Assembly: GCA_903813345.2 (NCBI GenBank)
Contig: CAIIXF020000012.1
Location: 11,452,932 to 11,516,931, forward strand
Length of the DNA: 64,000 bases
DNA from: Owenia fusiformis
Lineage: Eukaryota; Annelida; Polychaeta; Sabellida; Oweniidae
Direction: 5' to 3'
Shown: piece by piece, positions 1 to 64,000 of the stretch
How the letters are laid out: each line of letters begins with the position of its first letter
Position numbering within the stretch: position 1 is the stretch's first letter
Notes under the pieces: generated by a model
Databases searched by the model: none
Seen by the model: only the letters and a program-made list of their open reading frames with translations
Told to the model about the DNA's origin: nothing
Translations under genes and position numbers: made by a program

Positions 1-856
1 GATTTACCTACCTCTATTGGATCCCGACTAAGCATATCTGCCACATGCATGTCCTTACCTGGAACATATCTAGCAACTGCATTGAAACGCATCAGCCTGA
101 TCAACAATCTTTGACATCTAATCGGTACTCTGTCTAAGTCTTTGATATTAATCAATGGTACTAAGGGCTTGTGATCTGTCAAAACTTCAAAACGATCGAG
201 ACCAATGAGAAACCATTCAAAACGTTCAGTTGCCCACACCGACGCGAGACATTCTTTTTCTATCTGTGCGTACTTTTTCTCACTATCATTAAGACTTCTC
301 GAAGCGTAACAGACTGGCTTGAGGCCATCTGAATGTTCCTGAAACAAACACGCTCCCATACCATAACTACTACTGTCCGCACTCACAATTGTAGGTTTAT
401 TCGGATCATAGAATGCTAACACGGGCGCACGGGTGACCAATTCCTTAATTTTGTCAAAGGATTCCTGCTGGACCAACTCCCATGTGAAACTTACCTCTTT
501 CCGCAGTAGCGCATACAATGGGGCAGCTATCATAGCCATACCCGGGATAAACTTTGCAAGATAATTGGCTGTACCCAGAAATCTCCGTAATTCTGTGACA
601 TTTGTAGGTACAGTGAGCTTCAGTATAGCTTGCACATTGCTATCTGACGGACTAATTCCATCTTTCGTAACTGTATGTCCGAAGAAAGTAACACGCGACT
701 GACGGAATTTACATTTCTTCTTATTAAGCTTGATTCCTACCTTCTTGAGTGTCTGCATAACACGTTCCAAACGCTCGTCATGTTCAGCTTTGTCGTTGCC
801 ATGGACTATCAAATCATCTATGATATTTTCAACACCTTCATGGTTCTCCAAAATTC
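1..856 (-). pseudogene. RT palm (DD box), thumb and RNase H of the gypsy element, shifted frame
   Basis: On the minus strand a second frame is open from about 856 to the window edge. It begins with the RT catalytic box (IIDDLIVHG), continues through the thumb ([19 protein letters not shown]) and into a gypsy RNase H with the expected acidic residues ([31 protein letters not shown]), and ends in VADMLSRDP. It lies in a different frame from 863-2134. The join at about 855-866 is therefore an internal deletion that removed the block before the DD box and shifted the frame. This copy cannot make an active RT. Confidence 0.85.
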
Positions 857-862
857 CGGCAA

Positions 863-2134
863 TTATTTATATCGACCAAATGGGGTCATGAAAGTTGTTA
901 AATATGAACTTTCTTCATCTAACACTAATCCCCAAAAACTATTGGACGCATCTAGAGTTGTAAACACTGTAGAGCCCTGCATTTTGTGAAACAAATCCTC
1001 AGCAGAAGGCAACATGAATTTTTCATTTTTCACAGATTTATTCAAATTTCTGAGATCTACACATATTCTAGGTTCTGGATCTGACTTCTTCTCAACAACA
1101 ACCATAGGAGCACACCATTCTGTTGGCTTTGTTACTCTTGAAATGACACCCAAATTCTCAAGTTTTTTCAATTTATCTTGTACACGCGGCATCATAGGCA
1201 AACTTACCCTTCGCGAAATACTCACACTGTACGGCTGGGCATCATCCTTCAAATTTATCTTGACAGGGTCAGTTTTAATTTTACCAATCTCACCATACAT
1301 TTCAGATGATGTTTCAATTGACTGAACACGCCGAACCAATCCCATCCCGATGGCACATCCCCTGGATAAAAGACTCATGTCTGAGGTCATGTCAGCTACA
1401 TGTATATCTGTCTTAAAACGTTTGTTGTCTAAGTCAATTGTCCCAGAAAACTTACCAACACAGGCTACATTACCACCTGGACTTTCAAGTTGGACCTTGG
1501 AAGGTTTTAGGACAGGGGGCTTATCAAAAGACTCAAACACACATTGGGGCATAACAGTAACATCGGCACCTGTGTCCAGTTTGAACATGATTGGTTTACC
1601 ATTTACACTGAGTTCACTCACCCATGGTGGTTCCTTGTTGTTGATGTCAATCACACCGACCTCGTCAACACGAAAATCTTGTGTAGGCTCATCATCATGC
1701 TGGAATCTCGGCTTAGGAATATCACCAACCGGATACATATCGTCACAGACAATCTCGCCAATGAATGCCTGGTAATAATCGTCATCTTCATGTTGATCAC
1801 TATCACAATCAAGTATTTCATGAATGTTTTTGCGCTTATCCATTGACTTTTGGTAGCGTTTGTTGCAACAACGTTTGTAGTGGTTCATGCCACCACACTG
1901 TAAACATGTTTTACCATATGCACCACACTCCCTAGGCTTGTGTGTTAACGCACACTTCTTACACTTGAATGCAGCTGATTGTGATTGTCCCTTGGACTGT
2001 GTTGTTGACCTTTTCGACCTCCTAGACCTGGTGACGTCATCCAGATTCTGCGGGGTTTCCGACTTCAGATGCACGGGTGCGACGTGCTCTCTGATCCGCG
2101 CCATTTCAATCACCTTGGCAAATGTTAATTTGCT
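863..2134 (-). pseudogene. gag zinc knuckles, protease and N-terminal reverse transcriptase of the gypsy element
   Basis: The frame continues from gag after the TAG. Counting from an internal GTG at 2113, two zinc knuckles are visible near residues 51-63 (C-x2-C-x3-H-x4-C) and 70-83 (C-x2-C-x4-H-x4-C). An aspartic protease follows with the DTGA catalytic motif near residue 180. The RT fingers and palm run from about residue 290 and include the first catalytic aspartate in FTTLDASNSFW. The frame stops at 863-865 just after the FMTPFGRYK block. The family normally continues there into the segment before the YxDD box, so tens of bases are missing. Confidence 0.9.
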
Positions 2135-2701
2135 CTAGTCCATTATCTTTACCTTTTCTGATAAATCTTTATTGTTCATGCCGTTAACAAACTGGTGCAA
2201 AAGTTCACGTTCAGTATTATCAAAAGAGCATATGTCGGCTTGATCGTATAACTTACGTATGAAACTATCTACAGTCTCCTCAGACGACTGTTTCATGTGA
2301 TGAAATGTTTTCTGTTCTTCAATCACATTCACCTTTGGCGTGAAGTATCTGTCGAATTTATCCATTACAACCGTGAACGATTTCTTGTTCTCTGCTTCAG
2401 TGAACACAAATGTCTTATATATTGTCTCCGCTTTCGGTCCCATGCAATAAAGCAATGTATTTATCACTTGCGTATCGTCAATCAAATCAACACTAGCGAC
2501 GCCATTTTCCAATCCAACTTTCAAATTTGCAGCTGATTGAAAACGTTCGAATCTCGACCTCCAGTGTCTCCATTCTCTGGGTTGCGTAACATCAAACGCT
2601 TGCGGAGGCTCTAGCCGAAAGGCCATCACTGTTGTTAAGAGACAAATACTCCTAGTATCGTTGTAAATCCAATTTACAAACACATCTAGACACCATGTCA
2701 A
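2135..2701 (-). pseudogene. gag region of the gypsy element (N-terminal part)
   Basis: The open stretch holds a capsid-like protein. The likely true start is the internal Met at MAFRLEPPQAFD, about 25 codons in, because the residues before it look like leader sequence. The segment with WRHWRSRFERF and the later DSFIRKLYDQADIC resembles the retrotransposon gag domain of invertebrate gypsy elements. It ends at a TAG (2135-2137). The same frame continues without interruption through 2134-863, so the TAG is a nonsense change or a leaky stop inside one gag-pol frame, not a natural gene end. The first reading is likelier because the copy is also broken further on. Confidence 0.8.
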
Positions 2702-5053
2702 CTTTACATAACAATATTTGAGTTCTAAACTGATTATTTATTCATGACGTAATCCAATGTATGAATTACACTGTACGAAATGATAACACAGTACATCAAC
2801 TTGTTCCCGGGAACACTCTCACCTGTATGGAGCATTTACATATATATCAATAATATGACAACAAATGTAATGTAAATCCAGATTTTCTCAAGAGCTCTCG
2901 GCTTATAATATAAGCTAAAACGTTTCAGGACCCTAGATTTATATGTCTTTACGATGGAACAAATTCACAAGAACTCGTGTATTTGAAAAAACTAAACTCA
3001 GTAGGCAAGTAAGAAACTGGATATTGTATCTCTGGAGAATGAAAAATGGGAATTTGGAGTGATAAGAATAAATTCAAGTAGCATGTCTTATCATGTCTTA
3101 TATACACTTTATCCCACCTCCATCCAATATTAATTTATTTCGATTATTTTTTGTATAACGCATGGAAATTAACTTTAAAAAGTAAGCAATGTCATTAGTA
3201 TTGTGATAATAACGTCCCTTATACCTATTTATTACAGGTCGTGTAGACCATTGTTGCCCGATCTATAGGAAAAACTTTTGCACGTTGTTGATGATGCACC
3301 TTTTTTAATAGATCTCATACCTAAGAAGGGTATCAGTTCAAAAAAATACTAGATGGCCTAACATATTTTGCCATGCACTGCGCCTATTCATTTGGCAATT
3401 CAGTTGTAAATTTTATCTTGAAAAAATAAATCTTCCAAATTTTTTGAGTTTTCTGCAGAAATCGCCTAATCCCCGTCCATCCATTTTGTACGATCACCGG
3501 GTGTGTAATTGGTTATATTTCAAGCCAGGGTTGTTGAAAATTATTCTATTATATATCATTTTATTGCGAATTAAATTAAATCTTTAAAATGATATATCAT
3601 TGTTGGTGTTTCTGTTAAAAGATAATATTGGCTAGGGGTGTTTTTGGCCCACCCTGTATATTATAAGATATTGTGTAACCATGTATGATATATTGTAATA
3701 AAAGTGATACATAGTATACTCGCCTATTTTATTATCATTGTATTTTATACTTAAAGGGTCAGTATCTGTATTTCTGATTCTTTTCATTCCTGACATTATT
3801 TAAAGAATTAGCTAGACCCACTCTTTCTGTTCTGTAAATATCAATACTTCAATTTTTTTCTTGTGTTTGTAGAATGGGAAATAATCGCCTATTGACATTA
3901 CTATGAGATAAATAATCGGACGGTAAAAATGCTACATATTCTGAATAAATTGTGCTACTTTAAATCCATAGGGTGTGTATATTTGAAATTTATTAAATAA
4001 TAAATATACACGTATTGTATACTTTCAAGATAACACGTTGATATTAATAGGAGCACCAAAGGTTTTCTCTATCAACATGGAAATAAAAGCAGCTCGTATG
4101 ATGTACATGTACAGTACTGATTGTATAATCTAGAAAATGTAAATATTATGTCCATATGTTACATGTATATGTAATAAAGAAAATATCATTGAAACTATTA
4201 ACTTGTATTGTGCTTTAATTGCATGACTCACATTACGAGATAGCTTTATCAATTTATTGGTGATTTAGTTTTAGCAATTGAGCCAGGCCACAGGAAAAGG
4301 GGTCTTATCACAAATATTTTCAATATTCTGATTTTTTGTTTATCTTAAAAAGCACAAGAAGACCTTTCAAATGAGCCATGGCTTGTGTTTTAACAATTTT
4401 CCCTTGCATAATACTATATGGACCAAAAAGTCGGATTTGAATTTAGCATATTTTCATCTTAAGCTTGGGCACATTTTTGGCTCTGTAGCACAATTTTAAT
4501 TTTTCTGATAAGACCGGTTTTCCTATGGCCAGGCTCAATTATTGATAAGAATCAGTCATAGTAAAGAAAAAGAATTCCCAATATAATTCTGGTTAACACA
4601 CAAAGAACAACATCACACACCTACCTTTAAAATGTTATTGTAACAATTCACGATTAATAAGATATTCTATTCATAGTGACCATTATATATGATATGAAAC
4701 TGCCTTTTATAAAAACATATGGAAGTCGGAACCTGAAATTACTTATATAAAAATAGAAATAACAACCAGTGGTGAAGCCGTAATATGACGTAACGTTACG
4801 CATAACATAATGAAGTAAAAATATAAAACTCTACCAGAATAACAGGAGCCACCTTTTTAATAAAATAAATCCAACCACAAAAACTAACATGGACATCTAT
4901 CGAGTGTATTCGAAAAAATAAGTCAACTCAGAATACTTGGGTCAGGTCAGAATACTTCGGCAAGAGTCAGAATAGATGGGTAGCCAAGAATACTTGGGCT
5001 TTGACACACGTCCTTTTCGTAGGGTAACTTTTAGTATAGAAAAAGCGTATGTA
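2702..5053. other. AT-rich non-coding stretch
   Basis: No coding potential on either strand. The left end should contain the gypsy LTR and its flank. A mariner-like terminus (ggcccaccctgtat, about 3647-3660) is present without a convincing partner, so it is probably a remnant. The one paired structure is the element at 4276-4540. Confidence 0.6.
4276..4540. mobile_element. Small inverted-repeat element (MITE-like)
   Basis: The left end (from aattgagccaggccacagg) is matched in reverse complement by the right end (aattgagcctggccatagg) over roughly 37 bp with a few mismatches, including a shared gtcttatca block. There is no ORF between them. The length (265 bp) and paired ends fit a non-autonomous DNA element. 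Class and target duplication are not clear. Confidence 0.65.
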
Positions 5054-5914
5054 CACTCCCCTCCATAAGTTTGGCAACCTAAGCTCCCCCATTGAATATA
5101 CGTGTTAAAGCCTCTTTACTTTTGAATTTTTATTTACTTAACCTGCTATGAAAATACTTATACTATTGATGGAAACGTAATTTGACTTTACTTCCAATTA
5201 CTCCAAATTTTCTCATTTTTTCCTCCATTACAATAAGTCGAAAATTGATGGTAGATTTGATAAATTTTGAAAATCGACATTCCCATGTTAACCAATGGGA
5301 AATGGTAGGTTTGCCGCAAGTCATGTGACAGTATATCCATCCATCCGAGTCCTTGCAAAAATACGAGTTAGACAGGCAATTGAATTTGCTAACTTTATTT
5401 AACAAAAAATTGGTTCAACAAAGTTATAGGGTTTTAAAGTCAAAATTGTTTTTCAAAAAACCTCTCCCATTGAAATAACACAGGAGACGAAAAAATATTT
5501 TCAAAAATGACTTTGAAGCTCTGTAACTTTAGTATTCATCAAATAAACTAAATACTTAGCGTACAAAAAAGTTAGACAATTCAATTTTCTATGCAAAAAT
5601 ATTTTTTTGCTGAATCTTTTACTGAAAAGATATCCCAATTTCTGATATGCCCCGAACCCTCCATTTCCAATTGGATTACAAGGGAATGACGATTTTCAAA
5701 AATTCATCAAATTTATCATCAATTTTCGGCCTATTGTAATTGAGGAAAAAAATTGCGAAAATTTGGAGGTATTGGAAATAAAGTCAAGTTACGTTTCCAT
5801 TAATATTATAAGTTATTTCATCGCCGGTTAAGTAAATAAAAATTCAAACGTAAAGAGGCTTTAACACGTAGTTCAATGGGGGAGCTAAAGTTGCTAAACG
5901 TATGGAGGGGAGTT
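5054..5914. mobile_element. Foldback element with long inverted arms
   Basis: The left arm (about 5054-5320) and right arm (about 5640-5914) are reverse complements at perhaps 80% by eye over some 265 bp. Shared blocks include ctcccctccata, gtgttaaagcctcttta and atggaaacgtaa. The outer end (ctccataagtttggcaac) recurs at about 51436-51453, so this is a dispersed family. Short open frames inside the arms are not genes. Confidence 0.8.
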
Positions 5915-7077
5915 GTTTGTTACTTTTTGACAAGTATTATCTTGGCAACTGATTAAAAAATTCAGTGGAAACTTGCACAAAGTAGCCTAAGAGTATCACT
6001 AGCAAGTTGTAAAAATATAAAAAGATCAAGTAAATATTCTGTGACTACAAAGAAATTCAAAATAACATGTCAAAAAAGTGTCTCATTTTTGGGACACCCG
6101 ATATAGTGTAGGGTGTTGTATTTGATGGTCAATAAATTTAATTTTTTTTTAAAATGACGGAAAATTCAAATATTCAAAAATTAAAATACTAATAACATTT
6201 TTTCAAAAGTCAATTTTTCAGAAAATTTCCAATACACCTTTTTAAGTCATGACAAATTATATTAAGATGGTTAAACAGTATTTTCAAACTCTGGCCGGAG
6301 CCTTTAAGGTTTTTAGTCTTTTATCTTTTGCGTTTGTGCTTAGATATCTTTATACATTGCAATTGCATATTTTGTATCATCATGTTCAACCATGTTTTTA
6401 TATTGTTTTAATGATTATGGTAATGTAAGGTGTGATTGTAAGAATATATCTAACTCGAAAATGTAATAAGAAAAATACAAACTTTATTGAAACCACCCCT
6501 TTTACACAGGTTTTGAAGGAAAGAGAATGGAACGGGATAGAATTGTTCAATGCAAGACTAGATACAATCAGAAATAGTTTTATTTTATTGAATCGTATTT
6601 CTTTTTCCATTCTTTTGCTTATGGATCTCTGTTTTATGGCGAGGTCATGTATTCAAAACGATCAAAATATAATAACATATTTTAGAGAAATCACTAATTT
6701 CTGTTTATTTACACCTTTGAGGAATGATAAGCAGCCCACAATGCACGGAGTCCAGGGCTTCAACCCCGCCCATCGTCTTTCTTGAAAATTGGCCCGCTAC
6801 CGCAAGCAGTACATCGCATTCCATATAGCATCGCCTTATCTATTTGAGCTTTTTCTTTAGGAATGTCCATCGGTGTAGGCTACAGTTAAACCTGTATGGA
6901 TTGTGTATTTTATTTTAAAATTGTATTATAAATTCTAGTAAGCATGTATGTTAAATCAGTACTTTAAACTACTAGACTAAATGTTGAGTCTGTTGAAACA
7001 ATGTCCAATCAAGATTTGTAAATATCATTTTAATTGATATTGCTAGTAAGAAGAAAATGATGTGTTTTCATAGTCGG
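5915..7077. other. AT-rich non-coding stretch
   Basis: No recognisable gene, RNA or paired repeat was found. Short open frames at 6398-6785 have no domain-like features and overlap each other on opposite strands. Confidence 0.5.
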
Positions 7078-7235
7078 TTCTCTCATCTGTCAGTTCTTGA
7101 GAGGGGGGGGGTCAGAATAATCTGCCTAAAAAGAATGTCCCACATCCGGGCTTTTTCTCTAATCTGTCAGTTCTTGAGAGGGGGGGGGGGGGTCAGAATA
7201 ATCTGCCTAAAAAGAATGTCCCACATCCGGGCTTT
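7078..7235. repeat. Two-copy tandem duplication with G tracts
   Basis: Units 7078-7154 and 7155-7235 are nearly identical apart from one base near the start and the length of a G run (9 versus 13). The right unit contains the last codons and stop of the calcium-binding protein gene. The left unit is a downstream copy of that gene end. Confidence 0.9.
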
Positions 7236-7786
7236 TGGCCAACCCAGAAGTCACGAAATGCTTTCATGAACTCCTCTTTGTCGATATCCCCGCTGTCATT
7301 CTTATCAATGGATTCAAATGCATTCAGGGAGAACTCCTCTGGAATTCCGAACAATATAAAGAATTCGCTAAATTCATCGACTGATAACTCTTTGTCTCTA
7401 TCCGTATCGATTAACTGGTATATAGATGCGGATATATAATCCAGAACCTTTGTGAAAACTTCAATATTTTCTGGTTTTAAATTCACTGCGGCGTTGCGGG
7501 TGAATTCGGTCAAGGTCACTTTCCGATTATTGCTGATATCGCCCCCTCTGGTGGCTACTTCTCCCCATAGAATTTGGATAAAGATGCGATCAACCATGTC
7601 GTATGCTTGTTGATGCAGTCCATGATATTTTGCCTTAATAAAATTGATTAACTGTTCGTAGTGCGATTTTGTGATGTAGCCAGTGTGTGCAATGTCAACA
7701 CAATCAAAATAAGTTTTCATCTTCTGTCGCCATAGTAAAGTTGTTGTTGCCTTGACAACTTCATCGGTCTGGTTTTGTTCATCCAT
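7193..7786 (-). CDS. Sarcoplasmic calcium-binding protein (SCP) family, four EF-hands
   Basis: A 197-aa cytosolic calcium buffer of the invertebrate SCP/calexcitin type, which binds Ca2+ (and Mg2+) in muscle and neurons. EF loops lie at about residues 31-42 (degenerate, His at position 12), 83-94 (usable acidic/Asn ligands, Glu at 12), 127-138 (DTDRDKELSVDE) and 161-172 (DKNDSGDIDKEE). The last two are canonical. Total length and the closing aromatic/Gly tail (FFLGRLF) match the family. The ATG is preceded in sense orientation by ctaatttcag, a good 3' splice site, so an untranslated first exon probably lies to the right, across the LINE insertion. There is no intron in the coding region. The stop falls immediately before a run of C (sense) inside the tandem duplication at 7078-7235. 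Confidence 0.85.
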   Translation of the reverse strand: MDEQNQTDEVVKATTTLLWRQKMKTYFDCVDIAHTGYITKSHYEQLINFIKAKYHGLHQQAYDMVDRIFIQILWGEVATRGGDISNNRKVTLTEFTRNAAVNLKPENIEVFTKVLDYISASIYQLIDTDRDKELSVDEFSEFFILFGIPEEFSLNAFESIDKNDSGDIDKEEFMKAFRDFWVGQKPGCGTFFLGRLF

Positions 7787-7849
7787 TTCTGAAATTAGAA
7801 AATAAACTACAGGTATGGTGTTCCCTGTTCTACAAAATAATTAAATAAT

Positions 7850-8665
7850 TGTTTTTGTCTGTTTGTTTGTTTGTTTGTTTGTAAGTGTTTAGTTTAATTT
7901 TTTTTTATAAAGTTGGAGTTTGAAGTTTTTGTTATATTCCATGTCATGTTCAAGGAAATCTGATGGTTTCATTCCAGATATTAAAAACATTTTGAGTAAA
8001 TACCCGTATTTATTGGAAGACTTTGAAAGTACCAAAAAGTCAAAAGTCAAAAAGTACCCAAAGATAAGTATATGGAAATTTAGAATTAAATGTAACATCC
8101 AAAAGTCGACAAATCAGTTGTATCAAAGTCAGGTTCACGAAGATTTTCGGCTCAAAAGATTTGCAAATATCCACAAAAATTTAGAACCGAGTATACATTA
8201 TGTGCTAGGAAAACAATACCCAGCTTTATTGTGGCCTTTGGCAAGTCTTCTTCAACTTGCACTAATTGAAGATCACCTAGTCACTGTTAAATGTACATTA
8301 TGCCAGGGTGAATACAGAGATGTCACAAAACATGCCCTTTTGGAATGTTCAGGACTAATGATGGAACGAGATCGTCTTTTTGATAATATTACGAATGCAT
8401 TTGACGTGAGCTCATCCTGTCAATTATTGAATGGAGATGAAGAAGTTTTAGTTGAAACTCTCCTAGGTTCAAATACTGACATTCAGTTAAATGAAAATAT
8501 ATGTGAACAAATAATCATCTTGGTGGCAAAGTATGCATGCGGTAAAACATAGTCAAATTACTAATGTAAATATATTTGTTTTGTAAATAATTGTTTGTAA
8601 ATAACTGCTTGTATGATTATTTAAAAAAAAAAACTCTTCTTCGAGAAGGAAATAAAGATAAACAA
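7850..8665 (+). mobile_element. 5'-truncated non-LTR retrotransposon (LINE) 3' end
   Basis: It contains the C-terminal LINE ORF (7920-8552) followed by a short 3' UTR and an (aaac)n tail preceded by aataaag, as in CR1/L2-like elements with microsatellite-type tails. The left boundary is flanked by (tttg)n near 7855-7885. It lies head-to-head with the SCP gene, probably within that gene's 5' untranslated intron. Confidence 0.75.
7920..8552 (+). pseudogene. C-terminal fragment of LINE reverse transcriptase polyprotein
   Basis: The 210 residues resemble the region after the RT thumb in many non-LTR elements: basic residues, then a zinc-knuckle-like C-x2-C-x9-H-x4-C (CTLCQGEYRDVTKHALLEC), then a short acidic tail. 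No RT catalytic motif is present, so the insertion lost its 5' part. The Met at 7920 is simply the first in the open frame. The same Cys/His pattern occurs in the unrelated fragment at 48259-48951. Confidence 0.7.
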
Positions 8666-9492
8666 ACAAACAAACACTTTGAATAGCATGTACATCAATA
8701 TTAGCTGTCCTTAGACCGTTTAAATTGAAAAGTTCAACCGATGTTTTTAAAATTCCACTTGATTGGACAAAAAATGGAATCCTGAATATGTTTACACAAA
8801 TATAATTATATTATATTTATAATTTAGTAAAAGTACAGTATTAAGTATTATTAATAGAACCCACTCCCTTTAACCAATCAGATACAAATGAACATACGAA
8901 ATAAAACAGAAATAAATCGTTGTTTAATTGATGCAAGTAATGCTTTGTAAGTTAACGACAAATCAACAAAATAATAATATTAGTTGTTAATTTTCGATAA
9001 ATATTTACCCACCTCTGTGTAGTAGTTGTAGTACCTCAATATTAGTGTCATTGAGCGAATACTTCGCTTTTCGTTACAGTCTTGTTAGTATACCCAATGA
9101 TACACGAATGTATTGAAAGATATATTAAGCGCATAGTCATATGGAGCTAAAGCCATGTGAGTGTGACGGCAATTGAACACGATGCACATTGATCTTACCA
9201 ACGTTAAACAACATCTACATGTATGTTCACTACCCTTGACCCGTACTAATGTTTTTTGATTGATTTGTTTTTGAAATAATCATATGTCCCTTTCAAAAAT
9301 GTTCGATGTATCACAATTTTGTCATTTGTTGTTAAAATGGTGTATTTCCATAAAAAGTTGTTTTATCCCACGTCCAACGACTTTTTCACACAAAAACACA
9401 TGCTGTTATCACCTCTATGCACACATTAAGCCTATCATTTGTGTATTAATCCTTGCAAACATACACCATACTGACCATCCTTTTAGTATATA
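8666..9492. other. AT-rich non-coding stretch
   Basis: No gene, RNA or repeat structure recognised. Confidence 0.5.
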
Positions 9493-9858
9493 CAGGGTGG
9501 GTCAAAAAGTAGTGCATTTTTATATATTCCATACCAAAGGATAGATACAATAAATTAATTGCAAAGTAAATGCTATAGGTATTTCATGCTATTCGAATAA
9601 ATTTGAACATCTTCCTTTACATTTCAAAATTGAGATTTCTGCCATTATCCGCTAGGGAAAACTGTTTTTAACACCCATTCATAACATTGAAATCTGGCTG
9701 CGAACCGATTCGCCAGCAAGTCCACGGTGCACAAATCTCCATTATATCAAAAATAATTAATCATTTTGATTGTGCTATCAATCTATTAGATATCGTAATA
9801 CTGTTTTTGCACTAAAGAGAGACTCGATATAAAGTGTACTACTTTTTGACCCACCCAG
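9493..9858. mobile_element. Tc1/mariner-type MITE, 366 bp
   Basis: It starts cagggtgggtcaaaaagta and ends with the near-exact reverse complement (tactttttgacccacccag), flanked by TA on both sides (9491-9492, 9859-9860). There is no transposase ORF. TA duplication plus CAGGGTGG-type ends are typical of mariner-derived MITEs. Confidence 0.9.
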
Positions 9859-9860
9859 TA

Positions 9861-10772
9861 CTGTAAAATGATAATTAAATATTAACCTCATACCATATAA
9901 ATAATTAAAATGATTATAAATGTAATTATTTCTATACTCTTTCGGATGCCAGTAATATCAATTTGTCATAATTTGGGCCTGCTTTCACATTATTTTGCAG
10001 TTTGTTCAGGTTATAATCAACCTTAAGAAACAATAATTGTCACTGCAATCGAACAGCTTGTGTTATTCATATTGTATTATTGTATTTTGGAGTGAGTCCA
10101 AAATGCTGGACAGCTCATGTTATAATTGTAATTTGTAATTTTGATTTCACTGTACATATTATCTGATTGGTCAAGTATTGAACGTATTACTCAACTCAGG
10201 TATTTCCACTAAGTATAAATGTTATTGAAAGCTGTTGTTCCACATCATTTCAACAACTGGTGATCGTAGTTTGGAAAGGGTCTAAACAAACCCGAACCCA
10301 GCAGCCCTGTGAGGTGTTTATGTGTTGTGTTGTTGCCTATGTGCTTATACAGAGACTGATTGAGATGCTTTTGATATCAACGTTATCGTGATGTTCTTAG
10401 TGTGACTTAGAAGACATATATCTGAGACAATGCATGTGTATTATTCAGCGTAGTGGGACTCTCACAGTACATGCAGTGGAAGCCATGCAGTGACTACATG
10501 ACATCAACATAGTGCGGTGATGTTATAGTGTCACTCTGTATTCTATATGACACTGGTATTTCAATAGAGTAAAATCTAAACAATTAAAGTATTGAACCTA
10601 AAATAGAGACTCTTGAGTATATCAAGATAATGATCATAAATACCTTATATTTTTTATATTATTCTTAATTAAATATAATATATTATATTACTAAACCCAA
10701 AGCTTTATGTAACTACATTGACCGACTTCATAGAACGTTACACAATTAAATATCAGACAATGGATCCTTCTT
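9861..10772. other. Non-coding; possible short solo-LTR remnant
   Basis: The stretch 10118-10255 begins tgttataatt and ends catttcaaca, and is followed by actggtgatc, which resembles an LTR end next to a TGG primer-binding start. It contains a TATA-like tataaatg. No flanking duplication and no gag follow, so the LTR reading is weak. Nothing else was recognised. Confidence 0.3.
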
Positions 10773-11666
10773 GATACGACGTCAGATACTGTACATCGCG
10801 GCATTTTACTGCATTTTTAATACGTACTTACTTTTAAAACCGCAATATCTCGACAGCAAAATCATATTTTTCTACAATTTTTCGTCTTATGTTGAACACG
10901 TATGTCCATGAAATATTTTGCCTATCAGAATTCCAAATAACTGATTTGGGACTTTTTAAATGAGAATCACGCAAGCCGTATTATGCGACTTTCTATGCTA
11001 AAACCGGGTGTCGACTGTAACATTTTGAAGAAAAGTGATTTTAATTTTAAACGAAAAATGAAGATAACTTTTTCATTTCCCAACGGATCTTTCTCAAATT
11101 TTCACAATATTTAAATTCACCATTTTGGAAAAGACAAACAGATTCTGTGCGATGACGTCATAATATAACAATGCTAACTTAACGCTTATATTTATGCAAA
11201 AAAAGTGTCGACAGGCAGAATTTCGTACCAACAAGATATATATTTTGATCAATTAAACATTAAATCGTTTGAAAGGTGAATTATTCTTTTTTGATTCCTG
11301 AAAGGCATATCATATTCTATATTTTTATCAAAAAACTATATCATTTCGATTAAAATTCAGTCTGTAAGAAGTATAAATTGAAAGAAATATGAAGTGAAGC
11401 CATGTGAAAAATTCACAAAATTACGTTTCATTTTTTGAGTTCAAATATTTCTAATTAAGGGATAAACATTCAAAACTTTCCAATGTTTCAGCATGTTCTT
11501 TTAAATATACCCCTTACTACATACAATTAATTTCATTTAATTTGAACCAGTATATATTGAGATAGACATCGTTTTATCACCGCAACCCCAAGTGAAGCCT
11601 TTACAAAATAAGACGTTACGCCGTTAGCGTATTATATGTTCTCCTTTATTATTCATTGCTTTAAAT

Positions 11667-14600
11667 ATGTTGAATTAAACGCTGATGCGCTGTTACCCCA
11701 ATTCATTCCTAACTCACGCTGCAGCTTCTGAAAACAATATGCATGAATGGTGCAAGACCGGGTGGATCCGTAAGCGTCTTCTGCTGTTAACTCCCGCCCA
11801 TTATGGAACCCATAATGAGACACCATGCATGTATAAAGAGAAGCTTAGGGGTGGTCGAAATGAGATGGTAATTACTAATGGGGCAACCATGCAGCACTGC
11901 TTCGCAACCATATCCATCTGGAGCATCTCTCCGCTACTGTTGCAATCTGCATACTTGCTCGCTTCCGCTTGGTAGATGGCATTCCAAGGGACTTCAGCAT
12001 CCAAGTCACTGACTTTCCAGCAAAACCCCTGCATCCTACTTCAATAGGGAAGCTGTGGGCTTTCCAGTCCTTCTGTCTTGCTTCTGTGATAATGTCATCA
12101 TATTTTGTTTGTTTCAACTCATGGGAAACCTCAATTCTATCCTCCCATGGAACAGTCAGCTCGACCAAGATAACACACCTTTTGTCATTTGATCTAATGA
12201 CAATGTCTGGTCTTAGTGTCGTAATAGCTATATCTTGTGGAAACACCAACTTCCTGTCCAAATCGACCATGATTTCCCAGTCTGCTGTTGTTTGGAGGAT
12301 TCCTGGGAGCATGGTAGTTCTCTGCTGTTGGGGTGCTTTGCTCTGACCTTCTTTACAGAATGATATCCATGGTGTTGTATCTTTAGCTAGTGGGCAAGTT
12401 TTGGAAGCAATTATGATGTCAATTTGCCTGGCTACTTCTCTCAGGACTTGGTCGTGTCTCCAAGTATACCGATGCTCTCCTAGGGCTACACTACAGGAGC
12501 TCAGTATATGCCTTAGAGAAGCTGGTTGGTCTTTACAAAGGGAGCAGGTTGGATCATCCGTCAAGCCCCAGAGTGACAGATTAGTAGTCGTGGGAAGGGT
12601 GTTGCTTAGGGATTTAAGGAAGAAAGCAAGTGATGTTTCAGCTGTCTGCATAAGATCACTCCCTGTCACCTTTCTGCTCTCTACAGATTCCCAACTCAGC
12701 CATGCACCCTGACTGCCCATTCCAGTTGCTTTAACTAGTCTAGCTTCCTCCTCGGTTTTCCTTATTTCACTCGTTACCATCTTCCTTTTTGCTTTTGGAT
12801 CTGCCTTAGACCAAGGGACCCTGCCGTAACTCCCGAGCCCTTTCCGCCCCTCTGCAACAGTACCTACGATGTCACTCTGTCTCAGTCTGCTTTCAGCATT
12901 GCTGATAGCATCCTGAGCAGACCATTTCCTTCTTTCCGGAGGTTTGACTTCAGATGCCCTGGCTGTTGGATCTTTCGAGTCTCTGAGCAACATTGCTGTT
13001 CGCACTTTCGTTACTTTGAATTCTTCAACTATGGAGGAAGTAGGAAGTGCAGCTGGAGATGAAGTGCTGTAGAGGTTGACAGAGCTGAAAGATTTAGGAA
13101 CCCCTAACCATTTGCGAAGGAACTTGCCAGCTATCCTTTCCATGGCCTGCACAGAAGTTATGGAGAAGTCATACATGGTGAATGGCCAATTCAACCTAGG
13201 AATAATTCCATACTGGAAGCACCAGATCTTAAGCTTCCCAGGAAGTGGTGTCCTATCTACTGCTTTCATCCAGGTAGCTAGCTGATGAAGCGTATCTGCT
13301 GTGTGGGTCTTGTCATTGAGACTGTGGTCGAACCATTTTCCAAGGCATTTAATTGGATTCTCACTGATGGTCGGAATCATCTCTCCTTGCATTGTAAACT
13401 TGTTGTCTGATATTCCGCCTTTCTTGAGGATGAGGCTTCTGGATTTCTTGGGTTTGAAAGTTAATCTGCCCCATGTAGCCAGTTGTTCAAGTCGGGACAG
13501 AATCCATCTCATCCCAATTTCCTTGCATGTCATTACTGTTATGTCGTCCATGAACGCTCTGCAAGGGGGGTGGCGTGTTCCATCAGATGCGAGTGGCCCC
13601 CTACATTCTTTTGCTGCATCAGTCAGTAGAATGTTCATGGCTGCTACAAAAAGAATCACTGATACTGAGCATCCAGCCATGATGCCTTTCTCTAGTCGCT
13701 GCCAGTCAGAAGTGATATGTCTTGTGGAAAAGCGCATATATAGTCCGCCAAGATGTAATTTGACAAGTCCTATTACCTCAGGTGGCACATGGTAATGTTC
13801 CAGGGCAGTGTAGATAAGTTGATGAGGCACGCTTGGATAAGCTTTTGCGAGGTCAAGCCATACCACTGAAAGATCCTTCTTCTCCTTCTTGGCCTCCCCA
13901 ATCAGTTTGGATATAGCTGCTGTATGTTCGACACACCCAGCAAAGCCTGTTATTCCTCCTTTCTGGACAGAGGTGTCAACATACTTGTTTTCCATGAAAA
14001 AGGTTGTAAACCGTCTGGCAATCACAGCCCAAAATATCTTGCCTTCAACACTAAGTAGGGAGATTTCTCTAAATTGGTCAAGTGAGATGGAGTTCTCCTC
14101 CTTTGGGACAAAGCAGCCCTCTGCTATGAGCCAAGGAGCAGGGAGTTCTTTCTTAATCCAAAGGACTTGCATGAGTCTCCAAAGTCTTGTGGTCAATAGT
14201 GGACAGTTCTTATATATCTTGTAGGTAAGCCCACTTGGACCAGGTGCCGAGCCTGATCTGCCTTTTCTTATAACTTGTTGAACCTCAGACAGCTTGATTG
14301 GTGTTGTATCAAACTCATGTTCAGGCAATGGAGCAGGTGATAAATTGGGCTTCTCGGCCAATGGCTCATTACGTCTAGGGTCAGTATGGGCAGCTTGCAC
14401 ACTTGTGTTCATTTCTTCCTTTGTACATTCCAGGTTACCAGATTTCGGTTTCCCCAAAATATCACTTACGAATTGGAATGGACTCTTGAAAAACTTGCTC
14501 CTGGTTTTCCTCTTTTCAGACCTCTTTTTTCTCAAGTTATCGGCCTTCCTGAGCAGTAACAGCCTGCGTCTAAGAGATTCTCTCAGCCGATGGAGTCCTT

Positions 14601-15393
14601 CTTTCTCTGAAACGTCAGCATTTAAGAAAGCTTTCCTCAAACCTCGCAAGTCTTTCCTGATGTTACCTATTTCTTTCTGTCTTCTGCTTGGCCCTTTCTC
14701 TTTCGGGATTCCATCCCCCTTCTCCTCAAGTCCAAACCTGTCCATACATACATCATACACAATAGATGTCATAGCTTCAACTTTCCTCTTAGCGTCCCCC
14801 TTCAAAGTATTATTGAGGATCTGCTGTAAGTCAGCATCCAAGTCTTTCCATTCAGAACTTGATGCTGCTGGTAGTTTCAGTTTTGGTTTCCTTTCAAAAA
14901 CTGGTACTTTCACTGCTTCTTCCTGCTCTCTTGTGTTCACTTCCTCCTCTACGGAGACTACCTGGACACTGTGGTTGTTAACCGGGTCTGGGTTGTCCTG
15001 CGTCTGACGAGGGGTATTCACCTCTCTGCGTTGTGTTGGAGTTGATGAGCACTTCGTTTTACCTTGATGTATTCTTACGCCATGCCAGTTTTTGAAGATT
15101 CTTCCGCAACTTTCACATGAATCTCGTCGTCCGTTGTCATTGCGTGGGTCCTTGTCCGTTGTGTTCTGCCTATTGGATGAGTCTTCCGCCCCCCATCTCG
15201 GATCATCCTGGGGGTATTCTCTTGTTTGGTTGTCTGTAGCTGTAAAAGTGGGTGCTTCGGTCATCTGATCAAAGCATGGTTCTTAAGGGTGCTGGCCTTC
15301 AGAACCCCCAATGCTGTCTTTCCAAGCTGTCACAGTTCTATTCTCTGTCGCCATAGGGACTTTCCCCTAGGTCACTGGATAATTCCAGAACTA
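11667..15393 (-). mobile_element. Full-length RLE-type non-LTR retrotransposon (R2/NeSL/HERO-like group)
   Basis: It is a single-ORF element: about 130 bp of 5' leader (15265-15393), the 1129-codon ORF, and a 208-bp 3' UTR ending at 11667 with ...ttaattcaacat and no poly(A). Its 5' end abuts exactly a 3' fragment of the same element (15394-15810), and its last 417 bp are identical to that fragment by eye. The intact ORF and identical copies suggest recent activity. The group name is inferred from domain order, not from a database match. Confidence 0.8.
11875..15264 (-). CDS. RLE-type retrotransposon polyprotein: zinc finger, reverse transcriptase, CCHC, restriction-like endonuclease
   Basis: This intact 1129-aa protein would copy the element RNA by target-primed reverse transcription in the nucleus. 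An N-terminal C2HC finger at about 50-72 (C-x2-C-x12-H-x5-C) is likely for DNA binding. A basic, helical linker spans about 195-260. The RT covers about 320-620, with motif A Asp at 471 (WLDLAKAYPSVPH), motif B (GIMAGCSVSVILF, about 527-539) and motif C FMDD at 571-574. A CCHC knuckle lies at about 907-924 (C-x2-C-x8-H-x4-C). A PD-(D/E)xK-type restriction-like endonuclease lies at about 1015-1060 (RPDIVI, then VELTVPWE, then KQTKYDD). The order finger-RT-CCHC-RLE defines the R2-like early-branching LINE groups. Start chosen at the first Met of the long frame. No stop or frameshift is seen. Confidence 0.85.
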   Translation of the reverse strand: MTEAPTFTATDNQTREYPQDDPRWGAEDSSNRQNTTDKDPRNDNGRRDSCESCGRIFKNWHGVRIHQGKTKCSSTPTQRREVNTPRQTQDNPDPVNNHSVQVVSVEEEVNTREQEEAVKVPVFERKPKLKLPAASSSEWKDLDADLQQILNNTLKGDAKRKVEAMTSIVYDVCMDRFGLEEKGDGIPKEKGPSRRQKEIGNIRKDLRGLRKAFLNADVSEKEGLHRLRESLRRRLLLLRKADNLRKKRSEKRKTRSKFFKSPFQFVSDILGKPKSGNLECTKEEMNTSVQAAHTDPRRNEPLAEKPNLSPAPLPEHEFDTTPIKLSEVQQVIRKGRSGSAPGPSGLTYKIYKNCPLLTTRLWRLMQVLWIKKELPAPWLIAEGCFVPKEENSISLDQFREISLLSVEGKIFWAVIARRFTTFFMENKYVDTSVQKGGITGFAGCVEHTAAISKLIGEAKKEKKDLSVVWLDLAKAYPSVPHQLIYTALEHYHVPPEVIGLVKLHLGGLYMRFSTRHITSDWQRLEKGIMAGCSVSVILFVAAMNILLTDAAKECRGPLASDGTRHPPCRAFMDDITVMTCKEIGMRWILSRLEQLATWGRLTFKPKKSRSLILKKGGISDNKFTMQGEMIPTISENPIKCLGKWFDHSLNDKTHTADTLHQLATWMKAVDRTPLPGKLKIWCFQYGIIPRLNWPFTMYDFSITSVQAMERIAGKFLRKWLGVPKSFSSVNLYSTSSPAALPTSSIVEEFKVTKVRTAMLLRDSKDPTARASEVKPPERRKWSAQDAISNAESRLRQSDIVGTVAEGRKGLGSYGRVPWSKADPKAKRKMVTSEIRKTEEEARLVKATGMGSQGAWLSWESVESRKVTGSDLMQTAETSLAFFLKSLSNTLPTTTNLSLWGLTDDPTCSLCKDQPASLRHILSSCSVALGEHRYTWRHDQVLREVARQIDIIIASKTCPLAKDTTPWISFCKEGQSKAPQQQRTTMLPGILQTTADWEIMVDLDRKLVFPQDIAITTLRPDIVIRSNDKRCVILVELTVPWEDRIEVSHELKQTKYDDIITEARQKDWKAHSFPIEVGCRGFAGKSVTWMLKSLGMPSTKRKRASMQIATVAERCSRWIWLRSSAAWLPH

Positions 15394-15810
15394 ATGTTGA
15401 ATTAAACGCTGATGCGCTGTTACCCCAATTCATTCCTAACTCACGCTGCAGCTTCTGAAAACAATATGCATGAATGGTGCAAGACCGGGTGGATCCGTAA
15501 GCGTCTTCTGCTGTTAACTCCCGCCCATTATGGAACCCATAATGAGACACCATGCATGTATAAAGAGAAGCTTAGGGGTGGTCGAAATGAGATGGTAATT
15601 ACTAATGGGGCAACCATGCAGCACTGCTTCGCAACCATATCCATCTGGAGCATCTCTCCGCTACTGTTGCAATCTGCATACTTGCTCGCTTCCGCTTGGT
15701 AGATGGCATTCCAAGGGACTTCAGCATCCAAGTCACTGACTTTCCAGCAAAACCCCTGCATCCTACTTCAATAGGGAAGCTGTGGGCTTTCCAGTCCTTC
15801 TGTCTTGCTT
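15394..15810 (-). mobile_element. 417-bp 3'-end fragment of the same RLE retrotransposon
   Basis: Identical as far as I can read to 11667-12083 (offset 3727), covering the last ~69 codons and the whole 3' UTR. It is in the same orientation and directly upstream of the full-length copy. Its truncated 5' side meets an (aaat)n run at 15811-15831. This gives the pair the look of direct repeats, but they are a head-to-tail tandem, not LTRs. Confidence 0.9.
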
Positions 15811-16265
15811 AAATAAATAAAATAAATAAATAAAACTAAATATTCGAGTTAAAATAAATTACAAATAATGCATTTAACAATCCTTAATATCTTCCCGTCT
15901 GTGTTTATCAGTTGAATATGACAAGGGGCATTGCGAAAGAGTCTAGAAAGACGGTGCGACAACGAGAGCGCAGGGCTGAAAAGCGCGACAAAGAAGAAAA
16001 CGGGTAGGGTTTGAAATGTCTACTTTCTGGTGATTCTAATTCTGTATATCGTGACACAACCTTTTTGAATATAGAATTGTATTGAAGCGCACATTTTTCT
16101 GAACAAAACTTGAAGTTTTTAAGAAGATTCCACGAATATTAAAACGTTTGCAATTACTTGGAGGAGCATTGCGCATATTTATCGCGTAAATCTTTGCATT
16201 TTGTCGGTAAAATGAACAATTACACTGTTACGCCGTGATGTACAGTATCTGACGTCGTATCTCTT

Positions 16266-17615
16266 ACGTTTCATGAACAACATATTTGGAGACATTTTTG
16301 TAAACAATTCTGTAGTCCCTGGCCTGTACGAAGGAAAGCAAACCATTGTTAATCAAGGTTTCGTTTTTGGATCTCAACTTACAATTCCGAGGAAATCATT
16401 GTCTATTTTATGTTTATGGTGGTCAATGACTTGCGACCAAATCGTAAGTTACGACGATTCCAAAAGCAACCCCAGATTCTGAAATAATAGTTTAGTTAAC
16501 TTTATTTTTCAAGGAAAGACTGTTTTCAAACCATGGTTCATTTTTGTTTGAGCATATCTAAAATTCAAAGATGATTATTGGTTTGTTCTAAAAAGAAAAA
16601 ATCCAATGTCTGTTACAAGTAGGTCACCGTGACCTGTATATATTTATCAAAAATCGTATTCTTATTCGCTTACAAATTAAATTTTGAGCAATGTAATATT
16701 ATGTTATCAAAATTCAATCCTGTTTCTGATAACAATTCGAGATGAACATCATTCACATCAATCAAACTAAATATAACTTTTACCCTTCAGCACAGTTCAA
16801 GATTTTGATTGACAGGTCTATATTTGGAACATGAAATTGATGGCCTGTGTTAAAACTCCAAGTTCAAGCTGATCTGGTCACTCACTAAGACAAATTAGAA
16901 ACAGAATTTCATAGAAATTGATCAATTCTATCTTTATATTTCTTAGTCAAAATATATTTATAGAAACATTGACCTTCCAAACCATTCTTGGGAATGTATT
17001 AAATATCGTTTTAAGCAAGAGGTTTTAATCATGATTATTTTTGTCCGAAAGGGGATTTTTGCAATGTTTTGCAACACTGTTTTGTCAAAGAATTTCTATA
17101 AAAAGCATCTACACTTCATAAGTTCAGGGTTTCGTATGAATTTTTCGTGTGATGAAACGATAATCAGTTTCACCAGAATAGTAGTTTAAGCTTTATTTGA
17201 ATATTTTGTCATGAATATATTCCTCAACTTTTTGAAAATAGAGGCCTACATGTACCGCATACACGCATTTCAATATGTATTTTCCAAATAATGCCTCTGA
17301 CTTCCAACTACTGAAGTTCATAAGGTGATATGTTCATGTACTTTGTATTATTGTTCTTTGAGATGGGGGCCTAAGTATCGTTTTAGGGGACAACTCATAA
17401 GTGAAAATTTTGTTTTGGAGACCTACCTCATTAATGTATTTCCATGTGCATTTTCGATATAATCCTTCTAACTTTATATCACACAAAAACATAATATGAA
17501 GTTAATGTTCATTTACTTCGTATAATGTTAATTTGAGATAAGCATGATTTTAGGGGACAACTCATAATTAATGATTGTTTAGGAGACCTTCCTTATTTGT
17601 TTATTTCCATATTAT
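16266..17615. repeat. Non-coding stretch ending in a degenerate ~170-bp tandem duplication
   Basis: No gene is recognised in 16266-17230. From about 17230 two full units and a partial third share the blocks ttttaggggacaactcata, ggagacct and a run resembling ttcatgtactttgtat. The third unit is cut by the element starting at 17616. Confidence 0.5.
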
Positions 17616-18761
17616 CACACTACCCTACCACGTGACCACGTTTAAAAGGGAAACAGGGTACAGCTAAGTTGCAAATGGAGGACGTGAGTTTAATTCCATA
17701 TTTCTGAGCGTAAAATACATTTTACATTTATTTCTAGTGTTCTACCAGACATAGAATTGATTCATCAAGCAGTTTGTAGAATATTGTTGGCAAAAAAACA
17801 CTATAGGCAAAGATAGATAATAGTGGGCGCAGTGAAGCAAAACTCGAATGCAATACACGATACATTTCAGTAAATCTATCAACGTACAGGGAGCATGTAA
17901 GTTTCCCTTCGAAAATGTACATTGATATGTAACAAAAAACCGAGTTAACTGTTATTTAAACTGCGTGTCATCGTGTTATATGTGGATACTTTTTCTAGTA
18001 TGTTATTCAACTGTATTTTTGTAAATTAATTGTTTTTCTAAAATCTTGAGATGCATAAAAAGTCGTCCCAGAAATGTATCTTGACCTTATTTGCCGCATA
18101 ACATATTGTGAAACATTTTTCCTCTTGTCACAGAGAGGATAATGTTTGTTTCGAGGTGTCTTGTGATGAGCGATGAGAGATTTAATTTTGTTATTTTATT
18201 TCAATTTGATACCCTAGTAACACTTATAATCTAGCGTTCTTGTTAATTTAATGACTAAAATGCATATACGACCTAAAAGCCCGTGTCTAAATCTACAATA
18301 TAATGTTTACTTTATTTGGATTAAATAACAATCACTGACATCTCAAAGCATCAACAGGCGGCCTTCTTAGCATTATTTTCACTGTGTGCAACGTAAATGT
18401 ACATGAGATATGGGACAAAGTATGTCTGTATAATCAGCTTACTGTCTTGCTCCCTGTACTATTGAACAATTTACATTCCTTGTACCCTGTATTGATCAAC
18501 TTTTGCAACTGTGTACCGTGTACTATGACGTATCAAATATTTTACAATTTAAAATGATATTATTTACATTCTTTCGTCAACTATCATATAACTTGGAACA
18601 TGGACTTCAATATTGCACCACTGAAGTTCAGCGAATAGCAATATTGACTCACTCCGAGCATCAAACGTATTAACCTTTTGACTAAGCAGTCGATATACTC
18701 AAAAGCTACCTGGTTGAAAGCCAAAAAATTCGCGCATGCGCGATCGAGGTAGGGTAGTGTG
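17616..18761. mobile_element. DNA element with 14-bp TIRs and 5-bp flanking repeat
   Basis: It starts cacactaccctacc and ends ggtagggtagtgtg (exact reverse complement), flanked on both sides by attat (17611-17615, 18762-18766). It is 1146 bp with no transposase ORF. A 5-bp duplication and CAC start would suit a Transib-like origin, but the ends are too short to classify. Confidence 0.7.
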
Positions 18762-18900
18762 ATTATGTTTTTGCCAAATAATACTTCCGAGAAATACAAC
18801 AAAAGTAGAAATACAATAGATAACTATAATCTTAATTGAGTCACATTGATGCCCTCGAGTTTTAACTCTCTGTGAAAGAAATCAAACTATTAAAAAGGTT

Positions 18901-19085
18901 ATGGATGAATTTTCCCAACACTGGCAGATCCAGGGTGGGCCCAGAAAAATTGTAGGGCCTCAATTAGTGGGCCGTTTTGGCCATTACTTGGCCTTTTTGG
19001 GCCAAATTTTCAAAAAATGGCCGGGCATTACATTTTCAAAATTTGGGCCCAATTTTGGGATTAAGGCACCCAATTATTTTTGATT
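18901..19085. repeat. Fragment of the 'gggccc...aattttggg' dispersed repeat
   Basis: Contains ggatccagg..gggcccagaaaaa, ggccgttttggcca and caaaatttgggccc. These blocks also occur, in tandem and inverted, at 52400-53400 and again near 60535-60840. Open frames here are not genes. Confidence 0.65.
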
Positions 19086-20126
19086 AACTATTTGATTCTT
19101 GGCAAGTTTTGTGTATATTTCATTTGTTGTCTTTTAAAGGGGGGGGGGGTGCACTGACAATTTCTGTCTTCATATGTCAAATATTGAAATACCTTTTATG
19201 GATTAAGTGTCTGCTACTATGGTAACTCGTGTTACATGTCATTTTGGGATTGATGTATATGTATTGTTTAACATTGAATTCCTTCCTGCATGACATTCAG
19301 ATTAAAATATTATAAAATCATGAGTTTAGCAAATGATCACAAAAAGTTCTAACAACGTCCAATCCCAGAATCCGTTCGCTCGGAGGTTTAACCAGTTCGG
19401 AAATAGTTTCACGAACATAGTGAGAACAAATGAGCCGTGACTGAAAAAATATCATGGAAGTAGGGCTTCATTAAGAGCTGATATGCCCACTCGGGGAAGG
19501 CAGTATTTGGGCAGGGCGGTAAAAGGGTAGGTGGTTCTATTAAATTTTGGTCCTACTCTCTATTGATTTATATGGTGACCTAATTACAATTATTTTCCTT
19601 ATTATTTATACACAGTCATGACCAGTAAGGGCCGTAAGGAAAGGGGACCATAAACCCCAGGGGACCATAATTTCTTTTACACCTGTTACCCAATCTAAAT
19701 GCTTTGTGACTAGAACATAAAAACGCTAAGGTATACATTTTTTTTTTTTAAATTGGCTCCATCTGTATTTACATTATATTTCTGTCGACAAAATTGCAAG
19801 CAACATATACAATTGACCTACCAATGTATTTTTACCATCTCAAATACAATATATCTCTCTCCATTCATTGCCATGCCTATCTACTAAAACATCTGAATAA
19901 CTGTATTTCTGTAGAGGCAGATACCTCGTCTGCTTCGTGCCTGGCTACACCTATGCAATCCATTCATTGTCATGCCTATTTACTAAAACATCTGAATAAC
20001 TGTATTTCAGTAGAAGCAATTGCCTCGTCTGCCTTGCTACACCCATGCATTTCATTCCATTCTTTGTCATATTGAAGAAACCTTCATGTTTTGTCCTTAT
20101 AAAATGTTATCATGGCAAGGGACCGA
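19086..20126. repeat. Non-coding, with a two-copy ~100-bp tandem duplication
   Basis: Units at about 19862-19961 and 19962-20060 share catgcctat, actaaaacatctgaataact and gcctcgtctgc. A G tract lies at 19138-19150 and an A/T tract at 19738-19751. This is the 3' side of the cGAS-like gene; I saw no clear AATAAA on the minus strand close to its stop. Confidence 0.6.
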
Positions 20127-21494
20127 TTAAACTTTACGAAAAGGACGATCGAAATAATTTGGATTGATACAGTCTATCAAAACTATTGACTTTTTAGCGT
20201 CATGTTGCCACTCAAGTTTAACATATCTACCATGCGATTTTGATGTAGCTAACAGATAGTATTCGTGCAAACCATCCATTAAAGATTGTAAAATGCGATT
20301 CCTTCTGACCCCAATGAGGTTATTTGAGAGAAATGCATTCCACCAGTTATTACTCCGATTTAGCTTAATATGCTGTACAATCCACACCATTGAAATGAGC
20401 ATAGGTATACGATCATTTGGCGATAATCTTTGTGGTTCCCCAGGGAATATTGGATTTGGAATGAGCAGGTTAGAGTAAAACAAGTACAGGAAGTCTTCAT
20501 CGCAATTGTATTCATCATCGGGTATATCGCAGGGATTGTGTTCATCATCGGGTTTTACGATCAATTCATTGATGATGGAAATTAAGCATTCGCCCAAACT
20601 GCTTGCTCGACACTTCTGTTGATGATTCAGGATAAGAGTTTTTAGAACATGTGATGAAATTTGCCATACAATTCCCAATAAACGTGTTAAATTGGAGAGA
20701 TACTTCAATGTTAGAAATAACTTCCGATGGGGTGGTGTTAGTACATACTTATCTGAATTTGGTAGTTCTACCACGGATTCTAACCAAATGTCCCAGGAAT
20801 TCTTTCTATCAATAATATGAACACTTGGCCCTAACTCATGAGGCTTCCACTTCAAACAGAAACACAAGTCGATGTCTGTTATACCTAAAGGCGCACCAAC
20901 CCGTATTAGCAAAGCACTTGGGCCATGGATGACAACATTATCTATTTCTTTTTTGTAGGACCGGCGGTAGTTTTGGCTCCAGTAGAATTTTACAGATTTC
21001 CGAGTTTCCATTTCTTTTAATACTGCGGATATCGTATTGAGTAGCATGTTAAGTAACTCTTCAGTTCTAAGATCGGCTTCACCATCATTCTCATTGATAT
21101 TTTCCAAGCACTCGGAAGGTAGAGGATAAGGGAGTTTATTAACATTGATTCTAATTTTGCGTTTTCCATCATCCTCATGGCTGTCACTTGCATTCGTTAC
21201 ATCTGTTACATATTGAGATAGCCCTAGTATCGGATGGTAATCATACTCATCGGGGTGAAGTATTTTTGTCCTGTCATAGTAGCTCCCTCGATTTATCAGC
21301 CCATCGGTGGCAAGCGCTGGTTCTATTTTGCCAACATTCTCGAGGATATCTTTTACAAGATTCTCCACAAATGAAGTATGCTCTTCCAACTGGCTTTCTG
21401 CATAAACATTTCTAATGTCAACTGTGTTAGCCGTTAGGTTTATGAATTTTGTTAAACGTTTCGTGTTATGTGATTTACTCAAACTGCATCCCAT
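20127..21494 (-). CDS. cGAS-like receptor / Mab-21 family nucleotidyltransferase with lipidation-type N-terminus
   Basis: An intronless 455-aa protein with the Mab-21/cGAS nucleotidyltransferase fold. Family enzymes sense a ligand (often double-stranded RNA or DNA) and make a cyclic dinucleotide that activates STING. The P-loop-like GS is at 70-71, followed by the metal-binding pair E83/D85 in PDEYDYH. The third acidic residue is D209 (or D207) in GITDIDLCF. All catalytic positions therefore appear intact, unlike many inactive Mab-21 relatives. The C-terminal helical half contains HVLKTLILNHQQKC, matching the Mab-21 HLKTLLL block. The cGAS H-x5-CC-x6-C zinc thumb is not evident. The protein starts MGCSLSKS, with Gly2 for N-myristoylation and Cys3 for palmitoylation. 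The start is the first Met of the frame, and this motif supports it. Ligand and product cannot be told from sequence. Confidence 0.85.
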   Translation of the reverse strand: MGCSLSKSHNTKRLTKFINLTANTVDIRNVYAESQLEEHTSFVENLVKDILENVGKIEPALATDGLINRGSYYDRTKILHPDEYDYHPILGLSQYVTDVTNASDSHEDDGKRKIRINVNKLPYPLPSECLENINENDGEADLRTEELLNMLLNTISAVLKEMETRKSVKFYWSQNYRRSYKKEIDNVVIHGPSALLIRVGAPLGITDIDLCFCLKWKPHELGPSVHIIDRKNSWDIWLESVVELPNSDKYVLTPPHRKLFLTLKYLSNLTRLLGIVWQISSHVLKTLILNHQQKCRASSLGECLISIINELIVKPDDEHNPCDIPDDEYNCDEDFLYLFYSNLLIPNPIFPGEPQRLSPNDRIPMLISMVWIVQHIKLNRSNNWWNAFLSNNLIGVRRNRILQSLMDGLHEYYLLATSKSHGRYVKLEWQHDAKKSIVLIDCINPNYFDRPFRKV

Positions 21495-21660
21495 CTTTAA
21501 CGATAGGTTTAAAATCTTTGATGTTTTTTTTTGATTCCAAATATAAAGTGAACTTTTGTAACTGTAATACGCTGTACACTGTACGTGTATTCACCGTTGC
21601 TCAAATTAAGTCCAGACTGTAAGACCCGCTGTAATATTTGTCACTCAGTGTTCCCATGAT

Positions 21661-21670
21661 GGAACTCTCC
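21661..21670 (-). promoter_or_regulatory. kappaB-like site upstream of the cGAS-like gene
   Basis: ggaactctcc lies 167 bp before the start codon and fits a relaxed NF-kappaB half-site pattern (GGRNN..YYCC). A single 10-bp match in AT-rich DNA is weak. It is listed because the gene family is commonly under immune control. Confidence 0.2.
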
Positions 21671-21965
21671 AATAGAATAATGTATACAACAAATACCCTT
21701 GGATCAATGACGTCAGATAGAAGAACGGGTGAGATAACAAGTGTGTTTAAGAAATTAGTTACTTGTTATCAGTGTCGTTAAAGAGATTAATTACTTATAA
21801 AGAAGGCAAGGGCAAATTAAAGTTGTGTAGGCCCTATGTGATATAAACAAGTGTATTTATCATTCGACTTATTTCTAAATATTAACGCCTCTGATAAATA
21901 TGGACCATAGTCTATAACAATCATAGTCTATAACCAATAAAATAGATAATGGATTAGTAACCCAG

Positions 21966-22309
21966 TTTTTCGAAAACGTTTTCCTCATTTAAAAAAGATC
22001 TATTTTTCCAATTTTAACAATATAATATGAAAGGTTTCTCCTGCACTATGTCAGTAACCGTTGAAAGGGTACAGCGATACAGTTAATAAAAAGGACACAT
22101 CCCATGTTATTTTCCGATAGGAAAAACTCCATGCGGCCCATATTGTTTCAGGCGTATTTGGTCACCGAAATGGGATATCTTCTAAATTTGCAGCCATTGC
22201 TATACAATTCTCATCTTCCCTTACTTACGTTAAGCCGGAAAAACTTTTCCTATGGTTTAAATAAGAAAAACTAGATCTTTTTTTAAATGAGGAAAACATT
22301 TTTGAAAAC
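21966..22309. mobile_element. Inverted-repeat MITE, ~344 bp
   Basis: The left end (ttttcctcatttaaaaaaga..., 21966-22010) is matched in reverse complement by 22257-22309. The interior carries cccatgttattttccgatagg, which recurs with few changes at about 63800-63820, so the element belongs to a dispersed family. Confidence 0.75.
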
Positions 22310-22319
22310 CTGAGGAGAT

Positions 22320-22660
22320 GGGCTACCAATCCATTTGTACACAGTTTAGGCCCGTTTTCGAGAACGTAGTGAGAACTAGCAGTAGTTACTAGTAGGTATG
22401 ATAGTAGGGTAACACCCAGCGACACAAAAGCATGCTTTCCACGCCATCTTAAAAATCGTAAAACGGGATGTGATGATTTTCCAGTCCATGTAGATTTATG
22501 TACATGGACATTCAATAGAAGATCGTATAAAATTTGAACTACGTCCAATCCGTTCACATACACTTTAGGCCCGAGGTCAGCAAAAAATTCAAGGACGTAG
22601 TGCCAACTTGTTTGGTCTGGTGCGCGGCGTGGTCGCAGTTCGAACATATAGTTTTTTTCT
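22320..22660. repeat. Duplicated 'ggcccg..acgtagtg' segment
   Basis: About 22326-22375 and 22545-22610 share ccaatcc, ttaggcccg and acgtagtg. A diverged third relative lies at about 19358-19430. A 140-codon open frame across both copies is made of this repeat and the MITE, and I do not regard it as a gene. Confidence 0.5.
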
Positions 22661-22687
22661 TTTTACTGCACCAAAGCGCTGACGGGT

Positions 22688-23885
22688 GTACGTGCGTGTG
22701 TGCAGGTATCCTAAAGTGTCTCTTGTAACAACCCTAACATCAAGGCCCTAATTATAAAACTAATATTTCTTTGTACGTGCGTGTGTGCAGGTATCGTCCT
22801 AAATTGTCTCTTGTAACAGGCCCAACATCAAGGCCCTAACATAAAACTAATATTTCTTTGTACGTGCGTGTGTGCAGGTATCGTCCTAAAGTGTCTCTTG
22901 TAACAGGCCCAACATCAAGGCCCTAATTATAAAACTAATATTTCTTTGTACGTGCGTGTGTGCAGGTATCCTAAATTGTCTCTTGTAACAGGCCCAACAT
23001 CAAGGCCCTAACATAAAACTAATATTTCTTTGTACGTGCGTGTGTGCAGGTATTCTATAGTGTCTCTTGTAACAGGCCCAACATCAAGGCCCTAATTATA
23101 AAACTAATATTTCTTCGGACGTGCGTGTGTGCAGGTATTCTATAGTGTCTCTTGTAACAGGCCCAACATCAAGGCCCTAACATAAAACTAATATTTCTTT
23201 GTACGTGTGTGTGTGCAGGTATCGTCCTAAAGTGTCTCTTGTAACAGGCCCAACATCAAGGCCTTAATTATAAAACTAATATTTCTTTGTACGTGCGTGT
23301 GTGCAGGTATCCTAAATTGTCTCTTGTAACAGGCCCAACATCAAGGCCCTAACATAAAACTAATATTTCTTTGTACGTGCGTGTGTGCAGGTATCGTCCT
23401 AAAGTGTCTCTTGTAACAGGCCCAACATCAAGGCCCTAATTATAAAACTAATATTTCTTTGTACGTGCGTGTGTGCAGGTATCCTAAATTGTCTCTTGTA
23501 ACAGGCCCAACATCAAGGCCCTAACATAAAACTAATATTTCTTTGTACGTGCGTGTGTGCAGGTATCGTCCTAAAGTGTCTCTTGTAACAGGCCCAACAT
23601 CAAGGCCCTAATTATAAAACTAATATTTCTTTGTACGTGCGTGTGTGCAGGTATCCTAAATTGTCTCTTGTAACAGGCCCAACATCAAGGCCCTAACATA
23701 AAACTAATATTTCTTTGTACGTGCGTGTGTGCAGGTATCGTCCTAAAGTGTCTCTTGTAACAGGCCCAACATCAAGGCCCTAATTATAAAACTAATATTT
23801 CTTTGTACGTGCGTGTGTACAGGTATCGTCCTAAAGTGTCTCTTGTAACAGGCCCAACATCAAGGCCCTAACATAAAACTTATAT
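22688..23885. repeat. Minisatellite of ~86-bp units, about 14 copies, two-unit higher order
   Basis: Each unit carries tacgtgcgtgtgtgcaggta, then tgtctcttgtaacaggccca and acatcaaggccctaa. Two variants mostly alternate: one with cgtcctaaagtg and ccctaattataaaac, the other with cctaaattg and ccctaacataaaac. The true period is therefore a dimer of about 172 bp. Copies 5-6 (ttctatagtg) depart from the alternation. It is not CRISPR: there are no unique spacers and the genome is eukaryotic. Confidence 0.95.
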
Positions 23886-24574
23886 TTTCTCGAAAATTAT
23901 ACATTTTTTTATTTACAACAATATTTACATCATTTTCACGTCACAAAATACAGTATTTTAAATATTTAACACACAAATAATTACAATTGATAATCTCATA
24001 GTTTGTTCTGTTAATCCAGTATTTGTTATGAGTATTGAATTTTATAAAAAACGACAACATTTAAGTAAAATACATTTAAATAAATTAAATAGAATTAATA
24101 AATCCTTATAATAATCTCAAGGTCTTATTCTTTGAAATAAGTATTTGGCAGGAGTATTACATTTAATGAAAAGGTACAATGTAAATGTGTTACATACATT
24201 TTGGGATAACTTGCAACTAAATTAACTAAAGCTGTGTTTCACTAACAGAGATTCATTTAACATATAGTTAATGGATCACTTGAAGTGTTGGGTATTACAT
24301 TGATAAAAGTGTTACATTTACATAAGAGTTACACTTGTAGGGTGTTACACTTACTGAGCTATTTACATGTGTACAAGAGAGTATTTAAAAGATGTACTTT
24401 CAAGAATAACATTTCATCTATTTCCTTAACACTGTAGTCTTACAGAAATATCAACAGTACTTAACACCTGCCATTCCTACAATTGACACCTGCCATTCCT
24501 ACAGTTTGTAACTCATTCTCTAGGATCAGTAACTTCTGATCAAAGGAGACAACAGCAGAATGCATTATAGTACA

Positions 24575-24743
24575 CAGGCCCGTAGCCAGGGGTGAGTGGA
24601 GGGAGGGGCCGCTCCCCCTGGGCCAGAAATTCTTTCAAAACCATGCAGTTTTCACCATTCTGAGCACTTTTGCTCCCCCTTGGCAAAAGCTGCCCCCCCT
24701 TGATTAAACCACTCCCATCCAGTAAATCCTGGCTACGGGCCTG
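24575..24743. mobile_element. 169-bp MITE with caggcccgtagccagg ends
   Basis: A 16-bp perfect inverted repeat (24575-24590 versus 24728-24743) encloses a purine/pyrimidine-rich core with ctccccct-type runs. Related ends occur at 26682-26889 and 52251-53689. No clear 8-bp duplication is visible. Confidence 0.85.
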
Positions 24744-25382
24744 TTACAATTATCTCAAACTCCAAAATAGAGTTCCACTTGAGAAATGTTCCATCTACAG
24801 AGGTTCAGTTAACATTAAGTGGGTCATGTTTCTTTTATGGAGGTGTTACTTAACAGATTTTATACAATAAGTCAATGTGTTTAAAAAATCGAATACATAT
24901 ACATGACGTATTAAAATCCCAAATATGCAAAAATATACATATAATATCACTTATATACAGCATACAAAATATAGACACTTCATGGGACAAAGTACATGTA
25001 CTTGTAAATGTGAAATGATTTTATGGGAGGTACAAGCTATTTTGTAATTAAAAATCTCATTCACTGAGATATATCCAAATGCTACATGTACAAAATATAC
25101 AAACATAAAGTCAGTTCATATATACATGATTTGTTGGAACATGCAAACCATTTTGTGTCAATTAATCAATCATAATTGGGGGACTTATTATTCTTAATGT
25201 GATGCAAAAATAAAGAATATTCTCTGAATTGATTATTTACATGGGATATGGAAAATACATGCAGAGTAAACCAAAACAGCATACATTCTTGAAAATACAG
25301 TTTACATTACCTCAAGAATGGGTCCAAAAATGTGTTACAACCAAACTTCGATCTAATTAGCCAAAAATAAATCATTGGATAC

Positions 25383-25388
25383 TTTATT
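25383..25388 (-). terminator. Possible polyadenylation signal (AATAAA) of the EF-hand/GAF gene
   Basis: AATAAA on the minus strand, about 220 nt after the stop codon at 25606. Such hexamers are common in AT-rich DNA. Confidence 0.3.
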
Positions 25389-25605
25389 TTTGGACACTCT
25401 GTATCGGTTTAACAATTTTAATTATCAAATTTACGATTTCGGATTTCTTTCTGATATAGCCTCTAGTCCATATTTCATATTTTCACTATCTTTATCATCA
25501 TCGTTTCTGTTATCATCATTGTTTGCCATCATCATTGATCTCATCACAACAGTCTTTATCATCATTGTTGTCGCTCCTATCATCATTGTTTTTACTTTCA
25601 TCATT

Positions 25606-25823
25606 CTATGACTCCTCAGTCTCGATCATCATCATTTCTTTATTTGCCTCCTGGTTGGCGTTAATCTCTTTTGGCTGATCATTGGTGACTTCTAGCGCTG
25701 CAGCGTGTTTGGAGTCTGCCATTTTGCGAGTGTGTTCGATGAGTGAAGCACAGACAAAGACCCAATTGTACAAGTACTGGGCGGGAATGGAACCATGTTT
25801 TGCTACAGCATTGTGAGGCACCT
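25606..25823 (-). CDS. EF-hand/GAF gene: terminal exon
   Basis: [20 protein letters not shown]... to MIETEES then TAG, phase 1 to stop. A folded helix ([19 protein letters not shown]) is followed by an acidic disordered tail. Confidence 0.85.
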
Positions 25824-28800
25824 CTGGAATGGAGAATATATACACATGTGTAGTTTATTAAATGAAAGGTTTAGCATTTCCTCAAAGAAGATTGGCTCCC
25901 TGGATTAAAACTTGATATATTCCAACTTGGAAAATGTCGAAATGTCGTTATTTTCTGAAATTATAACCAACTATAAATTCAAAATAAACAGTTCAAAAAA
26001 TTGGAACCAATATCTTGATCATTTCTTGTGAAAATTTTTCATTAGGAATAAGACCAAAATTCACGATTCAAATGTTGAAGTGAACAAAATGGCAGCTGTT
26101 TGGATTTGAATTTTGTATCATGACATGGGACAGAATATATCGATGTTGCACTCTGGGAGCCAACCCCCCATGGCATTTCCTTCAAATTGTAATTTAAAGT
26201 AGATATACTCTCAACTTGGGAGATCCTAAGTTATAGATTTCCGCTTTGAAAAATACAAATTTATTAAAAGTTTAGTGTTTCCTAGAAATTGTATTTTAAA
26301 ATATACACTCCAAATTAGGAGCTCACAGGTTAATTCAAACATGGGGCATTAAAGGCATAGTTGAATTCTATATGCAACATGCTTCAATCTATATCTTGTT
26401 TACTTTGTTTACTAGTTTGTATGTTTTTTCCACAGTAGGTAGCCTTGAATCAATGCATTTATAAATTCAATGATTATGTTGTAGATAGAAATATAATGTC
26501 AAATTTCTCACCATCAAGGTATTCATTAATTTTGTCAACATTAACACTGCGGTCATCTTCTGTAGTTGGGTCATAAGCCATGATCTTCCTGCTCAGGTCC
26601 ACTGTCACATACTATAAACAAATTAACAAACAAATATACACCTTGCTTTTGCTCCTCAATTACTATACTGTGGATTTTCAACAGGCCTGTAGCCAGGCGG
26701 GGGGGGGGGGTTTGATGGGTTCAAGCAAACCCCCCCTGGCCAAAAATTCTTTCAAAAATGCATTTTTTCACCATTCTGAGCACTATGAAGTGATTTTGGC
26801 ACTTTTTTGACCAAAATTGTCAAAAATGAACCCCCCTGGAATTTTCCAAAAATTTAACCCCTTCTTGGCAAATCCTGGCTATGGGCCTTTGCAATGTGTG
26901 ACAAAGATGCATTTGTTAAAATTGCCAAACATAAACAGACTTTTACACAGTTGCTAAAAAGGGAACTTTCAGTTACCACACTTTTGGAGGGGCGTGTACT
27001 TGTCTCTGCAGCAAAAGTGATAAAATATAAACAGGACTACAACTGTATGTAGCAATTGCAAACAGCAATTTTTCTTATTTTTGAACAATTGAGATGCCTT
27101 TTGAATGAAAATGCATTGTTTGTACCCAATTAATCTAGGGAAATTCCAGAAAACTAAATTCATTGCAAAAATTGAAAAATTAACAAAATGTTCATACAAA
27201 AAACCTGCAATGTGATTAGAATATACCTACCACTTTGGTTTTAGCCCAGTCATCTAAATCACCACTTTCAGCCTTCTCTGAGTAAAACACAGCGAGAACA
27301 GCCTTCAATATATTATGGACAATCTTTGGTGGATCTTTGTAGCTTTTCAATTCAGCGTAAGCTCTGGCATCAAGTTTTGCGACATTACCTCTTAGATCCA
27401 TTAACATCAACCGATCAAATAAAATCTCAACTCGATTATCTTCATTTCTTTCAGCCTCTAAAATACAGAATGTACATACATATTGAATATAACTTTTGCA
27501 GACCTATCAAATTCACTGACAATTAACATATTACATACATACTCATAAGAGGGTTGTTCAAAAAGTTTTGCACAAAAGTTTTACTCATAATAGTACTCTT
27601 TTACGGGCCTCATTGCACTACTTTATACGGACACTTAATCATCCCTCAATGACATTGCACTACATTTTACTTCAGCACTATTTTTGACTAAACCACTAAA
27701 TTTTATTACAATTTACTAATTTAGTACTCATTTTAGTGACCTATATAGTACTGTATTACATACCTAGCGAAGCATTTGTATGGAAGTCAATGGGAAAGTT
27801 AGCGAGCTATATCCACCGATATCGCCCGATTACCCCGATATAGCCCGCTTACCTCGTTTTGATATTAGATTTCTTTAATAACCATGATAATATCATGACG
27901 TCACGTCATTGATACAAAGTAACCATGGGAACAAAGGCATGTAATACATCAGTTATGTCACTATGACGTGAAATATGTCTTCGTTCTTGCCCAAATATAG
28001 AGCCTCCCAAGGTCGGCCTATATTGGGAGAACTCAGGCATATTTCACGTCATAGTGACATAACCTCTAAATATTTTTTAGCAGCACTACTTTTTACATTA
28101 GCACTTTATTTCACTGACATTTCACTTTAATTTACTGCTAGTATTTACTCTAGTACTACAATTTACTTACCTATCACTACATTTTACATTTTACTGCAGC
28201 ACTACTTTAACTCTAGAACTATATTTTAATGACACAGCACTACAATTTACTGACATAGTACTACAATTGACTGACCTAGCCCTATATTTTACATTTTACT
28301 GCAGCACTACTTTAAATCTAGCACTATATTTTATTGACATGACACTACAATTTACTGACCTAGCACTACATTTTTCTCTCCCTTTACTGCCTCCTTGGAT
28401 AGTTCGCCATAAGCCTGGGTCAATAGTTTCAACATTCGCAAAACCTCTTTGTTTTCTACAGCTGGCAGCTTCTTCAAGTCCCCTATAAATGACATCAAAC
28501 ACATTGTATGTTGTACTGAATTATCCAGGCTTGCTCTTATGATCAGTTTCAGGGATTTTTGTCTTTATTTTAAAATCAGGAAGGCATTAACATGCAAAAT
28601 GTCACCACCTGCCATTTGTTACAGATGCCAACCACCAACCGCTGAACACCATCCACAAAAAGGTTTGAAGCTATAACAATTTACCACAACTTCTGGCCGT
28701 GTTGATTAAGTATACATATTTGTGTTCTACAATAGTTAGAAAAATCTAAATCTGGGATCAAAAAAAGTGTTCACATTTGGAGGTGTTGACATGAAGATGT

Positions 28801-31800
28801 GTTCAGATATACAGGTTTTACGGTACTTGCATTTTTTGATCAGAAATTAGAAATTCAAGAAAGGAATTCTATTTTTAATTTTACATCAGAAACTTGACCT
28901 TGTATATGGTATTACATCAAAGTATGTACATATGTATGTACATATACTGCACAACCATTTAACAACTACACACAATATTAACAAACAATTCATTGTTCAG
29001 TTAAATCATGCAATGATATCACCCCATTGTTATACTGCTCCCAATTGTTATTGTGCTTTTAATCTTACATGTAAATTGTATTACATGTTAATCAGTTAAT
29101 AACATGTATATTGCATTGCATGTTAAACAGTTAATAACATATACATTGCATTACATGTTAATCAATAAATAACATATACATTGCATTCCATGTAAATTAG
29201 TTTATAACATGTTCATTGTATTACATGTTAATCAGTGACTGACATATACAGGGTGGTCCAAAAAAAAGTGAACCCCTGCAACAGGCTACATTTTTCTTAA
29301 TACATGCATGAATTGGCTCATATTATCACATGTTGTAGAGAAAGGTCTAAAATTTTGGTTGATGCCATAATTTATTCCCAGTCTTAAATTTTGAAGAAAT
29401 TACAAGCGTTTAACAAACATGCCTGGAAATTAGATATTGTACAAAATTTTACAAATGTGATTCACGGAAATTGTTGAAACACATTGGATGATCTTGAACA
29501 GCTTTCAGTAAGAGATACAAGTTTAAAACCCTACCATATGACAAAAGGGACACTATCAAACAGAAAACGCATTTCACACTTTCATTGATCATTTTGAAGC
29601 ATTTTTAACTGTTCAACAGTTCAGGGGTATGTTACCTACACCAACAGTTAGAGGGGGGCCTCTTATGGAAGGAAGTTGCCCCCTGTGACCAGGAATCTGA
29701 TAACCCCTTCATCAAATATCTTTAAAAAATCAAAAGAAAATCCAATATTCAATGTTTTGAGCCATATATCATTAGAATTGGTCCATGATTTATGAAGATA
29801 TTGACATTTCAAGATCATATAGGGGTATGCTCATGATTTCACTGGAAAATGTTTTCGTCTGTGGAAGCTTAGCACATCTCTTTGGATCACAATAACTTTG
29901 CAACTAACAAATGTAGGATGCTAGTTTAAGCCATAATGTGCAGGATTTAAAATTGAACAAAGTCAGAAAATATTAGTTCTTTAAGACTGCAGCTTAAAAA
30001 ATTCTCAGGGGAAAGGTGTTTAAGGGTTGAAGAATCGCAGATATTGAAAATCACAATTTGTCCATTTTCAGTAATGTTTGGTTAGGGCTTATAATTTCTG
30101 CAAATTTCAAGACTAAGAAAAATGTATGGTACCAACATAAATTTTAGACCTTCCTCTACAACATGTGAAAATAAAAAAGAATTCCTGCAAGTAATAAGGG
30201 AAATATGGCCAGTTGCAGGGGTTCACTTTTTTTTGGACCACCCTGTACATTGTATTACATGCTAATCAGTTTATAACATGTACATTGTATTACATGTTAA
30301 TCAGTGACTGGTATATACCTTGAATTCCTTGTTAATTAACTGATATCATTAAATTGAATTGAAAATCTAAATGTTATCAAATAACAAAATATGCAGACAA
30401 TAATTTAGGGCAAACATTGAACACAAACCGACAAGCATGTAACATGTATTAACCGTGCATTCACAATAACAAGACATATATTAATACTTACTATCTGCAA
30501 ATATGAAATGAAGATTTAAAAAATATTTAACAGCTATTATAATATGAATAAATTGAAATTATCTTTAAAGTTTAGAGGACAAGTAGTCGTTTGCCAAAAT
30601 GTGACACAAAAATGTATTTATTAAAATACATGCATTGAAAAATACATCAATTGTGGCCATCTTCAAGAATATTTGAAAAATTGCATACACTTAATTAATG
30701 TTTATTGTAACTTTAAAAAAAAACATTGGCCATATCCTGCCTTATTTTGCTATTTATATAACCGAATTTCACATTTATAATACATCTTGCATATATAAAA
30801 ATTTAGACTTTTTTAATATATGAAAATCTATGAACAAGTTATATTTCCAAAAAACAATATTTGAAGTAAATCTATGCTCTGAGGCCACTCACCTATACTA
30901 ATATCAACGGACACTAGAGCGTGGCCCTCAGAGTCTCTCAAAGGGAACGCCATGTGGCGCTCGCCATATGCGTCTGCCATGACAGTCTCAGAGTTATCAA
31001 CACATTTGAACAAATAGTCCCTGAAAAGAGAAAATTAATATATTAATTAATATAAATATTGCTTTTTCATACTGTAAATATTGAGAATCGATAATCAATC
31101 ATTATTTGTATTTTCTTTATTTCATATTTTCATGTCAGTAACTTGAATTTTGTTTTATTATATATAGTTTATGTAGACATTTACAGTTACAATTTATAGT
31201 GCTGATTTGTTGATCATGTAACAAAATAAATATTCAGTGATGGTAATATTTCTAATCTCATGTAATAATAATAATGAAAATGGGGTCTACACTTATTTGG
31301 TATTTTGTACTTTACTGGTGTTATTATACAATATAAAAAATAATATGTATCCCTAGCGGATATCATGGAAAAATTAACATGTAATTTACGCAGCTTCATA
31401 TTGTATAATAACAAATCGACTTATTTGGAAAATAAAATAAATCAATCTTCATGCAGTGAAACAAAAAATAAATCAGCATACATATGTAATAAATCTTTAA
31501 GAATCTGTGAAAAATAAAACTAATATTTTGTGTATTCATGTGAAATATCTTATTTCTATGTGAAATATCTTGTTTTCATGTGAAAATCATGAATTCATGT
31601 GAAAGTTATGAACTCATGTGAAAGTCATGAATCGTGTGAAATCATGGGTTCTCTTTGAACTGAAAGCCCATGGTGAAACGTGTTGTATTCATGTGAAAAT
31701 CATGAATTCATGTGAAAGTTATGAACTCATGTGAAAGTCATGAATAAGGTGAAACCATGGGTTCTCTGAGAAAGACCACGGTGAAACATATTCATGTGAA

Positions 31801-34800
31801 AATCTAGAATTCTTTGAAACATCTTCTTTTCATATACTCATAAAACATTGTATTCATGCAGGTATAAAAAGCCTAGACTTTTACACTCACCAGTGACCAA
31901 TGTGTACTTTTTATAAAAAATTAATACATTTAATATTGTCATAAAGAGTCTACTAGTTATTATTTATTTCCCAGACTTGTAGGCTTTTTAAGATTCTTTA
32001 GAAACTTTTGTTCCATTCTCTATATAAACAAAGCGAATTTAATTTAGCATTCAAAAAATAAGTTTATTTCATGTTTTAATGAAGTTTATTCAATATAAGG
32101 CCTAGAAACATTAATAATATTCATTCTGGAAGATATGTCATAATGTTGCTAAAGAGGCTTAATAAAATTACCTAAATAAGTTATCCTTTCTCTCAAGTCG
32201 AGGTGGATTTTCCATCAATTTAGCCACACCCTTCTCATCTGACATCATCATACGTCGCAGCACGTAATCTTTATTCTTTGTATCAGGCTCCACCATATAG
32301 ATTGTAATGTTTCGAACACTAGGGCTACGACGGATGATCCAAGACACAGCACTTTCACAGATTCTTAGTATTTTCCTCCTGATGTCTACGTAGTGGTATG
32401 CTATACTGAACGCTTTGGTGATACCCTGGAAGTGGAAATGTGACAGGGATAAGTGGAAATGTGACAGGGGTTAGTAATAATGTGACAGGGGTTCGTGGAA
32501 ATGTGACATATAAGAGGAAATACAAGTGGAAATGTAACAGGGATAAGTGAAAATATGACAAGGAGATACAGGTCAATTGAAATTTTACAGGGCTCAATGG
32601 AAATGTAAAAGGAGTAGAAATGTGACAGGATAAGTAAAGATATGACAGGGATAAGTGAAATTGTGACAAGGACAAGTGGAGATGTGACAAGGGCCAATGG
32701 AAATATGAATGGGGTTATAAAAATGTGAGAGATAAGCGAAAAAGCGAAAGGGACGTATTGTTCATTCTATCTTAACAAAAATAACTGAATGACAGTGTAT
32801 ACAGGACTAGCCATTGCCTCACCTGGAAGAACTGAATCTCATGTGTGATGAAAATACTCTTCTGCTGGGGGTCATTAAGTGTATCCAGTCCCAGAAGTCC
32901 AAATACACGTTTATGGTCATCCTTTAGTGGCACAACCAACAGAGAGCCATCTATTTCCTGTAATGTAAGTTAAAACATCTTCAAATAGCACATAAGCTTA
33001 TCATTGTTGTTAACTTTGGAAAGTGGGAATTTGTTTTCCTAATCATTGGTTATGCTTTATTTTCTTATCCCATATTGTATGCTAAAAATGCACAAAATGG
33101 TACATGGCTCATAATACACCATTTTAAAGCTGTTGACTTTGGGATTTCAGAAATCAATTTAAAAAAAAATTGACCCATGCCCTGTTTTTTCAAAATCTGC
33201 TTGTTTCCATGGCAACCATTTTGATTTAATTTAAACTGACCCTAAATACTCTATTGGCCTTTATTGTACTTCTTGGTAACTTGGACTCTTCCTAATATAA
33301 TGTGTAATAGTGCTTTGAAAATTATAATTCTCTTCAGTGAATTACACACTGTTTACTCCCATTTGTTCATCTGGATACAGAGCAGTGTCCAGATGTAAGC
33401 ATATATGGAAAAACTAATTGATTTCATTTTTGTTTAACCCCCCTCACCAGACAACAACACTGTAACATGCTGATTTGCCTCCCACTTGATTTTCAAAAAA
33501 TCTTCACTGACGAAAGTGTCCTTAACCCCCCCCCCCCCTGCAACAACCTTTACTTGGTTTTTCCCAATCTGCTGATATTTGGACACCATGAATCCTATAG
33601 ACAAATGGGAATACATGTATGATGTATAAATCAATCAAAATACAGTCTAATAAGATGTGCCATACATGTGCAGACCACAAAACTGAAAACAACATTTAAT
33701 GATGAGTACCACAGAAATTATAAAAATAAATAAACAAATAAAATGCAATGAAAGTGTATCTCAGTGGATATACAGTATACAATAAGAGCTCTTCAAAATG
33801 ATATAGAAGCAGCAGTTCACAATAAGCATAATCCAAGTGTTCGTGTAATCAGTGGTAAATGCATTCAATGAAGTGAAGAACCGGCTAGTAAAACCTGTCC
33901 ATGCAGTAATGTACCAGAATATGATGTGAACGTGCAGTGTACAACATACAGTGATTAAAATACAGAGATATACAATTTGAAACAAACCTTTGTATCATGA
34001 ATCTGAAATGTCCAAATAATCACACATTACAAATTAAAATACCTATATTGATTTTCTAAAGAACTATGACTTAAAGTCACTCAATTGCTATTTATTTTAT
34101 TCTAATCAAATTACTCTTACTAGTTACTCTACCACAGTTTCTGTGGTAGTCCCATTTTAAAAACGGAAATGGATGTCGAGGCTTGTGACTTATTAATTGT
34201 TATATAGACATTCTAGGGTAATAACAACCCTGTTGTTGTGTCATGTGTGTTGTGCCCTACCTCAGCAGGCCTTGTGTGGTTCCAGAAGTGAATTCCTCCA
34301 TGGTTGCTTACTCTGGGGACGTGTATAGGCTTCCCACTGTCTACTGATGCAAAACTGAAATAAGATCGCAAACTGTATTATTCTATGTTATCATTCACTG
34401 AAGGCCTTGAAAATAAATAGTATTGCTGTAACAATTTCATTTTTTTGACAATATATGTCACAACTTCTTGGTGGCAACATAAACAAGGCATTTACATGCA
34501 AAATGTCACCACCTGCCATTTGTTACAGACACTGATCCCGAATGCCAACACCAACCACCAAACACCTTGCATAACAATATGTCACCCCACAAGTGGTGTC
34601 ATAAAAATGGAAAAAGCTGACATACCTGACTCCTTTCATATCTCTGTAGAGACATTTCCCGAGTAATATGTCAGCATCATCTGGTGTGACTGCGACATAT
34701 CTCAGCAAAGTCGGACCTCTATTTGGGTTAACATCGTTATTCTCAAGAATGCTAATATTAGCTGAGATCTTTTTGCCACCTCCGTGAGTTTCTGCATCCT

Positions 34801-37800
34801 AGAAAGATGTGAATGAAATTTGATTTTTTGTTCAATTGTATAAATTATACATATAAATTATCATTGAATGAATAACAAAGATAATGTCCCATCATGTATA
34901 TTTGTGGTTTGAAATGTGTGGCCTCAGTGTGTGGGGTCACCATATACAATCATTAATCCTTATTGAAGAGTTCACTGCTTCTTATATTCAATGACATAGC
35001 TTCCTCTCTGAAATCTTAAAAGATGGTAGGCCACTTGAAAAACTACTTTAAAGTGATCTGATTTGTTTTAACAACCATGTCACAACAGCAATGGACTTGC
35101 TAGATATATTCCTTTAAAAATGTAAAATCATGTGTAGTTAAGTCATAAGGAGGAATCAAGATTTTAGAGTCTAACCTTGTAAAGTGACTGGAACACAGCC
35201 CTATAGACAGAATCCATACTTGCGCCCCCAGTCTCAGCAGCATTAATGATTTGTTTCAACCACTTCTTCCTTGCATCTCCTCTGATCCTCTCTGCATACG
35301 TTTTCTGGAAATGAAAACCTTTCATTTAAATTTTTTTTACCAAAATCACCGTTAGGTGGCTCCAAAGAAATTTGCGGAAAATATCCGAACACCCTCCTGT
35401 CAAACCCTGGCTACGCCACTGCATCACAAGTTTCATCAACTTTAACATGTACATATTGTATATATCCAGAATGTCAAACAGGAGGTGAAAATAATAGTCT
35501 TTAAATTGTTCTTACCTCAACACATGACATGAGGAACTCTACGAGGTAGTCAATAGAGTCTTCCTCCGGGATCTCCGAGGCAACCATCTCTATGTAGTCA
35601 CGGAACTCACGTTTTGTGAGTCGACTGTCGTATGATTTACCTTTACGACCTCTTAGCTTCTTTTTAGCTGTGAATGAAAATGGAAATCACAATAAACAGA
35701 AAATAGATATTAAGACGAGCAAAAAAAATTACAGTAACAACAAGTACAAATGTTTGTTCTTTATGGGTTTGATTGATGTCTAAGTCATACCATTTCGAGA
35801 ATCTATAAAAATGAAAGTGGTTTGAAATATTATCAACATCTGTAATTTAATATTTTTTAGTGTTTTAATATTCTTGAATATAATATATACGGTAATACAA
35901 TTATTAAAATCAAATCATTAACATTTTGAAAAAGTGTAGCTTAAAGATCAGGTTTAAAGAACAAGCTATTTTCTACAAGTAATCTACAACTAGCTACACA
36001 ATCAACTATTGTGATTAAGAAGATATTTGTACATTTATTTCTGTAAATGTGCAAAGGAGATAGAGGTGTGGCTCTTTACATATTCCATTTTTTCATTTTC
36101 ATTCCATATTCATTTCTCTGCCATATTCCAAGGAGGATTGGCTCCCAGAGACGCAAATCAATATTTTCCAACAATGAAAATGTGAGAACTTTAGACTGTC
36201 TTACATTAATCTGGTTATAAAAACCTGTCTGTCTTTAGTTGATCTATCTTGTGTGATGCAAGAAGAGAGGGGCATGGTATTAAATGATGTCCGCAACCCC
36301 CTCTTTCACTAATATTAATCCCAATATCTTATCCTTTCAGGAAAGATAGGAAGAACTTAGTAGTTTGAGACATTATTCAATGATGGTGATCTGACTGTTG
36401 AAAAAACATTGGAACATCATCTATATAATGCCTAATATGTCATTGAATAATAAAAACATCATTCAATGATTAATTGTAAAATAGAGAAAATATTGTGCCA
36501 TCGAAAGGATGTATTTCACAAGCCACAATTTTCTATATTTTAATCAAATCATTGACTTTTTCACATTATAGCTACATTAATTGACTAATTCCATGGTCAC
36601 TACAACTTACTTTACATTATAGTTAAAATTGGGAGACAGTTTACAATACACAAAGTATAAATAATAAAAGGTTAAATAAGATATAAACCAGGACAAACAA
36701 ATAGTAGAATAAGACTAGTTCAAAAGTATCACCTTCGAATTTTTCAATGCCTTTGAAATAAAAAAACAACAAATACACTGAATTATCATATGATCTGTTA
36801 AATGAAGCCTTCTGATTGGACAGTTCTTGTGCTGTACCAATCTGTGTTGCTACTGAGATTGTCCCCATTGATCATCTCCATCGCAATACAGAAAATATTG
36901 GTACGGAGGGGACATTCTCAGTACCAATACAGAGGATCACAAGATAAAAACATTATAGAATGATTTGAAGTGCAATACAGGATATATTCTGCTCTCGATA
37001 TTCTGTATTTGCACTCGACTTCATCTCGTTCCAATACAGAATTTCTCGAGCAGAATATGTCCTGTATTGCACTTCAAATCATTCAATAACTTATAGTACA
37101 GTACAATTCAACTACATAAAAACATTTTTATTCACATTATGAGGGCCACATGGAATTTGGATTGAGCAAACATATATGTTTCAAGAGTGGCATCCATCAT
37201 CATTTACAAAGTTGTTCAAAAATATGGATTGCATTTTATGTGTCGCCCTGTAATTATGAACATTTGTGACTCTGATTTGAACACTATTTTTCAAATTGTC
37301 AACTATCAAGTAACTATCAAGCTCAGTATGAAAAATGTTAGTCCAATGGAGCAAAATGCCTTTCAGGAGTGTGCAAGTATTGTTGCCCATGGGCTATTAA
37401 CATGGTTACTAAACAATGCAGTCTGTTAAAAATATCACATTCGTAGAATCATGCAAACTGTCAAACATTGCAGTCTAAATTAGTCAATCTGAAAATACTA
37501 CTGAGCGAGAATACTTAAGTGAATTAATCTTGGAAATTCTGATACATTGCCCTCAACACATTTCCAGACTTCATACGCACCTTTATTAATGGCATCAAGT
37601 TCCATTCCGTCCTTGTATTTCTCCATAACGATTTGCACTTCATCAAACTCGAGCAATCCAGAGCCATCGTTGTCCCACATTTCAAACAGACTGTTAAGTA
37701 AGGCCTTTCTCTTCTGGGCCAAAGCTTCCTTCCTGGCCTTGAAGAATGCAAGAAAACAAATCAACCCCTTGAATACCCAGATATGTAGATTCAAATGCTG

Positions 37801-40800
37801 TTAACCACAGGGCCATTAATGCTTTGGCTTAGGCCCTGTTTATGCTGTATTTATATTGTATAATTAAAGGAACCATAAAAAACTAAAAATACCCAGATAC
37901 AAAAGTCACAGAATTTCTCACTAAAATGGCTGTAATTTTGACAAATTTGTTCAATTTACACAACATGTATTTACCATTCCCTTCCTGACATACTCAACAA
38001 GGTTATCATTGAATGATGGGTAATTACCTCTCTCAATCTTAGCAATTTCTCTTCATCTGTCTCCACATAACCATTCCTAACATACTGGACCAGTTTATTG
38101 AAAGACTCCATCTCTGGCAAATCTCCAAGGAATGTCTCCGTAAGTTGTACAAACTGTGACGTGTTTAGTGAACTCTCATCAAACGCTGAGGCCTGTGACT
38201 GGCTCCTTGTTGACTCCATCGTAGAAAGTACTGAAGAACACGTTTTAACCAATTTAGTCATGCTAACTCATATATACATGTACTTCATTCCCTTTTCTAT
38301 TTAGTAATCGTATTCCTCTTGAACGAAACAACATTTAGATAAACAAGTATAATAAAAGTTACTAGGTTGATGGAATGCCATTTCTTTTTCACTAACTTTT
38401 ACTCTGACAATCAAAAAAGGGAAATTGAGATATCAGGAGCTAGGTTAATATTCTTACAGGCTCTCTCTTTCTCGAATGTTGTGCCCTCAGCAAATGAGAC
38501 ACTTGTTCTGCCAGTCTGTTGTGTTCGTGGTGGCTCATCAACTTTCCCAGGAGTCTTTGGAAGTGGTAGATCTCCCTTGTCTTCAAGTTCCCCAGCAATA
38601 TCTGTAAAAACGATATGTTACTAGATATCCATATTTTTTGTTTGGCTTCTAAATGTAGTTTCAGGTATGGCACCCAGGTGACGCACAGAGGAGAAACGAG
38701 TATAGAGGTTATACCTAGGGAGGGATAATACGATATCTTCCTGGTGGACTGAGAGAAGATATCATATTATATCATCTCAAAGTTTTAATGCTGTTAAGAT
38801 CTTAAAAGTTGCTGTCATGGTTTTTCATAAGATGATGAATACGAAATAAAGGCCAGCTTCTTATGAAGACATAAACGTTTGTGACTGCATTCTGATTGGT
38901 TGGCTGAGTTGTGATGAATCCTTTCTGATAGGGTGAGGCAAGATCAAAGGATATTTCAAAAAGTGTATCGCTCTTTTAGAGAGATTAAGAGTAAAATGTT
39001 GGAAGCAATAATTTCTTTCAAGCAATATATAATTTCTTTCAAGCAATAATTTCTTTCAACATGTCAATAGGTCCCTAAAATACCATCCAAAATATCTTAA
39101 AAGATGAATCTTTCTAAAATATAAACAACACTAGAGGCAGTGAAGATAAACATTCATAAAAATTAATCTACATAAATAAAAAGCTAAATAAATATCAAAA
39201 GTGTCGATATTCTGGAAAGAAAATATGTCAAATTGATATAATTAAAGCATGTTAATGGAAAATCTGCAAAACACACCAAAATAGTATTACACACAACACA
39301 TTAGAAGAATACAAAGAAAAAACAACAACAGTAGATGGTAACATTAAAAAGTGACAATCACACAGAATCAAATCCTTCTAAAAACAATAGAGAATAGAGT
39401 ATATGGTCAAAGAAAAAATCTTACTACAACTTAGGTGGAGATACTTATTAGATATATGTGAAACCTAAAAGTGGTTTTAAAATTTATTAACTTTGTGGGG
39501 AAAATCTGAGAATCCATGATTTAAACTTATGAAAAGTGATCTTTTGTTTCACCAAACAGATAATTATATTTACTGGAAACTGGTTAGATGAAGACTGGTC
39601 CAGTGAACTATATTTTCAGTCAAATTCAAGGTGGAGTTTTCTTTATTTGAAATGTTATCCAACTTGAGATAACCATCCCTAGAGGTGAAGGCCCTAACTA
39701 CTGACACCAAGGTGACTGTAAAAGCCAAGAAAACAAATGGCTGGAAAAAAGAAAAGCACACCAAATCTAGGAATAAAATGTTAGTTGTCATCACGTCTAG
39801 TCAATGAGGGGTACCTTCTTCTTCTTTCGTTTTCTCAATATCTTTGGTTGCGTCTTCGACCTTGTCTTCTTCCTTTGTTTCAGTTTCTGCGGGTTTCTCA
39901 TCTTTTTCAGTTGGACTATCTGCTGCCTCATTGTTTTGTTGTTCTGAAGGAGTATCACCAACAACTTCCTTGTCTTTTTCTTGTTTACTTTTCACACTTT
40001 CAGTTTCCTCATTTGATTGGTTATCATCCTTGGATTGTGATTGGTCCTCTGGCTTAACCTCTGTTTGGTCTTTGGTTTCTGATTGGTCACTACTTTGGGC
40101 CTCTGTTTGGGCTTCACCTTTGACCTCTTCTTTAGTTTCTGATTGGTTATCTTCCTTGATCTCCTCTTTTGGAGCATCATCTGTAGACTCTGCTGGAGAG
40201 TCTTTACTTTCAGTAGCCTCCTCTTTAGATTCTATCTGGTCATCTGATTTGACCTCAGCATTCTTAACTTCTTCTTTGCCTTCTGTGTCTGTTGAAATAA
40301 AAATTAATTAACTAAAATAGAAACATTAATCATGCACAAATCATTCAAGACATTAGCATAATAAACACAAGATTTCCGACATTTATTACATACATTTTAT
40401 TACATATATTTTGCATTAATTTAATATAACAAAATAAGTACAATGTAGTGTTTGTAAATGTTATGTTTTGATAATGCATTTGTCACAAAACAGCCACTGT
40501 GTTTGATTAGACTGCAATAAACAATATCTGATATCATGAAAGAAAATAGTCAGCTCATGATCATTAATTTACTTTTAGAAACACATATACAATATTTTGC
40601 AAGAAAATAGATTCCCTGCTGTGCATCATAAGTGCTGTAAAATGCTAAAAGTTAAAACCAAAAAATTAAACACACTTTAATAGAAGATTATACAATATAG
40701 AGCAGAATTAATGATTGTGTTGAATGATCAGACAATAGAATTAATGATTGTGCTGAATGATCAGACAATAGAATAAATGATTGTGCTGAATGATCAGACA

Positions 40801-43800
40801 ATAGAATGAATGATTGTGCTGAATGATCAGACAATAGAATAAATGATAGTGCTGAATATTCAGAAATAGAACATGCGTGCATCATGATACAAGAGAATAC
40901 TAGTTGTATGATTAGACAAAAGAAATGTGCTGAATGATGAGATCATAGAACACTAATGCTGAATGATCTCATATTAAATAAATATACATAATATACGAGA
41001 TGATGAGACCACAGAAAACAAGCACTGCATGATCAAACAATATAACACACGTGCTGTATGAGAGTAGCATATTGGGTAAAATCAAATGTGAACATGTTAA
41101 TTGTGGTTGGGTGCTGATAATGACCTGCAGATTCTGGTTCCACATTTGAGATTTCTATAGTCACATCAGCTCCAAACTGAACTAAAATTGAAATATATAA
41201 ATAAATGAACAAAGAGATACATGCATACAAAACCATACTTGTAGGATTATAAGTTATATAATGGAGGCCCTTTTAAAGATGGCCTACATGTAGGTCAATG
41301 ACCTTAACTTATAACCTTTGACCTCTGCAATATATTTTGATCTCTTTAGGTTCTCAGTAATCTGTTTGAAAACTTTTGATCTCATATACATGATTTGTAT
41401 ATATACTTTCCTAATTATTTCGAAGGTCAATTGTAAGGTCATTGAAAAGTAAAGCCTCAATTCAAGGGCTCTTATGTACCAGTACATTCCTGCTTATCTT
41501 TCAAAAATAAAAATAAAATTGCATCTTGTAAGGCTATGACTACACCAAACTAGGCCTACTCTGGTACCTTCCTGCCAAATTTTCAAGTATAAGAGAAAAC
41601 CTGTCGTGTGAGACAAACTATGACTATACAAAGCAAAATCTACATTGGTACCTCCCTGCAGCGCATATTTTCATATGTAAAAGAGAAAATGCATCTTATG
41701 GGATTATGAGACTATACCACGCATACGCAAGGCCTGCAATTGTACCTTCATGCTTGTTTTTTAGAATTACAAGAGAAAACTCAACTCAAGAGACAAGCTA
41801 ATTGACTACTACTACAATCAAGACAGAATAAGGCTGATAAAATTGGTACCCTCCTGCTCATTTTTCAGAAATGAAAAAGAAAGCGCATCTTGTGAGAAAG
41901 CTATAACTATACCAAAGGTCTACTATGGTACATTCTTGCAGAAATATAAAAGAAAATGCATCTTGTGAGACAATCTTTGACTACACCAAGCAAGGTCTAA
42001 TATGGTACCTCTGTGCCTAATTTTCAAAAATATAAAAGAAAATGCATCTTGTGAAACAAGCTATGACTACACCAAGCAAGGTCTACTATGGTACCTCCCT
42101 ATCTAATGTTCAAAAATATAAAAGAAAATGCATCTTGTGAAACAAGCTATGACTACACCAAGCAAGGTCTACTATGGTACCTCCACTGGGGTACCTCCCT
42201 GCCTAATTTTCAAAAATATAAAAGAAAAAGCATCTTGTGAAACAAGCTATGACTACACCAAACAAGGTCTACTATGGTACCTCCGTGCCTAATTTTCAAA
42301 AATATAAAAGAAACAGCATCTTGTGAAACCAGCTATGACTACACCAAGCAAGGTCTACTATGGTACCTCCACGGGGGTACCTCCCTGCCTAATTTTCAAA
42401 AATATAAAAGAAAAAGCATCTTGTGAAACAAGCTATGACTATACCAAGCAAGGTCTACTATGGTACCTTTCTGCTGCTCATTTTCCTCCAGTGGTGAAGT
42501 ACTTTGAGATGGCTGCTTGGTATTGTCTTCAATTTCATTCTTATTCACTTTGCTTTCAGTTGAATCATTTACAATTTGGGTAGATGACTTTGTGTCATCT
42601 TTCATTTCCGTTTTTTTAATTGGAACAGCCTCTGTTGATGCTGCATGTATCAGTTATAGATGGGGATAAATATGCTGACTTTGGAACACATAATACTATA
42701 GGGGTGGGTATGCCATGAATAAGCATTTGTCCATATTGGTCGTTCTAAATGAATTTTTTAAGGCCAGCAGAGAGAACTGAAGCATACATAATAGCAAAAA
42801 CTGATAATTTGATTTAAAAAGTAGACTTTGATGAGCAGATCTGAAATCCTGATGTCACACTCTGATAATTTACATGCGACATAATGCAGAAACTGACAAA
42901 CTAGAATACAATATACACATTTAAAGTGTCATGTAGCCATGGCAACAAAACATTAGGAATTAAACAAAACTATTTGTGACAAATGAACATACAAACCTCA
43001 CAAATAAAATACAAAATAAAATAAAAATGAAAAAACATTTTCACCAATATTCAGACATACCAATACAATATTTAACCACATGTTTAACAAGAAATACATG
43101 TATGTTGTTACCTTTGCTTTCGACAGGTTCATCTTTAGCTTCAGTAGGCTTGTCAACATCAGTTTTTTCCTTCTCTTTCTCCTGAAACATACATGTAAGA
43201 ATCTTATTATCATTTTGATTGTATGGCTGTTTACAGTGAAAATTTCCCCAAGACTAACCTATATTATTTGTTTGGAGCTTTTGAAACACAACTCGTCCTT
43301 TCATCAGCATTTACTTCTGAAAATGGCAGGAAATTCAACTAATTTGACCGTTGACCTTGCTACATCCAGTAGGGATCTGTCAATCCTAAAACCCTCATCC
43401 AGTTCAAACTTGGTTCAAGAATGTTAATTTTGATGGCTTCCTTCACTTTCCTAGGGAAATCCTTGAAGTTCTTTTCACTCCATAAAATCTTACAATCATC
43501 CCAGTCTATAGTGTGGCCCGTATTACACGAATGTTCAACCAAAGCAGATGTCAATTCTCTGCCTTAAATCTTATGGCTGATTTTACGCATGATTGTGACA
43601 TTGTTTATGTTTGCACCTTAGGTTGGGTGTAAACAGATAGAAAGCAGTACGTTTGTTTAGACCAATTTTTAGACATCGAGATAGCTAAAATATTTTTACA
43701 CAGTTGGCTATTTCGGAAACTGCTTTTATTGAATTAAAATGCCGCAAAACCATGTGCATCATTGAAGAGATTTGAAATTCAAACAGGCTTTGATAGCATT

Positions 43801-46482
43801 TTCTTGACTCCTAGAAATATCAGAAAAATGATCATGCATTACATTGCATAACGGTATAAGGGTTTTAAAATAATTTTATTTTACACTGTACCTTTGATTC
43901 CTCTGTGACATCCACATTGTTGTCTATCAGTTTAGGTTTCTGTTCATCATCATCGTAATCACTCTCAGTTTCATCTACTTCAACAACAGGCCCTGGAGAA
44001 ACAAATAACAAAGTCTAAAGCAACATGTAGCTGGCATAAAGTAGCATATACATGTATTAGACCCTAAAGTAACACATTTAAGAGACCTGAAAGGTCTTAA
44101 ATTATAGCCCTTGACCTAACATATACTCGACTCTAACAGTAAGGCATCATACATGTATACCATGCCCTAAAGAAGTATTATATAAGCATACCCAAGTACA
44201 TGTATGCAAAATAGTTTTCAAGCTAGTAAATGACCACTGAGGCCTTTAGATCAAGATTATTTACTCACTAAAAGTGTAACGGTTTGTTACGGAAGCTGAC
44301 TCTGAATGTCAAACACAATGCAAACAATTACAATGACTTCAAATGCTCACTTCTAAATACTATATTTATGTAAGTCACCAATCATTGGCGGGGAAATAAA
44401 ACCAGAACTCTGAATTCCAATAATCCAACTTACATTTACGAGGGTTCCTTAGACCGACTGAAGTTTTAGCACCAGCCCTTTCATAGAAGTTTTCAAAGAG
44501 AGCAAGTACACGATGTCTGTCCAATATTCCAATCTGAAAGATATAAGATTCACTTCATATAGTTATTTCAAGAATTTGTTTTACATACTTACAGGATATA
44601 GCTTGGATGAAGAGTTGGCATTTACAATTATTTTTGACTGTATGGTGAAAAGAAATGTTTATACAATACATTCAATTACATTTAAATTAAGTATATTGTA
44701 ATTACATTCTAAGACAGAAATACTCAGAAAATTATGGATCAAAACAAGATGTACATGTATACAGTAGTAATAGTGCTGTCCCCAGGTCTGATTTCGGTGA
44801 TCGGCTAGTAAAAAAGGTTTGAGGATATCATTTTGTTCTTGACACTCGCTAGAGTAAATTATCCTAACTTGAGTAAAAATGTGTGGTAAGTGAATTCGCT
44901 ATGGGCAGTTAGAGAGGCGCCATCTATTCATTTTCAAACAGGGGGTAGGGGTATAAAATAATTTTTTATCACATTTTAATAGTAAAATGACATTGAAATA
45001 CTAATAAAATCTTATCAAAAACATTATTTACAATCAGTATGAATTTTCTTGTGTGGATTAGGGTGAAAATAAGTGCATATTTTGAAATTCACTACAGGGG
45101 CGCCACCTATTTTCATACTTCTACCAGGTGTAATAACTTATTTTAGATTCGATTCGATTAGGTACGAAATGTACTGAAAAAAATCAATCTAAAGGACCTA
45201 TATATTTTCATACCACATACTTAAAATTGGATCAATAGCTTTTGTACCGGGGGAGAAAAAAATTCTTGAAATTTAAGAATATTAATTATTTTCACCCTAA
45301 TCCACACAAGAAAATTCGTACTGATTGTAAATAATGTTTTTGATAAGATTTTATTAGTATTTCAATGTCATTTTACTATTAAAATGTGTTAAAAATTATT
45401 TTATACCCCTACCCCCTGTTTGAAAATGAATAGATGGCACCTCTTTAACTGCCCATACAAATTTACTTACCACACATTTTTACTCAAGTTAGGATAATTT
45501 ACTCTAGAGAGTGTCTGGAACAAAATGATACCCTCAAACCTTTTTTACTAGCCGATCACCGAAATCAGACCTGGGGACAGTATCATAATATATTTTATTA
45601 AGATAAAGTAATCTTTTTCAAATTATGAGAAAAAATTAAGTAAAATAAAGTACCTCATTTCTAAGTTTGGTATGATTTATGGATTTATTTTATTTTTCAA
45701 GGTAATTATATTATATTAATCATACTATCCTACATTATTAATAAACTTACCCCGCTGTTGTCACAGGCCACAAATAGGTTAGTGAGTATGACCCTCCTTT
45801 GTCCCCTCTCAACTTGACTCCTATAGACCAAGGCACACTTGGAAAGGTGCTGGACGAATGTGTCAAAAATCTCTGGAGGCATATCTTGGATAAATTGCCC
45901 CAAATACTGGAAATATATATATGTAGTTGTTGTAAGAGGTTTTGGATAAAGGAAATATTCCAAGGGAAATATATTATATCTACACCAGAGGGACTTCAGG
46001 GACAAAGGGTAGATATAACATATTTCCCTATAACACAGTTGTTATCCCATACATATACTGTAGTCAAATGTCAATTTTGTAAAACTGGAAAAAAATAATT
46101 CTAAAATCTTCCCCCAAGGGATTGCTTTGGTTACTGTGCTATTCACAGGATATCAATTAAAAACTAAACATTAATATCCAAAAGGTCACAACCTGCCATT
46201 TGTTACAGATGCCAAATGGAAAACTTCTGTTCACTTTTGGTGGTGACACAACAAAAGTCAAAACAGTATTTTTTCGCTAAACATCAAAGATTCAACCTTC
46301 TAATAAATAGGTACTGATTTGCAATCATACAATAATAAACTAACCAGCGCAAACTCCCGCAATCCCATAGTTTTCCCAGAGTCATCTGTTGGTTCAAGGG
46401 TGTGGCTCAAATTAGCAGCTGATCGGAGCTCCTCTGGGTAATGCTCTACGATCTCCATGAATGACATCAATGCATTTTGTAA
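25606..46482 (-). CDS. EF-hand and GAF-like domain protein, probably EFCAB5-like (22 exons seen, 5' end missing)
   Basis: Twenty-two GT-AG exons on the minus strand join in one open frame of 1158 codons plus stop. Exons: 46345-46482, 45751-45906, 44434-44533, 43892-43992, 43112-43181, 42467-42640, 41125-41181, 39815-40288, 38458-38601, 38028-38230, 37581-37737, 35516-35667, 35176-35304, 34626-34798, 34261-34354, 32823-32957, 32172-32425, 30893-31020, 28388-28482, 27231-27455, 26512-26611, 25606-25823. Every junction keeps phase. In order the protein has a helical region with a degenerate EF-hand ([12 protein letters not shown] across two exons), a long acidic Glu/Lys/Ser disordered stretch, a canonical EF-hand ([12 protein letters not shown]), a GAF-like domain ([20 protein letters not shown]), a second GAF-like region and a closing helical region. 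This order suggests EFCAB5, a poorly understood protein of ciliated cells. The name is inferred from memory of the family. The first exon and start codon were not found. Confidence 0.75.
26512..26611 (-). CDS. EF-hand/GAF gene exon
   Basis: [20 protein letters not shown]... to NEYLD, phase 0 to 1. Confidence 0.85.
26682..26889. mobile_element. 208-bp MITE related to 24575-24743
   Basis: Starts caggcctgtagccagg and ends cctggctatgggcctt, a near-perfect inverted repeat. The core has a G tract at 26698-26710 and cccccct runs. It is intronic in the EF-hand/GAF gene. Confidence 0.8.
27231..27455 (-). CDS. EF-hand/GAF gene exon: helical module
   Basis: [20 protein letters not shown]... to DDWAKTKV, phase 0 to 0, using the inner AG of tttagag. 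The helix-PP-helix piece [20 protein letters not shown] recalls the base of the dynein stalk. Confidence 0.85.
27580..28385. repeat. Degenerate ~20-bp intronic minisatellite next to an exon
   Basis: Many variants of tagcactacattttactgac occur at 27580-27760 and 28070-28375, interrupted by a non-repeat insert that includes the hairpin at 27952-28063. The array runs to within about 15 bp of the exon donor at 28388. Confidence 0.75.
27952..28063. repeat. 112-bp near-perfect hairpin
   Basis: The left arm gttatgtcactatgacgtga and onward pairs with the right arm ending gtgacataac over about 27 bp. An inner pairing (cccaaatatag / ctatattggg) extends the stem. It is a miniature foldback element or transcribed hairpin. 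Confidence 0.75.
28388..28482 (-). CDS. EF-hand/GAF gene exon: helix after second GAF-like region
   Basis: [18 protein letters not shown]... to ELSKEA, phase 1 to 0. The donor GGCA|GTAAAG is weak but keeps frame with the next exon. Confidence 0.75.
29010..29248. repeat. ~45-bp intronic minisatellite, left part
   Basis: Units of acatgttaatcagttaataacatgta.cattg. The array resumes at 30248-30320 beyond a MITE insertion. Confidence 0.8.
29249..30245. mobile_element. Tc1/mariner-type MITE, 997 bp, inserted in a minisatellite
   Basis: Begins cagggtggtccaaaaaaaag and ends with its exact reverse complement for at least 34 bp, flanked by TA (29247-29248, 30246-30247). No transposase ORF. Confidence 0.92.
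30893..31020 (-). CDS. EF-hand/GAF gene exon: second GAF-like region
   Basis: [20 protein letters not shown]... to VSVDISI, phase 2 to 1. [20 protein letters not shown] resembles the central strands of a GAF fold. Confidence 0.85.
31530..31830. repeat. Intronic minisatellite, ~19-bp core in a ~130-bp duplication
   Basis: The core attcatgtgaaaatcatga is repeated with variants. The block from attcatgtgaaaatcatga to catgggttctct occurs twice (about 31576-31654 and 31688-31774). Confidence 0.8.
32172..32425 (-). CDS. EF-hand/GAF gene exon: end of first and start of second GAF-like region
   Basis: [19 protein letters not shown]... to RLERKDNLF, phase 0 to 2. The helix after the GAF core leads into a second alpha/beta segment (NITIYMVEP). 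Confidence 0.9.
32426..32740. repeat. Intronic minisatellite, ~20-bp ggataagtggaaatgtgaca unit
   Basis: About 15 degenerate copies begin immediately at the exon acceptor (32425/32426). The open frames they create on the minus strand are repeat artefacts. Confidence 0.85.
32823..32957 (-). CDS. EF-hand/GAF gene exon: GAF-like core
   Basis: [20 protein letters not shown]... to EIQFFQ, phase 0 to 0. The pattern [18 protein letters not shown]...F..HEI is the most recognisable GAF signature here. Confidence 0.9.
34261..34354 (-). CDS. EF-hand/GAF gene exon: GAF-like domain
   Basis: [18 protein letters not shown]... to HTRPAE, phase 2 to 0. Confidence 0.85.
34626..34798 (-). CDS. EF-hand/GAF gene exon: start of GAF-like domain
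   Basis: [19 protein letters not shown]... to LYRDMKGVS, phase 0 to 2. The alternating hydrophobic strand [18 protein letters not shown] is typical of a GAF core. Confidence 0.85.
35176..35304 (-). CDS. EF-hand/GAF gene exon
   Basis: [18 protein letters not shown]... to VFQSLYK, phase 0 to 0. Helical lead-in to the GAF-like domain. Confidence 0.85.
35516..35667 (-). CDS. EF-hand/GAF gene exon: basic segment and helix
   Basis: [20 protein letters not shown]... to VEFLMSCVE, phase 1 to 0. A basic patch is followed by an acidic amphipathic helix. Confidence 0.85.
36733..36750 (-). CDS. Possible 18-nt microexon of the EF-hand/GAF gene
   Basis: tttatttcaaag|18 nt|gtgatac is flanked by good splice signals and is phase 1 to 1, so it could add six residues (GIEKFE) between the 37581 and 35516 exons without changing frame. 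The gene reads through equally well without it. Confidence 0.3.
36890..37090. repeat. Palindromic element (hairpin), ~136-bp core
   Basis: Arms 36955-37012 and 37032-37090 share atgatttgaagtgcaataca and aggatatattctgctc in inverted orientation around a ~20-bp loop. A second small motif pair (caatacagaa/ccaatacagag) flanks it. Confidence 0.8.
37581..37737 (-). CDS. EF-hand/GAF gene exon: canonical EF-hand
   Basis: [19 protein letters not shown] then loop [12 protein letters not shown] (Asp, Asp, Ser and Glu at ligand positions), phase 0 to 1. This is the best calcium-binding site in the protein. Confidence 0.9.
38028..38230 (-). CDS. EF-hand/GAF gene exon: helical segment before the canonical EF-hand
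   Basis: [20 protein letters not shown]... to EKLLRLRE, phase 1 to 0. Confidence 0.85.
38458..38601 (-). CDS. EF-hand/GAF gene exon
   Basis: [16 protein letters not shown]... to [10 protein letters not shown], phase 1 to 1. Acceptor is gtttttacag. Confidence 0.85.
39815..40288 (-). CDS. EF-hand/GAF gene exon: 158-residue low-complexity acidic exon
   Basis: Phase 1 to 1. Imperfect repeats of a [21 protein letters not shown] type give a Glu/Lys/Ser/Asp/Thr-rich disordered chain. The opposite strand is open only because of this composition. Confidence 0.8.
40700..41050. repeat. Intronic minisatellite, ~32-bp unit
   Basis: At least five clear units of tgattgtgctgaatgatcag followed by acaatagaat, then decayed ones. 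Gives a repetitive minus-strand frame that is not a gene. Confidence 0.9.
41125..41181 (-). CDS. EF-hand/GAF gene exon: short linker exon
   Basis: [19 protein letters not shown], phase 1 to 1. Of two nearby acceptors, caattttag is chosen over tagttcag because only it keeps the frame. Confidence 0.7.
41465..42466. repeat. Intronic minisatellite, ~90-bp unit containing a splice-donor copy, about 11 copies
   Basis: Units contain ggtacctccctgcctaattt, aaaatataaaagaaaatgca and tcttgtgaaacaagctatga. The right-most unit merges with the exon end at 42467. Identity falls leftwards, so the array grew from or near the exon. Confidence 0.92.
42467..42640 (-). CDS. EF-hand/GAF gene exon: Ser/Thr/Glu linker, source of a donor-bearing repeat
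   Basis: [18 protein letters not shown]... to ENEQQK, phase 1 to 1. Its donor AAAG|GTACCATAG and the preceding exon end resemble the unit border of the minisatellite filling the next intron. Confidence 0.8.
43112..43181 (-). CDS. EF-hand/GAF gene exon: Lys/Glu linker
   Basis: [16 protein letters not shown]..., phase 0 to 1. Acceptor is gtttcag and donor is AAAG|GTAACA. Confidence 0.75.
43250..43625 (-). pseudogene. Penelope-like element fragment: C-terminal GIY-YIG endonuclease region
   Basis: The minus-strand frame (43554-43360) reads [20 protein letters not shown], then RKVKEAIKI, then a diverged PSLN..GLTDPYW. This is the signature of the end of the Penelope-like GIY-YIG domain (H..GH.IDW...l......R..kEAi.I......lNr..G). 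A following segment with gatgaaaggacgagttgtgt and tcaaaagctcc resembles the 3' region of such elements. Catalytic residues of the domain lie upstream and are absent. Intronic, on the same strand as the host gene. Confidence 0.7.
43892..43992 (-). CDS. EF-hand/GAF gene exon: acidic linker
   Basis: [17 protein letters not shown]..., phase 1 to 0. It is strongly acidic and predicted disordered by composition. Confidence 0.8.
44434..44533 (-). CDS. EF-hand/GAF gene exon: end of degenerate EF-hand
   Basis: [20 protein letters not shown] then a basic tail, phase 0 to 1. Loop position 12 is Arg rather than Glu, so calcium binding here is doubtful. Confidence 0.85.
44776..45580. mobile_element. Foldback element with ~297-bp inverted arms, 805 bp
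   Basis: Left arm 44776-45072 and right arm 45286-45580 are reverse complements at high identity (ctgtccccaggtctgatttc at both ends). No coding sequence lies in the ~210-bp centre. Intronic in the EF-hand/GAF gene. The outer duplication is unclear. Confidence 0.9.
45751..45906 (-). CDS. EF-hand/GAF gene exon: start of degenerate EF-hand
   Basis: [14 protein letters not shown] to ACDNSG, phase 0 to 0. Acceptor is atttccag and donor is GGG|GTAAGT. The exon ends inside an EF-type loop (DNSG) completed by the next exon. Confidence 0.85.
46345..46482 (-). CDS. EF-hand/GAF gene: first recognisable exon
   Basis: Starts after tgtcatttcag with [14 protein letters not shown] and ends GCGCTG|GTTAGT, phase 0 to 0. 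Its incoming phase shows that at least one exon lies further right; none was identified. Confidence 0.75.
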
Positions 46483-48239
46483 CTGAAATGACAAATAATT
46501 TAGCTTTGTTTAAAATATTTATCAACCAAGACATTTGAAACATGACAAAATGTTACCAGGCTGTTACAATTCAAAAAGTACACATGTTATTTTAGATAAC
46601 ATTGTAGATAGACATGGTACATCATTATGATAATTGTACATTATAAAATTAAACAAATATTGCTTTTCAACAAGTTTGTTGATTTATGTATTAAAAAGGA
46701 ATGAACAGAACTTTCCAATTATTCCCAACCCATTTGGTGAACAAAGGTAGCTTGTGTATTTTATGTATGTACGACAAAGGGTAGATTTAGTGCATAATGA
46801 TTTTACCAAAATATTAAAAATATAGTAATTGGCCATTAAAACATGTATGTCATTTATAAACTAAACAAGATGTTTAAATGCTTGCGAACAAAATATAAAA
46901 ATCAAAAAGATTTTGGCATTTTTTTATTGCCAGTGAAACTCCATGGACTGCTCTGCCACAATGACAATTATCATTCAAAAAAAATAAAATAAAAGAAGTC
47001 ATACTTGATTGAAGTAAAAAATATTTTAATCTGTATTTAGACTATCTTGATAATTATTGGAAGCCTTTGTTAAAATATGCTAAAAAGTAAGAATGGAAAC
47101 AAGTAAATTCCGAGTATAGGACTTCATATTAGATCATAATTAAGCTTCTGAAAAATTTCGTGCAGATATATGATTTACATTGTCATTTTGTGTGTTGGTT
47201 CATTTTGTCTGCAAGTAAACAGCATTTGAATTAAGAAATAAATTGTGTTAAAATCTTGAAATTTCTTATAAAAATGATCTGCTCAACCCTATTGACATCC
47301 GATAGACCATTAATAAGGAACAGACAAATATAATAACTTTCTACCTAACACTTTTCTCCTTAGAAATGTGTAACTTTACAAGGAGGTCCCAATCGTAATA
47401 ATAAGGCTCCTTATATGAAGGAGCTGTCTGCACATCGGGTTATTTATAAATACAAAGAATATATACTGTACAGTAAGCACATGTACATACATGTACATAG
47501 TACAATTAATACAAAGAATGTTATTTCAACTTTGTTTCTTTATCACTTCAAACAAAAAATTGGGTGTTTAATTTCCAAATTTCCAGGTTGTTGAAGATCG
47601 ATACATCCAAAATGTCAGATTATACTTTTCAACTAATTGCCTGATATTTTGGAAATGTTTTAATATAGAGTTATAGTGAAGGTTTTGTTGAAAAGTGCTA
47701 TTCAAAAGTGGTCAGAAATGTTTTCATTAATGGCAAGTGTTAGTTTTTAACTAAATTTGCCGATATGTAGAAAAAGTGCCGAAGAAACAAGGTAGTCTCA
47801 TTAAGAATGCCATCAATGACAATTATGTAGAAGATGATCTTTTGTTTTTTAGATCCATCACAAGGTACAGAGGCAACATCTGCAACAGAAACAGCTGATC
47901 TCAGTGAGTTGATGTCTTACTTAATCTTACTTAATCAAAAGTTAAGGAACACAACCTTAGGAGGTCCCAAGGAGTTCCAAGAAGGTCCCAATCGCATTAA
48001 GGCTCATATTAATTACATGTAGTTGTCTTTATATTGGCTTTACTGGAAATGTCTATTCTTCTAGTATTGTAAGTAATCTAGAAATAAAATGTCCAAGTCT
48101 CATGACAAAAATACTACATGTAGGACATGATAAAGAATTTAGAATTTATTAAGGCACGGCCACTGTGTTATCAGGGCATGGCCAGACTACAATTATACAG
48201 ACTACATTTATACAGTCACGTTAATCTACAAAGATATTG
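46483..48239. other. Non-coding stretch with one weak plus-strand exon candidate
   Basis: AT-rich. At 47853-47904 tttgttttttag|atccatcac...gatctca|gtgagt has splice-like borders, is open, and is phase 1 to 1 (PSQGTEATSATETADL). It has no recognised partner exons. Related caaggaggtcccaat motifs at about 47380 and 47960 suggest a local duplication. Confidence 0.3.
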
Positions 48240-49540
48240 TGTTGTAATGGTTGCGATGTTATAGGTTTCTTTTCTTAAAGCACATGTCAATGAAATGCAG
48301 GACTTCCTCCATATTTGATTTGTATGACATAATGTATAAGAACTTGTTTTCCTCAGTCATGTTAGAAAAGTCCTTATTTGACGTTTGAATTTTATCTAAT
48401 AATATAGTGCGCTCACTTTCGTAGATTTTGCATCTCATAACAAAGTGCAGCTCATCTTCAACACAATTGTCTGAACATTTTGTACATATGCGTTCTTCTA
48501 CATTTTTATTTTTGTATCTTCCTGCTTCAACCTCTAATGAATGGTCACTGAGTCTCAGCTTTGTAAATAGTTTTCTTTTTTCAAAGTTAGTTTCAGTAGT
48601 GAGATATTCTTCAAGATGTATATTATTTTTGAATTTTACGTAGGTTCTCATTTTACTATTGTTACTTGGTTTGCTACCAGCGTTTATTTTCATCTTCCAC
48701 TGGTCATTGCATTTAGTGATAAGTTTTTGTTTAACAGATTTTAAGAATGTACTTTTTGAGGATGAATCAGGAAGTTTAACATTATTTATATCAATGTCAA
48801 TACTTTGCAGTGACTTTGCAATGAAATTGTACCACAGACTGTATTTTTTGTATTTCATGTGTGAAAGTAATTTGCTCATTAGAGAAGTCTTTGGCAGCAT
48901 GCTTATATGCGTCCAGTATTTAATTGCACTCAAATGAATATGATATGACATTGGTAGTCTGCCAGTCTCACTCAGTATTGCAAGGTTACTGCAGTTGTGT
49001 TTGACATCAAGAATCTATCTGCAGCACTTTATTTGTATATTTTCAATTTTCTTCTTAAAATCAAACATGTTTTTTGCACTTATCTGCGTGCACCAGATTT
49101 CTGAGTTGTATAGTAATATTGGTTTTATACAGGCATCAAATAAATGAAGAGTTAATTTTACAGACCTAACATTTGCAGAGTAGAGTTGATTTTAAGCCAA
49201 ACCAAGCCTTTTGTGCTTTAAGTGCCAATTCTTGGCTAGCAGTATCTAGACCCTTTTTTGAGAATACTATTCCTAAGTATGTGTATCGATTAGTGAATAC
49301 TATATCTTGTTTTTTGTATCTCAGACTTTTGCTACCATTATTGCTATATTCACCACCTATAACTAGTGCTTGTGATTTCGCTACATTGACATCAATTTTC
49401 CACCTATAACAGTATTCCTCCAAATTATTTAGGTTGATAAAAGTGTCCACATTACAACAACTTATATTAACAATAAAAGCACAAGCAAAATTGTTGGTTG
49501 AAAAAGATGTTGACATTTTAAGTTTAACTTTTACCACTTA
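48240..49540 (-). pseudogene. Decayed 5'-truncated LINE, RT thumb to C-terminus
   Basis: Two open stretches (49537-49166 and 48951-48259) and the segment between them form one LINE C-terminal half. RT thumb features (NLEEYCYRWKIDVN, KSQALVIG, YTYLGIVFSKKG) are followed by KPILLYNSEIW. A TAG then interrupts after KCC. The knuckle C-x2-C-x9-H-x4-C (CTKCSDNCVEDELHFVMRC) comes last. No catalytic RT motif survives. At least one stop and one frame change are present. Confidence 0.8.
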
Positions 49541-49670
49541 ATTTACCACTTAAATTGTTTATTTTAAAACATGTATGATACTTAATGATTAATAATACAT
49601 AACCAAACTATACTATGTAAACAATGTCAAGATCAAGTATTTTCGTTTTATCAAATTTTAAAGATATATA

Positions 49671-49928
49671 CAGGGTGGGCCAATAAAAACTGGAACATTT
49701 TTCTATTTATTCTATTCTCTTTATTTTTGCAGTTCAATCTACTTCAGATACTGGTAAAGTGATTATTTGTGAAAGTGTTAAAGATTAAAGTATGTATGTA
49801 TGATTAATTTTGGCTTGTCATGGTCATGATCTGTATACTGCGTGCGTCATGAAAAATTTCCAAATTTTCTCTGCTTGAGACATTAGAGACTTAGAGAAAA
49901 ATGTTCCAGTTTTTATTGGCCCACCCTG
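49671..49928. mobile_element. Tc1/mariner-type MITE, 258 bp
   Basis: cagggtgggccaataaaaac... at the left, exact reverse complement at the right for over 30 bp, flanked by TA (49669-49670, 49929-49930). Confidence 0.92.
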
Positions 49929-49938
49929 TATATATATA

Positions 49939-50559
49939 CTGGGTGGGCCAAAAAACGCCACTTTTTTTTCAAGACACTATAACTTTTTTATTTTCCAACC
50001 TATTTATATCCCAAATTTTGCAGTTATATAATTCCAGGGGTTCTTAGTAATAATATAATGTAACAAGCCCTTCAACTTGAATTATATTTGATCTAAAAGA
50101 GGAGTTCAATTGGTCCGCCACCCTCTTTGATGATAGCTTTTAGTCTTAGTTGCCTTGCTGATATAGCAGTATCAGTGAAATGTTGGCTAAGTTTCTTTCA
50201 ACCTGTCTTAATTGTCAGTTTTAGTTGGGCAATTTTTTAGATTGGGTGCCTTCATACCATCTCCTGGAGACCTTCCCTTACACTATACTCACTGGGTATT
50301 GTATCAGGACTATTAGCTTGGTGGTCATCAGGCCGTATCAGCTCAGGAACATTTTGCAAATTATGTTTATTTCTCATGGCACACCACATGTTTAAGTGAG
50401 ACGCTGGTGACATATTTTATTCAAGTAAAAGTGTACAATTCATAATCCATGGCTAGATAGCATCCTCGAGTTTCATTTGGTATGCAAATTATGATTTTGT
50501 ATCAAAAATTAAAAAAGTTATAGCATTTTGAAAAAAGTGGTGTTTTTTGGCCTACCCTG
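49939..50559. mobile_element. Tc1/mariner-type MITE, 621 bp, adjacent to the previous one
   Basis: Starts ctgggtgggccaaaaaacgc and ends ggtgttttttggcctaccctg, flanked by TA (49937-49938, 50560-50561). It is a different family from 49671-49928, separated from it only by (ta)n. Confidence 0.88.
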
Positions 50560-50624
50560 TATAAGTCCTCTGAGTCATTCAGTTTTTAGTTTCGTTTTGT
50601 CATTTTTGAAATTCTACCGTGGCA

Positions 50625-51986
50625 ATGGCATCAGACAATATAAATATAGGTAAATAAAAATATATTACAAAACTTAGTATAATAATACATAGTGAATTTA
50701 CTGTCTTCTTTTTATCTTTTTTACAAACAGAATTTGAATTAAGGGGAAAATTAAAGATCTTTGTAAAACAACAATATATATATCTATATCTTTTATTGAC
50801 TCAATAACCATGTCATGTAAATGACATATCAGTCACTACAGTGTACAAAAAACTACAAACTACAACTACATATAACAAAACTAATTTACATCATATCATA
50901 GAGTCACAAATCTAAGTATTGCTTATATGAAACACACTGAAAAGACTTCTTTCCATACAGATCAGTGGTGGGGAAAACTATCCATTGAAATCGGTGGTAA
51001 ATTGGGAACTGACTTTGATACAATTGGAATCCACCTTGGTGTTGATAATGCAGCTCTCAAAGATATCAAGAGTTCTTATCCCGGGGCAGCTAAACAATGG
51101 GGTAAGGAATTGCTGATAGAGTGGAGACAGGAACATGCTGATTGGACACATGAAAAACAGATAACAACGTTACAAAATGCTTTGGAAGATTCTGGTAGAA
51201 ATGATCTTAAAGTGAAGGTGGAGAAAGCAGAAGCAAAACGTAAGAAGTTCTACTATTTAACCAATCCAGTTTATGACTATTTCTTTCATGTAAGTGATCA
51301 GTTGATCAATATAACACTCAACTCAGCAAATTTTTGAAATAAAAAAAACGAGACTCCAAGCCAATAAATATTCTGTTAAAATTTTCTGTTTTCATATTTT
51401 GATTTTCAGTTATCATTTCTATATTATATGTACACTTCCCTCCATAAGTTTGGCAACTGAGTCTTCATTTGATAACATGTTCACTGTTCCACAACTAATT
51501 ACTTTGACGGAACATCAATGTAACAAAAAATGGATGAACTCCCTGGATACGACTTCTTTCGTTTTCTCGATTTAAACCTTCTTATAAGTCAAGTTGCGGA
51601 TTATCATTTGACACAAACTTAGACAATATAGTCTAACTTTGTGCCAAATTATAATCGGCAACTTGACTTGTAAGTAGGTTTAAATCCAGAAAACAAAAAA
51701 CTCGTAACCAGGAAGTTCATCCATTTTGTTACATTGATGTTCCGTCCAAGTAACTAGATGTGAAAAAGTGAGGTTAAAGCCTGTGAATGAGTAAATCTTT
51801 ATTTTGCCCTGTGATAGTTCAGAAATTAATTATGTTATATATATTTCAGGGGTTGCAGCTCAAGAACAAGCTAAGCAACCCAAAGAAGATCAAGGTGCAA
51901 AGGATGAATTAGATTTGCCCTCACCACCTGCAGAGAATCCAAAAGATGCTCAGTTGGAGGCAAGATTGAAAAAACTTAAAAGTTAA
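50625..51986 (+). CDS. Small Death-domain protein (3 exons, 146 aa)
   Basis: Exons 50625-50649, 50961-51239 and 51850-51986 join in one 441-nt frame with phase-1 introns (ATAG|GTAAAT, catacag|AT, AAAC|GTAAGA, atttcag|GG). The start gcaATGG has G at -3 and +4. Exon 2 is almost entirely a Death domain of about 90 residues: WWGKLSIEIGGKLGTDFDTI, then LGVDNAALKDIK, QWGKELLIEWRQEH and LQNALEDSGRNDLK match the six-helix pattern with its conserved W, LG, LL..W and L..AL positions. Death domains pair with others in apoptosis and immune adaptor complexes. Exon 3 is a charged disordered tail ending in ARLKKLKS. There is no signal peptide, kinase or second domain, so it is a single-domain adaptor or decoy. 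The partner is unknown. Confidence 0.75.
51428..51800. mobile_element. Foldback element inside the Death-domain gene intron
   Basis: About 51495-51600 and 51650-51755 are inverted copies (blocks cggaacatcaatgtaaca, aaatggatgaact, cttataagtcaagttgc). The left outer end (ctccataagtttggcaact) matches the termini of 5054-5914. No right outer end was found. Confidence 0.75.
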
Positions 51987-52250
51987 ATAATAGCAAGAAT
52001 AGCAAGAGGACTATTAAAGAACTACTTGATGTTGACCCTTTGAAATGCCTATGGACTTGGAGACTGGATTTTATCTATCCCACATCATTTGAGACTGAAT
52101 GCTCTATCTTGTATGAGTACTTGTATCTACAACTATTTTTGAGATTATGAGTATTGGGTATCAATTTCTAATTTTTTCTTCAACATGTATTGTAATGACT
52201 TCAGTATGAATGAAATGTCCCTTGGTGTTCTGGTCTTGGATTGTGATATC

Positions 52251-53689
52251 CATGCCCCTAGCCAGCTTTTTGTAAGGGGGGGGGCTCGAACACCCCCCCC
52301 CCCCCCCGAACCCCCCTGAACCACCCCCACCCCACCGAACCCCCCCCCCAAAAAAAAATTCCCATGCTAAACCAAGCCCCTTTGTATTGTAAAGGACAGT
52401 GGCGGATCCGGAAAGTAACAAGGGGGACCCACATTTCAAGTCAGGAAAAAATATCCGCCCTTGCACGGAAAAACTTTTTAGGGCCCTAAAATCAAAATTC
52501 GGCCAAATTTTAGAAAATCTATGGCACGTTTTTTGAAAATTTGGCCTAACATTGAAAAATTAAGGCCCAAAAAGGTCAAGTAATGCCCAAAAAGACCCAC
52601 TAAGAGGCCCTACAATATTATTGGGCCAACATTTTTTCTGGGCCCATTCTACGGCAGCGCAGAAAATATTTTAGAACCCTAAAACCAAAATTTGGGCCAA
52701 AATTCTGACAATTTATGGCCCGTTCTTTGAAATTTGGCCCAAAATTGAAAAAAAAGTCAAGTAATGCCCAAAAAGGCCCACTATAGAGGCCCTACAATAT
52801 TTCTGGACCAACATTTTTTTCTGGGCCAATCCTATAGCCGCGCAGAAAACCTTTTAGGGCCCTAGAACCAAAATTTTGAAAATCTATGGCCCGTTTTTTG
52901 AAAATGTGGCCTAAAATTGAAAAAATAAGGCCCAAAAAGGTCAAGTAAAGGCCAACTAAAGAGGCCTTTCAATATTTTTTCTGGGCCCATCCTATGGCCG
53001 CGTGGAAAACTTTTTAGGGCCTTAGAATCCACATTTGGGCCTAAATTTTGAAGATTTATGGCCCGTTTTTTGAAAATTTAGCCAAAAATTTAAAAAAATA
53101 AGGTCCAAAGGGTCGAGTAAAAAGGTCAAGTAAAGGCCAACTAAAGAATGAAAGAGGCCCTACAATATATTTTTTTCTGGGCCCATCCTAGGGCCGCGCG
53201 CAAAAATTTTTAGGGCCCTACACCCAAAATCGGGCCAAAATTTTGAAAATATATAGCCCGTTTTTTTAATTTTGGCCTGAAATTGAAAAAATAAGGCTCA
53301 AAAAGGTCAAGAAAGGCCCTAAAAGACCCATTAAAGAGGCCCTACAATATTTTTGGGCCAACATTTTTTTCCGGGCCCATCATTGGCGGGCGGCCCCATG
53401 AACCGTCAGAAGGCTATGTTTAACAAAACACAAGGACGATCCTAAAAAAACAGAGGGAAAGGGGCACAGTCCGCGAAAAAAATTGGGCCAAATTTTGAAA
53501 AATAATGCCCAAATTCGAAAAACATCGCACAGTAATGCTAGTTTTATAATCTTAATTGCCCAGTGAATGTGGGGAAGAGCAAGTTTTTCTTCAAGGAAGC
53601 AAAAAGGTAGGTCCACATTTTTTTAAAGAGATATCGGGGGGGGGGGGGGCTCGTACGAGCCTCAAGAGCCCCCCCTGGCTACGGGCCTG
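52251..53689. mobile_element. Composite element with tagccagg-type ends and an internal ~180-bp array
   Basis: The ends catgcccctagccag and ctggctacgggcctg are inverted copies of the family at 24575. Both are flanked by atatc (52246-52250, 53690-53694). Long C or G tracts lie just inside each end (52276-52350; 53636-53650). Between them about five ~180-bp units carry tatggcccgtttttt, agggccct and caatatttttgggcc. Its frames are not genes. Confidence 0.7.
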
Positions 53690-53822
53690 ATATCGGTTCT
53701 TGAATGGTGGGGGAAAGGGGGTATTAGACATTGTTTCTTTTCACGTAAGATCATGGTTTTGGGCTATATGGGGTTTATTTTTCTTGACTGGTATGCACTT
53801 AGAGTTTGCTTTTTCTTGCTAA

Positions 53823-54269
53823 GGCCATAAGAAGTAGATTCTTTGTTTTGCGTCCCCTTGCTTGCACGATTTTGAGTAAATCAGAAAAAACAAACGCATC
53901 CAAATAGCAATCACAAGGGTCTGAAAGTACCATTGCATTTCGTTCAATCAGAATCAGACGAAATGGTGGATAATTTGATGTGCGTCAAAATTGACAGTGT
54001 TATTGATTACTTTGGCATACATTGTGTATTTTTCTTATTTTTTACCCTTGATTAATAGCTATATGTTTAAATATATTGTATAAAATGTATAGATATGTGT
54101 TTGTTATCACTACAAATTGGTATGTCATCCCTTTTTATGCCCTTGAAATGTATTCATTTCTCAGCGAACAAGTTTGTGTTTTTTCTTGAGTTTGTATTTG
54201 TTTTCCTTGTACCCTTGCATGATTTGGATTTTGCCTGGACGCAAAACCAAGAATCTACTTCTTATGGCC
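53823..54269. mobile_element. PIF/Harbinger-like MITE, 447 bp
   Basis: ggccataagaagtagattct and onward at the left is mirrored at the right to give ~32-bp inverted ends with one mismatch, flanked by taa on both sides (53820-53822, 54270-54272). A TAA/TTA 3-bp duplication is characteristic of PIF/Harbinger. Confidence 0.85.
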
Positions 54270-54925
54270 TAAGTTCCATTTCAACTTTTGGTCCTTTTCC
54301 TTTGGCGCTAGTGCTTATATATTCATAATTTCAGGACATGATAATAGCAGAAAATGATGTTTGGTTTGATTACCTACTCTGATCATAAAAATCATTATCT
54401 TATTCTCAATTGCTTAAGCTTTATATAAAATCACCCCCATACACAGTGTTTATAGAGTAAAAAAATAAATAAAGTCAGCTGGGCGGCCAAACCAAAATAT
54501 GACGTCACGATTATCACTACGCGCCGGTGATTAAAAATTCTCGGCATACGTCCAGAATCTCCACTTCCCGAATAGATATTCTAATCCTGTAAAAACTACA
54601 GAATATTTACACTTTATACTTGGCAGGGACATAATGTATAGTTTCTTTTTACGATTTAAATAGGTTTCGATCACGCAACTTCAATATAAGTAGGGTAATT
54701 TGAACTTTCATTGCGAGAATTTTGAAGACCCCTTGGAACAATCGAATAAAAACCACTAGTTCGGTAGGTAGTTTGAACTGTTGTTTTCAACTTGTAACAT
54801 GTATTTTCAGATTTCAAGGTGTAACTTTATAAGTTATGACGTGAGTGGTCTATGTCCCTTCATATAAGTGTGTCTGGATCTATACTAGACAGATTCGCTG
54901 GACATTAAGTTGAAATGAGCTGTCC

Positions 54926-55198
54926 TTATCGGGGCTGACTCGATTTGGAATCAGCTGAATGGCGATTTTCCTTCTGACATTCGACGAGTTTAGTGAGCTC
55001 TTCAACCGATTTGCTCTTGGTAAATCGCTTGACCAACGAGATTAAAAGAAAGTCTATATCATATAGGTACTGCACATACCTTAAAACTGCATAACACGCG
55101 CGATTATTTGTATTTAATCGGCTCTTTACCGTCTCCTGATGTCTATTCAAGAGTGAGCAACTACATGTACTTGTCAAATACATTCCACAGGAGGTCAA
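54926..55198 (-). CDS. Hypothetical small protein or exon, not recognised
   Basis: An open frame of 90 codons with a richer, more coding-like composition than its surroundings: a hydrophobic/helical middle (YVQYLYDIDFLLISLVKRF) and a charged Ser/Lys tail. It may instead be a first exon ending at a strong internal donor (TTAAG|gtatgtgc, near 55079). No domain or homologue comes to mind. It could belong to a gene running left, but no joining exon was found. Confidence 0.3.
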   Translation of the reverse strand: MTSCGMYLTSTCSCSLLNRHQETVKSRLNTNNRACYAVLRYVQYLYDIDFLLISLVKRFTKSKSVEELTKLVECQKENRHSADSKSSQPR

Positions 55199-55639
55199 TG
55201 ATACCGGTCACTGAGTACAGTGACCCAAAAGGCAAATTATAACATACCGATTACTAGTAGTACCCGGTTACCATAGAAAATATAAATTCTATTGGTAAAT
55301 GTAACTAAATCAGAAAACTCAGAAAATATAGAATAATAACGTTAATTTTGATTTTCAACTGAGTATTATATTGAAATTGGAATCTGAGAATGTTCAATGC
55401 TGGGGCATAAATAAGGAATGGCAATAATATATGGAAAAGTATATTCATAATGTACATGAATGACATTTGTATATCATTGCAAGAGGTTACATTTCTTCAT
55501 TTATCACTGAAGGGGCTTAACTTGAGGCAACCATTGTCTAATTCATAAAAATATTGATCCAATCACTCCATTGTAGGCCTAAGTTTTTAATTGGTTGCTA
55601 ATGGTAAAAATAGTAGCTTGAGAATGAGAATATAATTAA

Positions 55640-56130
55640 GAAATATAGACCGAAAAGCAGGGGTAATATTGTCGAATACACCCCGCGTGAAATGTTGACT
55701 TTGTTTACATTTTATAGAAGGCGTGAATACATTCGTGTTCGAATATAAAATTTAGCATAGAATTTATGCCTGGACTGGAATAAAAGGAGACGTCGCCGTA
55801 CGGAGAACAGTCTCTTGGGCTCATAATTTTTTAATGAAAAATTTAGAAATATCACCCAAATTAAATCATGAATATTCAAAAGAACACACTTAATTCTGCA
55901 AGATGTAAAAATATCACAATTGTTCGAAGCAGGGGTAACGTGCAGTAGACCGATTCAATAAAATACAATTAGTCTAGATTTGGAGAAAGAAGTTCATCAG
56001 TTTACTGTACTCATAATTTTTTTTTTATGAAAAATTTGAAATATCACCCAAATTAAATCTTTTCAAAAGAAGACATTCAAATCTAGCCTAAATAATGTAA
56101 AAGAATTGTGCAAAGCAGGGTAACGCTAGA
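55640..56130. repeat. Imperfect tandem duplication, ~250-bp unit
   Basis: Two units each contain agcaggggtaa, ctcataattttttt.atgaaaaatt and aaatatcacccaaattaaat. A third agcagggtaa closes the array near 56120. Confidence 0.75.
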
Positions 56131-56629
56131 GTGATGAACTTCGTTCTTCAAATCGAGAATACTCATTTGTTGAAAATGTTATACCTAGCATTTGTAACAG
56201 AATTATGCCTGGTACATACTTTTGCTCTAATAATGCAATATTTAATGTTTTCATGCTGGGGATATAATTGCAAATTTTGTAAAAATTATGCTAACAACAA
56301 ATATGACACAGACAGATGTTATAATTATTTTAAATATTATCAATAATTCACTTTATTTTTATGATATTCAATACAATTTATATAATATTGCATGTGTTCA
56401 ATATAGCAGAACTTGATTGATACCTTCTAAACCATACTATAAGGGAACGAATTCATCATCATTCATAGGGAAGTGATTTTAAAGTGTGCCCCAATTTCAG
56501 ACACAGATAGATATGATAGAAACCAGAACAACGGCAATGCCAAAGCGTAGCGAATCCCATCGAACAGAAATGGCTGGCATTTTAACAAACGAATGCAAAT
56601 ATCATAAAACAACACACCAGAAAGACCAC

Positions 56630-57570
56630 CATTTTCAAAATGGTTGCTCACTAGCCAAGTTGTCATCAGGAGAAATAATATGCTTTTAAGTAGCCATCTC
56701 TAAAATTTTCGAAAAATCGCACACATACTTGTAAAATAACACACATAAAAATGGTGCCCATTTTTCAAAATGGCCGACTACTCCCCAAAGTTTAATTAGA
56801 CAATGTGCCATGCTTAAGGTATTCACATATCAAATATGAACAAAATCGCTCCATTACTTTTCGAGTTATAGTAAAATACGTTAAAATGGCGGCCATTTTT
56901 CAAAATGGCCACCTTCTACCAAAAGTGTCATTAGAAATAGACAGTGTGCCATGCTTATAGTATTCACATACCAAATATGAACAAAATCGCTCTACTACTT
57001 TTCGAGTTATAGTAAAATATGTTAAAATGGCGGCCATTTTTCAAAATGGCCGCCTTCCACCAAAAGTGTCATAGGACAGTGTGCCATGCTTATAGTATTC
57101 ACATACTAAATATGAACAAAATTGCTCCACTACTTTTCGAGTTATAGTAAAATACATTAAAATGGGGGCTATTTTTCAAAATGGCCGCCTTGTACCAAAA
57201 GTGTCATAGGACAGTGTGCCATGCTTATAGTTTTCACATACCAAATATGAACAAAATCGCTCCACTACTTTTCGAGTTATAGTAACGTTAAAATGGGGGC
57301 CATTTTTCAAATTTTTTTTCAAAATGGCCGCCTTCTACCAAAAATTTCATAGGACAGTGTGCCATGCTTATAGTATTCACATACCAAATATGAACAAAAT
57401 CGCTCCACTACTTTTCGAGTTATAGTAAAATACGTTAAAATTGCGGCCATTTTGAAAATGGCCGCCTTCTACCAAAAGTGTCTTTAGACAGTGTGCAATG
57501 CTTATAGTATTCACATACCAAATATGAACAAAATCGCTCCACTATATTTTGAGTTACAGCAAAAATCGTA
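56630..57570. repeat. Tandem array of ~137-bp units with aaaatggcggccatttt palindromes
   Basis: Six main units plus a decayed one at the left. Each has the palindrome, a following caaaatggccgcct, then gtgccatgcttatag and caaaatcgctcc. No ORF spans it. Confidence 0.92.
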
Positions 57571-57987
57571 AAATGAACTTCACTAGATGGGATAATAAAT
57601 GTAGATCTAGACAGACAGGAAGTGTGTAATTGAAAAATTGACCAAATGACATTAAAACTTGATACATTTGACCAAGTTTTTGGAATGAGGATATTCTCAA
57701 AATTGGCATCCATCCACCAGGTTGCATGCTGATTTAGCAGAAAATGAGAATAAAAACATGTAAAAAAAATTACAGTTAACATTTTTTTTAAAATCATAAT
57801 TTCATAATTCCAGCGACATATTTCTAACCCTTTTTCTCAACACAGCCCCTGTGAGGAGGGGGGTCATGCCAAAAACTCACAGATTCAATGGATAGACAAC
57901 CAAAATTTTAGATAAGCAGAAATAATCATTAATTTGGTTAAAATGAAAAACTAAGATTTTAAAAACTATTTACCAATGTACCAGTGT

Positions 57988-58426
57988 ACAGGGTGTCCAG
58001 AAAGTATGGGACCCCCTAGGCAGACATATACCAATGCCTTCACAGTATGTATTATATAACATTTTGAAGGTTATCAAGAATTACATTGACTTGTCCAGTA
58101 TCATGATTCAACTCTCAAATAGTGTTTGGCCAAGGTGAGGGTAGATACTCCATGGAAACTCTTTATTTCCTTAAAAATTTTTTAAGAGGATTTAAAATGC
58201 AACATGGCCAAGGAAAGACACACTACTACTAATTTAGTGTAAAACTGAACTTCAACTGTAGCCAGAAACTAAATTTTGAAAAATCTGTAACCTTTTTCCA
58301 ATTTGGGAATTGACACATGATACTTGGCAAATCAATGTAACTTTGGATAAGCTTTAAAATTACATATGACAATGGGGGCATTGGTACATTCTGCCTATGG
58401 GGGTCCCATACTTTTGGGACAGCCTA
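57988..58426. mobile_element. Tc1/mariner-type MITE, 439 bp
   Basis: cagggtgtccagaaagtatg... at the left and catacttttgggacagccta at the right (a few mismatches), flanked by TA (57986-57987, 58427-58428). Confidence 0.82.
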
Positions 58427-58428
58427 TA

Positions 58429-60533
58429 AATCTTTCCAGCAAATAGTATTTTCCAGAATATTTCCAATATTAGTATTTTCCAATATATCCTTTAAAATTT
58501 TGAATCATAAATCATTACCTCAACGAGTTGGAAGACAGGAGAATCAAATTGTCCCTGCTAACTGACTCTCTTTATAGTTCAATTTTCATGTCAACATCAA
58601 AGTCGTGTTATCATTCATTGTTATCATTTTGAGTATATAGTTCTTGGCATCTCGTTAACATTGCACAGTATCATTTTGTTTTCACCTTATCAATACTCTG
58701 CTGTTATGGACATGGTCTGGTCTTATAATCTCCATTGTGTTTCATCAGGAACTGAGTTTTTCAGATCAGACAAAGTTGATTTAACTGTACCATTAATAGG
58801 TGATGGTGAATGGTGTAACGTTACGCCTTCATTTTTGTTGATTGATTCATGTGAAGTTGTAAATCTGAGCTTGATATTGTTGATAAGTATCTAGTAACCT
58901 TTGAAGCCAGTCATTTTTGCACCTATGGCAGGGAACATCTTCAGCCAACACAAAAAAATCTGAAAAATTAGAAAAATACATGAATATTAATGTTATATTA
59001 TAAGAAACTTGATAGGAAAAAATCATGTTTTCTGTAATCAATATGACAATATAACAATGGACTAGTTATTAGAAATAATCTTGATTTACACAATTCAAAG
59101 TTTTCAAAATTCAGTCAATGTGATATCATACTTGAAATCTACATATTACTAGTAAATAATATCTCTTCAAATGTTGCATTGTGGGTAATAATTCAAGAAG
59201 ACATTCCAGTAAAAATATAATTTGTGGGAGAATGTTCACATTTATTATTGCCATAATTGTGATGAATTCCATTTTATATTAAATTATCAACATGTATGCA
59301 GATGAGATAATCATGTTTTTATTTTTGAGTTAAATCATTCATGAAAAGTACAAAATAAGATTTTTCTTGGAATGTGTACAAGAAGCATTTTCTCCAATTT
59401 TTAAACCCCAAGGCAATACTTCCCTTCTGTTGAAAGCCCATGACTAAAACTGATGAAAATTCAAGTTTATGGGGATCACTTTAGATTTTTTCAAAATTTT
59501 CAAAATCAAGCATAATCGATTCCTCGGCTAGCGAGGGGAAATGGGAATCCCCGTTGAGTCACGCAAACGCCCACGTGTGCCTTAAACCAGGCAGCCAATC
59601 AGGTTCATGATCAACAAATTCAACAACCAATCAGGTAACAGGTGGATTTTCTGGTATATTCTAACTTCAGATTAAATTAATTACTGCGAAATTAATTAGA
59701 TCTGTCTGTACAATTGCAAAATTAACACTGAAAGCTGGGGATTGGGGACTTTGGTAAGTATATATCTAGTGGTTGAATATGTGGTAAATTTCAATATACC
59801 CAATAGTATAGTCTCCTTAAACTTTCAAAATAATCCAATGTTGATTAGCTTACTGTTTTAGGAAAAGAAGCAAATATTATGTTTTAAATATTGCTTCTAC
59901 GAGGAATATAATTTTAAAATGCATTTTTCTCTGAAACATTTTCATGACACACATGCATAGATAGTTCACTTCTTGCTTATTTATCAATAAATTTTTTAAA
60001 ATCAAAACCAAAGTTTTGTATATCTCATTTTAACAACTTTTGGTTAGACTACAAAATAAGGCTAAGTGTTTTAAACTTTATATGGGGCCTTTAAAACAGT
60101 CTGTTTAAAATTTTAGATGATATATACGGTATACCAACTTCAGTTAGTTACATGAAAACAAACAGTTTACCTAGTGTTCTCCATCAGAGGATTTGAACAT
60201 AATTTCTGTTCTAGGTTGATAGGTCAAGGCATTGTTGTTGGTCCTCTATTCTACTTTTGCAAGGCATTTCCTGAAAAAGTTATATATATTTTTTATTAGG
60301 GCTGAAAAAGCTATTATGATGGTAAAGGTCATTTTGACAATAACCATTGTGATCCTGGCCATGTAAATGATATATGGGAGTACTACAACTGACTGAAGAT
60401 CAAAGCAGAACTTAGTTATCTTACTTCATTCAAAAAACTTTAAAATAACATGATTATTTCATTTCCTGTTTGGTGTAAATTTCTGATAACTACCATGAGA
60501 CCTTAATGTGACCATAATATAATTAATTAATCA
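58429..60533. other. Mostly non-coding; one weak minus-strand terminal-exon candidate
   Basis: At about 58855-58960 (minus) atttttcag is followed by an open DFFVLAEDVPCHRCKNDWLQ... to a TGA, which could be a last exon. A possible untranslated exon lies at about 60175-60275. No consistent gene model joins them. Nothing else was recognised. Confidence 0.25.
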
Positions 60534-60840
60534 CTGGCGGATCTGGGGGGGGGGCTAAGGGCCGGGGCCTCGTCATTTGGGTGGGCTCAGAAAAAAATGG
60601 GCCAAAATAAATTTTGGTCCAAAGAAGTCTTAAGGCCCCAGAAAGTGGGCTTTTTTGGTCATAATGGGGGCTTCTAAGGCCTTATTTTTTAATTTTAGGC
60701 CAAAGTTTCAACATAATGGGCCTCAAATGTCAAAACTTGGTTGTAGGGGTCCAAACTTTTTTTTCGCTGAAGTTTTTTCTCAGACCAGAAACTTGCCCCC
60801 CCCCCCCCTGTTGGTTCCCAGGCCCCTGCAGCACTGTAAA
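60534..60840. repeat. Fragment of the 'ggcggatct..gggccc' repeat with G and C tracts
   Basis: ctggcggatctggggggggg opens it and cccccccccctgttggttcc closes it, with gggccaaaa and ttttggtc blocks as in 52400-53400. Open frames here come from the repeat. Confidence 0.65.
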
Positions 60841-63600
60841 TGTTCGCTCGCCACTCAGGTCAAGAAACATTGTAAACATTTTACGGAACTACCTTGACTT
60901 TGTCGCAAACCAACAATATACACTGTTACTGTACAGCATTAATTTCTTGAATTTGCACAACACATGTAAGGTTACACCTATACTCACATAACAAGCAAAT
61001 CTAGTCTTGGGAAGTCACAAATATGACTGAGGCATTGCTGTTCAGATTCAGAGAGGGAAGATGACATTGAAATCCCCTGTGAAATCCACAAATTAAATCT
61101 GGTAGGCACATCGAAGCAGAGGCAGAATCAAGGAGTTCTGGAACCTGCTTTCTGGAAATGCACAAAAGAAATAGCTATATATTTTGCGCATGCGCAATAT
61201 GACCCAAAATATTGTCCCGAATTTTGAAACAACATGGGTCATTTGGAGGCGCTGACATCCAGGGCACGCCTTAAGCGTCGGACAGCTGGTCATTATCTGG
61301 TTACTTTTGATACTGACCAGTTGATTTTTTCACTAGGTATAGGAAAATAACATTGCAACTGGTCAGTAATGCCTTTTTGACCAGCAGCTCTGGAATCCTT
61401 AGGGCATACACTGCTGACATCGAGCTTAACTCCAAGACCCTGATGCTATTTACATCAAATATACAATATTTATTATCACATCAATGTGTGAGTAAATTTC
61501 TAGAATCCTATGTGCAATAAAAGATACTGAAATTTGATGAGATTGCCTCTAACTTTAAAAAATTTCAAAAATCAAAAATTACACCATCATTATTCAAATT
61601 ATGTGTTTTCAAACTACGTTATCTAACAGAAATACTGAACTTACTTAAAAGCCGTGAACTCCATCGTAATCACCTGGAATCCCTGAATCCTGTAAACACT
61701 ATCGGTTGATCTAAATATCCATGAATCTACTAAAATCCGTTCAAATAGGCTGAGCCAGTTCAATTTGTTTCCAGCGCCATCGATACTTTAAAATTACGAA
61801 CGAAAGGGAAAGACCCCTTGGAATCAACTAAAAAATGATAAAACAGTTAGCGATTATTGTTTTGTTTGACATTCTCTCTTGATTTTAAGTACAGTAATGC
61901 CAAGTTGGTGCTCAAAGCCATCCACAAACAATTTATGAATGACCGATGTTGTTGTTTTGTGGCTGAAGTGCAAAATTTAAAAAACAGGTCACGTGACCTG
62001 AGAAGGTCTTTTGGCATTTCAGCAATTTGGCGGATTCAAGAGTAGAAACCGCTCCAGATGATGGCTTCAAATTGCCATAAGAACTTCGAATTGATGCACA
62101 ATACGGCTGACTTATGCGTATTTAGATCATACGCATACGTTGAATTCAAGAATTAGTTGCAAAAAGGCTAAAAACACTGAAAACTTCGAGTCCGAAGACG
62201 ACCCTCTTCAAAAGCCAGGGCTTCACCATTTTGGGTAATTTTGACACGACAATATGACTGGACCGCAATTGATTCAAGTATCCTGACAAAAGTACTTATC
62301 CAGGTATTTTTATATTTAGACACCATATGTATTTTAGACTACTTTTTATTTATCAATAGATTTTTAACCACAGATCTGTAAGAAAAAAATTTGCCCAAAA
62401 CATTCTGAACAAATGTTTCCTCAGAATTGTTTTTGTCATTTAGCTGATTTTCTGATCACATATTTTTTTCGACGTGAACAAATCAATTCCCAACAAAAAC
62501 TTAATGCGGGGATTGGGAACTACACGTCAATTTTATCATCTACTGGTTATTTTGTATCGGCTAACTACGGGTTTCATCCGAGATTGAGTGTTTACAACTT
62601 CAGGGGACCATGTCAAAATCGATCCCTGAGAATTAACATTTTTTTCTGAAAATCAATTACTGCTGACTAAGTGGCTGATAACTCGAGAAATATATAAGAA
62701 TGGGCAATAAAACGTTCAAATCACGCCCGCGAGTTAAGGGGGGTGCGTTTTGTACTTAAATCACATAAATAACTAATCTCAGAAAAAAATGCCCAAAACA
62801 TGTATACGACCCCAATTTTCAAAATTATCGAAACCCAGTTTCAAAACTTTTCTCTTTGAGGTCTTCTTTCTCACCCACCATACCTTATTTTGCTTATTAT
62901 TCGTGAAATATAGTTACATCCCGATATCTCCAAACGTTTCCCGAAATATCGGCCAAAACCATTACGTTTATCGATATTAAAAGTCAATTTATGCACAGGT
63001 GTCATTTTATATGATTTTTGGAGGCGGGACTATATTCTGTAGAAAAGCACGATTTTCGCGTAGTTTTCAGGTTAATGCCGAATCACCGCGACAATTGATT
63101 TCTGGGTTTGGCTGCCCAGCTGAGTAATAAAACAGGTAGATGTACATGTTTCTTTATTCTCAAGAAAGGCTTTATAAATACCAAAAACTAAGCATCCATG
63201 ACATGTATACATGAAGATTGCATTCTTAATCATACTACTTTATCCTACTGACACAATACTGATTCTTTCGCTACATAAAAACTTTCAAAAATGTATTATA
63301 AGAAAGCATGTGGTTGGTCCATATCATAAGTAAAAGTGCAGATAAGAACAGATAAGAAAATGTCTGTTCAGAAAACTAAATTCTGAAGCATTCACATTTT
63401 TCACTAGTGTCCCTTTGAAGATGATCATAACTCGGATCACTATAATTTATATAATTTAAACCATTGGCCATGGAAAGGTCCATGTGCAGTATGGCAAGTG
63501 ATTTTAGACAGTCATATCTTTCACCATGAGTATTTTCTGGGTATAAATACAGTGGTTTTTATCAAAACAATATGTTTTCTTTCACATGAAGTCCCCGTGA
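60841..63600. other. AT-rich stretch without recognised features
   Basis: Several short frames were checked; none shows domains, splice-linked partners or coding-like composition. No paired repeats were found. Confidence 0.4.
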
Positions 63601-63639
63601 GAGTAAAATATCAATCCAACTCTCTGATAAATTATGGAT

Positions 63640-63990
63640 TAGGGCCTAACCTTGGCACTTTCTAAAAAATGTTAGGCTTATTTTCTAAAAAGAGGATCTT
63701 GTTTTTCTCAATTTAAACATATCGAAAGTCTCCTCTACACTATATTAACAATTTCTGAAAAGGGATGGTATTGAAATGTGTAAAGTTAAAAACCAAATAT
63801 CCCATGTTATTTTCCCATAGGGAAAACTTGTACTTTCCATTGTTTTCAGCATAATTTTGGTTAAAACTAGACTTTCAATACCATTCTGTTTTTGAAGATG
63901 TTTTTGACCCCTTGTTGAATAATCTTTTCTTGCAATAAAAATCAGAAATAAGGGAGATCCTCTTTTGAGTATAAATAGGTTCAATATAAT
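63640..63990. repeat. Diverged relative of the MITE at 21966-22309
   Basis: Shares cccatgttattttccc/gatagg and a similar layout of inverted short motifs (aaaaagaggatct / agatcctcttttg). The outer ends are not exact. Confidence 0.45.
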
Positions 63991-64000
63991 AATTTTGAAA

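Follow-up and report, generated by a model that had tools for sequence, protein, structure and literature searches.

A candidate lipid-anchored cGAS-like enzyme and its large, mostly intronless family in Owenia fusiformis

The animal cGAS-like receptors (cGLRs) are the closest described counterparts of the locus characterized here, which shares with them homology to Mab21/cGAS proteins, a GS motif with an acidic triad and the lack of a recognised appended domain (Slavik 2021; Li 2023). It differs from them in an arginine before the GS, a longer catalytic spacing, an acidic core, an acylation-type start and a conserved set of two histidines and two cysteines (H/H/C/C). PMC9980059 records very large sets of cGLRs in bivalves, and seven STINGs in a coral whose cGLRs number 42. 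Many enzymes seemed inactive in the cGLR screen of Li et al., who count the unknown identity of activating ligands among its key limits, and the main text of PMC9980059 contains no word beginning with "myrist", "membrane" or "zinc". Two other nucleotidyltransferases bear on the N-terminus of the new locus. Myristoylation of OAS2 (p69/p71) on Gly2 is needed for its Golgi location and antiviral activity, and the signal is named as Gly2 plus a nearby serine (PMC13372824, in part). OAS2 is thus alike in being a nucleotidyltransferase with an N-terminal Gly2 signal, myristoylation being a prediction for our protein, but it belongs to the OAS superfamily, whereas the present protein is of Mab21 type and has Cys3; PMC10732462 places OAS enzymes within a different bacterial clade, as no more than distant relatives of cGLRs. 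Vertebrate cGAS is alike in catalytic residues and sequence profile. The protein studied here differs from it in having no long N-terminal extension, and carries a candidate lipid anchor where vertebrate cGAS has a phosphoinositide-binding tail; according to the review PMC10572901, the N-terminus of human cGAS anchors the enzyme at the plasma membrane via PI(4,5)P2. Neither a myristoylated cGLR nor the H/H/C/C set was found in the literature searched by title and beginning of abstract, which mostly excluded subscription papers. Large cGLR sets, as in bivalves and corals, are known already; a lipid-anchored cGLR and the H/H/C/C set had no counterpart in the literature searched.

The window, i.e., the whole stretch of DNA that was analysed, is 64,000 nucleotides long, and its gene of interest (locus L001) is on G000:C12, in an assembly of 498 Mb. 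A sequence-only reading had proposed a catalytically complete cGAS-like enzyme at 20127-21494 and gave no strand. We set it on the minus strand, where the interval is an unbroken ORF of 455 amino acids running from ATG to stop with no frame break, and the MGCSLSKS start, GS at 70-71, E83, D85 and both D207 and D209 are all there as that reading had listed them. The features of the locus are the following.

20127..21494, minus strand: coding sequence of a Mab21/cGAS-type nucleotidyltransferase (from the ORF, Pfam Mab-21, and the family alignment and profile)
21471..21494, minus strand: codons 1-8, MGCSLSKS, candidate signal for N-myristoylation (Gly2, Ser6, Lys7) and palmitoylation (Cys3); same in L002 and L003
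21282..21287, minus strand: G70-S71, activation-loop motif; invariant in 37/37, GS in 78/80 aligned frames, the other two lacking the N-terminal half
21240..21248, minus strand: E83-Y84-D85, first two catalytic acids; E83 and D85 invariant in 37/37
20868..20870, minus strand: D209, likely third catalytic acid; invariant in 37/37
20727..20729, minus strand: H256, proposed metal site; 80/80 aligned frames
20622..20624, minus strand: H291, proposed metal site; 79/80
20610..20612, minus strand: C295, proposed metal site; 79/80
20586..20588, minus strand: C303, proposed metal site; 78/80
21495..21675, minus strand: shared 5' flank (promoter or 5' UTR); blocks common with L002 and L003, frame mostly not conserved
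18764..20060, minus strand: 3' flank with several blocks (53 to 385 bp) matching the L003 3' flank; part may be repeats

The gene belongs to a large family. Searching the genome with the L001 protein gave at least 117 matches, merged into at least 91 places, some of them fragments. Initially 87 loci were parsed, one of which (L007) contains part of the L003 gene; the remaining four, on C9, were added as L105-L108. Frames of at least 330 amino acids occur in 80 of the 87 parsed loci, and most family members are intronless over the domain. The seven loci with shorter frames (L003, L024, L030, L031, L063, L069, L076) were not aligned, and the 80 aligned frames include L001 and four frames bearing stops (L045, L047, L074, L088). 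Identity to L001 is 70% for L002, 60 and 79% for the two pieces of L003 (within G000:C12:3136917-3140786), and 42-46% for L004-L006.

The start codon of L001 appears well supported, since no ATG other than that of MGC, which has the context AAAGATGG, occurs in frame from the upstream stop to the domain. About 180 bp 5' of it match L002 in blocks, and 5' of the last dozen codons before the start, the conserved DNA is read in three frames in L001, L002 and L003 as a result of indels. Because the shared DNA is read in three different frames, the stretch upstream of those dozen codons is unlikely to be coding and looks like a 5' UTR or promoter. Gly2, Cys3, Ser6 and Lys7 make up a pattern for myristoylation plus palmitoylation, and the N-myristoylation consensus calls for Met-Gly at the start and Ser/Thr at position 6, to which MGCSLSKS conforms. 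An NMT gene is present in the genome.

The relatives were searched for an MG-type start in 68 loci including L001; loci were dropped if the frame contained a stop, was open at its 5' end or lacked a Met, or if its GS was not located, and L105-L108 were not part of the count. The start was taken as the first ATG with a purine at -3 and G at +4, and otherwise as the first ATG, a rule that in four loci, L021, L023, L025 and L026, passes over an upstream ATG of poor context. With this rule, 14/68 loci start with MG and 12/68, L001 included, with MGxxx[S/T] (Fisher p 7e-12); the plain first-ATG rule gives 10/68 and 8/68, respectively (Fisher p 7e-8). Among internal Met of the family, against which both p values were computed, 24/591 are MG and 1/591 is MGxxx[S/T]. 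Since family members are not independent, MGxxx[S/T] was also counted by identity cluster, and this start was found in 6/28 clusters at 50% identity (p 3e-8), 6/31 at 60% and 3/17 at 40% (p 7e-5). Outside the scored set, L024 starts MGSSYSRI and L003 starts MGCSLSKSQ. The MGCSLSKS of L001 recurs in L002 and L003, but with a dS of 0.14 L001 and L002 have diverged little over their first 80 codons, so that their identical start says little when taken alone. In L025, L026 and L027, Gly2, Ser6 and Lys7 are constant, residues 4-5 are variable and there is a synonymous change at Gly2. The earlier suggestion that the MGC start resembles a dual-acylation signal is strengthened by the 11 other scorable members with MGxxx[S/T], and the idea that the L001 N-terminus may be a lipid anchor gains support.

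The anchor is no hallmark of the family, since 54/68 scorable members start otherwise, among them L004, L005 and L006, which rank next in closeness to L001 after L002 and L003. On a quick tree of 77 rows with several long branches, from which L015, L038 and L077 were left out, the MG label falls on 14 rows, requires nine changes and lies on both sides of the midpoint, and for this reason the MG start was gained or lost repeatedly. Unlikely, in our judgement, is a soluble cGAS-like receptor that carries no lipid and whose MGC is a by-product of a good ATGG start context. The lack of MG in L004-L006 speaks for such a protein, and ATGG does favour Ala and Gly at position 2 (26/68 starts are MA and 14/68 MG), but start context would not account for Ser/Thr at position 6 in 12 of the 14 MG starts vs. 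9 of the 54 others, nor for the internal ATGG codons, of which 23/175 are MG and just 1/175 is MGxxx[ST].

Lipid is not the only route by which relatives of L001 might reach a membrane. By hydropathy alone, L054 and L056 are predicted to have three strong hydrophobic segments each toward the C-terminus, and L056 also starts MGNATSKQ. L043 has one strong predicted segment close to its N-terminus. In L106 (G000:C9:1140073-1141988), which is perhaps a polytopic membrane form, two marginal segments are predicted near the N-terminus, ahead of the enzyme domain. Hydropathy exceeded 1.6 in 17/87 frames; many of these stretches are inside the enzyme domain and were not taken as membrane segments. C-terminal CaaX prenylation was considered as an alternative anchor and rejected, with one match (L043) in 87 frames, 3'-open frames not being counted. 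Part of the cGAS-like family may act attached to membranes.

Homology to cGAS emerges from the family more clearly than from L001. The L001 protein alone matches Pfam Mab-21 weakly (17.9 bits over residues 72-215; cut-off 24.1), and a single-sequence PDB search with it gave weak matches (best E 0.18). A family profile of 37 members (A1) found cGAS chains in the PDB at E 2.6e-10, with a firm stretch in the N-lobe (i-Evalue 1.8e-7) and a collinear stretch in the C-lobe of weak i-Evalue (0.68). A C-lobe profile (A3) matched 12 PDB sequences, all of them cGAS and none a cGLR chain, with a best E of 0.17. Pfam Mab-21 was matched at E <= 0.01 by 19 of the 37 members, and no appended domain was recognised in the L001 protein. 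At a mean column identity of 20%, the 37-member alignment has invariant columns at G70, S71, K77, E83, D85, L159, D209, H256, K264 and H291. Because D209 is invariant in 37/37 and D207 is just near-invariant, appearing merely in the 90% list, the third catalytic acid is likely D209, which settles the "D209 (or D207)" of the sequence-only reading. Throughout the aligned frames, GS, E-x-D and D209 are kept in 78/80, i.e., in all those covering them; L021 has Asp in place of Glu83, and L038 and L077 miss the N-terminal half. The view of L001 as a cGAS-like enzyme with intact active-site residues is supported by these comparisons of sequence.

For comparison with described enzymes, we used the cGLR definition given in parts of PMC9980059 and PMC8410604, whose strict motif is h[QT]GS X8-20 [DE]h[DE]h X50-90 h[DE]h. 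L001 departs from it at two points, as Arg precedes GS and the D85-D209 gap is 123 residues vs. X50-90. In the family, Q or T stands before GS in 8/82 members, and the gap ranges from 116 to 213 among 82 members, with 0/82 inside X50-90. Nine other measurable Mab21-type genes of the genome also exceed this range (gaps of 104-165), so the printed spacing may be loosely applied. On the residues tested, L001 would be placed as a variant within the cGLR kind. With a pI of 5.9 and a net charge of about -8, its protein core is acidic (the median pI of the family is 6.2), which argues against simple nucleic-acid sensing and suggests that the ligand may be non-nucleic-acid, though this charge is compatible with a local basic groove for nucleic acid.

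The acidic core and unusual motif spacing would also fit a Mab21-type scaffold whose signalling involves no synthesis of cyclic dinucleotides. Such a role has been proposed for Mab21 proteins of crustaceans, which according to PMC12928593 activate IKKepsilon outside the canonical nucleic-acid sensing paradigm. We hold this to be quite unlikely for L001. The retention of GS, E83, D85 and D209 through a mean column identity of 20% is hard to explain without catalysis, and in the same alignment L092, the best Mab-21 match of the genome, has NN at the GS and Asn at the third acid.

Vertebrate cGAS has a zinc thumb of the form H-x5-CC-x6-C. No such motif occurs in the L001 protein sequence, which in this respect differs from vertebrate cGAS. 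The sequence-only reading was therefore correct that a cGAS-type zinc thumb is missing, but it overlooked a clade-specific set formed by H256, H291, C295 and C303. All four residues are found together in 78/80 aligned frames; L078 lacks both cysteines and L015 is unaligned in this region. The check was extended to 17 further loci, comprising the four family members on C9 and 13 other Mab21-type loci. All four residues occur in three of L105-L108; in the remaining one, L108, Gln stands at the position of H256. Outside the family, 11/13 loci lack the full set and L099 and L102 have all four; L103 and L104 carry both Cys, and some non-family loci share single letters, some of these frames being partial. 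In a profile alignment to a cGAS chain, H256 and H291-x3-C295-x7-C303 lie in helices that align just past the cGAS thumb, whose position in that chain we take to be right before the first helix of the H/H/C/C region. Since the two His and two Cys are present and absent jointly, they suggest a metal site that differs from the zinc thumb of cGAS. Such a set would serve as the clade's sequence mark and poses a direct structural question.

A possible downstream partner is encoded in the same genome. STING_LBD gave 14 matches on six contigs (C7, C5, C10, C346, C12, C9), and because eight of them cover the same C-terminal half of the profile, STING has multiplied to at least eight copies or pieces. 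The explanation that we favour, and regard as reasonably probable, is that L001 encodes a cGAS-like receptor that is tethered to a membrane by acylation and supplies STING with a cyclic dinucleotide. Gly2 would carry an N-myristoyl group and Cys3 probably a palmitoyl group, and the protein would sit on the cytoplasmic face of a membrane. Binding of a ligand there would lead the enzyme to make a cyclic dinucleotide, which in turn would activate STING. A metal ion would probably be bound by H256, H291, C295 and C303 within the C-terminal lobe, and membrane attachment would have been gained or kept repeatedly in this large, mostly intronless family. We infer acylation, membrane location, catalysis and its product, coupling to STING, metal binding and any ligand from the sequences compared here. 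The tether is plausible because it has two precedents, namely Gly2 of OAS2 and the N-terminus of human cGAS.

If this explanation is true, the cGLR family gains a counterpart to myristoylated OAS2. Should some cGLRs be membrane-tethered, their location would be a testable guide to ligands; the N-terminal tagging practised by Slavik et al. (PMC8410604) would leave such a protein without a free Gly2. More tentatively, and with considerable doubt, it is conceivable that the roughly 90 members form an undescribed cGAS-like clade in which an H/H/C/C metal site replaces the zinc thumb, which has moved to membranes repeatedly (by acylation in several subclades and transmembrane segments in others), surveys membrane-associated and possibly non-nucleic-acid ligands, and feeds several STINGs.

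The intronless gene had also been suggested to be a retrocopy. That L001 is a retrocopy or a decaying pseudogene is very improbable, for although its coding sequence is intronless and some relatives are broken (L003, which keeps the MGCSLSKS start, by an interruption of about 330 bp containing stops, and L045, L047, L063, L074 and L088 by stops), L001 is open over 455 codons with a dN/dS of about 0.48, its flanks are shared with L002 and L003, and the family is mostly single long open frames, as judged on coding sequence only, in which UTR introns are invisible. Because blocks in both the 5' and 3' flanks of L001 match L002 and L003, the closest paralogs appear to have arisen by DNA duplication rather than retrocopy. 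Just 3' of L001, at about 19860-20060, two similar units of about 100 bases were seen by eye, both of which match one stretch beside L002 and L003.

By the NG86 method, dN and dS are 0.20 and 0.42 for L001/L002, and 0.15 and 0.52 for L004/L005. The corresponding values are 0.109/0.111 for L025/L026, 0.125/0.174 for L065/L066 and 0.173/0.232 for L021/L023, which suggests that some subclades change fast. Close paralogs among L025, L026, L027, L065, L066, L021 and L023 have dN/dS of about 0.7-1 with catalytic residues kept, a hint of diversifying selection.

Elsewhere in the window, an unbroken minus-strand ORF of 1129 amino acids at 11875-15264 with RVT_1 (E 7.7e-18) and zf-RVT is a non-LTR-type retrotransposon ORF, and two minus-strand ORFs at 863-2701, whose matches to gag, aspartyl protease and the beginning of reverse transcriptase are weak to moderate, represent a partial LTR-type retrotransposon. 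An ORF of 197 amino acids at 7193-7786 on the minus strand has EF-hands (E 6.4e-14) and likely encodes a calcium-binding protein. On the plus strand, about 29 kb from L001, an ORF of 136 amino acids at 50927-51337 contains a Death domain (E 8.7e-5) and may be an exon of a gene for immunity or apoptosis.
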